A stretch of DNA of 64,000 nucleotides from Myxococcales bacterium (GTDB lineage: Bacteria; Myxococcota_A; Polyangia; Polyangiales; Polyangiaceae), in assembly GCA_025355005.1 (NCBI GenBank), contig JANXLV010000253.1:1-64000 (forward strand). The letters are read 5' to 3'. The notes beneath the pieces were generated by a model. That model worked only from the letters and a program-made list of their open reading frames with translations, searched no databases and was not told the origin of the DNA. How positions within the stretch are numbered: the stretch's first letter is position 1; each line of letters starts with the position of its first letter. The translations under genes and the position numbers were made by a program. This document shows, piece by piece, positions 1-64,000 of this stretch.

Positions 1-1
1 G

Positions 2-139
2 ATGTTTGGCATCGCGGCACTCGGTGGCCACATCCTGAACAACGGTGATCCCGGATGGATTGTTCTTGGCCGCGGCTACCGACGCTTCCTCGAAGCCGAA
101 GAAGTATGGAGTCTCGCTCGAAGTTGCGATCAATCTTGA
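2..139 (+). mobile_element. C-terminal end of an IS4/Tn5-type transposase (cut by window edge)
   Basis: An open frame enters from the left edge and ends at TGA 137-139. It reads about 45 residues containing ALGGHILNNGDPGWIVLGRG. The pattern LGG-x(4-6)-GDPGW-x2-L-x-RGY is what I know from the extreme C-terminus of IS4-family (Tn5-like) DDE transposases, after the catalytic Glu. The catalytic residues and the inverted repeats lie outside the window, so it cannot be said whether the element is intact. The next gene lies only 13 bp away on the opposite strand. The call rests on a short motif only. Confidence 0.6.
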
Positions 140-152
140 GATGCGATGCTGT

Positions 153-431
153 TTAGTGCCAGGCGTTGGCGGTCTTTACGGGCTGTCCGGTGCGATCATG
201 CTCCGCGAGCAGCTCCTTCGTCTTCGCGACGCAGCCGTTGCAGGAGGCGAACTGCGATCTGTGATCACACGAGACACGTGTTGCCGTCGACGGCTCGTTG
301 AACTCCGCCGGGTCCAGGTGACGGCCGCACGCGACGCAGTGAATGTGCTGCGGCTCGCGCGCCTTGCCGACGGGCCCGGAGCCGTTGAGTGCCTTGCGCT
401 CACGCTTCGTCAGGGTCTTCTCACGCTTCAT
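153..431 (-). CDS. small zinc-ribbon-like protein, function unknown
   Basis: A 92-residue basic protein. After a Lys/Arg-rich N-terminus it has HCVACG near residue 38, then a single Cys-Asp-His and a second CNGC knuckle, a layout that fits one treble-clef or zinc-ribbon site. I chose the ATG at 429-431 because AAGGGG sits about 4 bases upstream. The frame stays open to 572, but that extension is built from 12-bp repeats giving MKRx four times and is probably not protein. No family is recognised. It lies between a transposase end and a TTTCA-repeat cluster, which suggests an accessory gene. Confidence 0.55.
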   Translation of the reverse strand: MKREKTLTKRERKALNGSGPVGKAREPQHIHCVACGRHLDPAEFNEPSTATRVSCDHRSQFASCNGCVAKTKELLAEHDRTGQPVKTANAWH

Positions 432-499
432 GCGCCCCTTGTACCATCGCCCCGGCTCGCCTTGACAGGTGTCTCGAATGAAAGCGACTGCGCAGCAAA

Positions 500-516
500 T
501 GAAAGTCCGTTTCAAA
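500..516 (+). repeat. copy 1 (left half) of the TGAAAGTCCGTTTCAAA dispersed repeat
   Basis: The 17 bases are identical to the start of the 38-bp repeats at 35453 and 37896. The core is an inverted repeat, TGAAA-N5-TTTCA, which is the shape of a dimeric regulator site. A second pair, GAAAC-TGAC-GTTTC, follows at 521-534. The site lies about 70 bp upstream of the zinc-ribbon start on the minus strand. Confidence 0.7.
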
Positions 517-528
517 GTCTGAAACTGA

Positions 529-576
529 CGTTTCATCGACCGTTTCATCGGTCGTTTCATCTGCCGTTTCATCGAC
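529..576 (+). repeat. four 12-bp tandem repeats (CGTTTCATCGAC type)
   Basis: CGTTTCATCGAC, CGTTTCATCGGT, CGTTTCATCTGC and CGTTTCATCGAC follow each other without gaps. Each carries the GTTTCA word found in the nearby dispersed repeat. On the minus strand they would encode MKRx units, but they lie upstream of the preferred start of the zinc-ribbon gene, so a cluster of binding sites is as likely as coding sequence. Confidence 0.75.
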
Positions 577-663
577 CGCCAGCTTCGGCTTCGGATGCCG
601 TTTCTGGCCGCCTCTGACCGCTCAGTACGGCTGTGCTACTCTTCAGGTTGGAGGCCGTGCGCT

Positions 664-1890
664 ATGCGAACGCGATTGCTCGTGGTTGCGTTACTCGTTG
701 GCTCTTGCGCTGCCCTCTACGCGTGCGGCTCGAGCGACGACAGCCTGTTCGGCAGCGGCGGTGACGACGCCGGCGACGAGGCTCGCGCGATCGACGATGG
801 CGGCCCCAGGCTCGGCGGCGGCGACGGCGGTCCCATGTGCACGCCCGCCTGTACGAGCGCGCAGCTCTGTAGCGTCACGAGCAAGTGCATCCCCAAGGGC
901 ACGTGCCTCGCGAACGGCGACTGCACCGAAGGCACCGTCTGCGACAACGGCGACTCCGGCACCAACACATGCGTGCCCGGAGGCAACTGCGGTGCGACGA
1001 AGGTGGCCGCGCAGATCGTCCCGCCCAACCTGCTCGTCACGCTGGACCGCTCGTGCTCCATGACGGAGAAGGTGAATCTTGCCGACGGCGGTACCGCCAC
1101 GAAATGGGAGGTCGCCGTCAGCGCCATCGACACGTTGACGACAGACTACAAGGACAAGATCCGCTTCGGCCTGATCCTGTTCCCCGATCTCAGCGGCAAC
1201 AAGTGCGCGCAAGACGACTTCCCGTTTCCCGTGGGACCCAGCCACGAGCTCGGCATCCAGACCATGCTGAACGCGGCGCGCTTCCCGGACTCGGGGCTCT
1301 TTCCGAACGGGCCGTGCGTGACGAACATCGACACGGCGCTCGAGCAGGCCGCGACGGATCCGGGCCTCGCGGACAAGACCCGCGGCGACTTCGTCCTTCT
1401 GGTGACCGACGGTCAACAGGCCGGATGCAACCTTGGAGGTGGCGCCGGTGGCGCCATCCTCGCCGTGCACAACATGTACGTGGAGGCGGGCGTGCCCACG
1501 TTCGCGGTCGGCTTTGGCTCTGGCGCGGACCCCGCGTTCCTGGGCGCGGTGGCGGTGGAAGGCGGAACGGCTCCGCAGGACGCAGGTGCATCACCGTTCT
1601 ATCTGGCGACTGATCAAGCAGCGTTGACCGCTGCGTTCCAGGACATCGCGCAGAAGGCGATCGGCTGTGTGTTCAAGCTTGGCACCGCGCCGCCCGACCC
1701 CAGCAAGCTCTACGTGTTCGTGAACGGCTCTGTTCGCGTGGCCAAGGATCCCACGCACGCCACTGGCTGGGACTACGACTCCGCGTCGAACACGGTCACG
1801 TTCTACGGAGCCATGTGCAGCGATCTGAAGGCCGGCAAGGTGAGCGGCGTCGACATCGAATACGGCTGCCCCCAACCCGGCACGAAGTAG
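664..1890 (+). CDS. VWA-domain lipoprotein, surface exposed
   Basis: A 408-residue protein. It begins with a lipoprotein signal ending LYAC near residue 17, followed by an Asp/Gly-rich spacer. A Cys-rich segment with about ten cysteines (residues 55-120) resembles small EGF-like or dickkopf-like modules. A von Willebrand A fold follows: the metal-site loop reads DRSCS, and LVTDG marks a later strand. A short C-terminal domain with two Cys ends the protein. The frame is open to 595, but the ATG at 664 starts exactly at the signal peptide. Such proteins are anchored at the cell surface; the ligand is unknown. It faces the following operon tail to tail. Confidence 0.8.
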   Translation: MRTRLLVVALLVGSCAALYACGSSDDSLFGSGGDDAGDEARAIDDGGPRLGGGDGGPMCTPACTSAQLCSVTSKCIPKGTCLANGDCTEGTVCDNGDSGTNTCVPGGNCGATKVAAQIVPPNLLVTLDRSCSMTEKVNLADGGTATKWEVAVSAIDTLTTDYKDKIRFGLILFPDLSGNKCAQDDFPFPVGPSHELGIQTMLNAARFPDSGLFPNGPCVTNIDTALEQAATDPGLADKTRGDFVLLVTDGQQAGCNLGGGAGGAILAVHNMYVEAGVPTFAVGFGSGADPAFLGAVAVEGGTAPQDAGASPFYLATDQAALTAAFQDIAQKAIGCVFKLGTAPPDPSKLYVFVNGSVRVAKDPTHATGWDYDSASNTVTFYGAMCSDLKAGKVSGVDIEYGCPQPGTK

Positions 1891-1893
1891 CAG

Positions 1894-1914
1894 AGCGAAG
1901 GCTCTAGCCTCGCT
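1894..1914. terminator. bidirectional terminator-like hairpin
   Basis: AGCGAAGGCT and AGCCTCGCT pair around a two-base loop with one bulged base. It sits between two convergent genes that end at 1890 and 1921. There is no clear T run. Three imperfect copies of CTCGCTAT follow at 1909-1932. Confidence 0.45.
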
Positions 1915-1920
1915 ATCTCG

Positions 1921-2688
1921 CTATCTCGCTAGCACGGAGTTTCCGAAGTCTTCGCCGGAGCGCTTGTAGACTGGCGCGAACGCGTCTGCCTGATGCAGGA
2001 ACGGAACGCGCACGTAGCCCTCGGTGGGGGTGACCGATGCGAGCCATTGCTCGTGTGACGCGTCGCGGTCGCTCGCGGCCATGTGCGCTTCCACCGCGCG
2101 AAATGCGGGCAGCTGCGCGTGCGGGCCGTAGCCGACGTTCTGGGTCCAGATGCGGCACCAGATGATGTTCTGGCGGCAGTAGTTCCAGATCTGGTGCTCC
2201 AGGAAATCGTCGAAGCGCGGAGCATTTAGCGCGCGCACACGCTCGTCGCGAATGTGCTGCAACAGGGGCTCTGCGGCGAGGTCCTTCTTGCCGAGGAAGC
2301 GGTCGACCCAGATCTCGTGCGGGAACGTCTTCTCGCGCAGGCCGGGGATCTGGAGGTAGGCGGTGCACTCGGAGGCGATCGACGCCTCGAACTCCGCCTG
2401 GATCATCTTGCGCGACCACTCCGTCCACGTGGCGGTCGGCTGGAAACGGGTGACGCGCGTGTGGACGCACTCGTGCAGGTGATAGAGATCTTGCACCCAG
2501 CGGTTCGGATACGTGCGCCGCGTGAGCGCGCCGAAGTAGGTGCCGAAGTGGCCTGGGGGCATCGGATCGTCGGTGACCCACATCGAGAGGCCGTCGGTGA
2601 TGGTCTTGACCCACGCGGACGTGCGGAATTCTTCCGTGACCAGGAGGTCCAGCGCGGAGACCTTAAGAACGGTGATCGTCTCGAGCAT
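1921..2688 (-). CDS. unknown protein with HxxECVH motif, last gene of a three-gene operon
   Basis: A 255-residue soluble protein I do not recognise. It is rich in Trp, His and acidic residues. A helix-like segment HLHECVHTR lies near residue 73 and is followed about 25 residues later by EFEASIASE. Clustered His/Glu like this could bind a metal, for example an iron site in a helical-bundle oxygenase, but that is a guess. I chose the ATG at 2686-2688 because residues upstream of it look like out-of-frame sequence. The start overlaps the end of the PLP gene by 26 bp, so the two are probably translated together. Confidence 0.65.
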   Translation of the reverse strand: MLETITVLKVSALDLLVTEEFRTSAWVKTITDGLSMWVTDDPMPPGHFGTYFGALTRRTYPNRWVQDLYHLHECVHTRVTRFQPTATWTEWSRKMIQAEFEASIASECTAYLQIPGLREKTFPHEIWVDRFLGKKDLAAEPLLQHIRDERVRALNAPRFDDFLEHQIWNYCRQNIIWCRIWTQNVGYGPHAQLPAFRAVEAHMAASDRDASHEQWLASVTPTEGYVRVPFLHQADAFAPVYKRSGEDFGNSVLAR

Positions 2689-3610
2689 TCGTCTCTCCCT
2701 TGATAATCTTGTCCATGCCTTCGGTGAGGCAGAAGCGGTGGTGGCCTTTTGCGCGCATGAACTCCTCGGAGCCCGCCACGCCGTGCGGCGCGTGCGCGAG
2801 CAGCACCACGTCCGACGCGCGCACAGCGTCGGGCACGCGGCCATCGGCGACAAGCTGCGCCAGCACGCGCGCCTGGATCGGCGCGTATTTCGCGGGGAGC
2901 GCCGTCACGTCATGCGCCTTCATGAGCGCGGTGCCGAGCTTCAGCGAGAACAGGTTCTTGAACCACAGGTTCCCGATCAACGTTCCCATGGGGGTGCGGC
3001 TCACGCAGCCGCCGATGCGGTGATAGTAGACTCCCATTGGCTTGGAGAGGCTGAAGACCACGGCTGCGACGTTCGCGTGGCGCCGCGCATCCACTTTCAC
3101 CGGGCTCTTCGTCGCGCCCACGTATGTCACGTCCAGGTAGACACGCACTGTCGGCGCACGCGCGCGCAGCTCGTCCAGAAATGCGTCCAGGTCGCGCCAG
3201 ATGCAGCCGTCGATCGCGGACGGGAACGACACCCAGAACTGATCGTGCTCGCCGAAGGTCTCGCGCGCGGCAAGCACGCTGCGCTCGTGCGTGACGACCT
3301 GCATGCCGCGCTCGTGCGCAAGGATACCGTAGCCCTCGTAGTCGCCAGCGAACGTGTGGAGCGCGCCCGGCGGTAGCAACAAGTCCTTGATCGGCTCGGA
3401 GGCGCCGCTGGTGGGATACGCGTGTGGGAACGCATCGCCCAGCTCGAGACCGGACCATGCGCGCCACGTCGTAAGGAACTCGACGTGCATCGCGTCCTGG
3501 TGTTTCTCGTAGGCGCGCTCGTACCACTCGTGGTGATGTTCGCTCCAGAGGCGGTCGACGACGGCGCGCGTCTCCGGGTAGTAGAGCGAGTAGACCGTAC
3601 GCGTGAGCAT
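2663..3610 (-). CDS. PLP-dependent aminotransferase-fold enzyme
   Basis: A 315-residue protein with features of fold-type I PLP enzymes. VYLDVTYVG supplies the Asp that would contact the pyridine nitrogen. SLSKPMGVYYHRIGG carries the SxSK lysine that would bind PLP, at about residue 190. It is shorter than a typical 380-420 residue aminotransferase, so the small domain appears reduced. It begins 15 bp after the FAH-fusion gene ends and overlaps the next gene. The substrate is not predictable; an amino-acid or amine transfer or cleavage step is likely. Confidence 0.6.
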   Translation of the reverse strand: MLTRTVYSLYYPETRAVVDRLWSEHHHEWYERAYEKHQDAMHVEFLTTWRAWSGLELGDAFPHAYPTSGASEPIKDLLLPPGALHTFAGDYEGYGILAHERGMQVVTHERSVLAARETFGEHDQFWVSFPSAIDGCIWRDLDAFLDELRARAPTVRVYLDVTYVGATKSPVKVDARRHANVAAVVFSLSKPMGVYYHRIGGCVSRTPMGTLIGNLWFKNLFSLKLGTALMKAHDVTALPAKYAPIQARVLAQLVADGRVPDAVRASDVVLLAHAPHGVAGSEEFMRAKGHHRFCLTEGMDKIIKGETNARDDHRS

Positions 3611-3625
3611 GAGGCCGATCCTATC

Positions 3626-5503
3626 TCATCGTGGCCGCGGGTCGCCGATGGTCACGCGCAGGTCGCCCAGACCCGTGGCGCTGCACACGACCTCGTCGCC
3701 GGCGTGAAGCAAGGTCCCGCCACGTGCGTGTGCGCTCATGGCCGCACGCAGCTTGCCGAAGCGATCCAGCGCGACGTCCGCGATCGCCTTCTTCCATCGG
3801 GGCACGTGGAGACCGACGCCCGCGGGCGTCCCCGTGAGCAGCGCGAGGCCGGCCGGGAGATCGCCTCCCAGAAAGCGACTGGCCGCGACGAGCATCTGCC
3901 GCGGTGAGTAGATCAGGCTGGTGGTGCGCGCCTGCTGACGCAACTGTCCATTCACGCGGGTCGAGAGCTCGAGGTCGGGGAGCGTGTCGAGCGAGGCTTC
4001 GGCCCGCGGAAGCGCCATGGACGACACGGGAAGGAACTCCGGAAAGCCCTTGGCCACGGCCCAGTACGCGTAGGGATCCTTCTGGTCTTCGCCAAGGATC
4101 TGACACGAGCGCGCGGTGAGATCGTTCGCGAGGAACCAGGCGAATCGCGGCGCGCACGACGGATTCGCGAGGTCCTGTGCGCGTACCGTTTCAAGCAACA
4201 CGAGCCCGAGCTCCACTTCGTAGTCCATCAGCGGCGGGAGCACGTCCCACCGTTCGCGCAGGAGGGCGCTCACGCCGGGCTCGATCGACTCCAGCGCAGC
4301 CAGCATCTCGTCGCTCGTGGGCGTGACCACCATCGGCGACGCGTCCGCGTGTGCGACGCGGAGGGACCGCAGGTGCTTGCGAAAGACGATCGGCGACTCC
4401 GGCGCGCGCGAGCCAGTCTCGCGGACATGATCGACATAGGAGAGGCCAAGCGCCAGCACGTCGTCGATCCTTGGAAGCGGAACTGCGCGTGCATCAGCCG
4501 ATGCGAGCGCCGGTGAGCGGCTCGGTCGCGCCGCAGGGCCCGTGTCCTCCCAGCGGATGTACGAGAAGCCCGGCAGCGGCTCGGGCTGGTGAATCTCGAT
4601 CGCGCAGGCGTGTGCGTGCAGCACGCGTTCGAGCGAAAGGCTGAGCCCATGTCGGCGCCATACGCTGACCTCGCAGCGCCCGACGTCGCTCTGGGCCACG
4701 TACACCTCGCTGCCATCGGGCCCGCGGTACACATACCCGACGAAGCTCGATGGCTCTGCATACGCGCGGGTCACCAGCAGCCGCTTGCCCGCATGGGAGC
4801 GCACCTCGAGCACGCCGGGGCGGACGAGCTTCACGCGCGTGCGCGCGGTGCGCGAGACGCTGGTGCCGTCGATCGACAGGCCCTCCGCCGTGAGAACGAG
4901 CGACGCGACGCGCGGAACCCACGCCGCTCTGCGCGGACGTGCCGCGACGAGCTCCAGGCCGCCCTCGTCGCGTGGCTCATCGAACGACGGCGCCCAGAGC
5001 CAGAAGATCTCCTGCGGCTGCGACGTCCCGCCAATGCGCGCTTGCACCATGCGCGCGCGCGGGCCCAGCACGTGACGCTCGCCGTCGACATCCCAGAAGC
5101 CAGTGACCTTCGTGCGCGCGTGGACGTGCTCCGCGTGCGCCGGCAGCGGCAACCGCGAGAGCACACGCGGAGAGCGCTGCACCGTTCCATGCGCCTCGTC
5201 GAAGGCGAGCTCCCACGTGATCGTGCGCCCGGCGGCGCTCACCGTTCCCTTCGCGCGCGTGCTCTCGAAGGACGCGTCGCCGAGGGTCAGCTGCTCCGGA
5301 AACGGGAAGGGCACCGCGTCCTCCGGGTGGATCGACTTCAACGCGAGCGGCGGTCCCGCGTCCGAGAACGCAGCTGCCCAGCTCATGGCCTCGCCCGTTT
5401 CGTCCTTTCCTCGTCGCACCGTATGCCGCACCCAGAGCGCGCGCCGGGCATCCGGATCGATCACGACGTAGAAGCAGATGTCGAACGTCCCGCGAGCACT
5501 CAT
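3626..5503 (-). CDS. fusion of a CrtC/tocopherol-cyclase-like lipocalin domain with a fumarylacetoacetate-hydrolase domain
   Basis: A 625-residue two-domain protein and the first gene of the operon. Residues about 1-325 resemble the beta-barrel lipocalin family that includes hydroxyneurosporene synthase and AttH, with the usual ALWVRHTV opening and a GFWDVDGERH turn. Residues about 345-625 are an FAH-type hydrolase or isomerase with DYEVELG, NDLTAR, a GFPEFLPVS loop and TGTPAGVG, where the Glu residues bind a divalent metal. FAH enzymes cut C-C bonds of acylpyruvates or isomerise related products. I know of no characterised protein with this fusion. The start at 5503 lacks a clear Shine-Dalgarno sequence. 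Confidence 0.75.
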   Translation of the reverse strand: MSARGTFDICFYVVIDPDARRALWVRHTVRRGKDETGEAMSWAAAFSDAGPPLALKSIHPEDAVPFPFPEQLTLGDASFESTRAKGTVSAAGRTITWELAFDEAHGTVQRSPRVLSRLPLPAHAEHVHARTKVTGFWDVDGERHVLGPRARMVQARIGGTSQPQEIFWLWAPSFDEPRDEGGLELVAARPRRAAWVPRVASLVLTAEGLSIDGTSVSRTARTRVKLVRPGVLEVRSHAGKRLLVTRAYAEPSSFVGYVYRGPDGSEVYVAQSDVGRCEVSVWRRHGLSLSLERVLHAHACAIEIHQPEPLPGFSYIRWEDTGPAARPSRSPALASADARAVPLPRIDDVLALGLSYVDHVRETGSRAPESPIVFRKHLRSLRVAHADASPMVVTPTSDEMLAALESIEPGVSALLRERWDVLPPLMDYEVELGLVLLETVRAQDLANPSCAPRFAWFLANDLTARSCQILGEDQKDPYAYWAVAKGFPEFLPVSSMALPRAEASLDTLPDLELSTRVNGQLRQQARTTSLIYSPRQMLVAASRFLGGDLPAGLALLTGTPAGVGLHVPRWKKAIADVALDRFGKLRAAMSAHARGGTLLHAGDEVVCSATGLGDLRVTIGDPRPR

Positions 5504-5620
5504 GCCGGTCGCGCGATGATACTACACCGGCGCCTGATTTTTCCTGTCGGGAGCGTTCGCGCATCCTTTCGATGGCGTCGGTCGTCTTCATGCAAAGGAC
5601 ACCTGTGGCCGAGAGGCCCG

Positions 5621-6037
5621 GTGCATGAAGTCTTGAAGCCCGAGCTGCACTATCTCGCGTGGACCGCCCTCCTGACGGGCTGCCTCTGGATCCCCGTCGT
5701 CATCGGCTACGCGCGATCGCGCGGACCGCTCAAGCCGGAGGACTACGTGGTGGCGCCGACCACGCCGCTCCCCGCCTGGGTGAACCGCGCGAATCGCGCG
5801 CACATCAACGCGGTGGAGAGCCTGGTTCCTTTCGCGACGGTCGTGCTCATCGCGCAGGCCGTGGGTGTCTCCACGCCCATCACCGCGTACGCGGCGGCGA
5901 CCTACTTCTTCGTGCGGCTGGCCCACGCCGTGGTCCACATCAGCGGCATGTCGGCGATTCGCCTCCGCACATTGCTCTTCACCGTCGGGTGGGGCGCGTT
6001 CGTCACGATGGCAGTGGAGCTCTTGCGCCACACCTGA
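5621..6037 (+). CDS. MAPEG-family membrane protein
   Basis: A 138-residue protein with four hydrophobic segments. It has the small loop and the NRANRAHINAVESLVPF stretch typical of the MAPEG family, which includes microsomal glutathione transferases and similar trimers. The usual family length is about 130 residues. I chose GTG 5621 because GAGAGG precedes it by 5-6 bases and an in-frame ATG is absent nearby. It may conjugate glutathione or act on lipid peroxides, but bacterial members are mostly uncharacterised. It diverges from the FAH-fusion operon. Confidence 0.8.
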   Translation: MHEVLKPELHYLAWTALLTGCLWIPVVIGYARSRGPLKPEDYVVAPTTPLPAWVNRANRAHINAVESLVPFATVVLIAQAVGVSTPITAYAAATYFFVRLAHAVVHISGMSAIRLRTLLFTVGWGAFVTMAVELLRHT

Positions 6038-6089
6038 ACCGACCTTGGGTGCTTCGTCCGGAGCGCAAAACGAGGATAGGATCTCGTCG

Positions 6090-7355
6090 ATGCGCAGGGT
6101 CGCGTACCTCACGGACGTGGAAGGTCGCTGGGACAAGCTGGTCGACTTCTGCGCGGGCTCGTCTCTCGTCACGCTCGATGAGCGTGCGGCTGACGGCGCT
6201 CCGACGCTGCGGGTCGCCGACGATGCGGTCTTCGTGTTCGGTGGTGATGCGATCGATCGCGGGCCCGCGGCAAGAAAGATGGTGGCCACGCTGCTGGCCG
6301 CGAAGCGCGCGCAGCCCGCATCGGTGGTGCTGCTCGCGGGCAACCGCGACATCAACAAGCTTCGCCTCGTCCGCGAGCTCTCCGGGAGCCCGCCGCCGCG
6401 TGCGAGCGCAGAGATCGCAAGTGGGCGCCGCGGGGATCTGCTGCGCTTCATCCTGACAGAGACCATGGGCGCACGCGCTGCGTTCGAGCATCGACGCACC
6501 GAGCTGCGCGCAGAGGGCCGGGCTGACGAGGATGACGACGTGGTCGACAGCTATCTCGCCGACCTCGCGCCCGATGGGCCGCTGCGGAGCTACCTCTCGG
6601 CCGCCGCGCTCGCCCACCGTGAGGAGGAGACCCTGTTCGTCCACGGCGGTGTCACGGCTGAGAATCTCGGCGTGGTCCCGGGGCGCGTCGACCGCCTCCC
6701 CGATGTTGATTCATGGATGCGCGCGCTCAACGAATTTTATGCAGAGTCGATGCATGCATTCTGCACGGGTGCATGCGCATCGGATGGAACCCCGCTCTGG
6801 CAAGACCTCATTGCCTATCAGGCGCCGAAGAGAGGCTCGCGCACGAACCAGGAGAGCATCGTGTACGCGCGGCCCACGGACTCGGTGGGCAATCCGATGC
6901 TTCCGCCGGAGCACGTTCTCTTGGCGCTCGCTGCGGCTGAGATCCGTCGCGTCGTCGTCGGTCACACGCCTAGCGGCGATTGCCCAGCGCTGCTTCGTGA
7001 CCTGGGTGGCTTCGAGCTCTTGCTCGCGGACAACTCATATGGTCGCGTGGAGCGCGGCTCGCGTGTCGCCATCCACGACAACGTCGTCCACGTTCGAGGT
7101 ACCACGCAGCTCGACTCCGGAGCAGAGGAGAGCGTCGAGTGGGCGCTGGACGCCAGCTCCGCGCCGTTCCTCGGTATGCGCGATGCGACCACGGGGAGGC
7201 TCATCAAGGCGAGGCTCGTCCGCGGCGACTACCTCACGTATCGCGCGTTCGACGGCTACAAGGTCGAGCAGGTCGCGATCAGCGAAGAGGCGCTGAGACG
7301 TGCGTCACTCGAGGCCCCGCACCACATCATCACCGACCGCCCTTGCATCAGGTGA
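6090..7355 (+). CDS. metallophosphoesterase-fold protein
   Basis: A 421-residue protein with the calcineurin-like phosphoesterase motifs in order: TDVEG at the N-terminus (in place of DxH), GGDAIDRGP near residue 49, GNRDIN (GNHE-type) near 88, a VHGGV histidine near 188 and GHTPSGD near 290. These residues build a two-metal site that hydrolyses phosphate esters. The order resembles Ser/Thr or diadenosine-tetraphosphate phosphatases. The ATG at 6090 starts at the first conserved strand. No signal peptide is seen, so the protein is probably cytoplasmic. The substrate is unknown. Confidence 0.75.
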   Translation: MRRVAYLTDVEGRWDKLVDFCAGSSLVTLDERAADGAPTLRVADDAVFVFGGDAIDRGPAARKMVATLLAAKRAQPASVVLLAGNRDINKLRLVRELSGSPPPRASAEIASGRRGDLLRFILTETMGARAAFEHRRTELRAEGRADEDDDVVDSYLADLAPDGPLRSYLSAAALAHREEETLFVHGGVTAENLGVVPGRVDRLPDVDSWMRALNEFYAESMHAFCTGACASDGTPLWQDLIAYQAPKRGSRTNQESIVYARPTDSVGNPMLPPEHVLLALAAAEIRRVVVGHTPSGDCPALLRDLGGFELLLADNSYGRVERGSRVAIHDNVVHVRGTTQLDSGAEESVEWALDASSAPFLGMRDATTGRLIKARLVRGDYLTYRAFDGYKVEQVAISEEALRRASLEAPHHIITDRPCIR

Positions 7356-7533
7356 TGGAGCGACTTCGGGGACGCTGGTGGGGTGTCTCGCTCTGGTAGC
7401 TTTGTCGCGGCGGGCATCCACCCCCTTGGATCAAAAGGTCCCCAGGCCTGACGCCAAAACTGGAAAAATCCTCCCCAACTCTGCGTACCCACATGGAGCC
7501 ACATCTGGCGCGCAAGTTGCGACTAAGAATCCC

Positions 7534-8208
7534 GTGGCACTCCTTCTCCAGAAACTGGTCGCGCTGACGGCGCTCTCCTTCTGCCTTGGCGGCCTTGGTT
7601 GCGCCAAGGCGGCGAAGCCTGCCGCTGCGCCGGAGCCGGACTACGACTGGAGCACCTACAACGGTGGCAAGGAAGCCCCGACCGCGGACACCAGCAAGCC
7701 CGCCGCCGACAAGAGCGATTCATCCAGCGCCGACTCCAAGCCCGCAAAATCCTCCAAGCCCGACACCGTTGCCGCAGCGCCCGAGTCATCTGGCAGCACC
7801 AGCAGCGACGACCCCAAGCCCGGCAAGCCCGATGTCTCGTCGTCTGGCGCGCACAAGGCTTCGAAGGCGAAGATCAAGGGCGAGTCCGTCTCCTCCGTGA
7901 GCGCTGATCTGGTCGCAGGCGCATCGAAGAAGGCGCTGAAGTCGAAGGTCGTATCCAGCAACGTGATCACGGGCCCCGACTACGAGATGGTGCAGATCGT
8001 CCTCAAGGATGCGTCCGTTCAGATCGTACGCCCGGCGTCCACGCCAGACTCGTCCGGCCCCAAGCTCCGCTCGCCGAAGGTCCGCAACGACTCGCTCACG
8101 TCGACTGACTCCGCATTCTACGATGCGGACGCAGACGTGCTCGTGCTCGTGCAGTCCAACAAGGCCGCGAAGTCCAAGAAGGCACTCGGCGCGCTCCTCA
8201 AGAAGTGA
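7534..8208 (+). CDS. putative lipoprotein with Lys/Ser/Asp-rich linker
   Basis: About 224 residues from GTG 7534. A hydrophobic N-terminus ends in GLGC, a weak lipobox. A disordered Lys/Ser/Asp/Pro-rich stretch runs to about residue 120. A small folded C-terminal part follows, with VSADLVAGASKKALKSKVV and a repeat of short beta-strand-like segments. The frame is open to 7300, but the sequence before 7534 does not look coding. No family is recognised. The 178 bp upstream hold no gene I can support. Confidence 0.5.
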   Translation: MALLLQKLVALTALSFCLGGLGCAKAAKPAAAPEPDYDWSTYNGGKEAPTADTSKPAADKSDSSSADSKPAKSSKPDTVAAAPESSGSTSSDDPKPGKPDVSSSGAHKASKAKIKGESVSSVSADLVAGASKKALKSKVVSSNVITGPDYEMVQIVLKDASVQIVRPASTPDSSGPKLRSPKVRNDSLTSTDSAFYDADADVLVLVQSNKAAKSKKALGALLKK

Positions 8209-8221
8209 CCCCACAACGACG

Positions 8222-8240
8222 TTGTCGCATCACGCGACAA
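8222..8240 (+). terminator. terminator-like hairpin after the 7534-8208 gene
   Basis: TTGTCGC, loop ATCAC, GCGACAA: seven perfect pairs beginning 14 bp after the stop codon. An AT-rich stretch (TATCAATATC) follows instead of a clean T run. Confidence 0.5.
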
Positions 8241-8295
8241 TATCAATATCGTCGCGTCGCTCTCTTATGGCCGCTGCGTGTGTTAATCTCGAAGC

Positions 8296-9537
8296 ATGCG
8301 GGGATGGACTTGGCTGGTGCTGCCCGTCGCTGGGCTCGGCTGCGGTGCGTTCGGCGGCAGCGACTCGAACGCGCCGTCCATCGCATCCATGGATGCAGGT
8401 GCTGACGACTCCTCCACCGCGTCGGTTGCGGATGGCTCCGTCGCCGACGCAGCGGACGCACCCGTCAGCGTCAGCCACCTGAACGATCCGGTCCGTTACA
8501 GCGTGCCGGATCTCGTCGCCCTCGACGATGCCACTGACATCGATACTGGCGGAGGCATGAGCGCGGCCAATCCCCAGATCACACGTGGCGCGAACCCGGC
8601 TGTCACCACTGACTGGCTCTACGTGGACGGCTCGGGCAACGTCGTGATGCTCGTGCGCTCGTGGAGCGTGCCTTCTACGAAGACGGTGAAGGTGCACGGC
8701 GGCCGTCCGCTCGTCGTTGTCTCGCTCGGTGACGTGAATATCGGCGGCGTGATCGATGCGGGCGCGAGCAAGCAGACGCCCGGGCCCGGCGGCGCACTTC
8801 CAGGTGCAGGAGCTGGCGCTGGCAAGAACGGCGGTGCAAGCGGCAATGGTGATGGTGGCGGCGGTGGCGCGGGCTTCGGTACGGCCGGCGCGATCGGACA
8901 GACCGGCGCGGGAAACGCGCCGCCCGGCGCCGCTGGCGGTTCCTACGGTGACTACAAGAAGCTCTACGCGGGCTCCGGTGGCGGCACGGGATCGCGCGCT
9001 GGTTGCAACGATCCGAGTGGCCAGGGCGGCGCGGGCGGCGGTGCGCTCCAGATCACATCGTTCACGAAGATCGCGATCAGCGGAAAGATCAATGCGGGCG
9101 GCGGCGGCGGTCACGGTGGGTGTCTCGGATACGCGGGTGGCGGCGGCGGCTCCGGCGGGTCCATCGTACTCGAGGCGATCACCAGCATCTCGATCGCGTC
9201 CGTCGCGACGCTTGCGGCGAACGGCGGCGGTGGTGGTGGCGGCGGCGGCGTACCGAACGGCGGTGGCGGCGAGGGGTATGGCGGCGGTGACGGCGCTGCC
9301 GTGGACGCGGCAGCCAGTGGCGGGAAGAGCGAGGACACGTGCGGGTCGTGCTTTGGCGGCGCAGGTGGATTCGGAATGACGGCGCCAACCACGGACGCGG
9401 CCCAGGCGGGCCCCAACGCTGGAGGCGGTGGTGGCGCCGTTGGACGCATCTGGCTTCGCACACGCGGGGCGGCCGTACTCCTCTCTGCGCCCGCGGCCGT
9501 ACTCTCACCGCCACCGACGACGCTGTTCGACCTGTGA
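8296..9537 (+). CDS. glycine-rich lipoprotein
   Basis: A 413-residue protein. A short signal ends in GLGC, followed by a Ser/Asp/Ala spacer. From about residue 150 to 390 the protein is more than half Gly/Ala, with runs of up to nine glycines, broken by beta-strand segments such as [17 protein letters not shown] and [18 protein letters not shown]. This alternation suggests a beta-helix or a low-complexity surface protein. Similar Gly-rich lipoproteins are common in Polyangia. Role unknown; adhesion or surface coating is possible. Confidence 0.7.
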
Positions 9538-9543
9538 ACGCAG

Positions 9544-10059
9544 TCAGCCGAGCATGAGCGTGCGCGTGCGTGTCGCGAGGGTCTCGGCCTCGTTAGTCGC
9601 GAGCCCGAGCGCATCCACCAGCTGGAGCTCCAGCTCGAACTCCGCGTCGCCGCCGTCGCCGTCGATGAGCGACAGCGCGCACGCGAGCTCATAGGCGAAC
9701 GTCGCCGCTTCCTTCCGTTGCAGTCGCGGCGCGAGCGTGAGCAACCTGGCGTCTGCCGCCTCTCGCTCGAGGCCGCTCGCGAACTCGGCGAGGAGCCTGG
9801 CGAGCTCTCCCTCGGTGAGCTTCCGGTTCTCCGCTGGTGGCGCGGGCCGCTTGCTGTCGGGGCCCACGTCCGGATCGCCGACCATGTCTCGCAGGTGCGA
9901 CGCGAGGATGCGGAATGCGTCGAGCTCCGACTTCACGAGCGCGCCATCCCACGCGATCGTCAGGTACGCGAGCTCGAGGATGGCATGCCGCTCATCCGGT
10001 GTGAGGACCAGGTCCTCATGCGGCATGATGATGTGCTCGATCTTCTCCGCGGTGACCAT
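9544..10059 (-). CDS. TerB-like (tellurite-resistance B fold) protein
   Basis: A 171-residue acidic helical protein. It resembles the TerB/DjlA N-terminal helical fold: an early helix LTPDERHAILELAYLTIAWDG, a central charged insert, and a late helix FAYELACALSLIDGDGGDAEFE. The two acidic patches (WDG and DGDGGD) match the places where TerB binds metal. It lies 38 bp downstream of the kinase gene on the same strand, so the two may be co-transcribed. No membrane segment. Confidence 0.6.
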   Translation of the reverse strand: MVTAEKIEHIIMPHEDLVLTPDERHAILELAYLTIAWDGALVKSELDAFRILASHLRDMVGDPDVGPDSKRPAPPAENRKLTEGELARLLAEFASGLEREAADARLLTLAPRLQRKEAATFAYELACALSLIDGDGGDAEFELELQLVDALGLATNEAETLATRTRTLMLG

Positions 10060-10096
10060 TGCCTGCTCGCCGTCGCCTGTTCTTCTATCTTATGGC

Positions 10097-11848
10097 TTAC
10101 AGCTGGCCGGGGCCGCGGCTGACCGGCGAGTCCCCTGCGACGGAGCGCGTGCTGCTCTGATTACCACCACCCTGTCCCGAGGACGTGAGGAGCTCCTGGA
10201 GCAGATCGCGCGCCTCGGGCTTGGTCTTCAGGTGGTTGATGAGCAGCGTCGAGGCCTCGTTGAAGGCCTTCTCGAACGCGAGGCCCTCGCGCGTGCGCGC
10301 AGCGACCTTTTCGCGGCCGGACGCGAGGTCCTCGTCGAGCGCCTCGGCGTAGCGTGAGAGCTGCGCGCGGAGCTCGTCGATCTGACGGCGAAGGTCGCGT
10401 GCGTGTGCATCCTTCACGGCGGCCTTCTGATCGCGCTCGGCGAGCTGCTCGCGACGCGCCTCCAGCAGCGCAGCTGCTGCGCCTGATCGCTCGAATACGG
10501 GGCGAATCGCCGCAGGGTTCGTACCGCCCTGCTGCGCTGCCTGATCTGCCTGCGCGCGTGCGGTGCCTGCTGCGCGTTCTGCGACTTGCACCTGCTCGCG
10601 CAGACGCGCGGCCTCCTGGTGCTCGGCGGTGGCCTCGCGAAGCGCGCGCGACTCCTCGTGCGCGAGCTCCTCGACCTTGCGGCCGATCTCGGCGCGGAGC
10701 GCGCGGCCGCGACGCTCGAGCGACTCCAGCTTGCGTGTGTGGCTTGCGACCTCACCCTCGAGGCGAGAGGCGCGCGCCGCGAGATCCCAGGACTGCGCGA
10801 CGCCCTGCTGGACCTCCGGCGGATCATTGCCGCCGGGATACGCGCGACTCACCATGCGCGAGAACAGCGCGGCGCGGCCGGCCCACTCGATCACGCCCGG
10901 GGACTGCGGTGGCGGCGGCGGCGGTGGCGGCGCTGCCTCTCCCTGTGGGCCACCTTCCCACGGCGTGCTGGGTAGCGCGCGCTGGAGGCCCTTGAGCTCC
11001 TCGTGGAGGTGGTGGGCGTCCTGGTAACGCTTGCGACGCTCCTTCTCGAGCAGCTTGAGGACGATGCCCTCCGCGGTCGGGAGGACGTCCGGCTTGATCG
11101 ACGTGGGCTTTGGCGCAGGCGCCGTGCGCTGCATCTCGAGCAGCGTCTCGCGATCGTTCGAGCGGAAGGGGAGCTGCCCCGTGAGCATCTCGAAGAAGAG
11201 GACGCCGAGCGCGTAGAGATCGGACGGCGGGCCTGCCTCTTCGCCGCGCGCTTGCTCGGGCGACATGTACTCGGGCGTTCCGAAGACGGCGCCCTTCGGC
11301 GCGAGCCGGGGGTCCATCGCCAGGTGCGCGAGACCGAAGTCGAGGATCTTCACGAAATCCTTGCGGCCGCCGCGCGAGGTGAGAAGGATGTTGTCGCTCT
11401 TCAGGTCGCGATGGATGACGCCGAGGTCGTGGGCGCGCGCGAGAGCGGCGCACATCTGCTCCAGGATGTCGACGCTGCGCGACAGAGGCATCGGGCCCTT
11501 GGCCAGCTCGCTCGAGAGCGACACGCCGACCAGGTACTCCATGACGAGATAGAGCTCGCCCTCTTCCGTCTCGCCGATGTCGTGGATGTCGATGATGTGT
11601 GCGTGGTCGACGCGATTCGCGGCGCGCGCCTCACGCAACATCCATGCGCGCAGGTGCGTCTCGCCGCGCAGGTCGGGGCGAATCAGCTTCAGCGCAACGA
11701 CGCGGTCGATGAGCACGTGGCGGGCGCGATACACGACGCCCATGCCACCTTCACCCGCGCGCGCCTCCAACCTGTAGCGCCCGGCGACGACTCGCCCGAG
11801 CATGGGATCCTGCGGCTTCTGCCCCGTCCGTTGTGAGGTCGTGTTCAT
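10097..11848 (-). CDS. Ser/Thr protein kinase with C-terminal coiled coil
   Basis: A 583-residue Hanks-type kinase. It has the Gly loop GEGGMGVVYRA near residue 33, catalytic Lys in VALKLI, HRDLKSDN near 146, DFG near 170 and TPEYMSPEQA as the activation-segment end. The kinase domain stops at about residue 285. A Pro-rich linker and a long Glu/Arg/Ala coiled coil (about 340-530) follow. There is no transmembrane segment, so this is a cytoplasmic kinase, unlike the many membrane-bound PknB-type enzymes. The coiled coil probably mediates dimerisation or partner binding. Targets are unknown. Confidence 0.9.
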   Translation of the reverse strand: MNTTSQRTGQKPQDPMLGRVVAGRYRLEARAGEGGMGVVYRARHVLIDRVVALKLIRPDLRGETHLRAWMLREARAANRVDHAHIIDIHDIGETEEGELYLVMEYLVGVSLSSELAKGPMPLSRSVDILEQMCAALARAHDLGVIHRDLKSDNILLTSRGGRKDFVKILDFGLAHLAMDPRLAPKGAVFGTPEYMSPEQARGEEAGPPSDLYALGVLFFEMLTGQLPFRSNDRETLLEMQRTAPAPKPTSIKPDVLPTAEGIVLKLLEKERRKRYQDAHHLHEELKGLQRALPSTPWEGGPQGEAAPPPPPPPPQSPGVIEWAGRAALFSRMVSRAYPGGNDPPEVQQGVAQSWDLAARASRLEGEVASHTRKLESLERRGRALRAEIGRKVEELAHEESRALREATAEHQEAARLREQVQVAERAAGTARAQADQAAQQGGTNPAAIRPVFERSGAAAALLEARREQLAERDQKAAVKDAHARDLRRQIDELRAQLSRYAEALDEDLASGREKVAARTREGLAFEKAFNEASTLLINHLKTKPEARDLLQELLTSSGQGGGNQSSTRSVAGDSPVSRGPGQL

Positions 11849-11921
11849 GGTTTCGGATACTCGCTTTCCAGCGTACCCCCGAAAACGTGATTGTTCGTAG
11901 GCAAAAACGAACGGCTACGGA

Positions 11922-12626
11922 TCAGAAGGTGACGTTGAGGACGCCCACATGGACCTCGCTCACCTGGTTCGCGCCGTACTTCACGCGCTCCTGGGTCGTG
12001 AAGGCATTCTTCACCACAGGCACCGGCACACCGAGACGAAGCTGCGAAGGCTGCACGTCGATCATCGACATGGGGGCCTGCATCGGTGCCTGCGCGGGCG
12101 CCTTGGGCGCGCCGCCGCCGCCGCCTCCGGGAGCAGCAGGAGCAGGTGCGGGAGCAGGCGCTGGGGCTGGTGCAGGAGCGGTGCTGCCACCGATGACGGC
12201 GCTTCCGCCGGCCTGTCCGGGATCCGCGGGCGGGGTGTTCGTGGGGGCTTTGTCCTCGGTCGCGTTCTCGTTGCCCTGGTAGCTCGTCGCGTTGAGCGTG
12301 AGCACGACACCGGGAATGATCAGCGCGAGCCCGCCTGCGAGCATGTAGATCGGCGCGCGACCGTCGGAGGAGCTCTTCTCGACGAAGTAGCCGCCCACGC
12401 CGCCAGCAGCCGCGCCACCAAGGCCACCGCCCAGGTACGCCCACTGGTTCCTGACGCCGACGAGCGACATCGTGATGACCACGACCTCGCCACCGAGCAA
12501 CGCACCACCGACGATGCCCTTGCCCGTGGGGGACACCTCATCGGCGTGAGCGGTTGACCCGTACGCCATGGAGCCGACAAACATGAGCGCCGACATACCG
12601 GCTGCGAGAGCTTTTTTCGCTTTCAT
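11922..12626 (-). CDS. exported or membrane-associated protein with Pro-Ala linker
   Basis: 234 residues from the ATG at 12624-12626. A cleavable signal peptide probably ends AHA-DE. Two hydrophobic Gly/Ala-rich segments (about 32-75 and 88-108) look like membrane spans. A Pro-Ala repeat (about 145-160), a Gly run and a C-terminal beta-rich domain ending in VSEVHVGVLNVTF follow. The C-terminus ends with alternating residues and a final Phe, as outer-membrane proteins often do. The open frame continues to 12956 but without coding character. No family is recognised. It lies 73 bp upstream of the kinase gene on the same strand. Confidence 0.6.
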   Translation of the reverse strand: MKAKKALAAGMSALMFVGSMAYGSTAHADEVSPTGKGIVGGALLGGEVVVITMSLVGVRNQWAYLGGGLGGAAAGGVGGYFVEKSSSDGRAPIYMLAGGLALIIPGVVLTLNATSYQGNENATEDKAPTNTPPADPGQAGGSAVIGGSTAPAPAPAPAPAPAPAAPGGGGGGAPKAPAQAPMQAPMSMIDVQPSQLRLGVPVPVVKNAFTTQERVKYGANQVSEVHVGVLNVTF

Positions 12627-12702
12627 GACTTGTGCGAACCGTACCAGAAAGGTCGGGTTTCTGGCGAACCGAAAAAAAGGGGGTCGGGATGGGGTAGGTT
12701 TG

Positions 12703-13725
12703 GTGCCGTTCCCAGTGATTTCCTCGTTGTCACCGCTTGGTCGCGCGTTCGGGCGGCCCGCATTCACGTACGCGATCTCCGCGGTTCTGCTGCTGTCGGC
12801 GGCGGCGCTGGTCGCCGCGGCGGTGCGCGTGCTCCCGTGGCTGCTCGATCCCGCGCTGCCCACCGAGGTCGCCGAGCCGTTCGCGAAGAGCCTGTTCACG
12901 CTCGCGATCGAGGCGTCGGTCCTCACCGGGTGGCCGCTCGGGTGGTCCGTTGCCATGCAGCGCTTCTCGGAGCGTGGCGAGGCGCGTGTGCTCCTGCTCC
13001 TCGGCGAGGCGCCCAGAAAGACGGTCGGCAGGTTGCTTCCGCAGGGTCTGGCGCTGTTCGCCGTCCTCTTCTTCGTGTCGCTCTCGGGCGGTGCTCAGGC
13101 AACTGCGCCCGGACGCGTCGTCAACGAGCTCATCGCGAAAGGGCGCGGCGCGTGTGCCGCGTCCGAGAGCCCGCGTGCGTACACCGTGCCTTTCGCGGAG
13201 GTCGCGTGGCTCTGCGCCGGAAGCGCCGCGAGCACCCCACCGCGGCTCTATGGCAAGCCGCCCGCCGGACTTGGCGGTGCGACGTTCACCGCAGAAAACG
13301 TGGACGTGTCGGGCGATCTGCGGCGCATCGATCTGAAGGACGCGCGCCTCTACGCCGGCCCGATCGCAGTGCACGTCGGTTCCATGCGTATTCGCGGCCT
13401 CCTGCCGTTCGCGCGTGCTTCGGCGCTCCCGCCATGGCTGCGGGCGAGCGTGCTCGGGCTCTCTGCCGCCACCTCAGCGGCGCTCGCTGCCTGGGTGATG
13501 CTTCGCGCGCGCGCACGCGGCGGGCTCGGACGTTTGTATGCTGGTGGCGTGGGCGTAGCCGGGCCGCTGGTGGCGCTTGCGGCGCTCCGCTTGCTCGAGC
13601 AGCGCCTGCCAGAGACCGCGTCCGCGGCTGACCTTCTGCCGTTCGCGCTGGTGCCGCTTTTGGCGGGCGCTACCGTCCTGCTCATCGGCCGGATTCGCAA
13701 GCTTGCCCCAAAAGCGCGTGGCTGA
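12703..13725 (+). CDS. polytopic membrane protein, LptF/LptG-like
   Basis: About 340 residues from GTG 12703 (GGGGTAGG lies just upstream; GTG 12715 is an alternative). Hydrophobic segments near residues 20-45, 70-92, 120-140, 245-265, 280-300 and 315-335 flank one periplasmic domain (about 150-235). The segment [20 protein letters not shown] resembles the cytoplasmic coupling region of LptF/LptG permeases, which move lipopolysaccharide with the LptB ATPase. Length and topology fit, identity is weak by eye. It lies 22 bp before tatA. Confidence 0.5.
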
Positions 13726-13747
13726 TAGCGTTTGGCCAAGGAAAACC

Positions 13748-14101
13748 ATGGGCAATATCGGCGCAACGGAGCTTCTTGTCATCGCCCTCATCGCCGTCTT
13801 GCTCTTCGGCGCAGGCCGCATCGCAGACATCGGCAAGGGGCTCGGGCAGGGCATCAAGAACTTCAAGCAAGGCTTGAAGGAGTCCAACGACGACGCCGAC
13901 GAAGAGGAGGCGAAGCCCAAGAAGGCTGGCTCCAAGTCGGAGAGCGCCAAGTCCGACAAATCCGACAAGGACAAGTCGGACAAGAGCGGCGACAAGAAGA
14001 AGGTCCGTGTCTCCGACGAAGAATCCGGCGACGACGAGGACGAGGAAGAGGCCGAGGCGCCCGCGCCCAAGGCTGCCGAGAAGAAGGCCAAAGAAGCCTG
14101 A
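13748..14101 (+). CDS. tatA: Sec-independent protein translocase TatA/TatE-type subunit
   Basis: 117 residues. The N-terminal helix has the TatA pattern: [20 protein letters not shown], then the amphipathic [15 protein letters not shown] helix with the conserved FG hinge. It would oligomerise into the channel for folded proteins with twin-Arg signals. The tail from residue 40 is a long Lys/Ser/Asp/Glu-rich disordered stretch, longer than in most TatA (usual total 60-90). tatB and tatC are not adjacent. A Tat-signal pirin lies at 52.0 kb in this window. Confidence 0.85.
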
Positions 14102-14121
14102 TCTCGTGGTAGGTTTTGCGC

Positions 14122-15324
14122 GTGCCCACCACGTTTGCCAAACGTCTGGACGCTGTCGCTCCCAGCGTCACACTAGCGATGAGCGCGCGCGCGAACGAGC
14201 TGCGCGCCAAGGGCGTGGATGTCGTCGCGTTCGGAGTCGGCGAGCCTGACTTCGAGCCGCCGTCCTACGTCCTCGAAGCGGCGAAGGCCGCCGTCGACAA
14301 GGGAGCGTCCAAGTACACGGCGGTCACGGGCATCGCGCCGCTGAAGCAGGCGATCTGCGCGGCCACGAAGGCGAGGAAGGGCTGGGACATCACGCCCGAC
14401 ATGGTGACGGTCAGCGTGGGCGCGAAGCATGCGCTCTTCAACCTGGCCCTCGCGCTCTACGAGCCCGGCGACGAGATCGTACTGCCCGCGCCCATGTGGG
14501 TCAGCTATCCGGAGCAGGTCCGCATGATGGGCGCCACGCCGATCATCGTGCCCACGACCGAGGAGTCGGGCTTCCGCATCTCGGCGGACGCGCTGGCCGG
14601 CGCGGTGAACAAGAAGACCAAGGCGGTCATCCTCTGCACGCCCAGCAATCCTACGGGCTCTGCGTACTCGAAGGACGCGCTGCTCGGCCTCTGCGACGTC
14701 ATGCGCAAGAACGACGCATGGCTCATCGTCGACGAGATCTACGCGGAGCTCGTGTACGACGGATTCAAGCACGTGTCCGCGGCGGAGCTCGCGCCCGACC
14801 TGCGTGACCGCCTCATCATCGTGGACGGCGTGTCGAAGACGTACGCCATGACGGGCTGGCGCATCGGCTGGTCGATCACACCGAAGGCGCTCGCGAAGGC
14901 GCTCGACACCGTGCAGGGCCAGAGCACCACGAACCCCACCGCGGTCGCGCAGTGGGCCGCGCTCGCCGCTCTCACTGGACCGCAAGAGGACGTGGAGCGC
15001 ATGCGCCAGGCGTTCGAGAAGCGCCGCAACGTCATGGTCGCAGCGCTGAACGACGTGCCCGGCATCAAGTGCCGCATGCCGGAGGGCGCGTTCTACGCGT
15101 TCGCGGATTGCCGCGCCCTCATCGGCATGCCCTGGGGCGAAAAGAAGGTCACGAACGACGAGGACCTCGCGTTCTTCTTGCTCGAGCGCGCGTCCGTCGC
15201 CACGGTGCCCGGCGGAGCGTTCGGCGCCCCTGGCTACCTGCGCCTCAGCTACGCGACCAGCGAGGAGCGCATCAAGGAAGGCGTCTCGCGCATCAAGAAG
15301 GCGATCGAAGAGGCGAAGCGTTGA
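14122..15324 (+). CDS. aspC: aspartate/aromatic aminotransferase-type class I PLP enzyme
   Basis: A 400-residue fold-type I aminotransferase. VGEPDF near residue 40, PSNPTG near 175, DEIYAELVYDG near 205, SKTYAMTGWRIGW carrying the PLP lysine near 235, and the C-terminal LRLSYATS arginine loop near 375 are all present. This is the subfamily 1-beta pattern of bacterial AspC/AspAT. It transfers the amino group of aspartate to 2-oxoglutarate, possibly with prephenate or other acceptors. GTG 14122 is chosen because GGTAGG lies 8 bases upstream. The stop overlaps the start of the next gene, a cytochrome, so translation may be coupled. Confidence 0.88.
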   Translation: MPTTFAKRLDAVAPSVTLAMSARANELRAKGVDVVAFGVGEPDFEPPSYVLEAAKAAVDKGASKYTAVTGIAPLKQAICAATKARKGWDITPDMVTVSVGAKHALFNLALALYEPGDEIVLPAPMWVSYPEQVRMMGATPIIVPTTEESGFRISADALAGAVNKKTKAVILCTPSNPTGSAYSKDALLGLCDVMRKNDAWLIVDEIYAELVYDGFKHVSAAELAPDLRDRLIIVDGVSKTYAMTGWRIGWSITPKALAKALDTVQGQSTTNPTAVAQWAALAALTGPQEDVERMRQAFEKRRNVMVAALNDVPGIKCRMPEGAFYAFADCRALIGMPWGEKKVTNDEDLAFFLLERASVATVPGGAFGAPGYLRLSYATSEERIKEGVSRIKKAIEEAKR

Positions 15325-17465
15325 CGCGTGAGGAAGGCCCCGCGAAGTCCGGCGAGGTCGTGAAGAGGAGCGTCGGGCTGGGCGCGCTCTTCCTCTTCGT
15401 GCTCGTCGTGTGGTGGGCCGACGCTCGCTCGCACGCGCAGCACGGCTTCGACTGGCGCGGCGCGCAGCGTTTGTACTTCGAACAAGAAGGGCGTGACGAG
15501 CGCCCGCATGTGATGCGGCGCACGATCGTCGCGGACGAATCCGGGCGCGTCGCGGACGAGCTCTGCGAGACGTGCCACGTGAGCGCGGAGAAGACCCACC
15601 CGGGCACGCTGCTCGCCGCGCACCCAAAACATGTAGGATGCACGCATTGCCACGGAGGCAATCCCGGAGAGCTGTCGGTGGCCGCGCACGCGAAGCAAGA
15701 TCTGCGAAGCGTGAGCTGCCTGCGCTGTCACGGCCTGCGCGTGGACATACACGAACGCGGCGACGCCTCGGACGCGAAGCGCCAGGCGGACGCAGACAAT
15801 GCGATGGCGCTCGTTCGCAAGGGCGAGCACATCTACCGCACACGCGAATGCGCGGAATGTCATGAGGAGCGGCTGCCCGGTGCGAGCCAGAGCCGCGGCT
15901 CTTTGCGTGCACCGATGCCCCTCACGGATCTGGACGTACGACGGCGTCCCGAGCACGTTCTCGCCTGGCTGCTCTATCCAGCGAAGATGGATCCACGCGG
16001 AGCCATGCCGCGCTTCTTCGAAGGTCGTCGCGACGACGCGCTGGCGATCACGGCCTACCTGCTCTCACCGGCCATGAAGAAGGACACGTCTCTACGAGAG
16101 GACGGAGAGCACGGCGCGAACGTGACCGGGGCAAGCGCGGACGAAGGCGCGCGGCTCTTTTCGGCGCTCGGATGCGCGGCCTGCCATGCGGATGACGCAC
16201 AACAGCTGGCGGCGCCGCTCGCGACTTCGCTCGCGGACATCGGCAGGAAGAGCACCGATGATTTTCTCGCTATCTACCTGCGTGATCCGTCGCGCGTTCA
16301 TCCGCGCACGCGCATGCCGTCGTTCCGGCTCGACGCGCGGGAGGCCGCGAGCCTCGCGAAGTACCTCGGCACGATGACCCGGAAGGAGGCGCTCCCGCTC
16401 ACCGTGGACGAGGGCCGCTATCTTGCCGCGAAGGATCTGGCGAGCACCAAGGTGGACTGCAGCATCGGCCTCGCGACCACGCGCGTTCTGTGCGGCCAGC
16501 GCCTCTACGAAGCCGCGGGATGCGCGGCGTGTCACGACCCCGCGTCCCCGCCGTTCAAGGCGCCCGCGCTCGGCACGTTCCCGCTCTCTCCGTCGTTCCA
16601 CCAGGCCACATCGATGATGTCGAGGCAGACCTACGCGCTCGACGAGCAAGAGCGCGCCGCCGCCATCGCGTTCATGCAGGCGCGTCTCCTGCCACCTGCG
16701 CCGCTCGGCAGCCGTCCGCGGAACGACTGGCGCGACGGCTCGGACTGGGGCGATGATCTCGTGGCGGACCTGGGATGCCGCGCATGTCACGGAACCCGGG
16801 AAAAACCAGCTCCGATCGCGTTGCTTCATGCATACAAGGACGCGCCCAAGCAGGCAGGTCACACGCCGCCCGCGCTCGACGAAGAAGGAAAGCGCGCGCG
16901 CCCGGAGTGGCTGTTCGCGTTCATGCGAAGACCCGGAACGCTCGGCGTGCGTCCCGTCTTCCATCCGGAGTGGGTCTACGGGAAGCTGCCTCCGCTCGAC
17001 TCCGTCGCGCCGCGCATGCCCACGTTCGCCATGACGGATGACGAGACCACCGCCGTCGTCCGCTTCCTCACCCACGCCGCGCACCCATACCCGTTCACCG
17101 ACGTGCGCCCGCGTGAGCGCTCACCCGAGGATCGGCTCGCGGCGTTCGTGCTCATGAACCGCGGTGACGACAAGACGCGCTGCACGTCCTGCCACTTCAC
17201 CACGGACGTTCCGGTGGAACGCATGAAGGACGATCCCGCGTCCGTCGCGCCCGGGCTCTCGAGCCTCTCGATGCGTCGCCGCCCCGACTGGGTCACGCGC
17301 ATGATCCCCGCACACGACGCGAGCCACTATGCTGCCGACAAGGGCAAGGCCGCGCCGGCGTGGACCGACAAGGACGCGCAGCTCGTCACCGACATCCTCT
17401 TCTCGCTCGACGATCGCGCAAGGCTACCGCGTCCCGGCGAAGAAGCTCGCACGCCGCTCCCGTAG
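15321..17465 (+). CDS. octaheme c-type cytochrome, exported
   Basis: 714 residues from TTG 15321, which overlaps the stop of the aminotransferase. GTG 15360 is an alternative start and lies just before the hydrophobic signal segment LGALFLFVLVVWW. Eight CxxCH heme-binding motifs occur: CETCH, CTHCH, CLRCH, CAECH, CAACH, CAACH, CRACH and CTSCH. The first four sit in the first 180 residues, like a multiheme module. The others begin cytochrome-c-like domains (GxxLFxxxGCAACH) each with a distal Met region. It probably transfers electrons in the periplasm or at the outer surface. No known octaheme nitrite or tetrathionate reductase is recognised. Confidence 0.85.
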   Translation: MTREEGPAKSGEVVKRSVGLGALFLFVLVVWWADARSHAQHGFDWRGAQRLYFEQEGRDERPHVMRRTIVADESGRVADELCETCHVSAEKTHPGTLLAAHPKHVGCTHCHGGNPGELSVAAHAKQDLRSVSCLRCHGLRVDIHERGDASDAKRQADADNAMALVRKGEHIYRTRECAECHEERLPGASQSRGSLRAPMPLTDLDVRRRPEHVLAWLLYPAKMDPRGAMPRFFEGRRDDALAITAYLLSPAMKKDTSLREDGEHGANVTGASADEGARLFSALGCAACHADDAQQLAAPLATSLADIGRKSTDDFLAIYLRDPSRVHPRTRMPSFRLDAREAASLAKYLGTMTRKEALPLTVDEGRYLAAKDLASTKVDCSIGLATTRVLCGQRLYEAAGCAACHDPASPPFKAPALGTFPLSPSFHQATSMMSRQTYALDEQERAAAIAFMQARLLPPAPLGSRPRNDWRDGSDWGDDLVADLGCRACHGTREKPAPIALLHAYKDAPKQAGHTPPALDEEGKRARPEWLFAFMRRPGTLGVRPVFHPEWVYGKLPPLDSVAPRMPTFAMTDDETTAVVRFLTHAAHPYPFTDVRPRERSPEDRLAAFVLMNRGDDKTRCTSCHFTTDVPVERMKDDPASVAPGLSSLSMRRRPDWVTRMIPAHDASHYAADKGKAAPAWTDKDAQLVTDILFSLDDRARLPRPGEEARTPLP

Positions 17466-17533
17466 CACCGCGGACTGTGGGGGCCGGCAGGCTTTTGGTT
17501 GACGACGCGGCCCGCCTGCGGGAAGGTCGAGCC

Positions 17534-18541
17534 GTGAGAAAGAGTCGCCTCTTCATCGCTGCCCTCGCAATCGTCGCAGTCGCCTCATGCGCGTCGGCGT
17601 GCGCGCCCACGTCACACGGCTCGTACCCGTCCACGCTCGGCACGCAGAGCCGCGCGCGTGATCTGCTCGCGGTGATGGACACGCCAGGCCCGGTGGAGCT
17701 CACCACCATCGTGAGCGCGGACTGGGCCGTTGACCTCGACGGCCTCCTGAACCTGGACGATCCGCGCGCGAAGGCCGCCGGCCTCACGAACCGGTCCGAG
17801 CCGATCCAGATCTACTTCTACGTCCTGCGCCACCCCACGTTCGGCACGTACATCGTGGACACTGGCGTGGAGCGCGCGGTCCGTGACGACAAGGAGCATC
17901 AGGTCGTTCATGGGCTGGTCGCCCGCGCCATGAGCTGGAACGCGCTGAAGGTGCGCACAGCGCTTGGCGATTTCCTCGTGAAGGAGAATCAGCGCATTCG
18001 CGGCGTCTTCCTCACGCACATGCACATCGATCACATCAGCGGCATGCCCGACGTCCCGCACGGCACGCCGATCGTCGCGGGGCCCGGTGAGAGCACGGAC
18101 AAGGCCTTCCTCAACATGTTCGTGAAGGACACGACCGATCGCGAGCTCGACAAGCAAGCACCGATCGAGGAGTGGTCCTTCATGCCGGACCCGGACAAGC
18201 GCTTCTTCGGTGTGATCGACATCTTCAACGACGGCAGCGTCTGGGCGATTCACTCGCCGGGCCACACCAAGGGGAGCACTGCGTATCTGATCCGCACGGC
18301 CCGGGGCCCCGTGCTGCTCACGGGCGACACCTGTCACACCGCGTGGGGGTGGGAGCACGACGTGGAGCCCGGCGGGTTCACCGCGTACCATGACCTCAAC
18401 AAGGTCAGCCTCGCCATCCTGCGGAAGCTCGCGAAGGAGCACCCGAACATGGAGGTGCATCTCGGCCATCAGATCTTGGTGCAGACGCCTGGGGCCGCGC
18501 CGCCGCCGCCGCCGCCGCCACTCACGCCGTCATCCAACTGA
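17534..18541 (+). CDS. metallo-beta-lactamase-fold lipoprotein, lactonase-like
   Basis: 335 residues from GTG 17534, preceded by GGAAGG at 7 bases. A signal ends in a Cys-rich stretch (SCASAC) suitable for lipidation. The hydrolase core has HMHIDH near residue 161, GHTKGS near 242 and TGDTCH near 263, giving the di-zinc ligands. The final histidine may be GHQ near 315. The layout matches AHL-lactonase-like members. The C-terminus is a Pro-rich tail of eight prolines. Lactone hydrolysis is possible but other esters fit equally. It is followed 12 bp later by the next gene. Confidence 0.8.
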   Translation: MRKSRLFIAALAIVAVASCASACAPTSHGSYPSTLGTQSRARDLLAVMDTPGPVELTTIVSADWAVDLDGLLNLDDPRAKAAGLTNRSEPIQIYFYVLRHPTFGTYIVDTGVERAVRDDKEHQVVHGLVARAMSWNALKVRTALGDFLVKENQRIRGVFLTHMHIDHISGMPDVPHGTPIVAGPGESTDKAFLNMFVKDTTDRELDKQAPIEEWSFMPDPDKRFFGVIDIFNDGSVWAIHSPGHTKGSTAYLIRTARGPVLLTGDTCHTAWGWEHDVEPGGFTAYHDLNKVSLAILRKLAKEHPNMEVHLGHQILVQTPGAAPPPPPPPLTPSSN

Positions 18542-18553
18542 GGGGAGACCACC

Positions 18554-19351
18554 ATGGCCATCGAGCAGCTCGGACACGTGGACGTGAGGAGCGGCATCTT
18601 GTGCGTGCTCGACTTCGGCATGGCCGGCGCGTTCTCGAACGATCCGCAGGGCGCTGCTGCGGCACGACAAGCGCTGCAGCAAGGAGCGTATTGTTTCACG
18701 CACAACGACGTGCCCGCGATCGTCGTACCCAACCTTCCACCGGGTCGCTACCCAGTGAGCTGCGTGCGGCTGGAGCAGGGAGAATTTGCGGGGATGCGAC
18801 AGGCGGTGATGGTGGACTTCGTCCCGAACCCGCAGGCGGCGCGCACGATCGAGCTCGGCAAGGTGATCGTGGACAATGCACGCCTTGGGTTCTTCGACCT
18901 CGACGCGCTCGCGCACTGGAACGAGGAGCGTCCGGTCGACGGCATGGCCGACGTCGCGTTCTGGGGTCTGCACGAGAACGAGGTCGCCGCCCGCTTCCGC
19001 GCGCCCAAGCTGGGTGAGGACGGCTCAGGCTTCGCGAACATGCCGGTCGCGCAGGCAGAGGCATTCGCGCGCGATCTGGAGGCGCTGAAGAACAGCGGGC
19101 AGTTCCGCTTCGCGTGGGACTTCCGCCCCCACAATCATCCGTTCTACATGCTGGCGCAGATCCGGAAGAACCAGAACGAAGCAGGCGTCCTCGACGTGGG
19201 CGGCACCATGGCGTGCGGCTTCATGACGTCGTGGGGCGACGGCGAGTTCCCCGTGCTGATCGATCTCGACGCGCAGAACCGCCCCATTCGTTGCGGGCTC
19301 TTCTTCGCAACGAACGAGGCGATGGCGAACATGCGCTCCGTGAACAGCTAG
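18554..19351 (+). CDS. conserved hypothetical protein, DUF4241-like
   Basis: 265 residues with GGGGAG placed before the ATG. The N-terminal part is beta-rich with VRSGILCVLDFGMAG. The C-terminus holds SWGDGEFPVLIDLDAQNRPIRCG, similar in layout to the glycine/aspartate-rich end of DUF4241 proteins, where SGDGxYPV is common. That link is tentative. No signal peptide or membrane span. It follows the lactonase-like gene by 12 bp and probably shares its transcript. Confidence 0.6.
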   Translation: MAIEQLGHVDVRSGILCVLDFGMAGAFSNDPQGAAAARQALQQGAYCFTHNDVPAIVVPNLPPGRYPVSCVRLEQGEFAGMRQAVMVDFVPNPQAARTIELGKVIVDNARLGFFDLDALAHWNEERPVDGMADVAFWGLHENEVAARFRAPKLGEDGSGFANMPVAQAEAFARDLEALKNSGQFRFAWDFRPHNHPFYMLAQIRKNQNEAGVLDVGGTMACGFMTSWGDGEFPVLIDLDAQNRPIRCGLFFATNEAMANMRSVNS

Positions 19352-19356
19352 GGAAG

Positions 19357-19458
19357 GTCGAAGTCGAGGTCGAAGTCGAGGTCGAAGTCGAGGTCGAAGT
19401 CGTCGTCGAGGTCGAGGTCGAGGTCGAAGTCGAAGTCGAGGTCGAGGTCGTCGTCGAG
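19357..19458 (+). repeat. GTCGAR hexamer array 1 (17 units)
   Basis: Seventeen consecutive hexamers of GTCGAA, GTCGAG and two GTCGTC, beginning 5 bp after a stop codon and ending directly at the ATG at 19459. Read as protein it would give Val-Glu repeats, but it lies between genes. Two relatives lie at 33953 and 52993 in the same orientation. Confidence 0.9.
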
Positions 19459-20454
19459 ATGGTGGTGGCGCCGCGGACCGTGTTGATCATGCTGTGGAGG
19501 AGCGCCGGTGTTACCCTACCGGACGCGGGCTTGCACGAAGGCGCATACAGAGACGCGAGCGCGGGGCTTCGGCAACACATCGCCGACGCGGACCTCGCGG
19601 CGTCGCAGCGGAGGGCGCGCATGACGGAGGCGCTGTGGATGCTGCTGCCCTCCGAGCTGAGCTCGCGCATCCGTCGCTTGTCGGAGATCGCTTTGCCCGA
19701 CGACGCGTCGTTCGAGGTGCTCACGCGCGTGGCAGATCAGCGACTCGAGCTGGTCGACGCGCTCGACGAGGCGCTCGCGCTGGCACCCACGCTCGCTTCT
19801 GGTGTGACGGATGCACGGGATGGCACGCCGTCGCCGCCCGCGCAGGACGACACGTGGGGACCCGCTGGTACGGAGGACGCGATCATCCCTCTTCGCGGCC
19901 AGGCTCAGCGGATCGTCGCGTCACTGGATGCCTCCGCGGGCGTCGTGACACGAGGAGCGCGCATCACCGCGCGGATGACGGTGGAAGCCGTGCCCGTGCT
20001 CTGGGTCGTCGAGCTCGGCGCGGCGATCAACGTCAATCGTGGCCTGGAGACCGGCGTCACGTTCCTTCGTGCGCGTCACCTGGTGGAGGTCAACGTGCCG
20101 GCGGAGCTGCCGCGCATGCGGGTGCGGCCCCAGGGCATTGCCGATTCCGTGTTGAAGCTGCTCTCGCTCGCGCACGAGCTCGCGCTCGGTGACGAGAGCT
20201 TCGATAGTGTGTGCTTCGTGGAAGGTGACGCCGCGTTCGCCATGCAGCTCTTGCCGGAGGACGTGCGGAGCCGTCTCGTTTCGCGCGTGAAATGTGGGGA
20301 TTTCAGGCTCGCGCTCGATGGCGGCGTCGCTGCGCTCTCGTGGACGCGGTCCGGGTTCTCGCTCATCGCGAGCGAGGACGTCACTGCGTCGGTGCTGGTC
20401 GTTGCGGCGCTCCGTCAGGCCGCGGCGAACGTCAAGCTGCTCCGTGACTCCTGA
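19459..20454 (+). CDS. hypothetical protein, helical N-terminus and beta-rich C-terminus
   Basis: 331 residues from ATG 19459; ATG 19489 or GTG 19480 are equally plausible because the hexamer array occupies the place of the ribosome-binding site. The N-terminal 110 residues are helical and acidic (ASQRRARMTEALWMLLPSEL). After a Pro/Asp linker the C-terminal 190 residues contain strands such as ARITARMTVEAVPVLWVVEL. No motif is recognised. The stop lies inside the end of the convergent ABC permease gene (23-bp overlap). Confidence 0.55.
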   Translation: MVVAPRTVLIMLWRSAGVTLPDAGLHEGAYRDASAGLRQHIADADLAASQRRARMTEALWMLLPSELSSRIRRLSEIALPDDASFEVLTRVADQRLELVDALDEALALAPTLASGVTDARDGTPSPPAQDDTWGPAGTEDAIIPLRGQAQRIVASLDASAGVVTRGARITARMTVEAVPVLWVVELGAAINVNRGLETGVTFLRARHLVEVNVPAELPRMRVRPQGIADSVLKLLSLAHELALGDESFDSVCFVEGDAAFAMQLLPEDVRSRLVSRVKCGDFRLALDGGVAALSWTRSGFSLIASEDVTASVLVVAALRQAAANVKLLRDS

Positions 20455-21925
20455 GGCCGCGCGGCACGAGCACGCGCGATAGCCCCGCGAAGGCGAGCTC
20501 GAACACGAGCGCAAGCGCGGCCGCCGGAAGCGCCCCGCGAAGAAGCAAGCCGGTGTCGCGCAGGCTTATCCCCTGCAAGATCGGATTGCCGAGCCCGTCC
20601 GCGCCCACGAGCGCCGCGATGGTCGCGGTGCCCACGTTGATGACCGCGCTCGTCTTCACGCCCGCCACGATCATCGGCGACGCGAGCGGGAGCGAGATGC
20701 GACGGAGCTTTGCCCACGCAGTCAGACCAAGCGCGTCCGCGGAGCGCATCAGCTCTGGTGTGATGGTGGTGAGGCCCGTGTACGTGTTCCGCGCGATGGG
20801 CAAGAGGCCATAGAGGAGGAGCGCCACGATCGCAGGCCGCGCTCCGATGCCCAGCAGCGGCACCAGCAGCGCAAGGAGCGCAAGTGATGGCACCGTCTGC
20901 AACACACCCGTGAGCGTGAGCAGCGCGGGGCCCACGCGGGGCGCGCGGCTCGCAAGCACGCCGATCGGAATGCCGATGATGATCGACGCAGCGAGCGACG
21001 CGAGCACCAGCTGCACATGACGAAACGTGTCTTTCAAGATCTCCGCGGCGGCGCTCGGCGCTCCGGGGACGACCCGCGTGCCCCCTGGCAAGAGCGTGGC
21101 AGCTGCCTTCTCGACTGGCTCGTGGTCCATCGCCATCATCGCGTTTGCGTGCGTCATCGCGCGTGTGTCGACCGCGCCGACCAGACGCGACATGGAGGCA
21201 AAGGCAGCAGGCGCGCGCGTGGGCAGGTCCTGGCGGTAGAGGAGCACGGCGTCGTAGCGTGGAAAAAAAGCCTTGTCGTCGTCGAGGAGGAGGAGGCCCA
21301 TGCGCTCGATCTGCGCGTCTGTCGTGTACACGTCCAGCACGTCGATCGAGCCGGTGCGGAGCGCCTCGTACGCGAGCTCGTGTTGCACGCCGCGCACGCC
21401 TTCGGCGGACAGGCCGTAGCGCGCAGTGAGACCCGGGAGCCCGTCTTTGCGGCCGATGAACTCGTGGCTCAGGCCCAGGCGCAGCTCGGGGTGTCGTGCG
21501 AGATCGCTCAGGGAGCGCACGCTGCTCTTCGTCGCGATCGCGGGGAGCGTGGCGAGCGCGTAGCTGTCGTCGAAGCCAAGGCGCTCGCTCATGCCAATTC
21601 CGAGCGCCGCCAGAGCCTGCCGCCGCTGCCCATCCTGCGGACGGTCGTGCAGGAGCACCTCGTCGATCGTGCCTGTGTATTCTACATATATGTCGATCGC
21701 GCCAGAGCGCAGCGCGGCGAGCGTGATCTCCGTGCCGCCGAGGTTCTTCGCGTGGGACGCATCGGCGCCGGACTCGGCCGCGAGCGCGCGCAGGGCCTCG
21801 CCCAGGATCCACGACTCGGGGAACGCCTTGGACCCCGCCGTGACGCGCGTGCCATCTGCGTGCGCCACGCGCGGCGCGAGCAGCGCGAACATGAAGAGGA
21901 GCAGCACGGAGAGCGCGCGCTTCAT
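20432..21925 (-). CDS. osmoprotectant ABC importer, fused substrate-binding protein and permease
   Basis: 497 residues. A Sec signal peptide ending AHA-DG leads into a binding domain of the OpuAC/ProX (glycine betaine, choline, carnitine) type: VTAGSKAFPESWILGE near residue 28 and EYTGTIDEVLL near 82 are characteristic. From about residue 290 the protein is a membrane permease with five or six spans and the EAA-like loop SADALGLTAWAKLRRISLPL. Most systems encode these as separate proteins (opuCC and opuCB); fused forms are known in some bacteria. The gene starts 4 bp inside the ATPase gene end. Confidence 0.85.
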   Translation of the reverse strand: MKRALSVLLLFMFALLAPRVAHADGTRVTAGSKAFPESWILGEALRALAAESGADASHAKNLGGTEITLAALRSGAIDIYVEYTGTIDEVLLHDRPQDGQRRQALAALGIGMSERLGFDDSYALATLPAIATKSSVRSLSDLARHPELRLGLSHEFIGRKDGLPGLTARYGLSAEGVRGVQHELAYEALRTGSIDVLDVYTTDAQIERMGLLLLDDDKAFFPRYDAVLLYRQDLPTRAPAAFASMSRLVGAVDTRAMTHANAMMAMDHEPVEKAAATLLPGGTRVVPGAPSAAAEILKDTFRHVQLVLASLAASIIIGIPIGVLASRAPRVGPALLTLTGVLQTVPSLALLALLVPLLGIGARPAIVALLLYGLLPIARNTYTGLTTITPELMRSADALGLTAWAKLRRISLPLASPMIVAGVKTSAVINVGTATIAALVGADGLGNPILQGISLRDTGLLLRGALPAAALALVFELAFAGLSRVLVPRGLRSHGAA

Positions 21926-22680
21926 GCCTGCTCCGTGGTGGGCGCGCCGCCGTCGCCGAGCAGCTCCGCGACGAATGGCGTCTTCGGCGAACGCGTGAGC
22001 TCGGCGATCGTACCGCGTTGCACGATCTTGCCTTCCGCCATCACGACGATCTCGTCGGCAAGGGCCGCTGCCTCGGCCGCGTCGTGCGTGACGAGCAGCA
22101 CGCTCTTGCCGAGGCTCACGATGATCCCGCGCAGCTCCTTCTGGAGGCGCCTCCGCACCACTGCGTCCAGCGCACCGAGCGGCTCGTCCAGCAGCAGCAG
22201 CGGCGGATCGAGCAAGAGCGCGCGCATCAGCCCCACGCGCTGGCGCTGTCCGCCAGAGAGCTCGCTCGGATATCGGTCCAGCGTGTCGCGCGTGAGCCCC
22301 ACGAGCTCGCGCAGCTCCTCGATGCGCTTCTTTTCGCGGTCGCGCTCCCAGCCAAGGTGCTCCGACATGATCGCCACGTTGCGGCGCGCGGTCAGGTGCG
22401 GAAAGAGACCGCCCTCCTGGATGACGTAGCCGATGCGATGCCGCAGCGAGCGCATGGACGCCGGCGTCATCTCCTCACCGAGCACGCGTACCGTCCCGAT
22501 GTCCGGCGCGATGAGCCCCATCACCAGGTGCAGCAGGGTCGACTTCCCGGAGCCGCTTCCGCCAAGGAGCGCCAGGCGCGCGCCGGTGGCCAGCGTGAAG
22601 TCGGTCTCCGCGAGCGCGACCACCCCGCCATACCGCTTACGCACCCCAGCCAGCGAGATCACTGTCGTGTCGTCCTGCAC
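21922..22680 (-). CDS. osmoprotectant ABC transporter ATPase
   Basis: 252 residues with Walker A GGSGSGKST near residue 35, Q-loop VIQEGG, signature LSGGQRQRV near 143 and Walker B LLLLDEPLGALD near 163, then the H-loop VTHD. It belongs to the OpuCA/ProV group by context, though it lacks the C-terminal CBS domains often found there. It overlaps the fused permease/binding gene by 4 bp (ATGA type), so the two proteins form one importer. The divergent helicase starts 57 bp away. Confidence 0.9.
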   Translation of the reverse strand: MQDDTTVISLAGVRKRYGGVVALAETDFTLATGARLALLGGSGSGKSTLLHLVMGLIAPDIGTVRVLGEEMTPASMRSLRHRIGYVIQEGGLFPHLTARRNVAIMSEHLGWERDREKKRIEELRELVGLTRDTLDRYPSELSGGQRQRVGLMRALLLDPPLLLLDEPLGALDAVVRRRLQKELRGIIVSLGKSVLLVTHDAAEAAALADEIVVMAEGKIVQRGTIAELTRSPKTPFVAELLGDGGAPTTEQA

Positions 22681-22736
22681 GCACCGCCGACTCTAGCAAG
22701 ATCTCCGTTTCGCCGGGTGGTACCCTTCACGGTCCG

Positions 22737-25700
22737 ATGGGCAAGACGCGCCAGGCCAAACCGGTGGAGAAGGACGTCCTCGCGTCCTTTCACCCCGCCG
22801 TGGGCGAGTGGTTCCGCGGCGCGCTTGGCCTGCCCACGCCCGTGCAGGCGCTCGCATGGCCGCACATCCAGCGCGGTGAGTCCACGCTGCTGCTCTCGCC
22901 CACCGGCTCCGGCAAGACGCTCGCGGCGTTCCTCGCGGCGGTCGATCGGCTGGGCAGCTCGCCTCGTCCCGCGGACGAGCCACCGCGTACGCGCGTGCTC
23001 TACATCTCGCCGCTGAAGGCGCTCGCGGTGGATGTGGAGAAGAACCTGCGCGCTCCGCTCGTGGGCATCGCGGAGGTGGCGCATGCTGGCGACAGCCCAT
23101 TCCGGAAGCTGACCGCGCAGGTGCGCACGGGCGACACGCCGGCGCTGGAGCGTGCGCAGATGAAGCGAACGCCGCCGGACATCCTGATCACCACGCCTGA
23201 GTCGCTCTTCCTTATGCTCACGTCGCAGCAGCGCGCCTTGCTCACGCACGTGGAGGTCGTCATCATCGACGAGATCCACCAGATGGTGGCGAGCAAGCGC
23301 GGCGTGCACCTCTTCCTGTCGCTGGAGCGGCTCGCTGCGCTGATGCCGGACCGCGAGCTCCAGCGCATCGGGCTGTCGGCCACGCAGCGCCCGCTCGATG
23401 AGATCGCGCGGCTCCTGGGCGGCTTCTCGCGGCCTCTCGTGCAGCGGCTCGTGGCGGTGGTGGACGCGTCCAGCAAGAAGGCGCTCTCCATCACGGTCGA
23501 GGAGGTCGCGCCGCTGCCCACGGAGGCCCCCGCCAGAGATCACGGAGGCGACGACATGCTGCCGCTCGGCGACGACGACGCGCCCGAGGAGGACAGCCGT
23601 TCGATCTGGCCGGCCGTGCATGCGCGCCTGGTCGAGCGCGTGCGTGCGGCGCGCTCCACGATGATCTTCACGAATAGCCGCAGACTGTCCGAGCGCCTCG
23701 CCTCTGCCCTGAACGAGACCGCGGGCGAGGAGATCGCGCTCGCGCACCACGGCAGCATCGCGAAGGACGTGCGTCGCGCGATCGAGGAGCGCCTGAAGGC
23801 CGGTAATTTGCCCGCGATCGTGGCCACGTCGTCGCTGGAGCTCGGCATCGACATGGGCGCCGTGGACCAGGTCATCCAGGTGGAGGCGCCGCCGTCCGTC
23901 GCGTCGGGCATCCAGCGCATCGGTCGCGCGAGCCACCACGTGGGTGGTGTTCCGTCCGGCATCCTGGTGCCCAAGCACAAACACGATCTGCTCGCATGCG
24001 CGGCCGCAGCGGCTGGAATCGAGGCGGGCGACGTGGAGACCACGCGCTATCCGAAGAACCCGCTCGACGTGCTCGCGCAGCAGATCGTCGCGATCGTCGC
24101 GGTCGGAATGGCGCCGCCGCCCGAGAAGCGCACGAAGCCGAGGACGGGGAAGAAGGCCAGGAACGTGCGCCTCGGCCTCGAGCCCGCGCATGCCGTCGAT
24201 GTCGAGGAGCTGTGGGCGCTCGTCCGTCGCGCTGCTCCCTTTGCCGACCTGCCTCGTCAGAGCTTCGATGGCCTGCTCGACATGCTCTCCGGCCTGTACC
24301 CCAGCGACGAGTTCTACGATCTGCGGCCGCGCATCACGTGGGATCGCACGAAGAACAGCCTGTCTCCGCGCGCCGGTGCGCAGCGGCTCGCGATCCTGAA
24401 CGCTGGCACCATCCCCGACCGCGGCCTCTACGGCGTCTTCCTCTCGGACGACTCGGGCTCCGATGGTGAGGTCGCGCGCGGCAGCTCGAAGCAGAAGCCT
24501 GCGCGGCGCGTCGGTGAGCTCGACGAGGAGATGGTCTTCGAGCTGCGCGAAGGCGAGGTCTTCCTTCTCGGCGCTTCTTCATGGCGCACCGACCGCATCA
24601 CACGGGACCGGGTGCTCGTGACGCCTGCGGCTGGAATGCCTGGAAAAATGCCCTTCTGGCATGGTGACCGCGCGGGGCGCACGGCCGCGTTCGGCGAGAG
24701 AATCGGCGCGCTCACACGTCGCGTGGCGGAGAGCACCACGAAGGCGTCGCAGGCGTTTCTGCGGAGCGACCATCACCTGGATGCACGAGCCGCTGACACG
24801 CTCACCACGTATGTGCACGATCAGAAGCGCGCGACGGGCGCAGTGCCTTCGGACCGCACCATCATCGTGGAGCGCGTGCCCGACGAGCTGGGCGACCTGC
24901 GCATCTGCATCCTGTCGCCGTGGGGCAGCCGTGTGCACGCGCCCTGGGCGATGGCAGTGCTTGCGCGGCTGCGTGAGGCGCGCGCGGGCGACATCGAGGG
25001 CGTGTGGTCCGACGACGGCATCGTCTTCCGCGTTCCTGGGGGCGAAGCGCCGCCCGACATCGAGCTCTTGTTCCCACGTCCAGGCGAGATCGAGGAGATC
25101 GTCACGCGTGAGCTCGCGCAGAGCTCGCTCTTTGCGGCGCGGTTCCGCGAGTCTGCTGCGCGCGCGCTCCTTCTGCCGCGTCAGACCCTGGGCAAGCGGA
25201 CGCCGCTGTGGGCGCAGCGCAAACGCGCCGCGGATCTTCTCTCGGTTGCCATGCAGTATCCGTCGTTCCCGATCGTGCTGGAGACGTATCGCGAGGTGCT
25301 ATCCGACGCGTTCGACCTGCCCGCGCTCACCGCCGTCCTCGCTGCCGTGGAGAGCCGCAAGATCAAGGTCACCGCGAAGGACTCGGACATCGCCTCGCCG
25401 TTCGCCGCGTCGCTGCTCTTCTCGTTCGTGGGTAACTTCATCTACGACGAAGACGCCCCCGCGGCCGAGCGTCGCGCCCACGCGCTCACCATCGATCACG
25501 CGCAGCTGCGCGAGCTCCTGGGCGACGCAGAGCTGCGAAAGCTGCTCGATCCCGACGCCGTGAAGGATCACGTTCATCTGCTCCAGCGCCGCGAATATCC
25601 GCTCAAGCACGGTGACGCCGCGTGCGATCTCCTGCGCTGGCTCGGCGAGTTGCCAAAGGAGGAGCTGCTGTCCCGCGCGGAGGATCGCAAGGCCATGGAG

Positions 25701-27467
25701 AAGGAGCTCGTGGCCCTGCTCGCCGCGCAGCGCGTGCTCTGCGTGCGCGTTGGCGGCAAGGACCGGCTGATCGCGGTGGAGGACGCGGGCCGATACAGGG
25801 ACGCGCTCGGCGTCGTGCTGCCACGTGGACTGCCCGCGGTGTTCACGGAGAAGACGAAGGACGCAATGCTATCGCTCGTGCAGCGGCATGCACGAACGCA
25901 TGGTCCGTTCGTCGCGCACGACCTGGCCACGCGGTTCGGCGTCGGCGTGGCCAGTGTAGAGGTCGCGCTGACGGAGCTCGTGCGCCGCGGTCAGCTCGTC
26001 ACGGGCGCATTCCTCGCCAGCTCACGCGACGGCGCGACGGAGTACGTGAGCCAGGACGTGCTCACCGCCATCAAGCAGAAGACGCTCGCGAAGCTCCGCA
26101 AGGCGATCGAGCCCGTCGACGGCGCGACGTTCGCACGCTTCCTCATCGAGTGGCAGGGTGTCGCTTCCGGCCACAACCAGAGCCGCGGCAGTCCCCGCTC
26201 CTCCGATGCGCTCGTGAAGGCGCTCACGCAGCTCGAGGGGTGTCCCATCCCGGTGTCCGTGCTCGAGAAGGAGGTGCTCCCCGCGCGCGTCCCGGACTAT
26301 CAGCCGGCCATGCTCGACCAGCTGCTCGCGAGCGGTGAGATCGTGTGGGCGGGTATCGAGCCCATCGGTCAGAAGGACGGACGCGTAGCGCTGTACTTCG
26401 CGGAGCGTGAACCGCTCCTTTCACGCGACGTCGCCGCGGATGCGCCGAACGGTCCAGTTCACCAGCGCCTGCGCGAGGTCTTCGAGCGTCGCGGAGCCGT
26501 ATTTTTCAGCGAGATCGCGCGCACGCTCGGCGGCTACCCGGACGAGGTGCTGGACGCGCTCTGGGATCTGGTGTGGTCGGGCGAGGTGACGAACGACAGC
26601 TTCGAGGCTCTGCGATTCCTCTCCTCACGCGAGGAGAGGCGTCCGCGCCCGGGCCATCCGGTCTTCCGTGCGCCGCGCGGAGGCGAGGGGCGGTGGTCGC
26701 TCCGTCGTTCGCGCTGGGCCGCGCAGGCAACGGATACCGAGCGCGCCTCAGCCATCGCGCGCTCGCTGCTGGAGCGCTATGGCGTGGTGCTGCGCGAGGC
26801 GCCTGCCGCGGAGGGACTCGTGGGCGGCTTCGCGAACGTCTACGACGTGTACCGCGCGATGGAAGATCAAGCACGCGTGCGCCGCGGCTACTTCGTCGCG
26901 GGCCGCGGCGCCACGCAGTTCGCGCTGCCAGGCGCGGAGGAGCGGCTGCGCGCGCGCGGTCGCGGCCTGCTCGCGAATGATGATGCACCTCTGGACAAGG
27001 GCCGCGTGCTCGCCGCGACGGATCCTGCGAATCCATATGGCGTGCTGCTCCCCTGGCCGGGACCTCACGGGCGCGCAGGTCAGCGCGCGCCGGGCACGCG
27101 CGTGCTCTTGTGGGACGGCGAGCTCCTCGGGTGGCTCGGGCGTGGTGGGAAGAACCTGGTCACGTTCTTCGGCGCGGACGATCTCGACTTCGCGACGAAG
27201 TCCCAGTCGCTCGCGGATCTGCTTGCGGCCCATGCGCAGCGAAGATGGAAGAGCGCGATCCTCGTCACCATCGACGGTGCGCCGGCACCGGAGAGCCCGA
27301 TCGCGAAGGTGCTTGCGACCCGCGGCTTCGTCTCACGCCAAGGTCAGCTCGTGCGCATGATCCGCGCGCGCGAAGAGCCGTCGTCGCTCGTCTCCGCGCT
27401 CCGCCAGGAGATCGCCGGAAGCGACGCCACGCTGAGAGAACGTCGGACAACACCAGCGCGAGGATAG
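22737..27467 (+). CDS. lhr: Lhr-type large superfamily 2 DNA helicase
   Basis: 1576 residues. Walker A is SPTGSGKT at residues 54-61, motif Ib TTPES, Walker B DEIH near 180, SAT near 205, and the helicase C domain has FTNSRR, then QRIGRASHH near 395. The architecture is the long bacterial Lhr form: two RecA domains, a winged helix, the Lhr core and a C-terminal extension of about 700 residues ending after the LVTFFGADDLDF segment. Lhr is a 3'-5' DNA-translocating, RNA:DNA-unwinding repair helicase. The C-terminal part holds uracil-glycosylase activity in some homologues. It is followed 9 bp later by a Nei-type glycosylase, consistent with base-excision repair. Confidence 0.93.
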   Translation: MGKTRQAKPVEKDVLASFHPAVGEWFRGALGLPTPVQALAWPHIQRGESTLLLSPTGSGKTLAAFLAAVDRLGSSPRPADEPPRTRVLYISPLKALAVDVEKNLRAPLVGIAEVAHAGDSPFRKLTAQVRTGDTPALERAQMKRTPPDILITTPESLFLMLTSQQRALLTHVEVVIIDEIHQMVASKRGVHLFLSLERLAALMPDRELQRIGLSATQRPLDEIARLLGGFSRPLVQRLVAVVDASSKKALSITVEEVAPLPTEAPARDHGGDDMLPLGDDDAPEEDSRSIWPAVHARLVERVRAARSTMIFTNSRRLSERLASALNETAGEEIALAHHGSIAKDVRRAIEERLKAGNLPAIVATSSLELGIDMGAVDQVIQVEAPPSVASGIQRIGRASHHVGGVPSGILVPKHKHDLLACAAAAAGIEAGDVETTRYPKNPLDVLAQQIVAIVAVGMAPPPEKRTKPRTGKKARNVRLGLEPAHAVDVEELWALVRRAAPFADLPRQSFDGLLDMLSGLYPSDEFYDLRPRITWDRTKNSLSPRAGAQRLAILNAGTIPDRGLYGVFLSDDSGSDGEVARGSSKQKPARRVGELDEEMVFELREGEVFLLGASSWRTDRITRDRVLVTPAAGMPGKMPFWHGDRAGRTAAFGERIGALTRRVAESTTKASQAFLRSDHHLDARAADTLTTYVHDQKRATGAVPSDRTIIVERVPDELGDLRICILSPWGSRVHAPWAMAVLARLREARAGDIEGVWSDDGIVFRVPGGEAPPDIELLFPRPGEIEEIVTRELAQSSLFAARFRESAARALLLPRQTLGKRTPLWAQRKRAADLLSVAMQYPSFPIVLETYREVLSDAFDLPALTAVLAAVESRKIKVTAKDSDIASPFAASLLFSFVGNFIYDEDAPAAERRAHALTIDHAQLRELLGDAELRKLLDPDAVKDHVHLLQRREYPLKHGDAACDLLRWLGELPKEELLSRAEDRKAMEKELVALLAAQRVLCVRVGGKDRLIAVEDAGRYRDALGVVLPRGLPAVFTEKTKDAMLSLVQRHARTHGPFVAHDLATRFGVGVASVEVALTELVRRGQLVTGAFLASSRDGATEYVSQDVLTAIKQKTLAKLRKAIEPVDGATFARFLIEWQGVASGHNQSRGSPRSSDALVKALTQLEGCPIPVSVLEKEVLPARVPDYQPAMLDQLLASGEIVWAGIEPIGQKDGRVALYFAEREPLLSRDVAADAPNGPVHQRLREVFERRGAVFFSEIARTLGGYPDEVLDALWDLVWSGEVTNDSFEALRFLSSREERRPRPGHPVFRAPRGGEGRWSLRRSRWAAQATDTERASAIARSLLERYGVVLREAPAAEGLVGGFANVYDVYRAMEDQARVRRGYFVAGRGATQFALPGAEERLRARGRGLLANDDAPLDKGRVLAATDPANPYGVLLPWPGPHGRAGQRAPGTRVLLWDGELLGWLGRGGKNLVTFFGADDLDFATKSQSLADLLAAHAQRRWKSAILVTIDGAPAPESPIAKVLATRGFVSRQGQLVRMIRAREEPSSLVSALRQEIAGSDATLRERRTTPARG

Positions 27468-27476
27468 AGTCTCGTC

Positions 27477-28310
27477 ATGCCCGAGGGCGACACGATCTAC
27501 CGGCTCGCGGAGAAGGTGCGTGACGCCGTGCTCGGGAAGGTCGTCACGGCGTTCTCCACGCATGCCATCGCCGATGACGTCGCGCGCACCGTCGTGGGCC
27601 ATGTCGTCGTGGAGGTGGTGTCGCGCGGAAAGAACCTGCTCGTTCGTTTCGACGACGGACGCACGCTGCATATCCATCTGCGCATGCTGGGACGTGTCGT
27701 GGTGCGACGGGGCAACGTCGTCGCGGTGACGGCGCGCCCACCGCAGCTTGTCCTCGATGTCCCTGGCGCGAGCATTCGCGGCAGCCGCATCCCGGTGCTC
27801 CGCCTGTTGCGCGCAGGCGCCGAGGCACGCGCGCCCGATCTTCGTTCCCTCGGGCCTGACCTCCTGTCACCTGACTTCGACGAAGACCTCGCGGTGCGAC
27901 GGCTGCGCGTGCTCGCGAAGCGACCCATCGGCGACGCGATCATGCAGCAGCGCGCGGTCGCGGGCATCGGCAACGTCTACAAGTCCGAGGTGCTGTTCCT
28001 CGAGCGCATCGATCCCCGCGTGCCGGTCTCCGCGCTCGACGCGAGCACGCTCAGACGGATCCTGAAGCGTGCGCGCGCGCTGCTCTCCGCGAACGTGAAG
28101 GGGGGACCACGCGTCACGCGCAATAGCCTCGCGGGGCCGCGCACGTGGGTCTACCTGCGCGCGCGAAAGGCGTGTTTCGTGTGCGGTGGAGCGATCGCGG
28201 CTCTGCAGCAAGGCGCGCCGCCCGGGCGGACGACCTACTTCTGTCCGCGCTGCCAGGGCGGGCTCACGCCTCCTGGGAAACCGACACGCGCAGCGTCCCA
28301 AGACCGGTGA
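27477..28310 (+). CDS. Fpg/Nei-family DNA glycosylase (Nei-type)
   Basis: 277 residues. The start MPEGDTIYRLAEKV is the catalytic N-terminus: Pro2 and Glu3 form the Schiff base and assist beta/delta elimination. HLRMLG near residue 63 provides the conserved Met-containing loop. AGIGNVYKSEVLF near 163 is the helix-two-turn-helix. The C-terminal zinc finger reads CFVCGG then CPRCQGG. MPEGDT rather than MPELPE places it with Nei (endonuclease VIII). It removes oxidised pyrimidines. It follows lhr by 9 bp and overlaps the convergent FAH gene by 47 bp. Confidence 0.92.
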   Translation: MPEGDTIYRLAEKVRDAVLGKVVTAFSTHAIADDVARTVVGHVVVEVVSRGKNLLVRFDDGRTLHIHLRMLGRVVVRRGNVVAVTARPPQLVLDVPGASIRGSRIPVLRLLRAGAEARAPDLRSLGPDLLSPDFDEDLAVRRLRVLAKRPIGDAIMQQRAVAGIGNVYKSEVLFLERIDPRVPVSALDASTLRRILKRARALLSANVKGGPRVTRNSLAGPRTWVYLRARKACFVCGGAIAALQQGAPPGRTTYFCPRCQGGLTPPGKPTRAASQDR

Positions 28311-29028
28311 CCTCTACCTCGACGGCGTCACCGTCGACGATCGGCCCCACGCCGTCCGGCGAGCCGCTCAGGAAGAGATCGCCCGCATCGATGGTCATCG
28401 ACTGGCTCACGTGCGCGATGAACGTGGGGATGTCGAAGATCATGTCGGTCGTACGACCGTCTTGTTTCACGACGCCGTTCACGCGGCAGATCACGTGTGC
28501 GGCGGGGACGTCGAGCTCCGTCTCGATGAACGGGCCCACGGGACAGAACGTGTCGGAGCCCTTCGCGCGCCACCATTGACCGTCGCCTTTCTGCCAGTCA
28601 CGCGCGGACACGTCGAGCGCACATGTGTAGCCGAAGATGGCCGCCTGCGCCTCGTCGCGCGTGGCCTTCTTCAGCGTCTTGCCGATGACGATCGCGAGCT
28701 CACCTTCGTGCTCCACGCGCGTCGCGCCCTTCGGCAAGATGACCTTGTCACCGGGGCCCGCGAGCGAGCTCGGCGGCTTCAGGAAGATCATGGGCTCCTT
28801 CGGCAGCTCGTTGCCCATCTCCTTCGCATGCGCCGCGTAGTTGCGACCCACGCAGAGGATCTTGCGCGGCGCCACCGGGCACCCGAGGTCCTCCTCGGCG
28901 AATTCGTGCGCTTTCCCCGTTTCCTTCCCGCCGAGCCACGGCGGTGCGCCGTAGTGAATGGCCTTGTTTCCATCGAAGCGGCAGAAGATGCGGCCCATGT
29001 TGCGGTCGATGATGATCCCGAATCGCAT
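28264..29028 (-). CDS. fumarylacetoacetate hydrolase family protein
   Basis: 254 residues. The core has KILCVGRNYAAHAKEMG near residue 57, then IFLKPPSSLAGPG, EGELAIVIGK near 107 carrying the metal-binding Glu, FGYTCALDVSARDWQ near 130 and LSGSPDGVGP near 220. This is the usual single-domain FAH fold that cleaves acylpyruvates or acts as an oxaloacetate tautomerase. AGGA lies 6 bases before the ATG. It is distinct from the FAH-fusion gene at 3.6 kb, which carries a second domain. Confidence 0.9.
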   Translation of the reverse strand: MRFGIIIDRNMGRIFCRFDGNKAIHYGAPPWLGGKETGKAHEFAEEDLGCPVAPRKILCVGRNYAAHAKEMGNELPKEPMIFLKPPSSLAGPGDKVILPKGATRVEHEGELAIVIGKTLKKATRDEAQAAIFGYTCALDVSARDWQKGDGQWWRAKGSDTFCPVGPFIETELDVPAAHVICRVNGVVKQDGRTTDMIFDIPTFIAHVSQSMTIDAGDLFLSGSPDGVGPIVDGDAVEVEVTGLGTLRVSVSQEA

Positions 29029-29091
29029 GCGGTCATCCTAGTCAGAAGAGCGCGAGCTTCGGGGAGAAGTTCACGATCCACTTTGCGAGCC

Positions 29092-30351
29092 TCACGTGCG
29101 CCCGCGCGTGCGCAGATACCCTCGATGTCCGAAGCCGCAGTCGAAGGCTCTCGGCTTGGTGAGGATCCAGAGCGTCGGCACCGCGGGCGGCTCCTCTGGC
29201 GTGGGGCCGTCGCCATCCGTGAAGTACACGACGCCGTCCACGTCGTGCGTTCCGAGCAGCTCCGGATCGAACACAGGGCGCAGATCCGTTCCGCCGCGTC
29301 CGAACACCGCGTCGATCTTTCCGGCGAAAGGATACACGCGAGACACCTGCGTGTCGCACTCCGCGACGATCACCTGCGCGCGCTCGGAGAGGACCACGAG
29401 CTGCCGTGCGATCTCCTCGAGCTCCGGGCGCGTCATGCTGAGCGACGTGTCGATCGCGACGAGGAGCCGAGGATTCTCGCTCTTTCGCAGCGCCCAGCTC
29501 CGACCCGGTACCTCGAAGATGCGCTGTGGGAACCGGCGGCTCGGACGGGTCCACGTGTGAACGGGCGCGCGCGCACGCGCTGCGAACATCGCGAGCGCCT
29601 CACGGAAATCGAGCGGCTCCTCTGGCGCGAGCGTGGTCTCGAACAGCTCCTCCAGGATGCGCCCCGGCTCACGCCCGCAGACCTTGTACCGCGACGTGTC
29701 CTCCGCGAGCTCCGGCTCCTCCTTCTGCGCGCGCGCCTTCTTTCCGGCGCCCGGAGCGTGCGTGCGCTTCGGCTTCGCGTCGTCCACTGCGCGCTCCACG
29801 AGCATCGCCGTCTGCACCAGCGCGCCGGGTGTGTTCGCCGCGCGCGTGAGCATCTTGTGGTCATCCACGGTGCCTACGCCTTGCTCTGCCGGCGTGGGTC
29901 GCGGGCGTGTGCCGGTCTTCTGGAAATGCGCGAGCAGGAGCTCGTAGCGGTCCATCGTGCTCTGGCCCTTGCGGATGCCGAACGGCGCGTACGCGCGGAT
30001 CGTGACGGCGGGAGGCAGCGGCTCCTCGATGTGCTCGTTCGCGGACATCTCGATCGCCAGGTCCATCAGCTCTGGCTCCTCACACGCCGCGAACTTCGGA
30101 TGCGTGAGATGCCCCAGCACCACGTGATGCACCTCGTGCAGAAGCACGCCCTTCACGAACTGCGGCTCGCGCGCGAACGACTCCACGTTCACGTGCAGGT
30201 AGAAATGTGCATCATGCAACGAAACCGCCATGCGCCCGACGGACGGATCCGCAACAGGGCGCATGCGCGCGAGGATCGCCGCGTAATACGGGTACTTCGT
30301 GAGGAAGCCCGAGCTCACGAGGAACTCGGACAGCCATGCGTCGATGTTCAC
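29092..30351 (-). CDS. DUF2201 putative metallopeptidase with C-terminal VWA-like domain
   Basis: 419 residues from GTG 30351, whose bases overlap the stop of the upstream gene (GTGA). The N-terminal half is an M48-like peptidase fold with LLHEVHHVVLGH near residue 70, an HExxH zinc site. A charged linker follows. The C-terminal half is a VWA-like domain with DTSLS (metal-site loop) near residue 305, GGTDL and FTDGDG. Genes of this form usually travel with a MoxR AAA+ ATPase, as here. The role is unproven; chaperone-assisted assembly or proteolysis is usually inferred. Confidence 0.85.
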   Translation of the reverse strand: MNIDAWLSEFLVSSGFLTKYPYYAAILARMRPVADPSVGRMAVSLHDAHFYLHVNVESFAREPQFVKGVLLHEVHHVVLGHLTHPKFAACEEPELMDLAIEMSANEHIEEPLPPAVTIRAYAPFGIRKGQSTMDRYELLLAHFQKTGTRPRPTPAEQGVGTVDDHKMLTRAANTPGALVQTAMLVERAVDDAKPKRTHAPGAGKKARAQKEEPELAEDTSRYKVCGREPGRILEELFETTLAPEEPLDFREALAMFAARARAPVHTWTRPSRRFPQRIFEVPGRSWALRKSENPRLLVAIDTSLSMTRPELEEIARQLVVLSERAQVIVAECDTQVSRVYPFAGKIDAVFGRGGTDLRPVFDPELLGTHDVDGVVYFTDGDGPTPEEPPAVPTLWILTKPRAFDCGFGHRGYLRTRGRT

Positions 30352-33300
30352 TTCTTGATGACGCCCAGGTTCACGAACGCGTGGTCCACCATCACCACGT
30401 AGGGGTGCTCCTCGAACGTGAGGTTGCCCTTTCCGTCGTGCTCGATGACCTCCAGCTTGCCCATGCCGTAGCCCATGGGCCCGCGCGAGTAGTAGTTGGC
30501 CTGGAGCGTGTACTGCGCTGGGCGCTTCTCCTTCGGTCCGCGGATGGTGAAGCACTCCGGGCCGTAGCCAGTGGTGATGTCCGCGTACAGGTCGCCGCCC
30601 GAAGGCAGGTGCTTCTGCGAGTAGAACGCGTGCCCGCCGGCGGAGTCGTAGATGTGGAAGTCCACGTCGTTCGCGTCCGTCTCCCACGTGAGCACGAAGC
30701 GGATCGATGGCGCGTTCTCGAGCTTGCCACCGGCCTCCATGATGCGCGTCGCGATCTCGCCGGCGCGCTTTGGTTCGGCGCGCACCCACGCGGAGCCCAC
30801 CAGGCCGACGTCCTCTTGCAGGATCTGGTGCACGCCCGGGAAGCGGTTCTCGATGAAGCCCTTGTGGAGCGCGTCCACGGCCGCCTGGAACGCCTTCTCG
30901 TGCGCGCCGCTCTTCAGCAGCGCATACACGAGGAGCCGGTGGCTCGACGGATGATCGGGCCTCTGCTCCTTCGCCTTGGTGTACGTGTCCAGCGCGAGCG
31001 GGAGACCGGCGGTCTTCACGCGCTCGAGGCGCGAGCCTGCGAAGCGCCGCATGTCGGCGCGCGCGGGAAAGAGATCGATCAAGGTCCCGTACGCGCGTGC
31101 AGCGCGCTCGTCCTCCTTGTTCGCCTCCAGCGTCTCGCCGAGCGCGATGAGACCCAGGATGTCGCCGGGCTCCTCGTCGTGCCACGCCTGCGCGGCGGCC
31201 TTCGCGCCCGCGACGTCCTTCTTGTCGAGGCGTGACATCACCTCCCCGAATTTTCCGGAGTACGGGGTCGCGACCGCGGGCTTCGCGCTCTGCTGCACGT
31301 CACCGCCGCCTCCGCCGCCGCCGCCGCCGTCCTGCGTCGTGAAGACGAGGGGAAAGACCACGTTCACAGCGCCGTTCTCGGGCTGAGGAAACGACATGTT
31401 CGTGAAGGAGTGGACCACGCAGGAGATCGTGGAGGCGTCGCCCAGCGTGGAGCCGCCGTCCGATGCGCTCGAGACCGCGCCCGCCTTGTCGATCGTGAAG
31501 CGCACCGACACGCGGCCCTGGAGGGATGGGTTGGCGTTGAGGCCGCGCTGGTAGCACGCGCGGAAGCGCCCACTGTTGTTGCGAACGATGCGCACGATGA
31601 CGTCGGTCGCGATGCCGCCGCTCACGGTGGGCGTGCCGGGTCGCACCGCTGCCACCGGTCCCCGGTCGCGAGACGCCGCGCTGACGCCGGCGCCGGCGCT
31701 GGAACCTCCGCCGCCGATCCCGGAGAGACCACCGCTCCCGCGCGACCCGGGGTTCACCGCGCCACCCCCGCTACCGAGCCGCAGATCACCCGTCCTCGGC
31801 CCCTCGTCATCCATGTCGGCCGCGGCCTTCGCTGCCGGACGCGGCGATGGTCGGGACGCAGGCGCTTCCGGCCGTGCTCCTGCGGGTGCCGCAGCGGGAG
31901 AAGGAGGAGGTGGTGGTGGAGGCGGCGCTGCTTGCGCAGTGGCCTGCACATCCATCGCCGGAGTCGAAGGAGAGAGCTCCGGCCTCTGCTCGGCTTGCGC
32001 CTGTCCCCCTGCGGTCGGCGGTGGTGGCGCGTTCGTCGCGGGGCGATCGCCGCGCTTTCGGTCCGCTTCATTCGGGCTCGGGCTCGGCTTGGCTGCAGCG
32101 ATGACGGGCGAGCTGGCCGTGGGAAGCGAGCGCGCCTGATCGACGAGCTCTCCATCCTGCACCGTGAGGATCGACGCGAGGCCGCGCCGCGTGATGCCGA
32201 AGCGCGCATAGTCCGCGTCCGTCTCCAGCACGAGCAGCGCCGTGTACGGCGTGATGAGCCGATGACGAACGGCCAGGTCGACGATCTGATCGTGCAGGTC
32301 CGTGGACGGCGGTCCAGAGGCCTCTTGCTCCAGCAGCGCGTTGATGTGCGCCTGCGAGAACGCGCGCTCGAGCAGCGGACGCTCCACGTCGCCGACGCTC
32401 GCCTCGTACGCGGCGGCTCCGCCCACGCTGATACGCACGGGGGTTCCCTCCGGCACGTCCGCGTACACCAGCGCTTCGTCACCTGGCTGCATACCGTCGA
32501 GCCGCTCCGGGTAGGTGAAGGTCGAGCCATCCACACGCACCGCGATCGCAGAGCGTGTGGTCTGTCCGAGCTTGCCAGCGACCTTGTCCGCACCCAGACC
32601 AGAGTCGACGACCACGCCGTCGCGCGACAGCCCGCCCACCGCGAGCGTCTTCAGCGTGCCCTCGTCGCGGATACCACCGACCGCCATGGCGTCCATGCGG
32701 CCGACGCCGGCCGCGCGCAGTCCAGAGACCGCGGCGCGAAGGTGCTCCGCGTCCGTTGCGCCTGCCGTGGTGACGCCGTCGCTGATGACGAGCACCCGCG
32801 ACGTGCCCGCCGCGTGCTCGCGCGCCCACCCGAGGGCCTGCTCAAGGTTCGAAGCACCAAGCGCGCCGCGCGCCTTGATCGCGAGGAGCTCGCGATCGCC
32901 GAAAGCGCTGCTCTGGCCGTCGAAGACCGTCTCGATGCTCTGATCGAAGCAGGCGATGCGCAGCGGGAACGTGCCCTGTGTCTGCGTGAGCTTCGCCACG
33001 AGGTCCCTCAGCATGCGCGTCTGATCTGCGAACCCGAGCGCGCGGGAGCCGCTCGTGTCCATGAGCACCAGCAGGCCGCGCACGGGGTCAGGCGATGCAT
33101 CCGCCATCGGCTTCACGCGCGAGATCACCATGCGACCGCTGCGCAGCGCGTTGCCTTGCGCTGCGGCGTGTCTGTCGAAGATCAGGTCTCCCGCCGGAAC
33201 CGTGCGCTCCTGGGTGAGGGCCTGCGTGCTGCCGTGACCGCCGGTGACGGACACGGAGAGCATGGCGATCTCGGGCAGGCCCTTCAGCGCGAGCGCATAC

Positions 33301-33905
33301 GGCGCGTCGCCAGGCAGCTCCTCTGCGTATGAAACGATCAGCTCCTTCTGCCCTCGCGCGGGAATGGGAAAGACGCGCGCGGTGAACTCGTTGCCGGCCC
33401 CCTGCTCCATGAGCGCGGGGTCCTGCTTCCGGTGCAGGAAGTCCTCGTACGCGCGGCGTGCGGCCTGGCGCTCCACGACCTCACCCTCCTGGATGCCATC
33501 GGCCGTGCGCATGGCGAAGCGCGAGACGGTCGCGCGCGGAGGCAGCGTGATGCTGAACGTCCCCTCGATGACGCGGTCGCGAGGATTGTCGAACGTCAGC
33601 GTGAGCTCCGTGAACGCGAGCGGCGCGTTGACCACGGCGCGCGCCGTCATCTTCGTCAGCGTGAGGCCCGAGCCGTCCGAAGCCGTGAGCGTGAGAGGCG
33701 CACCCGACGCGCGCTGCCACTGCGGCTCCGCAAACGCCGGCGGCGGCACCACGACCAGCGGCATGCTCGCCTTGGTGACGGGGACGGTCACCGGATGAAC
33801 GGGCGTGCTGGGCGCGGGTGAGTTCCCGCAGCCGGGTGCAGCCGCAAGCATTGCGAGCGCGAGGAGAACGGACGCGAGCACCATCGGCCGGAGCGCGGTT
33901 GTCAT
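30348..33905 (-). CDS. giant lipoprotein: VIT, VWA, AgmX-like, helical repeat and DUF2135 domains
   Basis: 1185 residues. A lipoprotein signal ends in APGC near residue 26. A VIT domain (about 60-200) comes first, then a VWA domain with DTSGS at 283-287. A low-complexity Pro/Ala/Gly region (about 600-755) leads to an AgmX/TonB-C-like domain with FRACYQRGL near 777 and Cys later. A TPR-like helical stretch (about 880-1030) and a C-terminal DUF2135 beta domain (WETDANDVDFHIYD) end it. VIT-VWA proteins resemble inter-alpha-trypsin inhibitor heavy chains. It lies between the MoxR ATPase and the DUF2201 gene. Confidence 0.85.
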   Translation of the reverse strand: MTTALRPMVLASVLLALAMLAAAPGCGNSPAPSTPVHPVTVPVTKASMPLVVVPPPAFAEPQWQRASGAPLTLTASDGSGLTLTKMTARAVVNAPLAFTELTLTFDNPRDRVIEGTFSITLPPRATVSRFAMRTADGIQEGEVVERQAARRAYEDFLHRKQDPALMEQGAGNEFTARVFPIPARGQKELIVSYAEELPGDAPYALALKGLPEIAMLSVSVTGGHGSTQALTQERTVPAGDLIFDRHAAAQGNALRSGRMVISRVKPMADASPDPVRGLLVLMDTSGSRALGFADQTRMLRDLVAKLTQTQGTFPLRIACFDQSIETVFDGQSSAFGDRELLAIKARGALGASNLEQALGWAREHAAGTSRVLVISDGVTTAGATDAEHLRAAVSGLRAAGVGRMDAMAVGGIRDEGTLKTLAVGGLSRDGVVVDSGLGADKVAGKLGQTTRSAIAVRVDGSTFTYPERLDGMQPGDEALVYADVPEGTPVRISVGGAAAYEASVGDVERPLLERAFSQAHINALLEQEASGPPSTDLHDQIVDLAVRHRLITPYTALLVLETDADYARFGITRRGLASILTVQDGELVDQARSLPTASSPVIAAAKPSPSPNEADRKRGDRPATNAPPPPTAGGQAQAEQRPELSPSTPAMDVQATAQAAPPPPPPPPSPAAAPAGARPEAPASRPSPRPAAKAAADMDDEGPRTGDLRLGSGGGAVNPGSRGSGGLSGIGGGGSSAGAGVSAASRDRGPVAAVRPGTPTVSGGIATDVIVRIVRNNSGRFRACYQRGLNANPSLQGRVSVRFTIDKAGAVSSASDGGSTLGDASTISCVVHSFTNMSFPQPENGAVNVVFPLVFTTQDGGGGGGGGGDVQQSAKPAVATPYSGKFGEVMSRLDKKDVAGAKAAAQAWHDEEPGDILGLIALGETLEANKEDERAARAYGTLIDLFPARADMRRFAGSRLERVKTAGLPLALDTYTKAKEQRPDHPSSHRLLVYALLKSGAHEKAFQAAVDALHKGFIENRFPGVHQILQEDVGLVGSAWVRAEPKRAGEIATRIMEAGGKLENAPSIRFVLTWETDANDVDFHIYDSAGGHAFYSQKHLPSGGDLYADITTGYGPECFTIRGPKEKRPAQYTLQANYYSRGPMGYGMGKLEVIEHDGKGNLTFEEHPYVVMVDHAFVNLGVIKK

Positions 33906-33952
33906 GCACCGATGCTACGTCTCCGCGGGCGCGGGCGAAACCCCAACGGGAG

Positions 33953-34060
33953 GTCGAAGTTGGCGTGAGGGTCGAGGCCGAGATCAGGGTCGAGGTGGAG
34001 GTCAGGGTCGAAGTCGAAGTCGAAGTCGAAGTCGAAGTCGAAGTCGAAGTCGTCGTCGAT
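33953..34060 (+). repeat. GTCGAR hexamer array 2 (18 units, degenerate left end)
   Basis: Eighteen hexamers. The right part holds seven perfect GTCGAA units; the left part is decayed (GTTGGC, GTGAGG, GCCGAG, ATCAGG). It fills the gap between the start of the giant lipoprotein gene (33905) and the end of the MoxR gene (34076). Confidence 0.9.
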
Positions 34061-34075
34061 CGTCGTTGCCGTCCC

Positions 34076-35401
34076 CTACGGCCTCACCGGCGTGATGCCG
34101 ACGCGCCGCAGGACCGTGGCCAGACGAACCGCGTCCTTCTCCGGCAGGTCGACCAGCACGTGACCGAGGCAGGTGCGGGCGACGTTGCTTCGCTTCAGAT
34201 CCGCGAGGCGCGCGGGCGACTCGATGAACGCACACAACGCGGTCACCGCCAGCGAGATGCGATGGCGCTTGCCCGGCTCACCGCGGAGCGCAGCGACCTT
34301 CTTCTGCGCCGCGCTGCCGCTGTAGCCGCCGAGCAGGTCCGTGGGGTCGATGTCGACGAGGCTCGCGAGCGTGGCGTTCTCGCCCAGCGCGTCCTGCAGC
34401 TTCTCCCGGTGGTCGCCGGGGAGGTCGGCGATGAACGCCTCGAACGACGCGAGCGTGAAGTTCTTCTGCGCTGCGAGCACGCCTGCCTCCGGCCCCGCGA
34501 GCAACGGCGCGAGCCGCGTGACGATCTCGTCGATGCGATCCGTCTGGCCCTGCTCCTTGTAGCCGCGGACCTCCTTCGCCAGGTCGGAGCCTGCGGTGTA
34601 CGAGGAGAGGAGCGCGCGCACATCCAGCCCGATCTTGCCGCCCCACGACCCCTGCGAGGCGAGCAGCGTCTCCACCCACGCGGCGGGCAGATAGCCACCC
34701 AGCGCGTCGCGCAGCAGCGTGCCGTCGGCGAGCTCCTCCTTCGTGAACGCAGAGAGCAGCTGCGACGCGTACGTCCAGGTCCGCGGCGGCACGTCGTCGA
34801 GCATGCGCTCGTGCGTCTGCGCCATGGCGAGGATGCCGGGATGCAGGCCCTGCATCGTCGCCCACGCGAGCCACGAGGCGCGATCCGCGCGAACGTTCAC
34901 TTCCAGGAAGCGCGCGCGCAGCGCCTTGTCCAGCGCGGTCACGTGATACTCCGCCGTCTGCGGGTTCACGGTCGCGATGCACACCCAGCCCTCGGGCAGC
35001 TCGTACTCGTGGAGCCGACGCGCCGAGAGCAGCTGCAGCGCCGGCTGCTGGATGTAGCGCTCTGCGCGGTTCAGCTCCTCGAGCAGCAGGATGCCATTGC
35101 CCTCGCGCGGCAAGATGGAAGGCAGCGCGTACTGCGTCCGCCCATCCACGACGACAGGAAGGCCGACGAGATCAGGCGGCTCCAGGAGCGAGAGATCCAG
35201 CACGGTCACGTCGACGCCGAGGTTGCCGGCGACGCGACGGATGATCTCGCTCTTGCCCACGCCGGTGGGGCCCGAGAGCAGCACCGGCCTGCGCGCGCGG
35301 TACGCGACCTCCACGATGCGCTCCAGCCTCGGCCCGATCGGCACGGCGAGAGGCCGAAGCGAATCCGTGCTGCCGGTCTTTGCGGTCCCTGAGGTCGCCA
35401 C
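34076..35401 (-). CDS. MoxR-family AAA+ ATPase
   Basis: 441 residues from GTG 35401; the frame stays open to a TTG at 35452 with weak support. Walker A is GPTGVGKSE near residue 45, Walker B ILLLEELNRAE near 100, and sensor 1 ATVNP near 143. The rest is a helical lid with a long C-terminal extension. MoxR ATPases act as chaperones that insert metals or assemble complexes with VWA partners. The two following genes on this strand encode VWA proteins, so the three form one probable functional unit. The hexamer array separates this gene from them. Confidence 0.85.
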   Translation of the reverse strand: MATSGTAKTGSTDSLRPLAVPIGPRLERIVEVAYRARRPVLLSGPTGVGKSEIIRRVAGNLGVDVTVLDLSLLEPPDLVGLPVVVDGRTQYALPSILPREGNGILLLEELNRAERYIQQPALQLLSARRLHEYELPEGWVCIATVNPQTAEYHVTALDKALRARFLEVNVRADRASWLAWATMQGLHPGILAMAQTHERMLDDVPPRTWTYASQLLSAFTKEELADGTLLRDALGGYLPAAWVETLLASQGSWGGKIGLDVRALLSSYTAGSDLAKEVRGYKEQGQTDRIDEIVTRLAPLLAGPEAGVLAAQKNFTLASFEAFIADLPGDHREKLQDALGENATLASLVDIDPTDLLGGYSGSAAQKKVAALRGEPGKRHRISLAVTALCAFIESPARLADLKRSNVARTCLGHVLVDLPEKDAVRLATVLRRVGITPVRP

Positions 35402-35452
35402 GCGATGATGACTAGCACGCGTAGAACCGCCGCGCTCTAGACGTGGCGCCAA

Positions 35453-35490
35453 TGAAAGTCCGTTTCAAAATTTGCACGCTACGTTTCAAA
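35453..35490 (+). repeat. copy 2 of the 38-bp dispersed repeat
   Basis: The first 23 bases (TGAAAGTCCGTTTCAAAATT then TGC) and the last eight (GTTTCAAA) are identical to the copy at 37896; the seven bases between vary at four places. It lies just upstream of the MoxR coding start. Confidence 0.85.
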
Positions 35491-35537
35491 CGCGCGTGCA
35501 CCTGCGCTCGCATTCGCGCTCGCTGTTCTGGAACTGA

Positions 35538-35647
35538 CTAAGGCTTGCGCTCGGCGACATAGGTGCGATTGCCGCTTGGAGTGCCGGTGAATCCAAACGC
35601 ATACAGGCGGCAGCCATCGGGTGAGATCCACGGCGTCGCTTGCGGGC
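35538..35647 (-). pseudogene. C-terminal remnant of a TolB/PD40 beta-propeller protein
   Basis: Read on the minus strand directly after the mntP stop, an open stretch of about 36 codons gives TPWISPDGCRLYAFGFTG then a tail to TAG at 35538. WISPDGCRLYF followed by an xLYVAxRxP end is the last blade of WD40-like PD40 lipoproteins common in myxobacteria. No start or upstream blades remain; the frame meets mntP. It is a broken gene end, likely left by an insertion or deletion. Confidence 0.6.
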
Positions 35648-36226
35648 TCAGGGCGCGAGCAGGTGCGACAGGATGACCTTTACGCCAAGTCCGATGAGCA
35701 CGAGCCCGGCGATCGCGTCGAGCCGGCGCCCGAACAGGTCCCCCAGTCGCTTCCCCGCGTAGAGCCCGAGCACGCTCAGCGCTGCCGTCGTGACGCCGAT
35801 GGTGACGAGCGTGAGCAGGAGCGGCGCACCGACGAGGGGCAGCGTGACGCCCGCCGCGAGCGCATCGATGCTCGTCGCGAGCGCGAGCACCATCATGACG
35901 CGGAGGCCGAACGGATCGCGTGCGCCCGGCTTCTCGTCGTTCCCCTCCGCCTGCGACGGCCGCGCATCCCAGAGCATCTTCAGGCCGATCGCAGCGAGCA
36001 GGGCGAACGCGATCCAGTGATCCCAGGCCGCGGCGAACCGGCCGAGGACGGTGCCCAGGTAGTAGCCAAGGAGCGGCATCAACGCCTGCGAGCCGCCAAA
36101 GAAGAGCGCAACGCGGACGGCGTGAGTGAGCGTGACCTGCTGCGCTGCCAGCCCGCGCGATGCGGCCACCGCCGTCGCGTCCATCGCCAGCGCAAGCGCG
36201 AGCAGGAGGATGGAGAAGAAGCTCAC
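35648..36226 (-). CDS. mntP: putative manganese efflux pump MntP
   Basis: 192 residues with six hydrophobic segments arranged as two repeats. The first begins LALALAMDATAVAASRG and the second LALATSIDALAAG; the DATAVA and SIDALAAG aspartates are the conserved residues of the MntP (DUF204) family. It exports Mn2+ across the inner membrane. The usual length is about 190 residues, which favours GTG 36226 (AAAGG just upstream) over the ATG at 36295. No yybP-ykoY riboswitch is recognisable upstream. It lies next to a propeller remnant and inside the 38-bp repeat pair. Confidence 0.88.
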   Translation of the reverse strand: MSFFSILLLALALAMDATAVAASRGLAAQQVTLTHAVRVALFFGGSQALMPLLGYYLGTVLGRFAAAWDHWIAFALLAAIGLKMLWDARPSQAEGNDEKPGARDPFGLRVMMVLALATSIDALAAGVTLPLVGAPLLLTLVTIGVTTAALSVLGLYAGKRLGDLFGRRLDAIAGLVLIGLGVKVILSHLLAP

Positions 36227-36358
36227 GCCCTTTCGACTACTCCGCTTGGGAAGAAAGGCCCAGCCCAACGATGGTCGTACGAGGCCCGTCAGCATTCCGA
36301 GGGAGCGCCCTCTCGTCAGGAGTCATCACGGAGAAGTAGTTCGGGGTTCGCGGGTTGC

Positions 36359-36384
36359 AACTATACTACTGTAGTAGTATAGTT
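36359..36384. promoter_or_regulatory. perfect palindromic operator of the vapBC pair
   Basis: AACTATACTACT, GT, AGTAGTATAGTT: 12-bp arms that pair perfectly around two bases. It ends 5 bp before the antitoxin start. Such AT-rich palindromes in a GC-rich genome are typical of toxin-antitoxin autoregulation, where antitoxin and toxin repress their own promoter. The palindrome probably overlaps the promoter. Confidence 0.85.
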
Positions 36385-36389
36385 CTCGA

Positions 36390-36656
36390 GTGCCTCGAGG
36401 TTCCCCTGCGGTAAAGCTCGCGATCACGGTCGACAGCGATGTGCACGCCGACGTTGTTCGCGCCGCTCGATTGCAGCACCAGAGCATCTCCGCGTGGATG
36501 ACCACGGCGGCGCGTCGATTCCTGACCATCAGTGACGGGCTTGCTGCCGTTGCCGAATGGGAGAAGGAACATGGAGAGCTCTCGGAGAGGGAGCTCGACG
36601 CCGCGCGCGCCCGCGTGTTCCGACCGCGCAAGCAAACCGGCAAGATCTCGCGCTGA
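36390..36656 (+). CDS. VapB-type antitoxin (ribbon-helix-helix)
   Basis: 88 residues from GTG 36390. VKLAITVDSDVHADVVRAAR followed by SISAWMTTAARRFL is the CopG/MetJ-type strand and helix pair; the C-terminal half is a charged helix that would cover the toxin active site. It ends one base before the toxin start. The palindrome ends 5 bp upstream of this start. It would neutralise the PIN toxin and repress the operon. Confidence 0.8.
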   Translation: MPRGSPAVKLAITVDSDVHADVVRAARLQHQSISAWMTTAARRFLTISDGLAAVAEWEKEHGELSERELDAARARVFRPRKQTGKISR

Positions 36657-36657
36657 C

Positions 36658-37050
36658 ATGCCCGCCGAGCGCCTCAAGCAAGTTGTCTACGATGCCGGCG
36701 TCCTCATCGGAGCTGACCGCAACGACCGACGCCGCTGGGCAGAACATCGCGTCCGCCTCGAGGCAGGACAGTTGCCGCTCGTTCCGGCAGCCGTTGTCGC
36801 TCAGGCAAGTCGAACGCCGAGACAAGCCGAGCTTCGTCGATTTCTTCGCGGATGCGAAGTTGTGGCTCTCGGCGCAGCTGCCGCGCACCGGGTCGGCGCG
36901 ATGCTCGGGCGCACGAGGACGAGTGATGTCGTAGACGCGTCGGTCGCCGAGCTCGCGATCCGCGTGGGCGCAGACGTACTGACGTCGGATCCGGACGACA
37001 TGGAGAGACTGCTCGAAGGCGTGCGCAACGTCGGTGTGATCGGCCTGTGA
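36658..37050 (+). CDS. VapC-type PIN-domain toxin ribonuclease
   Basis: 130 residues. VYDAGVLIGAD supplies the first Asp, TSDVVDASVAELA two more and LTSDPDDMERLL the last, the acidic set that binds Mg2+ or Mn2+ in PIN nucleases. The position of the usual second acidic residue reads VVAQASR, with Gln in place of Glu, as seen in some VapC groups. The start is one base after the antitoxin stop, so translation is coupled. It would cleave RNA, often initiator tRNA or rRNA, unless bound by VapB. Confidence 0.85.
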   Translation: MPAERLKQVVYDAGVLIGADRNDRRRWAEHRVRLEAGQLPLVPAAVVAQASRTPRQAELRRFLRGCEVVALGAAAAHRVGAMLGRTRTSDVVDASVAELAIRVGADVLTSDPDDMERLLEGVRNVGVIGL

Positions 37051-37237
37051 GACAGCTTCAGTAGCCGCTGGCTAGATCGCGAAGCGGCGGCACGCGCTGG
37101 AAGTAGATCCGCGGGAGCAACGGGTTCGCTGAGAGAGACAGAGGCACGCCGCGCCTCTCCGCGTTCTACACAGGCACTGCGACAATGCCGACTACGGATG
37201 GAGAGTCGCCCGGCTACGGCAGCTCGTCGTACCAAGG
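37051..37237. other. intergenic stretch after vapC
   Basis: No gene is supportable. A short minus-strand frame ending at 37058 reads LLPRIYFQRVPPLRD and could be the tail of a lost gene, but a stop codon lies 35 codons upstream and no motif is present. The partial repeat at 37238 follows. Confidence 0.4.
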
Positions 37238-37257
37238 TTTGCGCGTTGCGTTTCAAG
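37238..37257 (+). repeat. partial third copy of the 38-bp repeat (right half)
   Basis: TTTGCGCGTTGCGTTTCAAG matches the right half of the repeat at 37896 at 18 of 20 positions. It lies 11 bp before the ATG of the next gene. The left half (TGAAAGTCC) is missing. Confidence 0.7.
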
Positions 37258-37268
37258 GGCTCTCTCGT

Positions 37269-37898
37269 ATGCTCGCGCGCATGGTGAGCGCGCTTGCAAG
37301 ACAGTCGAAATCACACGCCCAGGAGCTGCTGGGGCACATCGCCGCGCGAAAGAACGACATCGCGCGCGCGTTCTATGACATCGGCACGTCGCTCAGGGAG
37401 CTGCACGAGAAGAAGCTGCACGGGGCTCTCGGCTATGACAGCTTCGACGCGATGCTCGCCGCAGAGGGCATGATGAGCGGTCAGTACGCGCGACGGCTGA
37501 TCCAGGTCGCGTCGGCGTTCGACCGCGAGCAGGCGCAGCGGCTCGGCGCGGAGAAGGCGTACGCGCTGGTCAGGTATTGCGCGCGGACCAAGAAGGACGA
37601 CGACCCGGTCCAGTACATCATGGAGGGCTTCCCAGTCGCGGGCGGCAAGCGGCGCCCCATCGACGACGTCGCCGTGCGAGAGATCGCGGAGACGACGCGC
37701 GTCGCCGTCCTGCGCCAGAAGGGGGAGCACAGCGCGAGTGAATCGGCGCGAAGAGCGGCCGCTGCTGGGGCCCGAAAGCTCCACGCCAAGCTGAAGGAGC
37801 GCATGAACGGCGAGGTCACGGTGCAACACACGTTTCGCCGCGGCCATTGGTGGCTCGAGATCGTCATCCCAGCCGAGATGGCGACCCTCATCCGCTGA
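37269..37898 (+). CDS. unknown protein between two repeat copies
   Basis: 209 residues from ATG 37269 (ATG 37281 is possible). The sequence is helical: AQELLGHIAARKNDIARAFYDIG, then YDSFDAMLAAEGMMSGQYARRLIQVA, which looks like a helix-turn-helix of the kind found in ParB-like or DUF3102-type phage and plasmid proteins. The C-terminus ends in a short beta segment (HWWLEIVIP). DNA binding is likely but not proven. Its stop codon TGA is the first three bases of the 38-bp repeat, and a partial copy precedes its start, so this gene may move as a unit. The 218 bp before it hold no supportable gene. Confidence 0.55.
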   Translation: MLARMVSALARQSKSHAQELLGHIAARKNDIARAFYDIGTSLRELHEKKLHGALGYDSFDAMLAAEGMMSGQYARRLIQVASAFDREQAQRLGAEKAYALVRYCARTKKDDDPVQYIMEGFPVAGGKRRPIDDVAVREIAETTRVAVLRQKGEHSASESARRAAAAGARKLHAKLKERMNGEVTVQHTFRRGHWWLEIVIPAEMATLIR

Positions 37899-37933
37899 AA
37901 GTCCGTTTCAAAATTTGCGCGTCGCGTTTCAAA
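37896..37933 (+). repeat. copy 4 of the 38-bp dispersed repeat
   Basis: 34 of 38 bases match the copy at 35453, including the TGAAA-N5-TTTCA core. Its TGA doubles as the stop codon of the preceding gene. Together with the first copy it brackets 2.4 kb that contain the propeller remnant, mntP, vapBC and the unknown gene. Confidence 0.85.
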
Positions 37934-37951
37934 TGGGTTCTTGCGCTTGCG

Positions 37952-39787
37952 TCATAACGTCTCGAGGAACGCGGTCAGATCCGAAACGCCCTCCGGGCCG
38001 AGGTCTCCGGTCGTCCCGTGCTTGTCGCCGCCGCATGGGCCGAAGCGTTGGATGAGCGTCGACGCGCATCCGTCGTGGAGGAACGGCGCGCGCCAGCCCA
38101 CGCCCTTGAGCGATTGAACCTGGAACGCGGCGCCCGTGCCGACGTCGACGGTCTGGTTGTTCGTGAGCATCGGACCGCCGTGGCAGCCCGAGCAACCGTG
38201 CGACTCGAACAGTCCCTTGCCGCGCTGCGCAGAGTCGTCCATCCCGTGAATGGGCGGAGGCGCCGGAAGCGCGTAGACGAAGTGCGTGAGCGCGCTGACG
38301 TGCTCGGGAGGCAGCGTCGGACCGCTCATGCGCTCCTCGAAGACGTGCGTGACGATGTCGCTCATGTCCTTCTGCGAGCCATCCCAGTGAAACGGCTCCG
38401 TGTGCGCCGCGGTGCCACGCAGCGACGGCGTCCGGCGCGGACCGAGGCCCTCGAACTGCCAGGTGTGACCGTCCTCGCCGCCCTCGGCGTGGCAACACGC
38501 GCACGCCACCCCCGCGCCGGAGTTGGAGTGAAATATCGCGTGCCCCGTGTCCTCGCGGCTGTCGTTTGCGAGCGTGATGGTCCTCCAGACGCGCGTCTTG
38601 TCCGGCGACATGATGTAGAGCGCGGCCGGCTCGCGCGACTGCACGATGAGGTCGCCTGCGCGATCGAACGCGGCGGCGGTCGGCTGTCCGGGTGTCGTTC
38701 CAGTGGACTGCACCGCGCAGGTCGGTGACGACAGCACGTCGCTCTCGGACTGCACTCCCGTGAGGCGCTGAATGAACAGCTGCGGTGCGCCCGGCGTATG
38801 CCCGTTCCCTGCGCTCACGATCACGGCGACCACGCCGTCCGTGGCCACGTCGACAGGCAGCGTGGCCTGCGGCACGAGCTGGAGCGCCCTGGTCGCGCCG
38901 ACCCACCCACTGACCAGCTGTCCCGCGACGATGCCGACTGGGCACTCCTTCTTCTTCGGGTCCGCGCCGTAGCCGCCGCTCACGAGGGAGATCTTGTCGG
39001 GCCGAGGCCTCTGCGCCGCCGCGAGAACGCCGTCATTGCCATCACCGAGGTCCAGCGGGATCATCCGCCACATCACGTTCGGCGATGACGCGTCGTGGCC
39101 GCCGTTCTTCCCGAGCAGAGCGCCGTTGCCTCCCACGTGCAGGATCTGGGCACGCCTGAACGTGCTCACGAACAGCGAGCCATCCGCGCGCACGGTCACG
39201 TCGCGCAGATCGCGATCGAGCGTGACGCGCATGGTCGCCTCGCCCGCCTCCGCCGGGAATCGCGCGAGCGTCCCGTCGACGCAGGCCACGAGCACCGAGT
39301 CGTCCGTCGCGTCGTACGCCACGCCACGCGGCGCGGTGCAGACGGCGCGTCTCTTGGTCGTGCCCGTCTTCGGATCGATCGTGAGCAGCGCGCCCGCCGA
39401 GCGCAGCGCGACATGAGCGCGACCTTTCGTGTCCACCGCGATGCGCCCAGGCTCGTCGTGCGCCATGAGCTCGTACGTTCGTGACACCACGCGAGCCGCG
39501 AGATCCACGACGTAGACGCGATCGCGATCGGGATCCGCGGCGAACGCGGTCACGCCATCGGGCGCGATCGTGAGCGTGCCTCCGCTGATGGGTGGTGGCG
39601 GCGACGACAGCGTCACGCCGGCGCCGAACGTGGGCTGCGCCGCCAAGAGGTGTGGCCCCAGCGCGTCCACCGTCGGGTCGCTGTCGTCGTGTTCGTGCGA
39701 CCCATGGCAGCCGGCGGTGATGGGAAAGGCGCCGCTGATGATCCACACGCCTACGTGAAACGCTCCGTGTCGTAGCTCCGTGCGCAT
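37952..39787 (-). CDS. exported beta-propeller plus diheme cytochrome c (peroxidase-like)
   Basis: 611 residues. The N-terminus is hydrophobic with GCHG, a possible lipidation site. About residues 50-380 repeat short blades such as DRVYVVDLAARVVSRTYEL, an NHL/YVTN-type propeller. From about residue 400 the protein carries two heme motifs, CACCH near 427 and CSGCH near 538, with the layout of the MauG/cytochrome c peroxidase family. It would work in the periplasm or on the surface; substrate unknown. It ends 18 bp before the repeat copy at 37933. The next gene upstream is 30 bp away on the same strand. Confidence 0.8.
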   Translation of the reverse strand: MRTELRHGAFHVGVWIISGAFPITAGCHGSHEHDDSDPTVDALGPHLLAAQPTFGAGVTLSSPPPPISGGTLTIAPDGVTAFAADPDRDRVYVVDLAARVVSRTYELMAHDEPGRIAVDTKGRAHVALRSAGALLTIDPKTGTTKRRAVCTAPRGVAYDATDDSVLVACVDGTLARFPAEAGEATMRVTLDRDLRDVTVRADGSLFVSTFRRAQILHVGGNGALLGKNGGHDASSPNVMWRMIPLDLGDGNDGVLAAAQRPRPDKISLVSGGYGADPKKKECPVGIVAGQLVSGWVGATRALQLVPQATLPVDVATDGVVAVIVSAGNGHTPGAPQLFIQRLTGVQSESDVLSSPTCAVQSTGTTPGQPTAAAFDRAGDLIVQSREPAALYIMSPDKTRVWRTITLANDSREDTGHAIFHSNSGAGVACACCHAEGGEDGHTWQFEGLGPRRTPSLRGTAAHTEPFHWDGSQKDMSDIVTHVFEERMSGPTLPPEHVSALTHFVYALPAPPPIHGMDDSAQRGKGLFESHGCSGCHGGPMLTNNQTVDVGTGAAFQVQSLKGVGWRAPFLHDGCASTLIQRFGPCGGDKHGTTGDLGPEGVSDLTAFLETL

Positions 39788-39817
39788 ATCGTTTCTCCAT
39801 CGGGTTCGTCGCGTGGA

Positions 39818-40474
39818 TCAGTTGCAGGAGATCTCTGTCGGCTGCCACCCGATGCCGTCGCATCGCATCGCGGTCCCGTGCTTGAAGAGGCAGCTGCCGT
39901 AGTCGCAGGTGTCGCCGAGCGTCGCGCAGGCCTGGCCGATCCGCGGTCGCTGAGGAGGACACGGAGCGGCGGGCGGTGGCGCGCAGACCCACGTCGGCGC
40001 ATGGGTCTTTGCGGCATGCGGGCCGGTCGTGCACGCGCAGAGCCCGCGCGTATACGCGCAGAGGCGCTCGTCGACGGACGCGCCGGAATCGGTGTCGCCT
40101 AGCGTGCACGCGCCGTCACTCGCAACGAGCTCCCGCGAGACCGGGCAGGCCTCTGCCGAGCACGCGGTGATGCTGGTGCGCGCGACCCACGTCGCCGATG
40201 TTGACTGAGGCCTCTGCACGCACTCGAGCCGCGCGTTGCATTCGACGTCGACCGTGTCTCCGTACTCGCACACGGAGCCCGGGAACCCGCACGTCTCGCC
40301 CACGGGCGGCCGGCCGGCGGGACAGTACGTCGTCACCGTGATGGGCTGCGCGCTGCTCTCGCTGGAAACGGGCGGCGAAAGGGTCGACTCATCCAGCCCA
40401 GCGGGCGCAGCGCCGCAGCCCGCGACGACGAGTGACACCGCGAGCGCAAGCAGCGGAGGACCACTTCTTTTCAT
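39818..40474 (-). CDS. Cys-rich lipoprotein
   Basis: 218 residues from the ATG at 40472-40474. The signal ends VVAGC, a good lipobox. The mature protein has about twenty cysteines in repeated blocks such as CPAGRPPVGETCGFPGSVC and CPPQRPRIGQACATLGDTC: two matching halves (RP-x-GxxC-x3-GxxC) suggest an internal duplication. No catalytic motif. It is 30 bp upstream of the propeller-cytochrome gene and likely co-transcribed with it. Confidence 0.7.
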   Translation of the reverse strand: MKRSGPPLLALAVSLVVAGCGAAPAGLDESTLSPPVSSESSAQPITVTTYCPAGRPPVGETCGFPGSVCEYGDTVDVECNARLECVQRPQSTSATWVARTSITACSAEACPVSRELVASDGACTLGDTDSGASVDERLCAYTRGLCACTTGPHAAKTHAPTWVCAPPPAAPCPPQRPRIGQACATLGDTCDYGSCLFKHGTAMRCDGIGWQPTEISCN

Positions 40475-40523
40475 GGCACGGGTCTCCTTCAACGCCGTTC
40501 CAATGGCCGGTGGTCTCCCGTTT

Positions 40524-40563
40524 CTTCGGCTATGGCGAGGCGGCTTGTCGATTCTCGGGCCCA
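40524..40563 (+). repeat. left copy of a 40-bp direct repeat
   Basis: CTTCGGCTATGGCG, then a short variable part, then TCTCGGGCCCA. It aligns with 41356-41396 over 37 of 41 columns. It carries the last codons and stop of the ferritin-like remnant. Confidence 0.75.
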
Positions 40564-41081
40564 GCGTGGATTCCCACCCGCGCGAACGGCGCGACGACGA
40601 ACGTGAGAAGCGCGGCCTCCGCACGCCTTCGATAGGTGGCAGCGTCGCCGGCGCCAAGGGGACTCACCCAGCTGAAGCTCGCGGGTGCCAGCGCCGCGGC
40701 GCTTCGCCATTCAGCGATCGTCTCCGTGACCCTGGTGCGCACCGCGCTCTCCACCTCCAGCCAATCTTCGGCGTCGAGCTCCGTGCGCGCCCATTCGAGA
40801 AACACCCAGGCGAATCGAGCGTGCATCGCCTCGTCGCGCAGGAGCGCACGCCACACGGCGCGGAGCAGCGGAGACCGCGCGTCCTTGCGCAGTCCATGAA
40901 GAAAGCCGTAGGATCATCCTTCGGCCACGCCGAATAGCTTCGCGACCATGATCGTCGCGTGGAGGAGCGGCTTCTGGGTAGTTCTGACTGGCGCCGCAAA
41001 CACCTGCTCGGCATCGAAGGAGATCGGCGTGCCGCCGCCAAGCTCACCTGCCATGCGCGCGCAGATCTCGGCGTGGTCTCC
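40530..41081 (-). pseudogene. truncated ferritin-like protein with in-frame stop
   Basis: On the minus strand the frame reads HAEICARMAGELGGG near its start, then KPLLHATIMVAKLFGVAEG, a TGA at 40916-40914, and continues SYGFLHGL, LLRDEAMHARFAWVFLEWA. ExxH-type DEAMH followed by FxWxxLxW is the second helix pair of the ferritin-like domain of myxobacterial lipoprotein-linked proteins. The N-terminus and start are absent: coding character stops near 41081, where a plus-strand gene end takes over. A single stop plus lost 5' end means it is not functional. Confidence 0.65.
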
Positions 41082-41086
41082 TCGAG

Positions 41087-41338
41087 CATTGTTGTTCGTC
41101 GTTCCAGTCGGCGGCGATCGAGTGTCGGTACGAGCGATCGGACGAACACCCCGGCTGTTTCTCGTATGTCGAACCCCGCGATCAGAATCCCGACATCGAC
41201 GAGGCGACGAGCAACTGCCTCCGCGCGATGGCGTGTGAGGACCTCATGGCGCAGGGCGTGTGTGACCGCGCAGCGACGTCGGCGGCTCACGCCATCGCGA
41301 AAGGCGGGGTGCCGCAGTTCGCGGGAGTGTGCCCCTGA
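41087..41338 (+). pseudogene. 3' end of a Cys-rich (lipo)protein gene
   Basis: A plus-strand frame ends at TGA 41336-41338. It reads HCCSSFQSAAIECRYERSDE, then PGCFSYVEP, NCLRAMACEDLMAQGVCDRA and ends FAGVCP. Regularly spaced cysteines like this are typical of the C-termini of secreted Cys-rich proteins of this group. No start codon with a signal peptide exists upstream; the sequence to the left is the antisense of the ferritin-like remnant. The two pieces therefore meet at about 41080-41090. Confidence 0.5.
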
Positions 41339-41355
41339 GAACGCGTTCGTTCACG

Positions 41356-41396
41356 CTTCGGCTATGGCGCGGCGGGTCTGTCGACTCTCGGGCCCA
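41356..41396 (+). repeat. right copy of the 40-bp direct repeat
   Basis: It matches 40524-40563 at 37 of 41 aligned columns. It contains the last codons of the PHP hydrolase gene, so both flanking genes end in the same sequence (GPxxxRxAA-P-stop). Confidence 0.75.
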
Positions 41397-43620
41397 CGTG
41401 CACGGCGCCGTCGCCGTCGGCATCGACCCACACGAGACCCGTCATTCCGATCGGGCGCACGCCCTTCCGACCCATGACCGCGTCGAGCGCGACGTCCGCG
41501 TCGACCCACGTGAAGAGCACGGCGTCGTGGTCCACGTCGAGCGCGACGTCCGCGTCGAAGCGCACGCCATCCTTCGCAGGGCCCGTGATCATGATCGTCT
41601 TCGCGACCTCGTCGTCTACGTGGAGCTCGACGCGCGACACGGGGATCCACGCGGGCGCCAGCACGCGAACGTGTACGCGCAGCGCCTTTCCTTTCGTGAC
41701 CTTCACCGTCGCGCCGATGGGCCTTCCGTCCACGGTCATCTCCACGAACGGCCCCGCGCTGATCGTCGTCTCCGCGCGCAGGAGCCCTGCGATCACGCGA
41801 TCGGCGACGGCGCCTTCGCCCGCGGTCTTCACCCACGTGCGCGGCCAGCCCGCCTCCTCGAAGAACAATTTGTGCGAGTCGCTGTTGCCCACTGCCGCGA
41901 CGTGCTTTCCGCGCCGCGCGAGGCCGACGAGATCCGCGGCGCCCTCACGCACGCGATCGGGGTGCTCGAGCCAGAAGCCGTTGTGCACTTCCAGTGCGTC
42001 GAACTCCGCGGAGAACGCGGGCCCGCCGCTTCCGTCCTTCGCGTCGAACCGCGAGAGATCGAAATAGCCTATTCCGGGCGCCATGCGTGCGTGGTTCACC
42101 TCCACGACCTTCGCGCCCATCGCGCGCGACGAGGCGAACACGTCCTTCGCCGCGACATCCCAGTACGCGGGCACCGCGAGCTCCGGCGCTACGCCTTCGG
42201 GGAGCGGCATCGGGAACACGTTGAAGTGCCCGAGCGCGCGCGTCGTCACCTCGACACCCGGGATGAATCGGAGGGCGCCTGGCAGCGTGGTCCGCGTGAG
42301 CGCCGGACCGTAGTCGGTGACGCGGTTGTGATCGGTCGCCACCGCGAAGTCCACGCCCATGCACGCGAGCTCCGCGACGCGCTCGTCCAGAGACACGCGC
42401 GAGTCGGGGCTTGGCGCTGCGTGCAGGTGGAGGTCGGCGCTGGTCCAGCCTGCGGGCGACACCACACGCACGAGCGCACCCGACACATCCGGGTTCTTGC
42501 CCGCCGCGAGCGTCGCATGTGCGGTGTGCAGCGTGTGCGTGGGGCCGTGCGTGGCCACGAGATCGTACGCGCCGGGCGCGACCTTCACGCTGCCACGTCC
42601 CCGGGGTAGATAGACCACGCGGCCCTCCGCGAACACGGGGTGCTCCGTGGTGGAGACGGGCAGGGGCGCGGGCTCCTTTCCAGAATCCGTGCGGCGCAGC
42701 AGCACCTGGACGGGGAGCGGCGCCTTTCCTTCCGTGTACGAAAGAGACAGCTCGGCGGTGAATTCCGCGCTCGGCACTGGCGGCGCATCCGCGGTGAGCG
42801 TGAGCGTTCGCGACACATCCGCGCCCTGGTGACGAAGGAAGAGCGCCGCGGGAAAGGATTCGTTCGCGACGTGCACCAGGTGGCGCTCCGCCTTCATCGT
42901 GGCGCCCGTGATCGAGAGCGACAGGCCGGCCTCCGCGATCGTCACGCGCGGTGTCTCGTACGTGCCTTCCCAGCCGACGCTCACGCCGGCAAATGCGGGC
43001 TCTGCGGTGCCGGGGTTCAGCTCGTCGGCGATCGACGCGCCCTCGGGAAGGCCGAGCGCCGTGGTGTGCACCAGGAGCGCGCCCTCCCCCTTGGGGCAAT
43101 ACGTGGTCGTGAGCGTCACGCCGTCCACTTCGCCGCGCAAGAGCACGCCCGCCGGACCGGCGGGATCGTCGCAAGCGATCGTGATGACGGTGGACGCGAA
43201 GAGGACATGGGCCTTGTGACCTTTGTCCTCCCACGCCTGACGAAAGTAGAGGAGCGGATCGGGCACGTCGGCGTCCGTGAGCGTCGCGTCCAGGAGCGCG
43301 CCACGCAGCGGTCGGTGGCCCGCGATGTCCGCACCCGTCGAGAACACGAACCGCGCCGCGCCCGCCGGCAGGATCATGTCGCCGGTCTTCCCGTATGCAT
43401 GGAACGCGCGGCGATGCGCGCCAAGGGTCGCGAGGGGCGGCGGCGGCAACACGGACGCGTCGCCAGGCGCTGAAGATTGTGAGGAGGCAGCCTGCGTGGC
43501 GCTCGCGGCGCCGCCACTGTTCGGTGGCTTGGTCTCCGTTGCATCCGGGCAAGCGGCAAGCACCAAGGCGAGCATCAACACGAGGAGCGTCGAACCGTGG
43601 AGCTTCACGGGCGCCAGCAT
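41362..43620 (-). CDS. CehA/McbA-type PHP-domain metallohydrolase lipoprotein
   Basis: 752 residues. The signal ends LAAC near residue 24. A beta-rich N-terminal part (about 60-385) precedes a PHP domain: SADLHLHAAPSPDSR near 397, DFAVATDHN near 430, GVEVTT near 460, EVNHAR near 517 and VGNSDSHK near 584. These are the metal ligands of the CehA group (carbaryl hydrolase, and related phosphodiesterases). It would hydrolyse an ester at the cell surface; substrate unknown. The final codons lie in the 40-bp repeat. Confidence 0.85.
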   Translation of the reverse strand: MLAPVKLHGSTLLVLMLALVLAACPDATETKPPNSGGAASATQAASSQSSAPGDASVLPPPPLATLGAHRRAFHAYGKTGDMILPAGAARFVFSTGADIAGHRPLRGALLDATLTDADVPDPLLYFRQAWEDKGHKAHVLFASTVITIACDDPAGPAGVLLRGEVDGVTLTTTYCPKGEGALLVHTTALGLPEGASIADELNPGTAEPAFAGVSVGWEGTYETPRVTIAEAGLSLSITGATMKAERHLVHVANESFPAALFLRHQGADVSRTLTLTADAPPVPSAEFTAELSLSYTEGKAPLPVQVLLRRTDSGKEPAPLPVSTTEHPVFAEGRVVYLPRGRGSVKVAPGAYDLVATHGPTHTLHTAHATLAAGKNPDVSGALVRVVSPAGWTSADLHLHAAPSPDSRVSLDERVAELACMGVDFAVATDHNRVTDYGPALTRTTLPGALRFIPGVEVTTRALGHFNVFPMPLPEGVAPELAVPAYWDVAAKDVFASSRAMGAKVVEVNHARMAPGIGYFDLSRFDAKDGSGGPAFSAEFDALEVHNGFWLEHPDRVREGAADLVGLARRGKHVAAVGNSDSHKLFFEEAGWPRTWVKTAGEGAVADRVIAGLLRAETTISAGPFVEMTVDGRPIGATVKVTKGKALRVHVRVLAPAWIPVSRVELHVDDEVAKTIMITGPAKDGVRFDADVALDVDHDAVLFTWVDADVALDAVMGRKGVRPIGMTGLVWVDADGDGAVHVGPRVDRPAAP

Positions 43621-43639
43621 AGCGCGCTACGCTGGGCGA

Positions 43640-44806
43640 ATGAGACGGTGCGTTTGGGCCCTCGCGTTCGCGGCCATCGGTTGCGAAGGGCTCATCGGAG
43701 CTGATTTCGGCCACGGCAACGCGCAGGACATGACGGATGCCGCTTTTGCGGACGAGGCCGGCGCGAACGCAGACGGCGCCGCTGGTGCTGGCAACGGCGA
43801 TGGCGGCACGTCGTCGGGCAAGGACGCGGGACAGACCAAGAAGGACAGCGGCGGCGGCGGCGGCGGCGACTCGGGAGCGTGTCGTCCGCTCGTGGTCCCG
43901 TGCCTCGACCTGTCGGACCCGAAGATCATCGAGGTCCCCACCAACTCGACGATGGCGAACGCGATCGCCAACGTGAAGGCCGGCGGCACCATCCAGATCA
44001 ACGGCGTGAGCCTGGGCTCTGGCTGGAAGATCCCCGCCTTCGTGACGCTGCACGGCTGCAACGGCGCGAAGATCGTCGGCACCATCAGCGCCGCGGGCTC
44101 GGGCGCCGTGTTCGAGGGCTTCGACGTGCCCGGCTCGATCGTGCTGAACCAGACCGGCTTCTTCACCGTCCGCTGGAACCGCTTCGACGGCGCCACGACG
44201 GACCCCGGCGTCTCCGCGCGCTCGATCGACGCGCTCGTCTCCGCGGCCGTCACCGCGACCATCGAGCAGAACGAGTTCGCGGACCGCCCCGCTGGCATCG
44301 TCGCCGACACCAACTACGACACCATGACCCACTCCGTGGACATCACCGTGCAGAACAACCTGTTCCACGGCGTCGCGGCCCCCGTCCTCGCGACGCGCGG
44401 CGGGCTCGTCGGAAAGATCACCTCGAAGTTCCTCCACAACACGTTCACCGGCTTCACCACCGCCATGGGCTTCTATTCCCTCATGGACACGCCCACCGTC
44501 GCAGGCAACATCTTCGCGAACGGCACCAACGCGGTGAACGGCGACTCGCCCTACAACCTGTCGAACGGCCTCCTGTTCACGTGCGGCGCAGGCAACGCCA
44601 CGGCGCTGAGCGGCACCTTCGCGAACGGCGATCCGAAGCTCGTCGACGCAGTGAACGGCGACCTTCATCTGGGCGCAGGCTCCGACGCGCTCGACCACGT
44701 GCCGTCGGGCAGCCTCATGCCCTCGGTGGACTACGCAAACTGCCCGCGACCAGTAGGCCACGCAGGAGTGGTGCTCGGTGACATAGGCGCCTACGAGGCT
44801 CCTTGA
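43640..44806 (+). CDS. right-handed parallel beta-helix lipoprotein
   Basis: 388 residues. The signal ends in AIGC and a spacer rich in Asp, Ala, Gly and Ser follows to about residue 85. From about 95 to 350 the chain shows repeated short strands with Asn ladders (VRWNRF, IEQNEF, VQNNLF, FLHNTF, VAGNIF), the sign of a pectate-lyase-like or polysaccharide-binding beta-helix. The end DIGAYEAP is the common closing motif of choice-of-anchor and PKD-like beta-helix lipoproteins. No catalytic set is visible. It starts 19 bp from the divergent hydrolase gene, so they share a promoter region. Confidence 0.8.
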   Translation: MRRCVWALAFAAIGCEGLIGADFGHGNAQDMTDAAFADEAGANADGAAGAGNGDGGTSSGKDAGQTKKDSGGGGGGDSGACRPLVVPCLDLSDPKIIEVPTNSTMANAIANVKAGGTIQINGVSLGSGWKIPAFVTLHGCNGAKIVGTISAAGSGAVFEGFDVPGSIVLNQTGFFTVRWNRFDGATTDPGVSARSIDALVSAAVTATIEQNEFADRPAGIVADTNYDTMTHSVDITVQNNLFHGVAAPVLATRGGLVGKITSKFLHNTFTGFTTAMGFYSLMDTPTVAGNIFANGTNAVNGDSPYNLSNGLLFTCGAGNATALSGTFANGDPKLVDAVNGDLHLGAGSDALDHVPSGSLMPSVDYANCPRPVGHAGVVLGDIGAYEAP

Positions 44807-44813
44807 GGTGACG

Positions 44814-45728
44814 CTACTCCAGCGCGGCGAGGGCTTCTCTCACGCGGCCCGGCGCAGGTAGGCGCAGCTTCGAGAACGCATGATAGAGCGCTGGCGATGC
44901 GCCATAGCCGAGCGCCTTCGCCACGCTCGCGCTCGTGACGTTCTCGTGCGAGAGGAGGAGCAGCGCGAGCATCAGCCGATAGTGGTCACTCGTCTGACGC
45001 CACGCACCGCCGTCGAGGCGCAGATGCGCATTCATCGAAGAGAGCTGCCTCGCCACTTGCCAGCGCGAGAGGCCCGTCGCGCTCTCCAGATCGACGCTCA
45101 TGGGAAGCTCGCCGCTGCCGCCCCTGACCGTGAGGCAGCGGTCCATCGCATGCGAGAGCGGCGCAAATGCAGCGGCGCGCGGGTCGAAAAGATCCGCCGC
45201 GGTCCTGGCGCCGTCCAGCGGAATGCCGGCCGCGCGAAGGACTGAGAGGAGCTCCGCGAGGCCTTCGCGCCCTCGCGCTTCATCGTAGCCCGCGCCCTCG
45301 AAGGTCTCTGTCGCCGCGCGAATGGCGCCGAGCTCACGCACGCCGAGCCTCCCCTGATCGAGCAGGTGCCTTGGCGCGCTCCCGAGAAATCCAGGGTTCC
45401 ATTCGATGCTCAGTGTGCGTGACTCCACGTCCTGATCGCGGCGGTACGTCGAGGCGAACTCCCGACACACCGCGAACTCCCCGGCGCCTAGCCAGCGCTC
45501 GCGCTCGCCTGGGACGCTCACGCGCTGATGCCCGCTGAGGACGACGGTGAGGACGCAGCGCTCGTCGCCTTGCCCGTTCCAGCGCACCTTCGAGTAGACG
45601 AGCGAGTCGTCGTTCACGACCCCGCGATGATGGATCGATCGCGCGCGGAACTGCGGGTGGAGCGCGTCGTGAACGCGAAAGCAGGGGCCGACGCTCGGGA
45701 GCTCCGCGTGGACGGATCGAACAAGCAC
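44814..45728 (-). CDS. AraC-family transcription regulator
   Basis: About 304 residues from GTG 45728; the start is uncertain because the frame stays open to 46013 and no good ribosome-binding site is seen. The N-terminal half is a beta-rich sensing domain. The C-terminal 100 residues hold the double helix-turn-helix: SVDLESATGLSRWQVARQLS and VTSASVAKALGYGASPALYHAFSK. The second has the usual GYxxxPAxYHAFSKxxxxxPxxxR pattern with small changes. The target is unknown; the convergent beta-helix gene ends 7 bp from its stop. Confidence 0.75.
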   Translation of the reverse strand: MLVRSVHAELPSVGPCFRVHDALHPQFRARSIHHRGVVNDDSLVYSKVRWNGQGDERCVLTVVLSGHQRVSVPGERERWLGAGEFAVCREFASTYRRDQDVESRTLSIEWNPGFLGSAPRHLLDQGRLGVRELGAIRAATETFEGAGYDEARGREGLAELLSVLRAAGIPLDGARTAADLFDPRAAAFAPLSHAMDRCLTVRGGSGELPMSVDLESATGLSRWQVARQLSSMNAHLRLDGGAWRQTSDHYRLMLALLLLSHENVTSASVAKALGYGASPALYHAFSKLRLPAPGRVREALAALE

Positions 45729-45832
45729 CCCCTCATGATATCCCCACCGCTCGACATTGCTAGAATGCGCGGACCCACGCTTCTTGCGGAAAATCTCGGC
45801 CTGCAGAGTCACACTTGGTGAACGGCTCGCAG

Positions 45833-46642
45833 ATGCTTCCTCGAAGTCCCAACCGTACCGCCGCGTCCGGCCTCGGCGTGCGCCTCTTCCTGTGCGCGTC
45901 GCTTGCGCTCGTGGCGCTCGGCGCATGCAGCGCGTTCGGAGGCAGCGACCTCGGGACCAGCAATGCGGTCGACGACGCCTCCCCGATCGATGCGACGGGC
46001 GGCGACGATGCAAACGGCGCCACTGCCACGGACAGCGGCGACGCAGGTTTGCCCCGCTTCCCCGGCACGAGCTTCTGTGCAGACGCCGGATACGCGATCC
46101 TCTGTGACGACTTCGATGAGCTCGGGCGCGACGCCGGCTGGAAGACAGCGACGATGGATGGCGGCGCGCTCAGCGTGCAGTCGACGTTCACGTCTGGCTC
46201 CGCGCCCGGCGCGCTCGCCGCGGAGCTGTCGGATGCAGGCGGCTCCGCATACCTCGTGAGCGTCGCCGTGCCCGTCGGTGCAAAGGGCGTCAGCGTCGAC
46301 TTCGACTACTATGCAGCGGATGCTGCCCTGCAAAACGTCACGCTGGCGCGCGCAGGCTTCGGCGGTAACCCGGATGTGTTGAAGCTGTTCGCGTTGACTG
46401 GCGCACAGGTCCGCTGCCTCGAATTTCCAGCAGCGGTCCCCGCGGGGCCCTTCGCGGGCGTGGTTCATGTGCACATCAGCGGGCTCGGCACGGAGCAGGT
46501 GGACTGCTACGCGAACACCGCACACATCGCGTCGACGGCGAAGGTCGTTCCCGCGAACTTCCAGCTCGAAGTGGGCGCGGTGGGTAGCGGGCTGGGCGCC
46601 GCGATCCTGATCGACAATCTCCTGGTCTCCGATACGCCGTGA
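45833..46642 (+). CDS. lipoprotein with LamG/ConA-like beta domain
   Basis: 269 residues from ATG 45833 (TTG 45815 and GTG 45818 are alternatives). The signal ends ALGAC. An Asp/Ser/Thr-rich spacer is followed by FCADAGYAILCDDFDE and a beta-sandwich with GVSVDFDYYAAD and a Cys pair in the last third. This arrangement is common in Polyangia lipoproteins with a concanavalin-A-like lectin fold. Ligand unknown. It ends 4 bp before the convergent membrane-protein gene. Confidence 0.7.
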   Translation: MLPRSPNRTAASGLGVRLFLCASLALVALGACSAFGGSDLGTSNAVDDASPIDATGGDDANGATATDSGDAGLPRFPGTSFCADAGYAILCDDFDELGRDAGWKTATMDGGALSVQSTFTSGSAPGALAAELSDAGGSAYLVSVAVPVGAKGVSVDFDYYAADAALQNVTLARAGFGGNPDVLKLFALTGAQVRCLEFPAAVPAGPFAGVVHVHISGLGTEQVDCYANTAHIASTAKVVPANFQLEVGAVGSGLGAAILIDNLLVSDTP

Positions 46643-46646
46643 GCGG

Positions 46647-47789
46647 CTACGCGCGCAGGTAGCGCGTGAGTGGGTTTTCTCTTCTCCAGATCACGGCGTC
46701 CATGAAGTAGTGATGGAGATTCACGAACGCGTAGATGGCTGCGAAATACGGCGTTTGCCCGAGGTCCGTGAAACGGTCCGCTCGCTTCGTGAGCGCGGAG
46801 TCGAGGAGCGTCGGGGCTCCGTGGAAGAGGATGAAGCCGAGGACTAGCGCGGTGACGGCCAGGAGGCCGATGCGCGTCTTGGCCGAGCGCTCGAACCATG
46901 GTGGGCCCTCTCGCTCCTTGGCCTGGTTCCCTCGCAGGAGCCACACGAAGTAGAGATACTGGATCGAGTGCAGCGCTGGCGTCACGTAGACGACCAGTGG
47001 ATCGATGCTCGAGTAGACCGACCACGACCAGATGGAGGCGAGCAGCGCCGTGAGCGGTGAGAGGAGCGGCAGCCGGCCCTCCTTCGCTCGCTTGCGCGCG
47101 AGCATCACCACGAGGGCGGCGAACGACGCGAGGAAGACGACGTGCGTCACGCGGTCGAGCCACGCAGGGTGCGTCAGACAGGTGTAGACCACACCTTTCT
47201 CCTCGACCTCACGCGCGGCCGCTGCGGGGTTTGCCCATGCGAATGCCCAGCCAGCGAAGCCGTGCGTGAGGACGATCACGCGCTCCCACTTGCCGAAGAA
47301 GAGACCGCGGCGAGCCGCGAGCGTGATCATCACGCCGAACCCTTGCTTCACGTAGTGGAAGCCCACGAGCGCGAACATGAGCTCCGACATCATCCCGAGC
47401 GCCGGCGCCGAGCGCGAAGCCAGGCCGTAGACCGCCCACGCCGCGAGCACGACCGGCACCGCGACGCCCGCGAGGAGCCACCGCACACGCTGCCCCGCGC
47501 CGAACGCGTTGCCGAACGCACGCGCTCGCCCGTCCTCGTAGAAGAGGACATAGGTCACCGCGAAGTGTGGATCGTTGATGATGTACGCCGCATAGAACGC
47601 CGTGAAGCCGACCGCGTAGTCCGCGGAGGAGAGGCCGAGCGTCTTCCGCAGCGCGTACGACAGCACGAAGAGGAGCGGCGTCATTCCCCCGACAAGCAGA
47701 AACTCCACTGCGCGTCTTGCGAGCGGCGCCTCTTGCGTGGGGCGCTCCGGGACGCCCTCACCTCGAACGAGCGGCGCTGCCGTCATCAC
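46647..47789 (-). CDS. polytopic membrane protein, unknown function
   Basis: 380 residues with about nine hydrophobic spans. Conserved-looking polar residues sit in the membrane: NDPHF near residue 72, HYVKQGFGV near 142 and FVNLHHYFMDAVIWR near 355. Clustered intramembrane histidines suggest a metal or cofactor site, as in membrane desaturase-like or Blh-like proteins, but I cannot assign it. The malic enzyme gene diverges 44 bp away. Confidence 0.65.
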   Translation of the reverse strand: MMTAAPLVRGEGVPERPTQEAPLARRAVEFLLVGGMTPLLFVLSYALRKTLGLSSADYAVGFTAFYAAYIINDPHFAVTYVLFYEDGRARAFGNAFGAGQRVRWLLAGVAVPVVLAAWAVYGLASRSAPALGMMSELMFALVGFHYVKQGFGVMITLAARRGLFFGKWERVIVLTHGFAGWAFAWANPAAAAREVEEKGVVYTCLTHPAWLDRVTHVVFLASFAALVVMLARKRAKEGRLPLLSPLTALLASIWSWSVYSSIDPLVVYVTPALHSIQYLYFVWLLRGNQAKEREGPPWFERSAKTRIGLLAVTALVLGFILFHGAPTLLDSALTKRADRFTDLGQTPYFAAIYAFVNLHHYFMDAVIWRRENPLTRYLRA

Positions 47790-47833
47790 ATCGAGGATAG
47801 TGAAGCATCCGCGGGTTTGATAGCGTTCGCGAC

Positions 47834-49573
47834 ATGGCCCTCTCGCGACACTTCGACATCGTGATCGACGAACGCGGGGAGCCCGTGATGCGGGTGTTCA
47901 CGGACGGCCTCGGCGTCCTGCGCAGCCCGCTCCTCAACAAGGGCAGCGCGTTCACCGCGGAGGAGCGCGTCGCCCTGTGCATCGACGGCCTCTTGCCCCC
48001 GCACCACAGCACGCTCGCCGAGCAGAGCGCGCGCACGTACGAGAACTACAAGCAAGAACCGAACAATCTTGCAAAGTACACGTTTCTCCGCGCGCTGCAG
48101 GATCGCAACGAGACCCTGTTCTTCGCGATGCTGTCGGAGCACATCGAGGAGATGATGCCCATCGTGTACACGCCCACCGTTGGCGACGCGATCAAGGCGT
48201 TCTCGCGCATCTATCGCAGCCCGCGCGGCCTCGGGTTCTCCGCCCAGAACATCGCGCGCGCAACGCAGATCATGCAGGGCTACCACCTGGATGACGTCCG
48301 CATGATCGTGGCCACGGACTCGTCCGCGATCCTCGGCATCGGTGATCAGGGGTGGGGCGGCATCGGCATCTCGATCGGAAAGCTCGCGCTCTACACCGCC
48401 GGTGGTCTTGCGCCCTACTCCACGCTGCCCGTGGGCCTGGACGTCGGCACCGACCGCGACTCGCTCCGAAACGATCCGCTCTACCTGGGCATGCGCACGC
48501 CGCGCCTCCATGGCGCCGCCTACTTCGCGGTCATCGACGCATTCGTCCATGCCGTGAAGGTGCGCTACCCGCGCGCCATCCTTCAGTGGGAAGACCTCTC
48601 GAAGGACACCGCGTTCGACGTGCTCGCGCGGCACCGAGACACGCTGCCGTCCTTCAACGACGACATCCAGGGCACGGGCGCCGTCGCGCTCGCTGGCCTC
48701 TTCTCTGCGTGTCGGCTGAAGGGTGAGCGCCTGCGCGATCAGGTGTTCGTGCTCTCGGGCGCTGGCGCTGGCGGCATCGGCGTCGCGTGGGCCATCGTGA
48801 AGGGTCTGCAGCGTGACGGGCTCTCGGAGGCGGAGGCGCACGCGCGCGTCCTCGTCTTGGACTCCAAGGGTCTCCTCGCCGCCGATCGCGACATGGAGGC
48901 CTACAAGCGACCGTACGCGCAGTCGCGCGAGCGCCTCGCCGGATGGAAGATCGCAGGGACGGTGCCCACGCTGCACGAGACCTTGCGCGAGGCGAAGGCC
49001 ACAGTGCTCATCGGTCTCTCCGGTCAAGGCGGCTCCTTCGACGAGGCCGCGGTGCGGCAGCTCCTCGCGTTCACGTCGCGCCCGATCGTGATGCCGCTCT
49101 CGAACCCGACGTCCGCGTGCGAGGTCGTCCCCGCCGAGGTCCTGCGCATCACGGAGGGCAAAGCGCTCGTCGCTACGGGCAGCCCGTTCCCGGATGTTCA
49201 CCTGCCGAGCGGCGAGATCGTGAGCGTCGGACAAGGAAACAACGCGTTCATTTTTCCGGGGCTCGGGATGGGCGCGGCGCTGTGCGAGGCAAGCCGCATC
49301 ACCGACGCGATGGTGCTCGAGGCATCGTACGCGCTGGCGGCCTACACCGAGCGTGAGCACGGCAAGGACGGACGCATGTATCCGCACGTGACGGAGCTGC
49401 GCAAGGTCGCGTGCGAGGTCGCGGCTCACGTGATCCAGTGCGCGCATCGCGAGGGCGTCGCACGTTCGGCGGCCACGGGGGCGCTGGACGCGCTCGACGC
49501 GACGGCGCTCTCGGCCTTCGTCTCGCGCGCCGCGTACGAACCGCGGTACCTGCGTACAGTGCCTGATTTGTGA
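47834..49573 (+). CDS. maeA: NAD-dependent malic enzyme
   Basis: 579 residues, the usual length of the large (SfcA/MaeA) type. YTPTVGDA near residue 112, then the EDLSKDTAFDVLARH stretch and FNDDIQGTG near 255 with metal-binding Glu/Asp, GAGAGGIG near 290 as the Rossmann NAD loop, PLSNPTSACE near 417 and the GQGNNAFIFPGLG end. It converts L-malate to pyruvate and CO2 while reducing NAD(P). The coenzyme choice cannot be read with certainty, so NAD is inferred from family. The start is preceded by no strong Shine-Dalgarno site. Confidence 0.93.
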   Translation: MALSRHFDIVIDERGEPVMRVFTDGLGVLRSPLLNKGSAFTAEERVALCIDGLLPPHHSTLAEQSARTYENYKQEPNNLAKYTFLRALQDRNETLFFAMLSEHIEEMMPIVYTPTVGDAIKAFSRIYRSPRGLGFSAQNIARATQIMQGYHLDDVRMIVATDSSAILGIGDQGWGGIGISIGKLALYTAGGLAPYSTLPVGLDVGTDRDSLRNDPLYLGMRTPRLHGAAYFAVIDAFVHAVKVRYPRAILQWEDLSKDTAFDVLARHRDTLPSFNDDIQGTGAVALAGLFSACRLKGERLRDQVFVLSGAGAGGIGVAWAIVKGLQRDGLSEAEAHARVLVLDSKGLLAADRDMEAYKRPYAQSRERLAGWKIAGTVPTLHETLREAKATVLIGLSGQGGSFDEAAVRQLLAFTSRPIVMPLSNPTSACEVVPAEVLRITEGKALVATGSPFPDVHLPSGEIVSVGQGNNAFIFPGLGMGAALCEASRITDAMVLEASYALAAYTEREHGKDGRMYPHVTELRKVACEVAAHVIQCAHREGVARSAATGALDALDATALSAFVSRAAYEPRYLRTVPDL

Positions 49574-49634
49574 GTTCGTCTGGCGTTCGCCCCAAATGCG
49601 TCCTAGAAGCGGGGATCCAGTACTTGCCGACGAA

Positions 49635-49656
49635 CGGGCCCGAATTTCTGGGCCCG
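49635..49656 (+). terminator. GC-rich hairpin between maeA and the cNMP-binding gene
   Basis: CGGGCCC, loop GAATTTCT, GGGCCCG: seven perfect GC pairs, 62 bp after the malic enzyme stop and 20 bp before the next start. No T run follows (CGTCAAAGG), so it could equally be a 5' leader structure. Confidence 0.5.
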
Positions 49657-49675
49657 CCGTCAAAGGGGACACGCC

Positions 49676-50539
49676 GTGAGCAACTCTCAACTGCACTCCA
49701 TTCCTCTCTTCCACGACCTGGAAGACGCGCACCTCGAAGCCCTCGTGAAGGCGTTTGGGAAAAAGGTCGTCAAGAAGGGTGAGGTCCTCTTCAAGACCGG
49801 AGACACTCCGAAGGAGTTCCTGGTCCTCGAGAAGGGCACCGTGCAGATCTCCGAAGAGGGCGCGACCAAGTTTCTGCTCCGCGCCCCCGCCACCATCGGC
49901 GAGCTCGGGTCGGTCACCGGCATGCCGCGCAACACGACGGCCACGGCGCACTCGGAGGTCCACCTCCTCACCATCTCCACCCCGGAGCTCCAGAAGTTCT
50001 TCGCCAAGCACGGGGATGTCGCCATCCCGTTCTACAAAAACCTCCTCGGCGCAGTGGGGGACAAGGTCCGCCGCGATCGCCGCCGCCTGGACGAGACGCG
50101 CGAGAACCTCATTCGCACGCAGAAGGCCATGAAGCAGCTGCGCGAGCTCGTGCTCCAGAGCCCGGAGACCGAGCTGTCGAAGCCCATCTTCGAGGCGCTC
50201 GACGAGAACATCGAGAAGAACCGCCGCGTGCACTATCGCGTGTCGCCGACCACCACGTACCCCGCAGAGGTCCGCCTCGATGACGGCGCGAAGCTCCCCG
50301 TGCTCGAGGTGTCCGACGGCTACCTGAAGCTCGCCGGCAAGGCGGATCGCCTCACGAAGGATCGCTCGTACTGGGCCGGCGTGCTCGCGCTCCCCATGGG
50401 CGAGATCCTGGTCTCCGGTCGTATCGAGCGCGAGGCCAGGGACGGCGTCGTCGTGAAGCTCGACACGCTGGTGGACGAGCACAAGCAGAAGCTCGACGAC
50501 TACACGACGCAGCTGCAGCTCCTCGACTACGTCGTCTGA
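49676..50539 (+). CDS. cyclic-nucleotide-binding-domain protein with PilZ-like C-terminus
   Basis: 287 residues from GTG 49676 with AAAGGGG upstream. Residues about 1-120 form a cNMP-binding (CAP-like) barrel: PLFHDLEDAHLEALVK, KKGEVLFKTGDTPKEFLVLEKG and GELGSVTGMPRNTTATAHS in the phosphate-binding position (GELxxxxxxxRxxT). A helical linker (120-190) leads to a C-terminal domain that begins NRRVHYRV, which resembles the start of a PilZ (c-di-GMP) domain, without the DxSxxG motif in clear form. It has no DNA-binding helix. It may join cyclic-nucleotide sensing to surface behaviour. Confidence 0.75.
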   Translation: MSNSQLHSIPLFHDLEDAHLEALVKAFGKKVVKKGEVLFKTGDTPKEFLVLEKGTVQISEEGATKFLLRAPATIGELGSVTGMPRNTTATAHSEVHLLTISTPELQKFFAKHGDVAIPFYKNLLGAVGDKVRRDRRRLDETRENLIRTQKAMKQLRELVLQSPETELSKPIFEALDENIEKNRRVHYRVSPTTTYPAEVRLDDGAKLPVLEVSDGYLKLAGKADRLTKDRSYWAGVLALPMGEILVSGRIEREARDGVVVKLDTLVDEHKQKLDDYTTQLQLLDYVV

Positions 50540-50563
50540 TCGCCCATCGCCTCGAGTCAGGCG

Positions 50564-51343
50564 ATGTTCTACGTCCTCTCCAAGATCCTCGACGTGTTCT
50601 TGATGCCGCTCTCGTGGGCGGTCGTCTTGATCGCCTACGGGGCTCCGCTGACGCGGCGCGCGCTGCGAAAGAGGCGCGTTCGTCCGCTCGCGTGCCTTTT
50701 CGGGCTCCTCATCCTGGTCGTGTTCTCGCTGGATCCGGTGGCGAATGCGCTGTTCGGCGCGCTCGAGGCGAAGGCCGTCCGCACGATGGACCCGGCAAAG
50801 CACTACGACGCGGTGATCTTGCTCGGCGGGCTCGTCGACGAGAAGGCCATGGAGAAGAGCGCCTCGCTCTCCATCAACGACAACAACGAGCGCCTGTTCG
50901 GGACGCTCGCGATCATGCGCGATGGCAAGGCGGACTACGCGATCATCAGCGGCGCGCCCGTGGACCCGAAGACGCCGTACGCGGAGGCGCAGGTGCTCGC
51001 CGACCAGCTGGTTGTGCTCGGTGTGCCCAGGGAGAAGGTCATCGTCGAGGACAAGGCGATGAACACGCGCGAGAACGCCACGTATTCGGCCGAGATAGCG
51101 AAGGCTCGCGGGTTCTCCAGGGTCCTCATCGTGACGTCGGCATTCCACATGCATCGCGCGCTTGCCTGCTACGAGAAGGCCGGAATGAAGGTGGATACGC
51201 TGCCCGTGGACTTCCGTACCTACGATCCGGACACGGCCTCTGGCTCCTGGCTCCCGCGGGCCTCCCACCTGGAGCGCTCCACCGCGGCGATCCGCGAATG
51301 GTCGGGCTTCTACGTCTACCGTGCGCGCGGCTACGTCGATTGA
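50564..51343 (+). CDS. DUF218 / ElyC-YdcF-type membrane protein
   Basis: 259 residues. Two N-terminal hydrophobic helices (about 5-28 and 43-63) anchor it in the inner membrane. The soluble domain starts YDAVILLGG near residue 85 and contains NERLFGTLAIM, IISGAPVD, EDKAMNTRENATYS near 165 and VTSAFHMHRAL near 188, which are the conserved pieces of DUF218 (SanA/ElyC/YdcF). ElyC affects peptidoglycan precursor lipid use in Escherichia coli. It follows the cNMP protein by 24 bp on the same strand. Confidence 0.88.
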   Translation: MFYVLSKILDVFLMPLSWAVVLIAYGAPLTRRALRKRRVRPLACLFGLLILVVFSLDPVANALFGALEAKAVRTMDPAKHYDAVILLGGLVDEKAMEKSASLSINDNNERLFGTLAIMRDGKADYAIISGAPVDPKTPYAEAQVLADQLVVLGVPREKVIVEDKAMNTRENATYSAEIAKARGFSRVLIVTSAFHMHRALACYEKAGMKVDTLPVDFRTYDPDTASGSWLPRASHLERSTAAIREWSGFYVYRARGYVD

Positions 51344-51362
51344 TAGGATGCATGGGGTCGAC

Positions 51363-52022
51363 ATGCTGAACATGCAGCTCTCTTCGCTCGCCGTATCCGC
51401 GCTGCTCATCTGCGCCGCGCTTCCCCGGGCGTGCGATCGCAAGATCGGTGAGGACGAGTACGGCAATCCGACGCAGCCCACCGCAGCGCCCCCGTCGATC
51501 CCCACGCCCGCGCCGCCGATCTCCGGCACCCCCCTCTCCGCGTTCTTGCCGGACGGCGGCAGCGGTGGCGACATGCTCGTGCAGGCCAAGCAGTACGAGT
51601 CTCACGGGCAGTACTGGCTCGCGCGTCTGTCGATAGAGTCGCTGGCGCTCGCGGACGACGGTACGCAAGAGGAGGTGCTCCTGCTCGCGCGCGTCTGCGA
51701 CCAGCAAGAGGATGACGCGTGTCTCGAGCGCTGCAACCAGAAGCTGCCGAAGAACCTGCAGACGCCGATCAAGAAGCGCGACGGAGGCCCCCGCATCTCC
51801 ATCGCGCCTCCGCGCCCGGACGACAACTCGGACTTCGCGCGCGCGCAGAAGCTCATTCTCGCCAACAAGCCGAAGGAGGCGCGTGCCATCCTGGAGCCCA
51901 AGGTCCTGGAAGGGAAATCCAGCCCAGAAGAGACCCGGTTGCTGCGCGAGGCGTGCAAGGCTCAGGGCGACAAGATGTGCATCGCGCTGTGCAACTCGAA
52001 GCTCCCCGCGGGACAGCGGTGA
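51363..52022 (+). CDS. small lipoprotein with paired cysteines
   Basis: 219 residues from ATG 51363 (ATG 51348 possible), with GGGG 7 bases before. The signal ends LPRAC. The mature part has a Pro/Thr linker, then helices: VQAKQYESHGQYWLARLSIE and ARAQKLILANKPKEARAILE look like TPR-like repeats. Cys pairs in CDQQEDDACLERC and CIALC suggest disulfides. Its last bases overlap the GTG start of the pirin gene (GTGA). Confidence 0.65.
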   Translation: MLNMQLSSLAVSALLICAALPRACDRKIGEDEYGNPTQPTAAPPSIPTPAPPISGTPLSAFLPDGGSGGDMLVQAKQYESHGQYWLARLSIESLALADDGTQEEVLLLARVCDQQEDDACLERCNQKLPKNLQTPIKKRDGGPRISIAPPRPDDNSDFARAQKLILANKPKEARAILEPKVLEGKSSPEETRLLREACKAQGDKMCIALCNSKLPAGQR

Positions 52023-52980
52023 CGGTCTCGCGGCGCAACCTTCTCGTCGGGGCTGCGGTCCTTGGCGGCGGCGGCCTCTTGCTCTCGCGCGGTGGCGCAG
52101 GCAAGAGCGGTGTCGCATCCCCGCCGCTCGTGGTCGCGAGCGGTCGCGACGTTCGCACCATCGTGAGCGCGGCACCTACGATCGAGGGCGCGGGCGTCCA
52201 TCTCAGTCGCGCGATCGGTGGTCGTGCGCTGCCCCTTCTCGACCCGTTCCTCTTGCTCGACACGTGGAAGAGCGACGACCCCGACGACTACGCCGCAGGA
52301 TTTCCGAGCCACCCGCATCGGGGCTTCGAGACCGTCACGTACATGATCGACGGCACGATGGAGCATCGCGACAGCAAGGGAAATCAGGGCCGTCTCGGGC
52401 CGCTGTGCGCGCAGTGGATGACCGCCGGTCATGGCATCGTGCACTCGGAATGCCGAAGCAGGAGCGCGGGCTCATGTGGGGCTTCCAGCTCTGGGTCAAC
52501 CTGAAGCAGAGCTCGAAGATGGTGAAGCCGCGCTACCAGGACATCGCGGCAGGGCGAATTCTGGAGGTCGTGCGTGATCGCGCCCGCGTGCGCGTCGTCG
52601 CTGGCCACGCGTTCGACGTGGACGGTCCCGTCAGCGGCATCGAGGTAGCGCCCACGTTCCTGGACCTCGCGCTCGAGCACGGCGCGGACGTGACGCATCC
52701 GGTGCCCAGCGGTCACACCGCGTTCGTCTTCGTCACGGACGGCGCGGCGCGCATCGGCGAAACGAACCGCGAGGTTCGTCAGGGTCAGCTTGCGGTCCTG
52801 GGAGACGGCGACGCCATCCGCGTCCGCTGCGACGCCACGAGCGCCCGCCTCGTGCTGATCGCCGGCCGCCCCATCAACGAGCCGGTGGCACGCGGAGGCC
52901 CCTTCGTGATGAACACGGACGACGAGATCAAGAAGGCATGGGCCGACTACAGAGCCGGAACGCTGACCGACGAGACATGA
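52019..52980 (+). pseudogene. Tat-exported pirin-family protein, interrupted by a 1-base frameshift
   Basis: The gene starts at GTG 52019 with a twin-arginine signal, SRRNLLVGAAVLGGGGLLL. The first frame covers the pirin N-terminal half: FLLLDTWKSDD, FPSHPHRGFETVTYM with metal-binding His residues, and GHGIVHSE. At 52449-52450 the expected GAG-ATG reads GA-ATG, one base short. The second frame resumes MPKQERGLMWGFQLWVNL and runs to 52980. The usual pirin length would be met if the base were present. It could be a sequencing error, but as given it ends early at 52504. Confidence 0.85.
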
Positions 52981-52992
52981 CGCTCGATTGAC

Positions 52993-53052
52993 GTCGAGGT
53001 CGAGGTCGAGGTCGAGGTCGAGGTCGAGGCCGAGGTCGAGGTCGAGGCCGAA
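52993..53052 (+). repeat. GTCGAR hexamer array 3 (10 units)
   Basis: Ten units, mostly GTCGAG with GCCGAG and GCCGAA variants. It lies in the gap between the pirin end (52980) and the convergent methyltransferase gene (stop codon at 53054-53056). Orientation is the same as arrays 1 and 2. Confidence 0.9.
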
Positions 53053-53053
53053 G

Positions 53054-54385
53054 TCAGGGTCTCTGGGTCGAGAAGGCTGATTTGAGGTCTGTCATTCTCT
53101 GTGAGAGCGCAGCGTTCTCCGGCTCTTCTTTCAGCGCGACCTCGATCTCGTACCTCGCGTCCGCCTCACGGCCGTCCATCAGCAGCGCCTTGGCGTACGT
53201 CACTTGCGTCGCCGTGTTGCCGCCGGCATAGGCACGCAGTCGCTCTGCGGCGTACACGCCCAGCTTGCTGTCGCCGGCCGCAGCGGATGCATCCAGCAGC
53301 ATGTCCACGTACTCCGCTGAGTCGGGGCTCAGGTTCACCGCCTGACGCCACGGGTGAACCGACGGCTCAAAGGTCGCATCGCGGGCGAGCGCGAGCATCG
53401 CATACGCGGTTGACTCCGATGGATCGAGCTTGATCGCCAGCTCCGCCATCGCCTTCGCGTCGTCGTAGCTGTTCGTCAGGAGCGCGATGCGCGACAGCCC
53501 GATGCACGGCCGCGGATCTTCCGGTGCCAGCGCGCGGGCGTCGAACAGGTTCTTGCAGGCGCCGTCGCCGTCGCCCATGTTGATGCAGGTCTCCGCGGCG
53601 CCCAGCAGCGCCTCGAGCACCACGTGCGAATTCTCGCTCTTCTTCGCCGCCTCGTAGAGCGGGAGCGCCCATCTCGTCTGCTGTGTACGCGTGGCCGCGA
53701 CCAGCGAGGCCACCGCAGGATCGTCCACATACTCCGCCGTGCACGCCAGGAACGTCCCCGTGCAGTGCCACTTCACGATGCGATATCCGGTCGCTGCGAG
53801 GAGCGAGGCAAGGCCACGCTGCGAGAACGCGCGGCGAACCGGCGCCCGCAGGCACTGCTCCGGATGCGCGGCCTGCTCGGCCACGAAGATCACGCTGCCC
53901 GCACGGAGTCGCTCGTGGACGGCAGCGAGCGCGTCGAACGGTGCGATCATGTGCCCCAGCACGTCCACGAAGACGGCCGCGTCGAGCGCGAGCGCCGGCA
54001 GCCCGCGACCTGCGTCCGCGTTCGACAGCTCTGCGCTCCCTGCGAAGTGACGCGCGAACGCCACGGCCTCTGCGCTCTCGTCCAGCCCGACCACCTTGCG
54101 GCCGCGCTGCGTCAAGAGGCGTGTTCCGAGACCAGCGCCACAGCCCACGTCCAGCACGCACGCGTTCTCCGGTAGCTCTTCCCCAGCCAGCTTGTAGAAG
54201 GGCAGCGTCGGCGGCGCCTCACTCGGCAGCCCCGGATACGCGCGTACGCGACCCGCGCGCACACGCACAGTCTCTCCGTTTTCGAAAGTGGCCTTTCGTT
54301 CCGGCGCAGTGGACGTGCGCGCGTACGTGACGCGAATCTGCACGTCCTCGTAGGGCCCGCTCTCCGTGGCTTCAGCGCTTTGCAT
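53054..54385 (-). CDS. SAM-dependent methyltransferase with C-terminal TPR region
   Basis: 443 residues. The class I methyltransferase core has VLDVGCGAGLGTRLL near residue 80 (SAM-binding Gly loop), GLDES near 99 as the acidic end of strand 2 and VFVDVLGHM near 138. After about residue 230 the chain is helical repeat: EALLGAAETCINMGDGDGAC and LSRIALLTNSYDDAKAMAEL, a TPR-like array of three to four units. It overlaps the end of fliS by 14 bp, so it belongs to the flagellar operon and may modify a filament protein. The substrate is unknown. Confidence 0.8.
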   Translation of the reverse strand: MQSAEATESGPYEDVQIRVTYARTSTAPERKATFENGETVRVRAGRVRAYPGLPSEAPPTLPFYKLAGEELPENACVLDVGCGAGLGTRLLTQRGRKVVGLDESAEAVAFARHFAGSAELSNADAGRGLPALALDAAVFVDVLGHMIAPFDALAAVHERLRAGSVIFVAEQAAHPEQCLRAPVRRAFSQRGLASLLAATGYRIVKWHCTGTFLACTAEYVDDPAVASLVAATRTQQTRWALPLYEAAKKSENSHVVLEALLGAAETCINMGDGDGACKNLFDARALAPEDPRPCIGLSRIALLTNSYDDAKAMAELAIKLDPSESTAYAMLALARDATFEPSVHPWRQAVNLSPDSAEYVDMLLDASAAAGDSKLGVYAAERLRAYAGGNTATQVTYAKALLMDGREADARYEIEVALKEEPENAALSQRMTDLKSAFSTQRP

Positions 54386-54794
54386 TGGCGGCCTCTCGGA
54401 GCGCTTCGAGCTCCTGTGGACTGATCGTCTTCACCACATGCGCGAACCCTTCGCGGATCGGCGTGAGCACGCGGACGACGTCGTCGATCGCCGCGGCGTC
54501 GTTCTTCAGGTTCGCGTGCGTGATTCGCCCCAGGCAGTACTCGTACACGCGCGACAGGTTGTCGACGAGCTCCGGGTACTGGGCCCTGTCCAGGTTCGCG
54601 TAGAGCTCACTCACGATCGCGTGCGCCTTCGACAGCGCCTCACCTGCTTGCCCGCGCTTCCCGGGCTGCGGCAGCGTGTGCTTGGCGACCAGCAAGAAGC
54701 GAAAGAGCCCATCGAACAGCGCGACCAGAACCTCACCCGGGTTTGCCGTCGTGATCTGAACGAGCTTGTACTGTTCCGAGGTCGAGGATTGCAC
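54372..54794 (-). CDS. fliS: flagellin export chaperone FliS
   Basis: 140 residues, all helical, with the FliS pattern: an early YKLVQITTANPGEVLVALFDG helix pair, then AHAIVSELYANLDRAQYPEL, and YEYCLGRITHANLKND near residue 90. FliS binds the C-terminal helices of flagellin in the cytoplasm and keeps it unfolded for export. It follows fliD by 27 bp and overlaps the methyltransferase start. Confidence 0.9.
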   Translation of the reverse strand: MQSSTSEQYKLVQITTANPGEVLVALFDGLFRFLLVAKHTLPQPGKRGQAGEALSKAHAIVSELYANLDRAQYPELVDNLSRVYEYCLGRITHANLKNDAAAIDDVVRVLTPIREGFAHVVKTISPQELEALREAANAKR

Positions 54795-54821
54795 GTATCG
54801 CCTTTGGTCCGTTTGAACGAG

Positions 54822-56159
54822 CTAGAGCTTCGAGACTTGCGCGAGGAGGTTCTGGTTCTGGGCGTACGTCGTCTCCATCGCCGAGAACTGCGCCCGGAGC
54901 TGCGTTCGATACTTGTCCAGGCGATCCTGCTCGCGCGTCGCCGCCTCGTCAGTGAGCTTCTTCTGCGCGGTGTACGAGGTCGTCTTGTTCGTCAGCAACC
55001 CGCCAGAGCCGGTGATGGTGGTCACCGTGTCGTTCAGGTCTGCGAGCAGCCCGCCCGTGGTCCGCGAATGCATGCGACCGAGCAGCTTCTGCACGGAGAG
55101 CGGGTCCGTGGAGAACTTCGACGTGAGCTTGCTCGAGTCGAGCGCGAGCGTCCCGTCCCGCTGGAGCGTGAGGCCGATGTCCGCGAGCGATGTGAGCGAA
55201 CCGCTCTGCGCCGACGTGGCCTGCATCGCGCTGGCGATCTTGCTGGCGATCGTCCGCAGCGTGGAGTCACCAGAGAGGATCGGGTTCGTGGCCTTCTGGT
55301 CCCCGTAGCCGGTGGCCTTGTGGATCTTCCCGACCACGTCGTTGTACGCAGTCACAACGGCGTTGAGCTTGGTCGTGAGGCCACCCGCGTCGCTCGCCAC
55401 CGAGATGCTGACCGGCGATGCAGTGATGTCCGTGACGGTGAGCGACAATCCGTTGACTGCGCCGGTGATCTGGTTGGTCGGCCTGGTGACCGTGAAACCA
55501 TCGACTGTGAGTGAGGCGTCCGTCGCGGCTTGCACCGTGGTGCCTGACGTCGGCGTCGCGCCGGTTCCGTTCAGATCCAGGGCCGTCCCGGACTCCGTGA
55601 ACCTGAGCGCGTTCGATACGCCGGTTGATAGCCCGCGGATCTGGAGCCGCGACGTGGTGCCGTCGTTGAAGACGCTCGCGGCGACCTGGAGACCAGCGTC
55701 GTTGATCTTGGAGACCAACGTCTGGAGCGAGTCCGTGGCGAGCACGTTGATGCTCTTCGCGGTGCCGGTGCCCACGGCGATCGTGAACGAGCCTGTCTGG
55801 CCCAGAGCGGTGGTGTCCGACGCGAACGACGCGGAGTACGTGCGCTGCGCTGCCGCGATGGCGTTGACCTTCACCGAGTACGTCCCGGGCTGCGCCGTGG
55901 CGCCCGCGGTCACGCCGATGCCCGTGCTGGACGAGGTCGCCGTGAAGGTTCCGTTCGCCGTCGCATCGTCGAGCGCCTGCGCGGCGGTCGCCAGCGCTGC
56001 CAGCGAAGTCCCCACGGCGGACACGGTCGTGTTCGCGTCCGCCGTCTGGGATGACTTCTTCTGGAGCTGGTTCAGCTGTCCGCTGTCGGCGGAGATGAGC
56101 TGAGTGACGATGCTCTGGGTGTCGATGCCTGAGGCGAGGCCGCTGAGTGTGACGGGCAT
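54822..56159 (-). CDS. fliD: flagellar filament cap protein FliD
   Basis: 445 residues. The N-terminus SGLASGIDTQSIVTQLISAD is the FliD_N signature and the C-terminus (about 400-445, RLDKYRTQLRAQFSAMETTYAQNQ) is the FliD_C coiled coil that would insert in the filament end. The middle is Thr/Ser-rich beta repeats. FliD caps the growing filament and folds arriving flagellin. It starts 49 bp after the flagellin gene end. Confidence 0.93.
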   Translation of the reverse strand: MPVTLSGLASGIDTQSIVTQLISADSGQLNQLQKKSSQTADANTTVSAVGTSLAALATAAQALDDATANGTFTATSSSTGIGVTAGATAQPGTYSVKVNAIAAAQRTYSASFASDTTALGQTGSFTIAVGTGTAKSINVLATDSLQTLVSKINDAGLQVAASVFNDGTTSRLQIRGLSTGVSNALRFTESGTALDLNGTGATPTSGTTVQAATDASLTVDGFTVTRPTNQITGAVNGLSLTVTDITASPVSISVASDAGGLTTKLNAVVTAYNDVVGKIHKATGYGDQKATNPILSGDSTLRTIASKIASAMQATSAQSGSLTSLADIGLTLQRDGTLALDSSKLTSKFSTDPLSVQKLLGRMHSRTTGGLLADLNDTVTTITGSGGLLTNKTTSYTAQKKLTDEAATREQDRLDKYRTQLRAQFSAMETTYAQNQNLLAQVSKL

Positions 56160-56208
56160 GTTTTACTGTCTCCCAGTCAGAGCAACGGCCGTGCCGCGGG
56201 GATCATGG

Positions 56209-57039
56209 TCAGCCGCGGAGCAAACCAAGGGCCAGCTGCGGCGCCTGGTTCGCTTGCGCAAGGATCGCGCTGCCAGCCTGCGACAGCACCTGGGTGCGCG
56301 AGAGCTGGCTGGTCTCCTCTGCCACGTCGACGTCGCGGATGCGCGAGTCGGCGGCCGACAGGTTCACGCGGGCGGAGTCGATGTTCGCCGAGGTGATGGT
56401 GAGGCGGTTCTGGACCGCGCCGAAGCGCGCGCGGGCCGTGGAGACCTTCGAGAGCGCAGCGTCGATGGTGTCGAGTGACGCCTGCGAGGTGGCGGCAAGG
56501 CCAGACAGCGTGGTCGTTGCCGTGACCAGGCTGGTGAGGTGAATGCCGCCAAACGTGATCTGCAGGCGATCGTTCGACGTGTTGTTGATGCCAACCTGGA
56601 AGTCGACCGTGCTCGACACCGCGTTGTTGATGAGCTGCTGCCCATTGAACTTGGTGGCCGTCATGATGCGCTTCACTTCGGACTGGAGCGAGCCGAACTC
56701 CGTCTGGAGGTAAGCGCGGTCGCTGGTCTGCAGTGAGCCGTTGGCGCCCTGGGTCGCAAGCTCGCGCATGCGGCCGAGGATGTCGGTGATGGAGCCGAGC
56801 GCGCCTTCAGCCGTCTGCGCCATGCTGGAAGCGTCGTTCGCGTTGCGCTGCGCCACCGTGTAGGAACGGATCTGCATGCGCATGCTGTCCGAGATGGCGA
56901 GGCCAGCGGCGTCGTCTTTGGACGAGTTGATGCGATAACCGCTCGAGAGCCTGCTGAAGCTCGTCGCGAGGTTCATCTGCGTGTGAGAGAGGTTTGTCTG
57001 TGCCGTGAGCGAGGCGATGTTCGAATTGATGGTGAGCAT
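56209..57039 (-). CDS. fliC: flagellin (copy 1)
   Basis: 276 residues from ATG 57039, preceded by AAGGGGAAAG. The N-terminal D0/D1 helices (INSNIASLTAQTNLSHTQMN, LSSGYRINSSKDDAAGLAIS) and the C-terminal pair (SADSRIRDVDVAEETSQLSR, LSQAGSAILAQANQAPQ) are complete. The central domain is short, so this is a minimal flagellin without D2/D3. It lies between the second flagellin and fliD. Both flagellins differ in the middle region and at the N-terminus. Glycosylation is suggested by the neighbouring pseB. Confidence 0.94.
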   Translation of the reverse strand: MLTINSNIASLTAQTNLSHTQMNLATSFSRLSSGYRINSSKDDAAGLAISDSMRMQIRSYTVAQRNANDASSMAQTAEGALGSITDILGRMRELATQGANGSLQTSDRAYLQTEFGSLQSEVKRIMTATKFNGQQLINNAVSSTVDFQVGINNTSNDRLQITFGGIHLTSLVTATTTLSGLAATSQASLDTIDAALSKVSTARARFGAVQNRLTITSANIDSARVNLSAADSRIRDVDVAEETSQLSRTQVLSQAGSAILAQANQAPQLALGLLRG

Positions 57040-57156
57040 GGTCTTTCCCCTTCCTGGAGATCGCGGGGATTGGCCACCGTGGCCTTTCACCCGAGGGCGT
57101 CATTGCCCTGCAATCTCTGGAACGGAACCCGCTCACCAACCATGAGGAGAAATCGC

Positions 57157-57187
57157 CGGTCGCCAGTCGAATGAACGCTGGCGACCG
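57157..57187 (-). terminator. stem-loop terminator after flagellin 2
   Basis: On the minus strand CGGTCGCCAG, an 11-base loop, CTGGCGACCG pair perfectly (10 bp) starting 18 bp after the stop of flagellin 2. The following bases GCGATTTCTCC contain a short T group. It would limit read-through into flagellin 1. Confidence 0.75.
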
Positions 57188-57204
57188 TTGCTCAACCGTA
57201 CCCG

Positions 57205-58032
57205 TTACCGAAGCAGCGCCAGCGCCATTTGCGGCGACTGGTTGGCTTGCGCGAGGATGGACGTGCCGGCCTGCGAGAGCACCTGGGTGCGCGAGAGCAT
57301 CGCGGTCTCCGAGGCCACATCGACGTCGCGGATGCGCGAGTTCGCGGCGGAGAGGTTGAGGCTCGCCGTCTGGATGTTGGACGAGGTGATCTCGAGGCGG
57401 TTCATCACGGCGCCGAAGCGGCCGCGCGTCGTGGAGACCGTCTTGAGGGCCGCGTCGATGGTGTCGAGCGCCGACTGGGCGTTTCCCGCCACGCCGGACA
57501 CGAAGGTGGCCGTGGAGACGAGCGCGGAGAGGTGCACGCCGCCGAACGTCACCGCGATGCGGTCGTCCGACGTGTTGTTGATGCCGACCTGAAAGGACAC
57601 CGACGAGCTCGTCTGAGTGACCAGCTGCTGCCCGTTGAACTTCGTGGCCGTGAGGATGCGCTTCACCTCGGACTGCAGCGAGCGGAACTCGGTGGCGAGG
57701 TACGCGCGATCGCTGGTCTGGAGCGCACCGTTGGCGCCCTGGGTCGCCAGCTCGCGCATGCGCCCGAGGATGTCGGTCACCTGCCCGAGCGCGCCGTCCG
57801 CCGTCTGCGCCATGCTGATGCCGTCGTTGGTGTTGCGACCAGCGATTGTGTAGCTGCGGATCTGGCTCTGCATGCTGTCCGAGATGGCGAGGCCAGCGGC
57901 GTCGTCAGCAGAGGAGTTGATGCGGTAGCCGCTCGAGAGGCGAGCAAAGCTCTTCGCGAGCGAGGCCTGGGTTGCGCTGAGGTTCTTCTGCGCCGAGAGT
58001 GACCCGACGTTCGTATTGATTGTGACAGCCAT
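57205..58032 (-). CDS. flagellin (copy 2)
   Basis: 275 residues. The two ends match flagellin copy 1 closely (LSSGYRINSSADDAAGLAIS and the LSQAGTSILAQANQSPQMA end), while the middle differs (SSSVSFQVGINNTSDDRIAV against STVDFQVGINNTSNDRLQI). GAAGGAGAA lies before the ATG. The 145 bp upstream hold two small hairpins and an inverted repeat (58058-58142). Two flagellins may form one mixed filament or be expressed at different times. Confidence 0.94.
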   Translation of the reverse strand: MAVTINTNVGSLSAQKNLSATQASLAKSFARLSSGYRINSSADDAAGLAISDSMQSQIRSYTIAGRNTNDGISMAQTADGALGQVTDILGRMRELATQGANGALQTSDRAYLATEFRSLQSEVKRILTATKFNGQQLVTQTSSSVSFQVGINNTSDDRIAVTFGGVHLSALVSTATFVSGVAGNAQSALDTIDAALKTVSTTRGRFGAVMNRLEITSSNIQTASLNLSAANSRIRDVDVASETAMLSRTQVLSQAGTSILAQANQSPQMALALLR

Positions 58033-58057
58033 GGACGTTCTCCTTCTTGGAGCTCAC

Positions 58058-58092
58058 GACGCGTTTCGCGTCATGTAGAGGCGTTATGCCTC
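58058..58092 (-). promoter_or_regulatory. two tandem hairpins in the flagellin 2 leader
   Basis: GACGCG-TTT-CGCGTC (58058-58072) and GAGGC-GTTAT-GCCTC (58078-58092) stand 6 bp apart, just before the ribosome-binding site. A third inverted repeat, TTGACG-CTGAGC-CGTCAA, lies at 58125-58142. They may control mRNA stability or translation, or act as operators; the sequence cannot decide. Confidence 0.5.
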
Positions 58093-58177
58093 TGAAGAAG
58101 GTGAACGGCGGTTACGACAATGCCTTGACGCTGAGCCGTCAAATAGTTGCAGAGCGCACGATGGCCGCGCGGAGATT

Positions 58178-59182
58178 CTAGGCTGCTTTCCGGATCATGT
58201 TCATGAGCTCGTCGACGGAGAGTCGGTCCGGCGCGGTGTTGCTGACCATGGAGAAGTCCGCGGGCACCGGCACTGCGTCCGGCCACGCGCCCTCGGGCCA
58301 CCACGGATGCGCCGGCCGCACGACGTACTTGTCTCCCACGTCGAGCGTGCGCGCGGTCTCTTCGTCGCTGAGGAGCGCCTCGTGGAGCTTCTCGCCCGGG
58401 CGAATGCCCACGGTCTTGATGCGGCACTCGGGCGCCATCGCGTTCGCGAGGTCCACGATGTTCATGGTCTTCAGCTTCGGGATGAACACCTCGCCGCCGC
58501 ACATCTGCTCGATGCACCCGACGACGAACTTCACGCCCTGGTCCAGCGTGAGCCAGAAGCGCGTCATGTTCGGATCCGTGACCGTGAGCTCACCGTGCTC
58601 ACGTTGCTGCGCGAAGAGCGGGACCACGCTGCCGCGGCTGCCGACGACATTGCCGTAGCGCACGCACGCAAAGCGCGTGGGACCGTCGCCGCGATAGGCG
58701 TTGCCCTGCACGAAGAGCTTCTCCGCGACGAGCTTGGTCGCGCCATACAGGTTCGCCGGGTTCACGGCCTTGTCGGTGGAGAGCGCGAGCACGCGCGACA
58801 CACCGGAGTCGAGCGCGGCGTCGATCACGTTGCGACTGCCGTTCACGTTCGTCATCACCGCTTCGATCGGATTGTATTCGCAGGCGACTACCTGCTTGAG
58901 CGCGGCGGCATGCACCACCACGTCGACGTCCTTCATGGCCCGCGTGAGGCGGTCGCGGTCGCGGATGTCGCCAATGAAGTAGCGTAGACGGGGATCGTCG
59001 AAGCCACCCACGCGCATCTCGTGCTGCTTGAGCTCGTCGCGGCTGAAGACGATGACCTTCGCGGCCTTCTGCTCGTCCAGCATGCTGCGCACGAAGACGC
59101 GCCCGAACGAGCCCGTACCGCCCGTGCAGAGGACTGTCTTGTTGGTCCAATCGAATGGGATGCGCGTGACCTGCTTCTTCAT
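58178..59182 (-). CDS. pseB: UDP-N-acetylglucosamine 4,6-dehydratase (inverting), PseB type
   Basis: 334 residues from ATG 59182. TGGTGSFGR near residue 18 is the NADP-binding loop of extended SDR enzymes. RDELKQHEM near 45, HAAALKQV near 91, and the catalytic STDKAV / YGATK set near 135-146 follow. The KQHEM and HAAALKQV wording is typical of PseB/FlaA1 inverting dehydratases. PseB makes the first intermediate of pseudaminic acid, a nonulosonic sugar that decorates flagellin. Other pse genes are not in the window. It starts 8 bp after the muramidase gene end. Confidence 0.9.
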   Translation of the reverse strand: MKKQVTRIPFDWTNKTVLCTGGTGSFGRVFVRSMLDEQKAAKVIVFSRDELKQHEMRVGGFDDPRLRYFIGDIRDRDRLTRAMKDVDVVVHAAALKQVVACEYNPIEAVMTNVNGSRNVIDAALDSGVSRVLALSTDKAVNPANLYGATKLVAEKLFVQGNAYRGDGPTRFACVRYGNVVGSRGSVVPLFAQQREHGELTVTDPNMTRFWLTLDQGVKFVVGCIEQMCGGEVFIPKLKTMNIVDLANAMAPECRIKTVGIRPGEKLHEALLSDEETARTLDVGDKYVVRPAHPWWPEGAWPDAVPVPADFSMVSNTAPDRLSVDELMNMIRKAA

Positions 59183-59189
59183 TGTCGAC

Positions 59190-59864
59190 CTACTCTCCAT
59201 CCGTGAGCTCTGACTTGTGCGTGCTCTTCACTGCATCGAGCGACGCGAGCGCCGCTTCGTCGATCCGATCCATCCTGTCGGCGATCATCGCGGCCGTTGG
59301 CGGCAGCGCCGGACCCGCGGTTCCCGGTCGTGCGCCGAACGTGCCAACCGGCCTGTTCGCGCCCGCAGGGAAATTCTCTTCCGATAGCGAGTCCACGAGC
59401 CGCGTGTACGTCGCCTCGTTCCCGGTGAAGTAGCCGTGCGTCTTCAGCGCGTGCACGAACGCATGTGAGTCACCGCGGTCCGCGGCCGACAGCGCGTCGC
59501 CGAAGCGCGTGTGGAGCAGGTGCAGGTAGTCCTTCGCGCCTTCTTCCTTGCTCTGGTAGGCGCGGAAGTTGTCCCTGATCGTGACCTCGGTCGGGCCGTC
59601 GCCCTCCTTGGTCTTGTACGCGGTCGTGAGTCCGGACGGGCCGGTGCCCTTGATGCCGCCGAAGTTGTAGTTGATCATCGCTTGCGTGCGGCCTGTCTCC
59701 AGGGCGACCTGCGCGGCGAGGATCTTCGTGGTCTTCTCGGTGGGGGCGCGGCCCATCTCGGCTTCGAACGCGTGGGAGAGCGCGTCCTTCACGGATTGCA
59801 TGCCGATCGGCGTGGCCTCGGGGGCTACATGCTGGCTCGGCTGGGCGACGCGGGAGGAAGACAC
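59190..59864 (-). CDS. FlgJ-like glucosaminidase/muramidase domain protein
   Basis: 224 residues. The domain begins near residue 25 with DALSHAFEAEMGRAP, then ILAAQVALETGRT with the catalytic Glu in the ALETGRT loop and NYNFGGIKGTG near 67. This is the peptidoglycan-cutting domain seen in FlgJ and in mannosyl-glycoprotein endo-beta-N-acetylglucosaminidases. The N-terminal FlgJ rod-chaperone domain is absent and there is no signal peptide. The C-terminus is a short Lys/Glu/Asp tail. Its place at the head of the flagellar cluster suggests a role in passing rod or filament through the wall. Confidence 0.78.
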   Translation of the reverse strand: MSSSRVAQPSQHVAPEATPIGMQSVKDALSHAFEAEMGRAPTEKTTKILAAQVALETGRTQAMINYNFGGIKGTGPSGLTTAYKTKEGDGPTEVTIRDNFRAYQSKEEGAKDYLHLLHTRFGDALSAADRGDSHAFVHALKTHGYFTGNEATYTRLVDSLSEENFPAGANRPVGTFGARPGTAGPALPPTAAMIADRMDRIDEAALASLDAVKSTHKSELTDGE

Positions 59865-60025
59865 GACAGGGGGCTACGCAAGGGACGGGCCTCCGAGGAT
59901 TGGGGTGTTGGGATCGGGCACGTTCACGTTCAGGTTCATGTTTACGGGCGGATGGAGAGAGGAGAGGGATGGGGGCTCGCCAAGTGGATGACACTGGGTC
60001 GTCAATGAACGTGTAGGCTTGGCGG

Positions 60026-60850
60026 GTGAAGGGCAGCCGATTTCAGGGGTGCGTCGTCGTCACTGGGGCATCGTCGGGGATCGGTTTGTCGATCGCTCGG
60101 GAGGTGGCGGCGCGGGCGAAGACCTTGATCTTGGTGGCGCGGCGGCGGGCTCGTCTTGACGCTCTCGCGGTGGAATTGCGTGAGAAGTACACGCAATGCG
60201 AAGTGGTCGTGATGACGTGCGACCTCGGAGATCGGGCGGCTACCCGGGCTCTAGCTGCGGAGCTCGGCGCGCGCGACGGTGGCGTCGATGTGCTCGTGAA
60301 CAACGCTGGGCTCGGCGACATGGGCGTGTTCGAGCGTTCTTCGGAGGAGAAGACCCTCGGCATGCTCGAGGTCAACGTGTCCGCCGTCCTCATCCTCACG
60401 CGCGCGCTGCTCCCGGCCATGGTGAAGCGCGCCTCTGGTGGCGTGCTGTTCATCAGCTCCGGGTTTGGTCTTGGCTACCTGCCGTCCTTCTCCGCCTACG
60501 TCGGCACGAAGCACTTCATCACCGGGCTGGCGAACACCTTGCGCGCCGAGCTCTCCGGAACGGGCGTCAGCATCACCCAGGTTTGCCCCGGCCCGGTGGC
60601 GACGGAGTTCGAAGAGAACGCAGGCAATTTCACCGGTCGCAAGGTTCCGGGCTTCATCGAGATCAGCGCCGACCACTGCGCGCGCGCCGCTGTGAATGGC
60701 TTCGAATCCAACCGCGCGATCGTCATCCCTGGCCTCTTCATGAAGCTCGCGATGTTCGTGAACGGGTGGACCGCGGGCTTCATCTACCGCCCGATCGCCG
60801 CTCTCTTGGGCCGGCTCGCCCGGAAGGCCCAGCTCGGAAAAGCGGAGTAG
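60026..60850 (+). CDS. short-chain dehydrogenase/reductase
   Basis: 274 residues from GTG 60026. TGASSGIG near residue 14 binds NAD(P), NNAG near 92 stabilises the core, and SSGFGLGYLPSFSAYVGTKHF near 142-162 contains the Ser-Tyr-Lys triad (Y, K in YVGTK). The C-terminal helix region (IVIPGLFMKLAMFVNGW) looks amphipathic and may touch a membrane, as in the DltE/YqjQ group. The substrate is unknown. The 160 bp before it hold a degenerate CACGTT repeat but no gene. Confidence 0.88.
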   Translation: MKGSRFQGCVVVTGASSGIGLSIAREVAARAKTLILVARRRARLDALAVELREKYTQCEVVVMTCDLGDRAATRALAAELGARDGGVDVLVNNAGLGDMGVFERSSEEKTLGMLEVNVSAVLILTRALLPAMVKRASGGVLFISSGFGLGYLPSFSAYVGTKHFITGLANTLRAELSGTGVSITQVCPGPVATEFEENAGNFTGRKVPGFIEISADHCARAAVNGFESNRAIVIPGLFMKLAMFVNGWTAGFIYRPIAALLGRLARKAQLGKAE

Positions 60851-60892
60851 GTGTTTGAGGGATGGTGTGACCGTGGTTACAATGGTCAACAC

Positions 60893-61612
60893 ATGAGCGA
60901 CGTGAAGAAGCCGACCCCGCCGCCGTTCGGCATCCCGAACCCGATGCGGCCCACCATTTCATCGCGCCCGCCTCCGTCCGGGCCGACGAGCGCGCCGGTC
61001 ACCATCCCGTCGCAGTCGCGGCCTCCCGGCGCTCCCGGCGCTCCCGGCACGTCCCCCTCGCGTCCGCCAGCGAGCGGCCCGACGAGCGGCGTCAGCCCCT
61101 CGCGGCCTCCCGGCTCTGGTGGAGCGTACTCGCGGCCGCCGATGTCCGGGCCCCCGAAGCCCGCATCGTTGCATGATGCACTGAAGGAGGCGCAGGCCCT
61201 CGGTGGCGGCGCCCAATCGCGTCCACCGCCCGCGCCCATGGCAGCGCCGGGTCGCAAGTCCGTGCTGCTCGTTGACGACGACGCCAGCGTCCGCGCAGAG
61301 CTCGCCAAGCTACTCGTCGAATTCTACGACGTGCACCAGGCAGGCGACGGCGCCCAGGCGGCGGAGATGTGCACGGTCATGTCGCCTTCGCTCATCGTAT
61401 GCGACGTCATCATGCCCAAGCTCGACGGCTTCTCGTTCGCGAAGGTACTGCGTAGTAACCCGCGCCTCGCAAAGGTGCCGCTCGTCTTCCTCACGTCGCG
61501 CCAGAGCCCCACGGAGGTGATGCAGGGCCTCAGCCTCGGCGCGCGCGCGTACATCCCGAAGCCGTTCATCGCGAAGGACGTCGTGGGCAAGATCCGGAAG
61601 ATGCTGGGCTGA
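60893..61612 (+). CDS. single-receiver response regulator with Ser-Arg-Pro-Pro repeat tail
   Basis: 239 residues from ATG 60893. Residues 1-115 are low complexity, with the word SRPP six times (PTSSRPPP, SQSRPPG, SPSRPPA and others). The receiver domain starts near 122 with SVLLVDDDASVRAEL, has the phosphorylated Asp in LIVCDVIMPKLDG near 170, and a conserved Lys in KPF near 222. No output domain follows. The stop TGA and the next ATG overlap (TGATG), so it is coupled to the site-2 protease. The long N-terminal tail is unusual for a receiver protein. Confidence 0.88.
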   Translation: MSDVKKPTPPPFGIPNPMRPTISSRPPPSGPTSAPVTIPSQSRPPGAPGAPGTSPSRPPASGPTSGVSPSRPPGSGGAYSRPPMSGPPKPASLHDALKEAQALGGGAQSRPPPAPMAAPGRKSVLLVDDDASVRAELAKLLVEFYDVHQAGDGAQAAEMCTVMSPSLIVCDVIMPKLDGFSFAKVLRSNPRLAKVPLVFLTSRQSPTEVMQGLSLGARAYIPKPFIAKDVVGKIRKMLG

Positions 61613-62580
61613 TGGAGTTCCGCATCGGCAAGATCCCCGTGAAGGTGCATGGCGCGTTTGCCATCACGGCGCTGCTCTTGTCGCTGTCCACCAACGACCC
61701 CGTCCAGATCGCCATCTTTGCGGTGGTGATGTTCGTCGGCGTCCTTCTCCATGAGCTCGGACACGCCGTCACCGGCATCGCGTTCGGGCTCGCGCCGCGG
61801 ATCGATCTCCATGCCATGGGCGGCACCACGTCCTGGCCCGAAGGCCGGAAAATTGGCTGGGGCAAGAGCATGCTCATCAGCGCGGCGGGGCCGTTCACGG
61901 GCATCATCCTGGGCGGCGCCGCGTTCATCGCCACACGATCGATCGGCGCGCCGGAGAGCCCTCTCGTCGCTTCTGCCGTGTCCGCGTTCATCATGGTCAA
62001 CGCGGTGTGGGGCGTGTTCAACCTCGCCCCCATGATGCCGCTCGACGGCGGCAACATCATGCTCGCCGCGCTCCAGATGATCACCAAGGGCAAGGGCGAG
62101 AAGCCCACCCGCTACATCTCCATCGCTGTCGCCGCGGTCTGCGGCATCCTCGCATTGCGTGCATCCTACACATGGGGCGCCGTCCTCTCGGGCCTCTTCC
62201 TGTTCCGCAACGTGCAGGCGCTCCGGCAGGTGGGTCGCGCGAAGGACGAAGTGCAGCATTTCGAGCGCCTGAAAGAGGGCTTCGCTGCGCTGGAGCGCAA
62301 GGAGGGCCGCCCCGCCATCATGCAGGCGGAGCAGGTGCTCGAGAGCACGCAGGTGCCAGAGCTCCGCTTCGAGGCGCTGCGCCTGCTCGCCTACGCGCGC
62401 GTGCTGGAGGGTCAGTGGGGCCCGCTCATGTCCCTCTTGGAGCGCTGCCGGTTGGAGCTCGGCCCCGCAGAGCTCGAGCGCCTGGAGCAGGCAGCGACGG
62501 AGAGCGACCGCCCAGAAGAAGCACGCCGGATCAAGGAGCTCCGCGAGATGCCCGCCGCAGTCGCTGGGTTCCGCGCCTGA
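61612..62580 (+). CDS. M50-family site-2 protease-like membrane protein
   Basis: 322 residues. The N-terminus is predicted membrane; LLHELGHAVTG near residue 45 is the zinc-binding HExxH helix and LMPLDGGNIM near 142 holds the third ligand (LDGG). Six or so membrane spans lie within residues 10-205. The C-terminal 110 residues form a soluble helical domain (RLKEGFAALERKEGRPAIMQ). Such S2P enzymes cut membrane-anchored regulators within the bilayer. It is coupled to the receiver protein upstream. Confidence 0.88.
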   Translation: MEFRIGKIPVKVHGAFAITALLLSLSTNDPVQIAIFAVVMFVGVLLHELGHAVTGIAFGLAPRIDLHAMGGTTSWPEGRKIGWGKSMLISAAGPFTGIILGGAAFIATRSIGAPESPLVASAVSAFIMVNAVWGVFNLAPMMPLDGGNIMLAALQMITKGKGEKPTRYISIAVAAVCGILALRASYTWGAVLSGLFLFRNVQALRQVGRAKDEVQHFERLKEGFAALERKEGRPAIMQAEQVLESTQVPELRFEALRLLAYARVLEGQWGPLMSLLERCRLELGPAELERLEQAATESDRPEEARRIKELREMPAAVAGFRA

Positions 62581-62604
62581 CGAAAATCCACTAGCCTCTG
62601 CGGC

Positions 62605-64000
62605 ATGGCGGACAAGCTGCACGTACATGTCGAGCGCACGGTGAAGACGGTCCCGGACGCTTTCGAGCGCGCGAAGAAGCAGTTCGACGGTCGCGCGGCG
62701 CTCAAGGTGAAGCGCAACGGGAAGTGGCAGACGCTCACGTGGAGCGAGTACTACGAAGCCTCGCGAAAGGTCGCGAAGGCGTTCATCAAGCTCGGGCTCA
62801 AGCCGCATCAGGGCGTCGCCATCATCGGCTACAACTCGCCCGAGTGGCTCATGGCGGACCTGGGCGCCATCCTCGCAGGCGGCGTGCCCGCGGGCATCTA
62901 CACCACCAGCACCGCCGACCAGGCGCACTACATCGCGCACCACTCGGAGGCCGCCATCCTCGTCGCCGAGAACGACGAGCAGGTGCAGAAGTTTCTCTCG
63001 AAGACCGCCGACCTGCCCCATCATCGCGCCATCGTGCAGATGACCGGCACGCCGACGCACCCCAGCGTGCTCTCGTGGGAGAAGCTCATCGCGCTCGCGT
63101 CGGAGGTGAAGGACGAGGAGCTGGAAGCGCGCATCGTCGCGCAGAAGCCGAACGACACGGCCACGCTCATCTACACGTCGGGCACGACGGGCGAACCGAA
63201 GGCCGTGATGATCACGCACGAGAACATCGTGTGGACCGCCGACGCGCTCGTGCACTCGCTGGGATTCGGCTCGGACGACGTGGGCGTGAGCTACCTGCCG
63301 CTGTCGCACATCGCCGAGCAGATGATCACCATCCACGGCCCCATTCGCATGGGCGCCGCCATCGCGTTCTCGGAGAGCGTGGAGAAATTGCCCGAGGCGC
63401 TGAAGGACATCCGCCCCACGTATTTTCTCGGCGTGCCGCGCGTCTGGGAAAAGATGCAGGGAAAGATGATGGCGGCCGGGGCCTCTGCGCCGAAGCTACG
63501 CAAGAAGATCGCCGCATGGGCGCGCGGCGTCGGGCTGCGTGGCGGCTATGCGGACCAGAACCGCACGGGCCGCCCGCTGCTCTTCCCCGTGGCCGAGAAG
63601 CTGGTCTTCTCCAAGGTGCGTGAGCGCCTCGGCCTCGATCGCGCGCGGTTCTGCGTCACCGCGGCCGCGCCCATCGCGAAGGACACGCTGGAGTTCTTCC
63701 TCTCGCTCGGCATCCCCATCCTCGAGGTGTACGGCATGAGCGAGTGCACGGGCCCCGCGACCTACTCGCCGCCGGACGCCTACAAGACCGGGCTCTGCGG
63801 CATCTGCATCCCCGGCGGTGAGCTCAAGATCGCGGAGGACGGAGAGGTCCTCATGCGCGGCCCTCACGTGTTCCGTGGATACTACAAGGATCCCGAGTCC
63901 ACGCGCGCGGCCCTCGACGAGGACGGGTGGCTCCACTCCGGCGACATCGGCACGATCGACAAGGACGGCTACCTCCGCATCACCGATCGCAAGAAGGATC
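62605..64000 (+). CDS. long-chain fatty-acid-CoA ligase, partial (runs off the window)
   Basis: About 465 residues visible. The AMP-binding motif TLIYTSGTTGEPKAVM lies near residue 188, the A5 motif VYGMSECTG near 375 and WLHSGDIG near 440, followed by the conserved ITDRKKD at the right edge. This is the FadD15/AcsL type of long-chain acyl-CoA synthetase. It activates a fatty acid with ATP and CoA. The C-terminal subdomain lies beyond the window. It starts 24 bp after the protease gene and may share its transcript. Confidence 0.93.
   Translation, partial: MADKLHVHVERTVKTVPDAFERAKKQFDGRAALKVKRNGKWQTLTWSEYYEASRKVAKAFIKLGLKPHQGVAIIGYNSPEWLMADLGAILAGGVPAGIYTTSTADQAHYIAHHSEAAILVAENDEQVQKFLSKTADLPHHRAIVQMTGTPTHPSVLSWEKLIALASEVKDEELEARIVAQKPNDTATLIYTSGTTGEPKAVMITHENIVWTADALVHSLGFGSDDVGVSYLPLSHIAEQMITIHGPIRMGAAIAFSESVEKLPEALKDIRPTYFLGVPRVWEKMQGKMMAAGASAPKLRKKIAAWARGVGLRGGYADQNRTGRPLLFPVAEKLVFSKVRERLGLDRARFCVTAAAPIAKDTLEFFLSLGIPILEVYGMSECTGPATYSPPDAYKTGLCGICIPGGELKIAEDGEVLMRGPHVFRGYYKDPESTRAALDEDGWLHSGDIGTIDKDGYLRITDRKKD

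Follow-up and report, generated by a model that had tools for sequence, protein, structure and literature searches.

The locus holds three open reading frames, P0001, P0002 and P0003, all on the minus strand of the window, by which we mean the whole stretch of 64,000 nucleotides that was analysed (Table 1). P0001 and P0002 are 15 bp apart (3611-3625), and the reading frames of P0002 and P0003 overlap by 26 bp (2663-2688); the coordinates that we recovered agree with the original prediction in strand, gap and overlap. The P0003 ATG is preceded by a Shine-Dalgarno-like AGGGAG and the P0002 start by AGGA, and the GC3 of the three genes (0.84-0.875) is similar to that of the rest of the window's genes. 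No promoter-like site was found by a scan that covers sigma-70 sites only. Divergent from the operon lies a membrane gene of the MAPEG family (5624-6034, plus strand; PF01124, 2e-21), a glutathione-linked neighbour, and farther along the window a called ORF (19291-20454, plus strand) starts with a long Val/Glu repeat (VEVEVEV...).

Table 1. Positions of the three genes and of features within them
Feature	Coordinates	Strand	Description
P0001	3626..5503	-	625 aa; N-domain (about 1-325), possibly AttH/CrtC/tocopherol-cyclase-like, and FAH hydrolase (349-619)
N-terminal domain of P0001, putatively lipocalin-like	4529..5503	-	HxW positions are R156 and G158
FAH hydrolase domain of P0001	3647..4459	-	residues 349-619
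P0002	2663..3610	-	315 aa; assigned to PLP fold type I, nearest CobD/HisC; K190, D160, R198, R292
P0003	1921..2688	-	255 aa, ATG start; probable gluzincin-type metalloprotein
HECVH codons	2461..2475	-	P0003 residues 72-76, computed from the start at 2688; HEIVH in L009, the P0003 relative

The P0001 fusion and its distribution

The FAH domain predicted for the first gene is borne out by a Pfam match to FAA_hydrolase (PF01557; E=3e-28, 99.3 bits against a gathering score of 23.9), and its relatives in the PDB include FAHD1 and diketo-acid hydrolases. The catalytic residues are all present (H359, E362, E429, E431, D461, R465, Q468 and K485). Among 16 loci, a count that includes the window, the metal-binding E-x-E and D, the network K and the dyad E are kept in every case and the dyad H in 15, and R465 and Q468 are invariant in the alignment of relatives. 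FAHD1 uses H30-E33, E71, D102, R106, Q109 and K123 (PMC8398924), and from the spacing we infer that the P0001 residues correspond to this set, H359-x2-E362 being the likely counterpart of H30-E33. The window also encodes a second, ordinary FAH hydrolase of 254 aa (28264-29028, minus strand; PF01557, 3e-69), which has no N-domain.

Pfam gives no direct match for the first 325 residues, and CrtC (PF07143) is matched neither by P0001 nor by its relatives. Paralogues of this domain, from this genome and from the class, give weak matches to Tocopherol_cycl (PF14249; at best 1.1e-5, just below the Pfam cut-off), to DUF7065 and to the Rv3169 family; these matches place the domain, weakly, near the AttH/CrtC/tocopherol-cyclase superfamily. 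The original prediction of a lipocalin-like barrel of the hydroxyneurosporene synthase/AttH type thus keeps the paralogue matches, all below cut-offs, but gains no direct Pfam match. CrtC requires a His and a Trp one residue apart, H239-x-W241 (PMC4717167). The His of this HxW is found in 14 of the 16 aligned sequences and a Trp or Tyr in 14, and P0001 is the only one to have lost both, with R156 and G158 in their places; given this replacement, CrtC-like hydratase activity of the window's copy appears unlikely. Elsewhere in the same genome (L033, 1408-2427, with flanks to 3834), a paralogue of the N-domain lies between genes that by eye resemble a GMC oxidoreductase and a phytoene desaturase, neighbours hinting at isoprenoid or carotenoid metabolism.

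The N-domain is matched in 124 of 308 Polyangia genomes. The loci that we inspected are the best of these matches, and 16 of them have both domains: 13 join N-domain and FAH in one chain, as had been predicted for P0001, and three carry them as separate tandem genes, with a 4-bp overlap in G178 and G453 (L036 and L039) and a gap of ~20 bp between the called genes in G541 (L037). The proviso attached to the original prediction, that the fusion might turn out to be two separate genes in related strains, therefore holds for three loci and not for the 13 others. At two further loci, in G383 and G321, the N-domain is present but its surroundings gave no FAH match. Recurrence of an AttH/CrtC-like plus FAH fusion across Polyangia, split in some genomes, suggests that both domains act on the same molecule and offers a tangible clue to what AttH-like barrels do. 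At the other 15 loci the sequence retrieved on either side, mostly about 7 kb and less where a contig stopped, gave no match to a PLP gene or an HExxH gene, and because of this we regard the fusion as a stand-alone unit with variable neighbours.

A PLP enzyme paired with a probable metalloprotein

P0002 alone gives no direct match to a PLP family. When P0002, its orthologue in G100 and a relative from G178 (27% identical to P0002) are combined in a profile, this aligns with ordinary myxobacterial aminotransferases in hhalign at 99.0% probability (pairwise E 8e-18) and matches HisC 3hdo at 1.3e-4. The G100 orthologue matches the CobD model TIGR01140 at 1.5e-7 over 69-267 of its 331 positions, scoring 30.9 bits against a curated cut-off of 290.55 that it does not reach; P0002 itself is not among the listed matches. 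The PLP motifs GASE, YEGY, D160-x2-Y163, SLSK (187-190), R198 and a C-terminal R292 are at the expected positions, with K190 as the Schiff-base lysine by motif, and the AlphaFold model, although weak (pLDDT 44), draws top Foldseek matches that are nearly all of PLP fold type I. Weak A5 matches to ordinary aminotransferases were used solely to confirm the fold. By profile and motifs, P0002 is assigned as a fold-type-I PLP enzyme nearest CobD/HisC. The predicted PLP enzyme with SxSK is accordingly upheld in motif and fold, but the description of it as strongly reduced is not, since 315 residues are near-normal beside a CobD model of 331. A GDSL match of P0002 in Pfam (0.002) was rejected as chance, and a PLP match at L052 was rejected on finding the site inside an aldehyde-dehydrogenase-like ORF.

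In P0002, A132 (within PSAIDG) stands where NPTG has its usual Asn, a change through which activity could have been altered or lost. Taken with the loss of both H and W of HxW in P0001 alone of 16 sequences, it might be read as a sign that the operon survives as a remnant that is decaying or has been neofunctionalised, with altered PLP binding, a degenerate N-domain and parts that are no longer catalytic. We consider this very improbable: the frames are open, the rest of the PLP and FAH residues are unchanged, and PSAIDG is kept in the G100 orthologue and P-x3-DG in the G178 relative, so that the Asn replacement is a family trait and not decay.

Pfam and other family and structure searches returned no convincing match for P0003, and a HapK match (0.095) was rejected as chance. 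Its sole relative, about 40% identical, is L009 on JAIBBS010000005.1 of the Nannocystaceae MAG SSF46 (G100). The sequence HLHECVHTR, which the original prediction had pointed out without naming HExxH, is indeed present, and both proteins share HExxH-x22-ExxA, the invariant positions being H72-E73-x2-H76, E99, A102, S103, E107 and E164. In 20,000 column shuffles of the pair, a shared HExxH arose in 0.25% (frequency 0.0025) and HExxH with ExxA[S/D/N] in none, and chance conservation of HExxH was rejected. Gluzincins are marked by an HExxH that is followed downstream by ExxA (PMC6414381), and P0003 is probably a gluzincin-type zinc enzyme, as judged by conservation between two sequences, one of them from the single other genome.

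The third protein had been predicted to be Glu-rich and possibly iron-binding, perhaps with a heme-oxygenase-like diiron fold. The putative metal site survives this comparison; a helical diiron oxygenase, heme-oxygenase-like or ferritin-like, that works with the PLP enzyme seems improbable. The weak AlphaFold model of P0003 (pLDDT 42), for which Foldseek gave no usable match, is all-helical, with helices at 63-79, 88-113 and 159-185 as a diiron protein might have; E73-x2-H76 reads as ExxH, and E99, E107 and E164 are invariant. However, ExxH occurs once in P0003, HxxxDxxH (HxxxD/ExxH) is absent from both sequences, ExxxxxxH is in the L009 relative and not in P0003, and what is invariant instead, HExxH+ExxA, is the gluzincin pattern. 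Distant short relatives of P0002 in G178 and G541 (L051, 4741-6812; L079, 5119-7256) each follow a gene for a protein of 359-381 aa with an HxD...H pattern, which is Fe/2OG-oxygenase-like by eye only and for which Pfam and PDB searches gave nothing; an oxygenase-like neighbour of this kind would also suit a diiron partner.

In G100 the orthologues of P0002 (50% identical) and P0003 are adjacent, in the same order and on the same strand, with a 4-bp overlap. Among 318 Polyangia genomes, a profile found P0003 in G000 and G100 only, and a search of 284 genomes drawn from the phylum found it in the same two only; pattern scans of genome contigs (P0003, A2) and viral contigs (A1, A2, A6) led to the Nannocystaceae MAG alone. 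Plasmids yielded no relatives of P0002, P0003, their G100 orthologues or the G178 PLP protein, and phages no relatives of P0003. Upstream of the G100 pair, on the opposite strand, are HTTM-like and radical SAM/SPASM genes (L007, 2254-6682). It is conceivable, though we hold it only tentatively, that P0003 is the first member of a new family of metalloenzymes and is dedicated to working with a divergent PLP enzyme of the CobD-like kind; the two proteins would then carry out a hitherto undescribed chemistry, which within the searches made is limited to two myxobacteria. If the pair is such a dedicated couple, it would represent unexplored PLP and metal chemistry from myxobacteria, a productive natural-product group.

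Two proposed modules and the known systems nearest to them

The reading that we somewhat favour is of two independent enzyme modules that happen to lie within a single transcription unit, with P0001 as Module A (3626-5503) and the P0002-P0003 pair as Module B (1921-3610). The substrate of Module A would be an acylpyruvate-like 2,4-dioxo acid, which the FAHD1-type domain would cleave or decarboxylate and whose hydrophobic acyl or isoprenoid part the AttH/CrtC-like barrel would bind, so that P0001 may be a bifunctional or substrate-holding C-C hydrolase. In Module B, P0003, as a gluzincin-type zinc hydrolase, might hydrolyse an amide and so free a small molecule with an amino group; P0002, being CobD/HisC-like, might decarboxylate or transaminate that molecule. 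Co-transcription, the zinc, the substrates and the sequence of the reactions are inferred, and so is any connection of A with B, two modules whose sole tie is position.

PLP transaminases yield oxo acids that are used by FAH enzymes. The three genes could accordingly form one small route, in which a metalloenzyme acts on an amino compound, the PLP enzyme converts the product to a 2-oxo or 2,4-dioxo acid and the FAH domain cleaves it; the tight same-strand spacing and a chemistry that would chain plausibly speak for this route; the original prediction had been of a small biosynthetic or catabolic route that it did not name. We think it rather unlikely. The proviso of that prediction, that the genes might nowhere else be neighbours, holds for the trio in the genomes searched but fails for genes two and three, which adjoin in G100. 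Around the 15 further fusion loci neither gene of the pair was matched in the flanks retrieved, and in G100, home of the second copy of the pair, P0001 drew no match at E<=1e-3, an empty answer that alone shows little. A conserved three-gene pathway is for these reasons not supported, and pair and fusion are each supported as a unit. Two of the three proteins belong to no named family; the P0001 fusion is widespread in its class, and the P0002-P0003 pair is very rare.

Under the two-module reading, each part can be set beside a known system. P0001 resembles the FAHD1/FAH superfamily (PF01557) in its H-x2-E dyad and its E-x-E, D, R, Q and K network, with matching spacing, and differs by an extra N-domain of 325 residues. 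That domain recalls AttH, CrtC and tocopherol cyclase (PF07143, PF14249), in that HxWG is kept in most relatives of P0001; the matches, however, all fall below the Pfam cut-off, and P0001 itself differs in missing H and W and in being fused to FAH. P0002 shares with the L-threonine-O-3-phosphate decarboxylase CobD and with HisC (TIGR01140, TIGR01141) GASE, D-x2-Y, SLSK, an R eight residues after the K and a C-terminal R, and a similar length (315-328 against 331). In contrast to CobD, it lacks the Asn of NPTG, and no cobalamin genes were noticed near it; the score of the orthologue lies about 260 bits below the CobD cut-off. P0003, although in no detectable sequence family, has in common with gluzincin metallopeptidases the HExxH-x22-ExxA arrangement and, as weakly predicted, an active-site helix and a glutamate helix.
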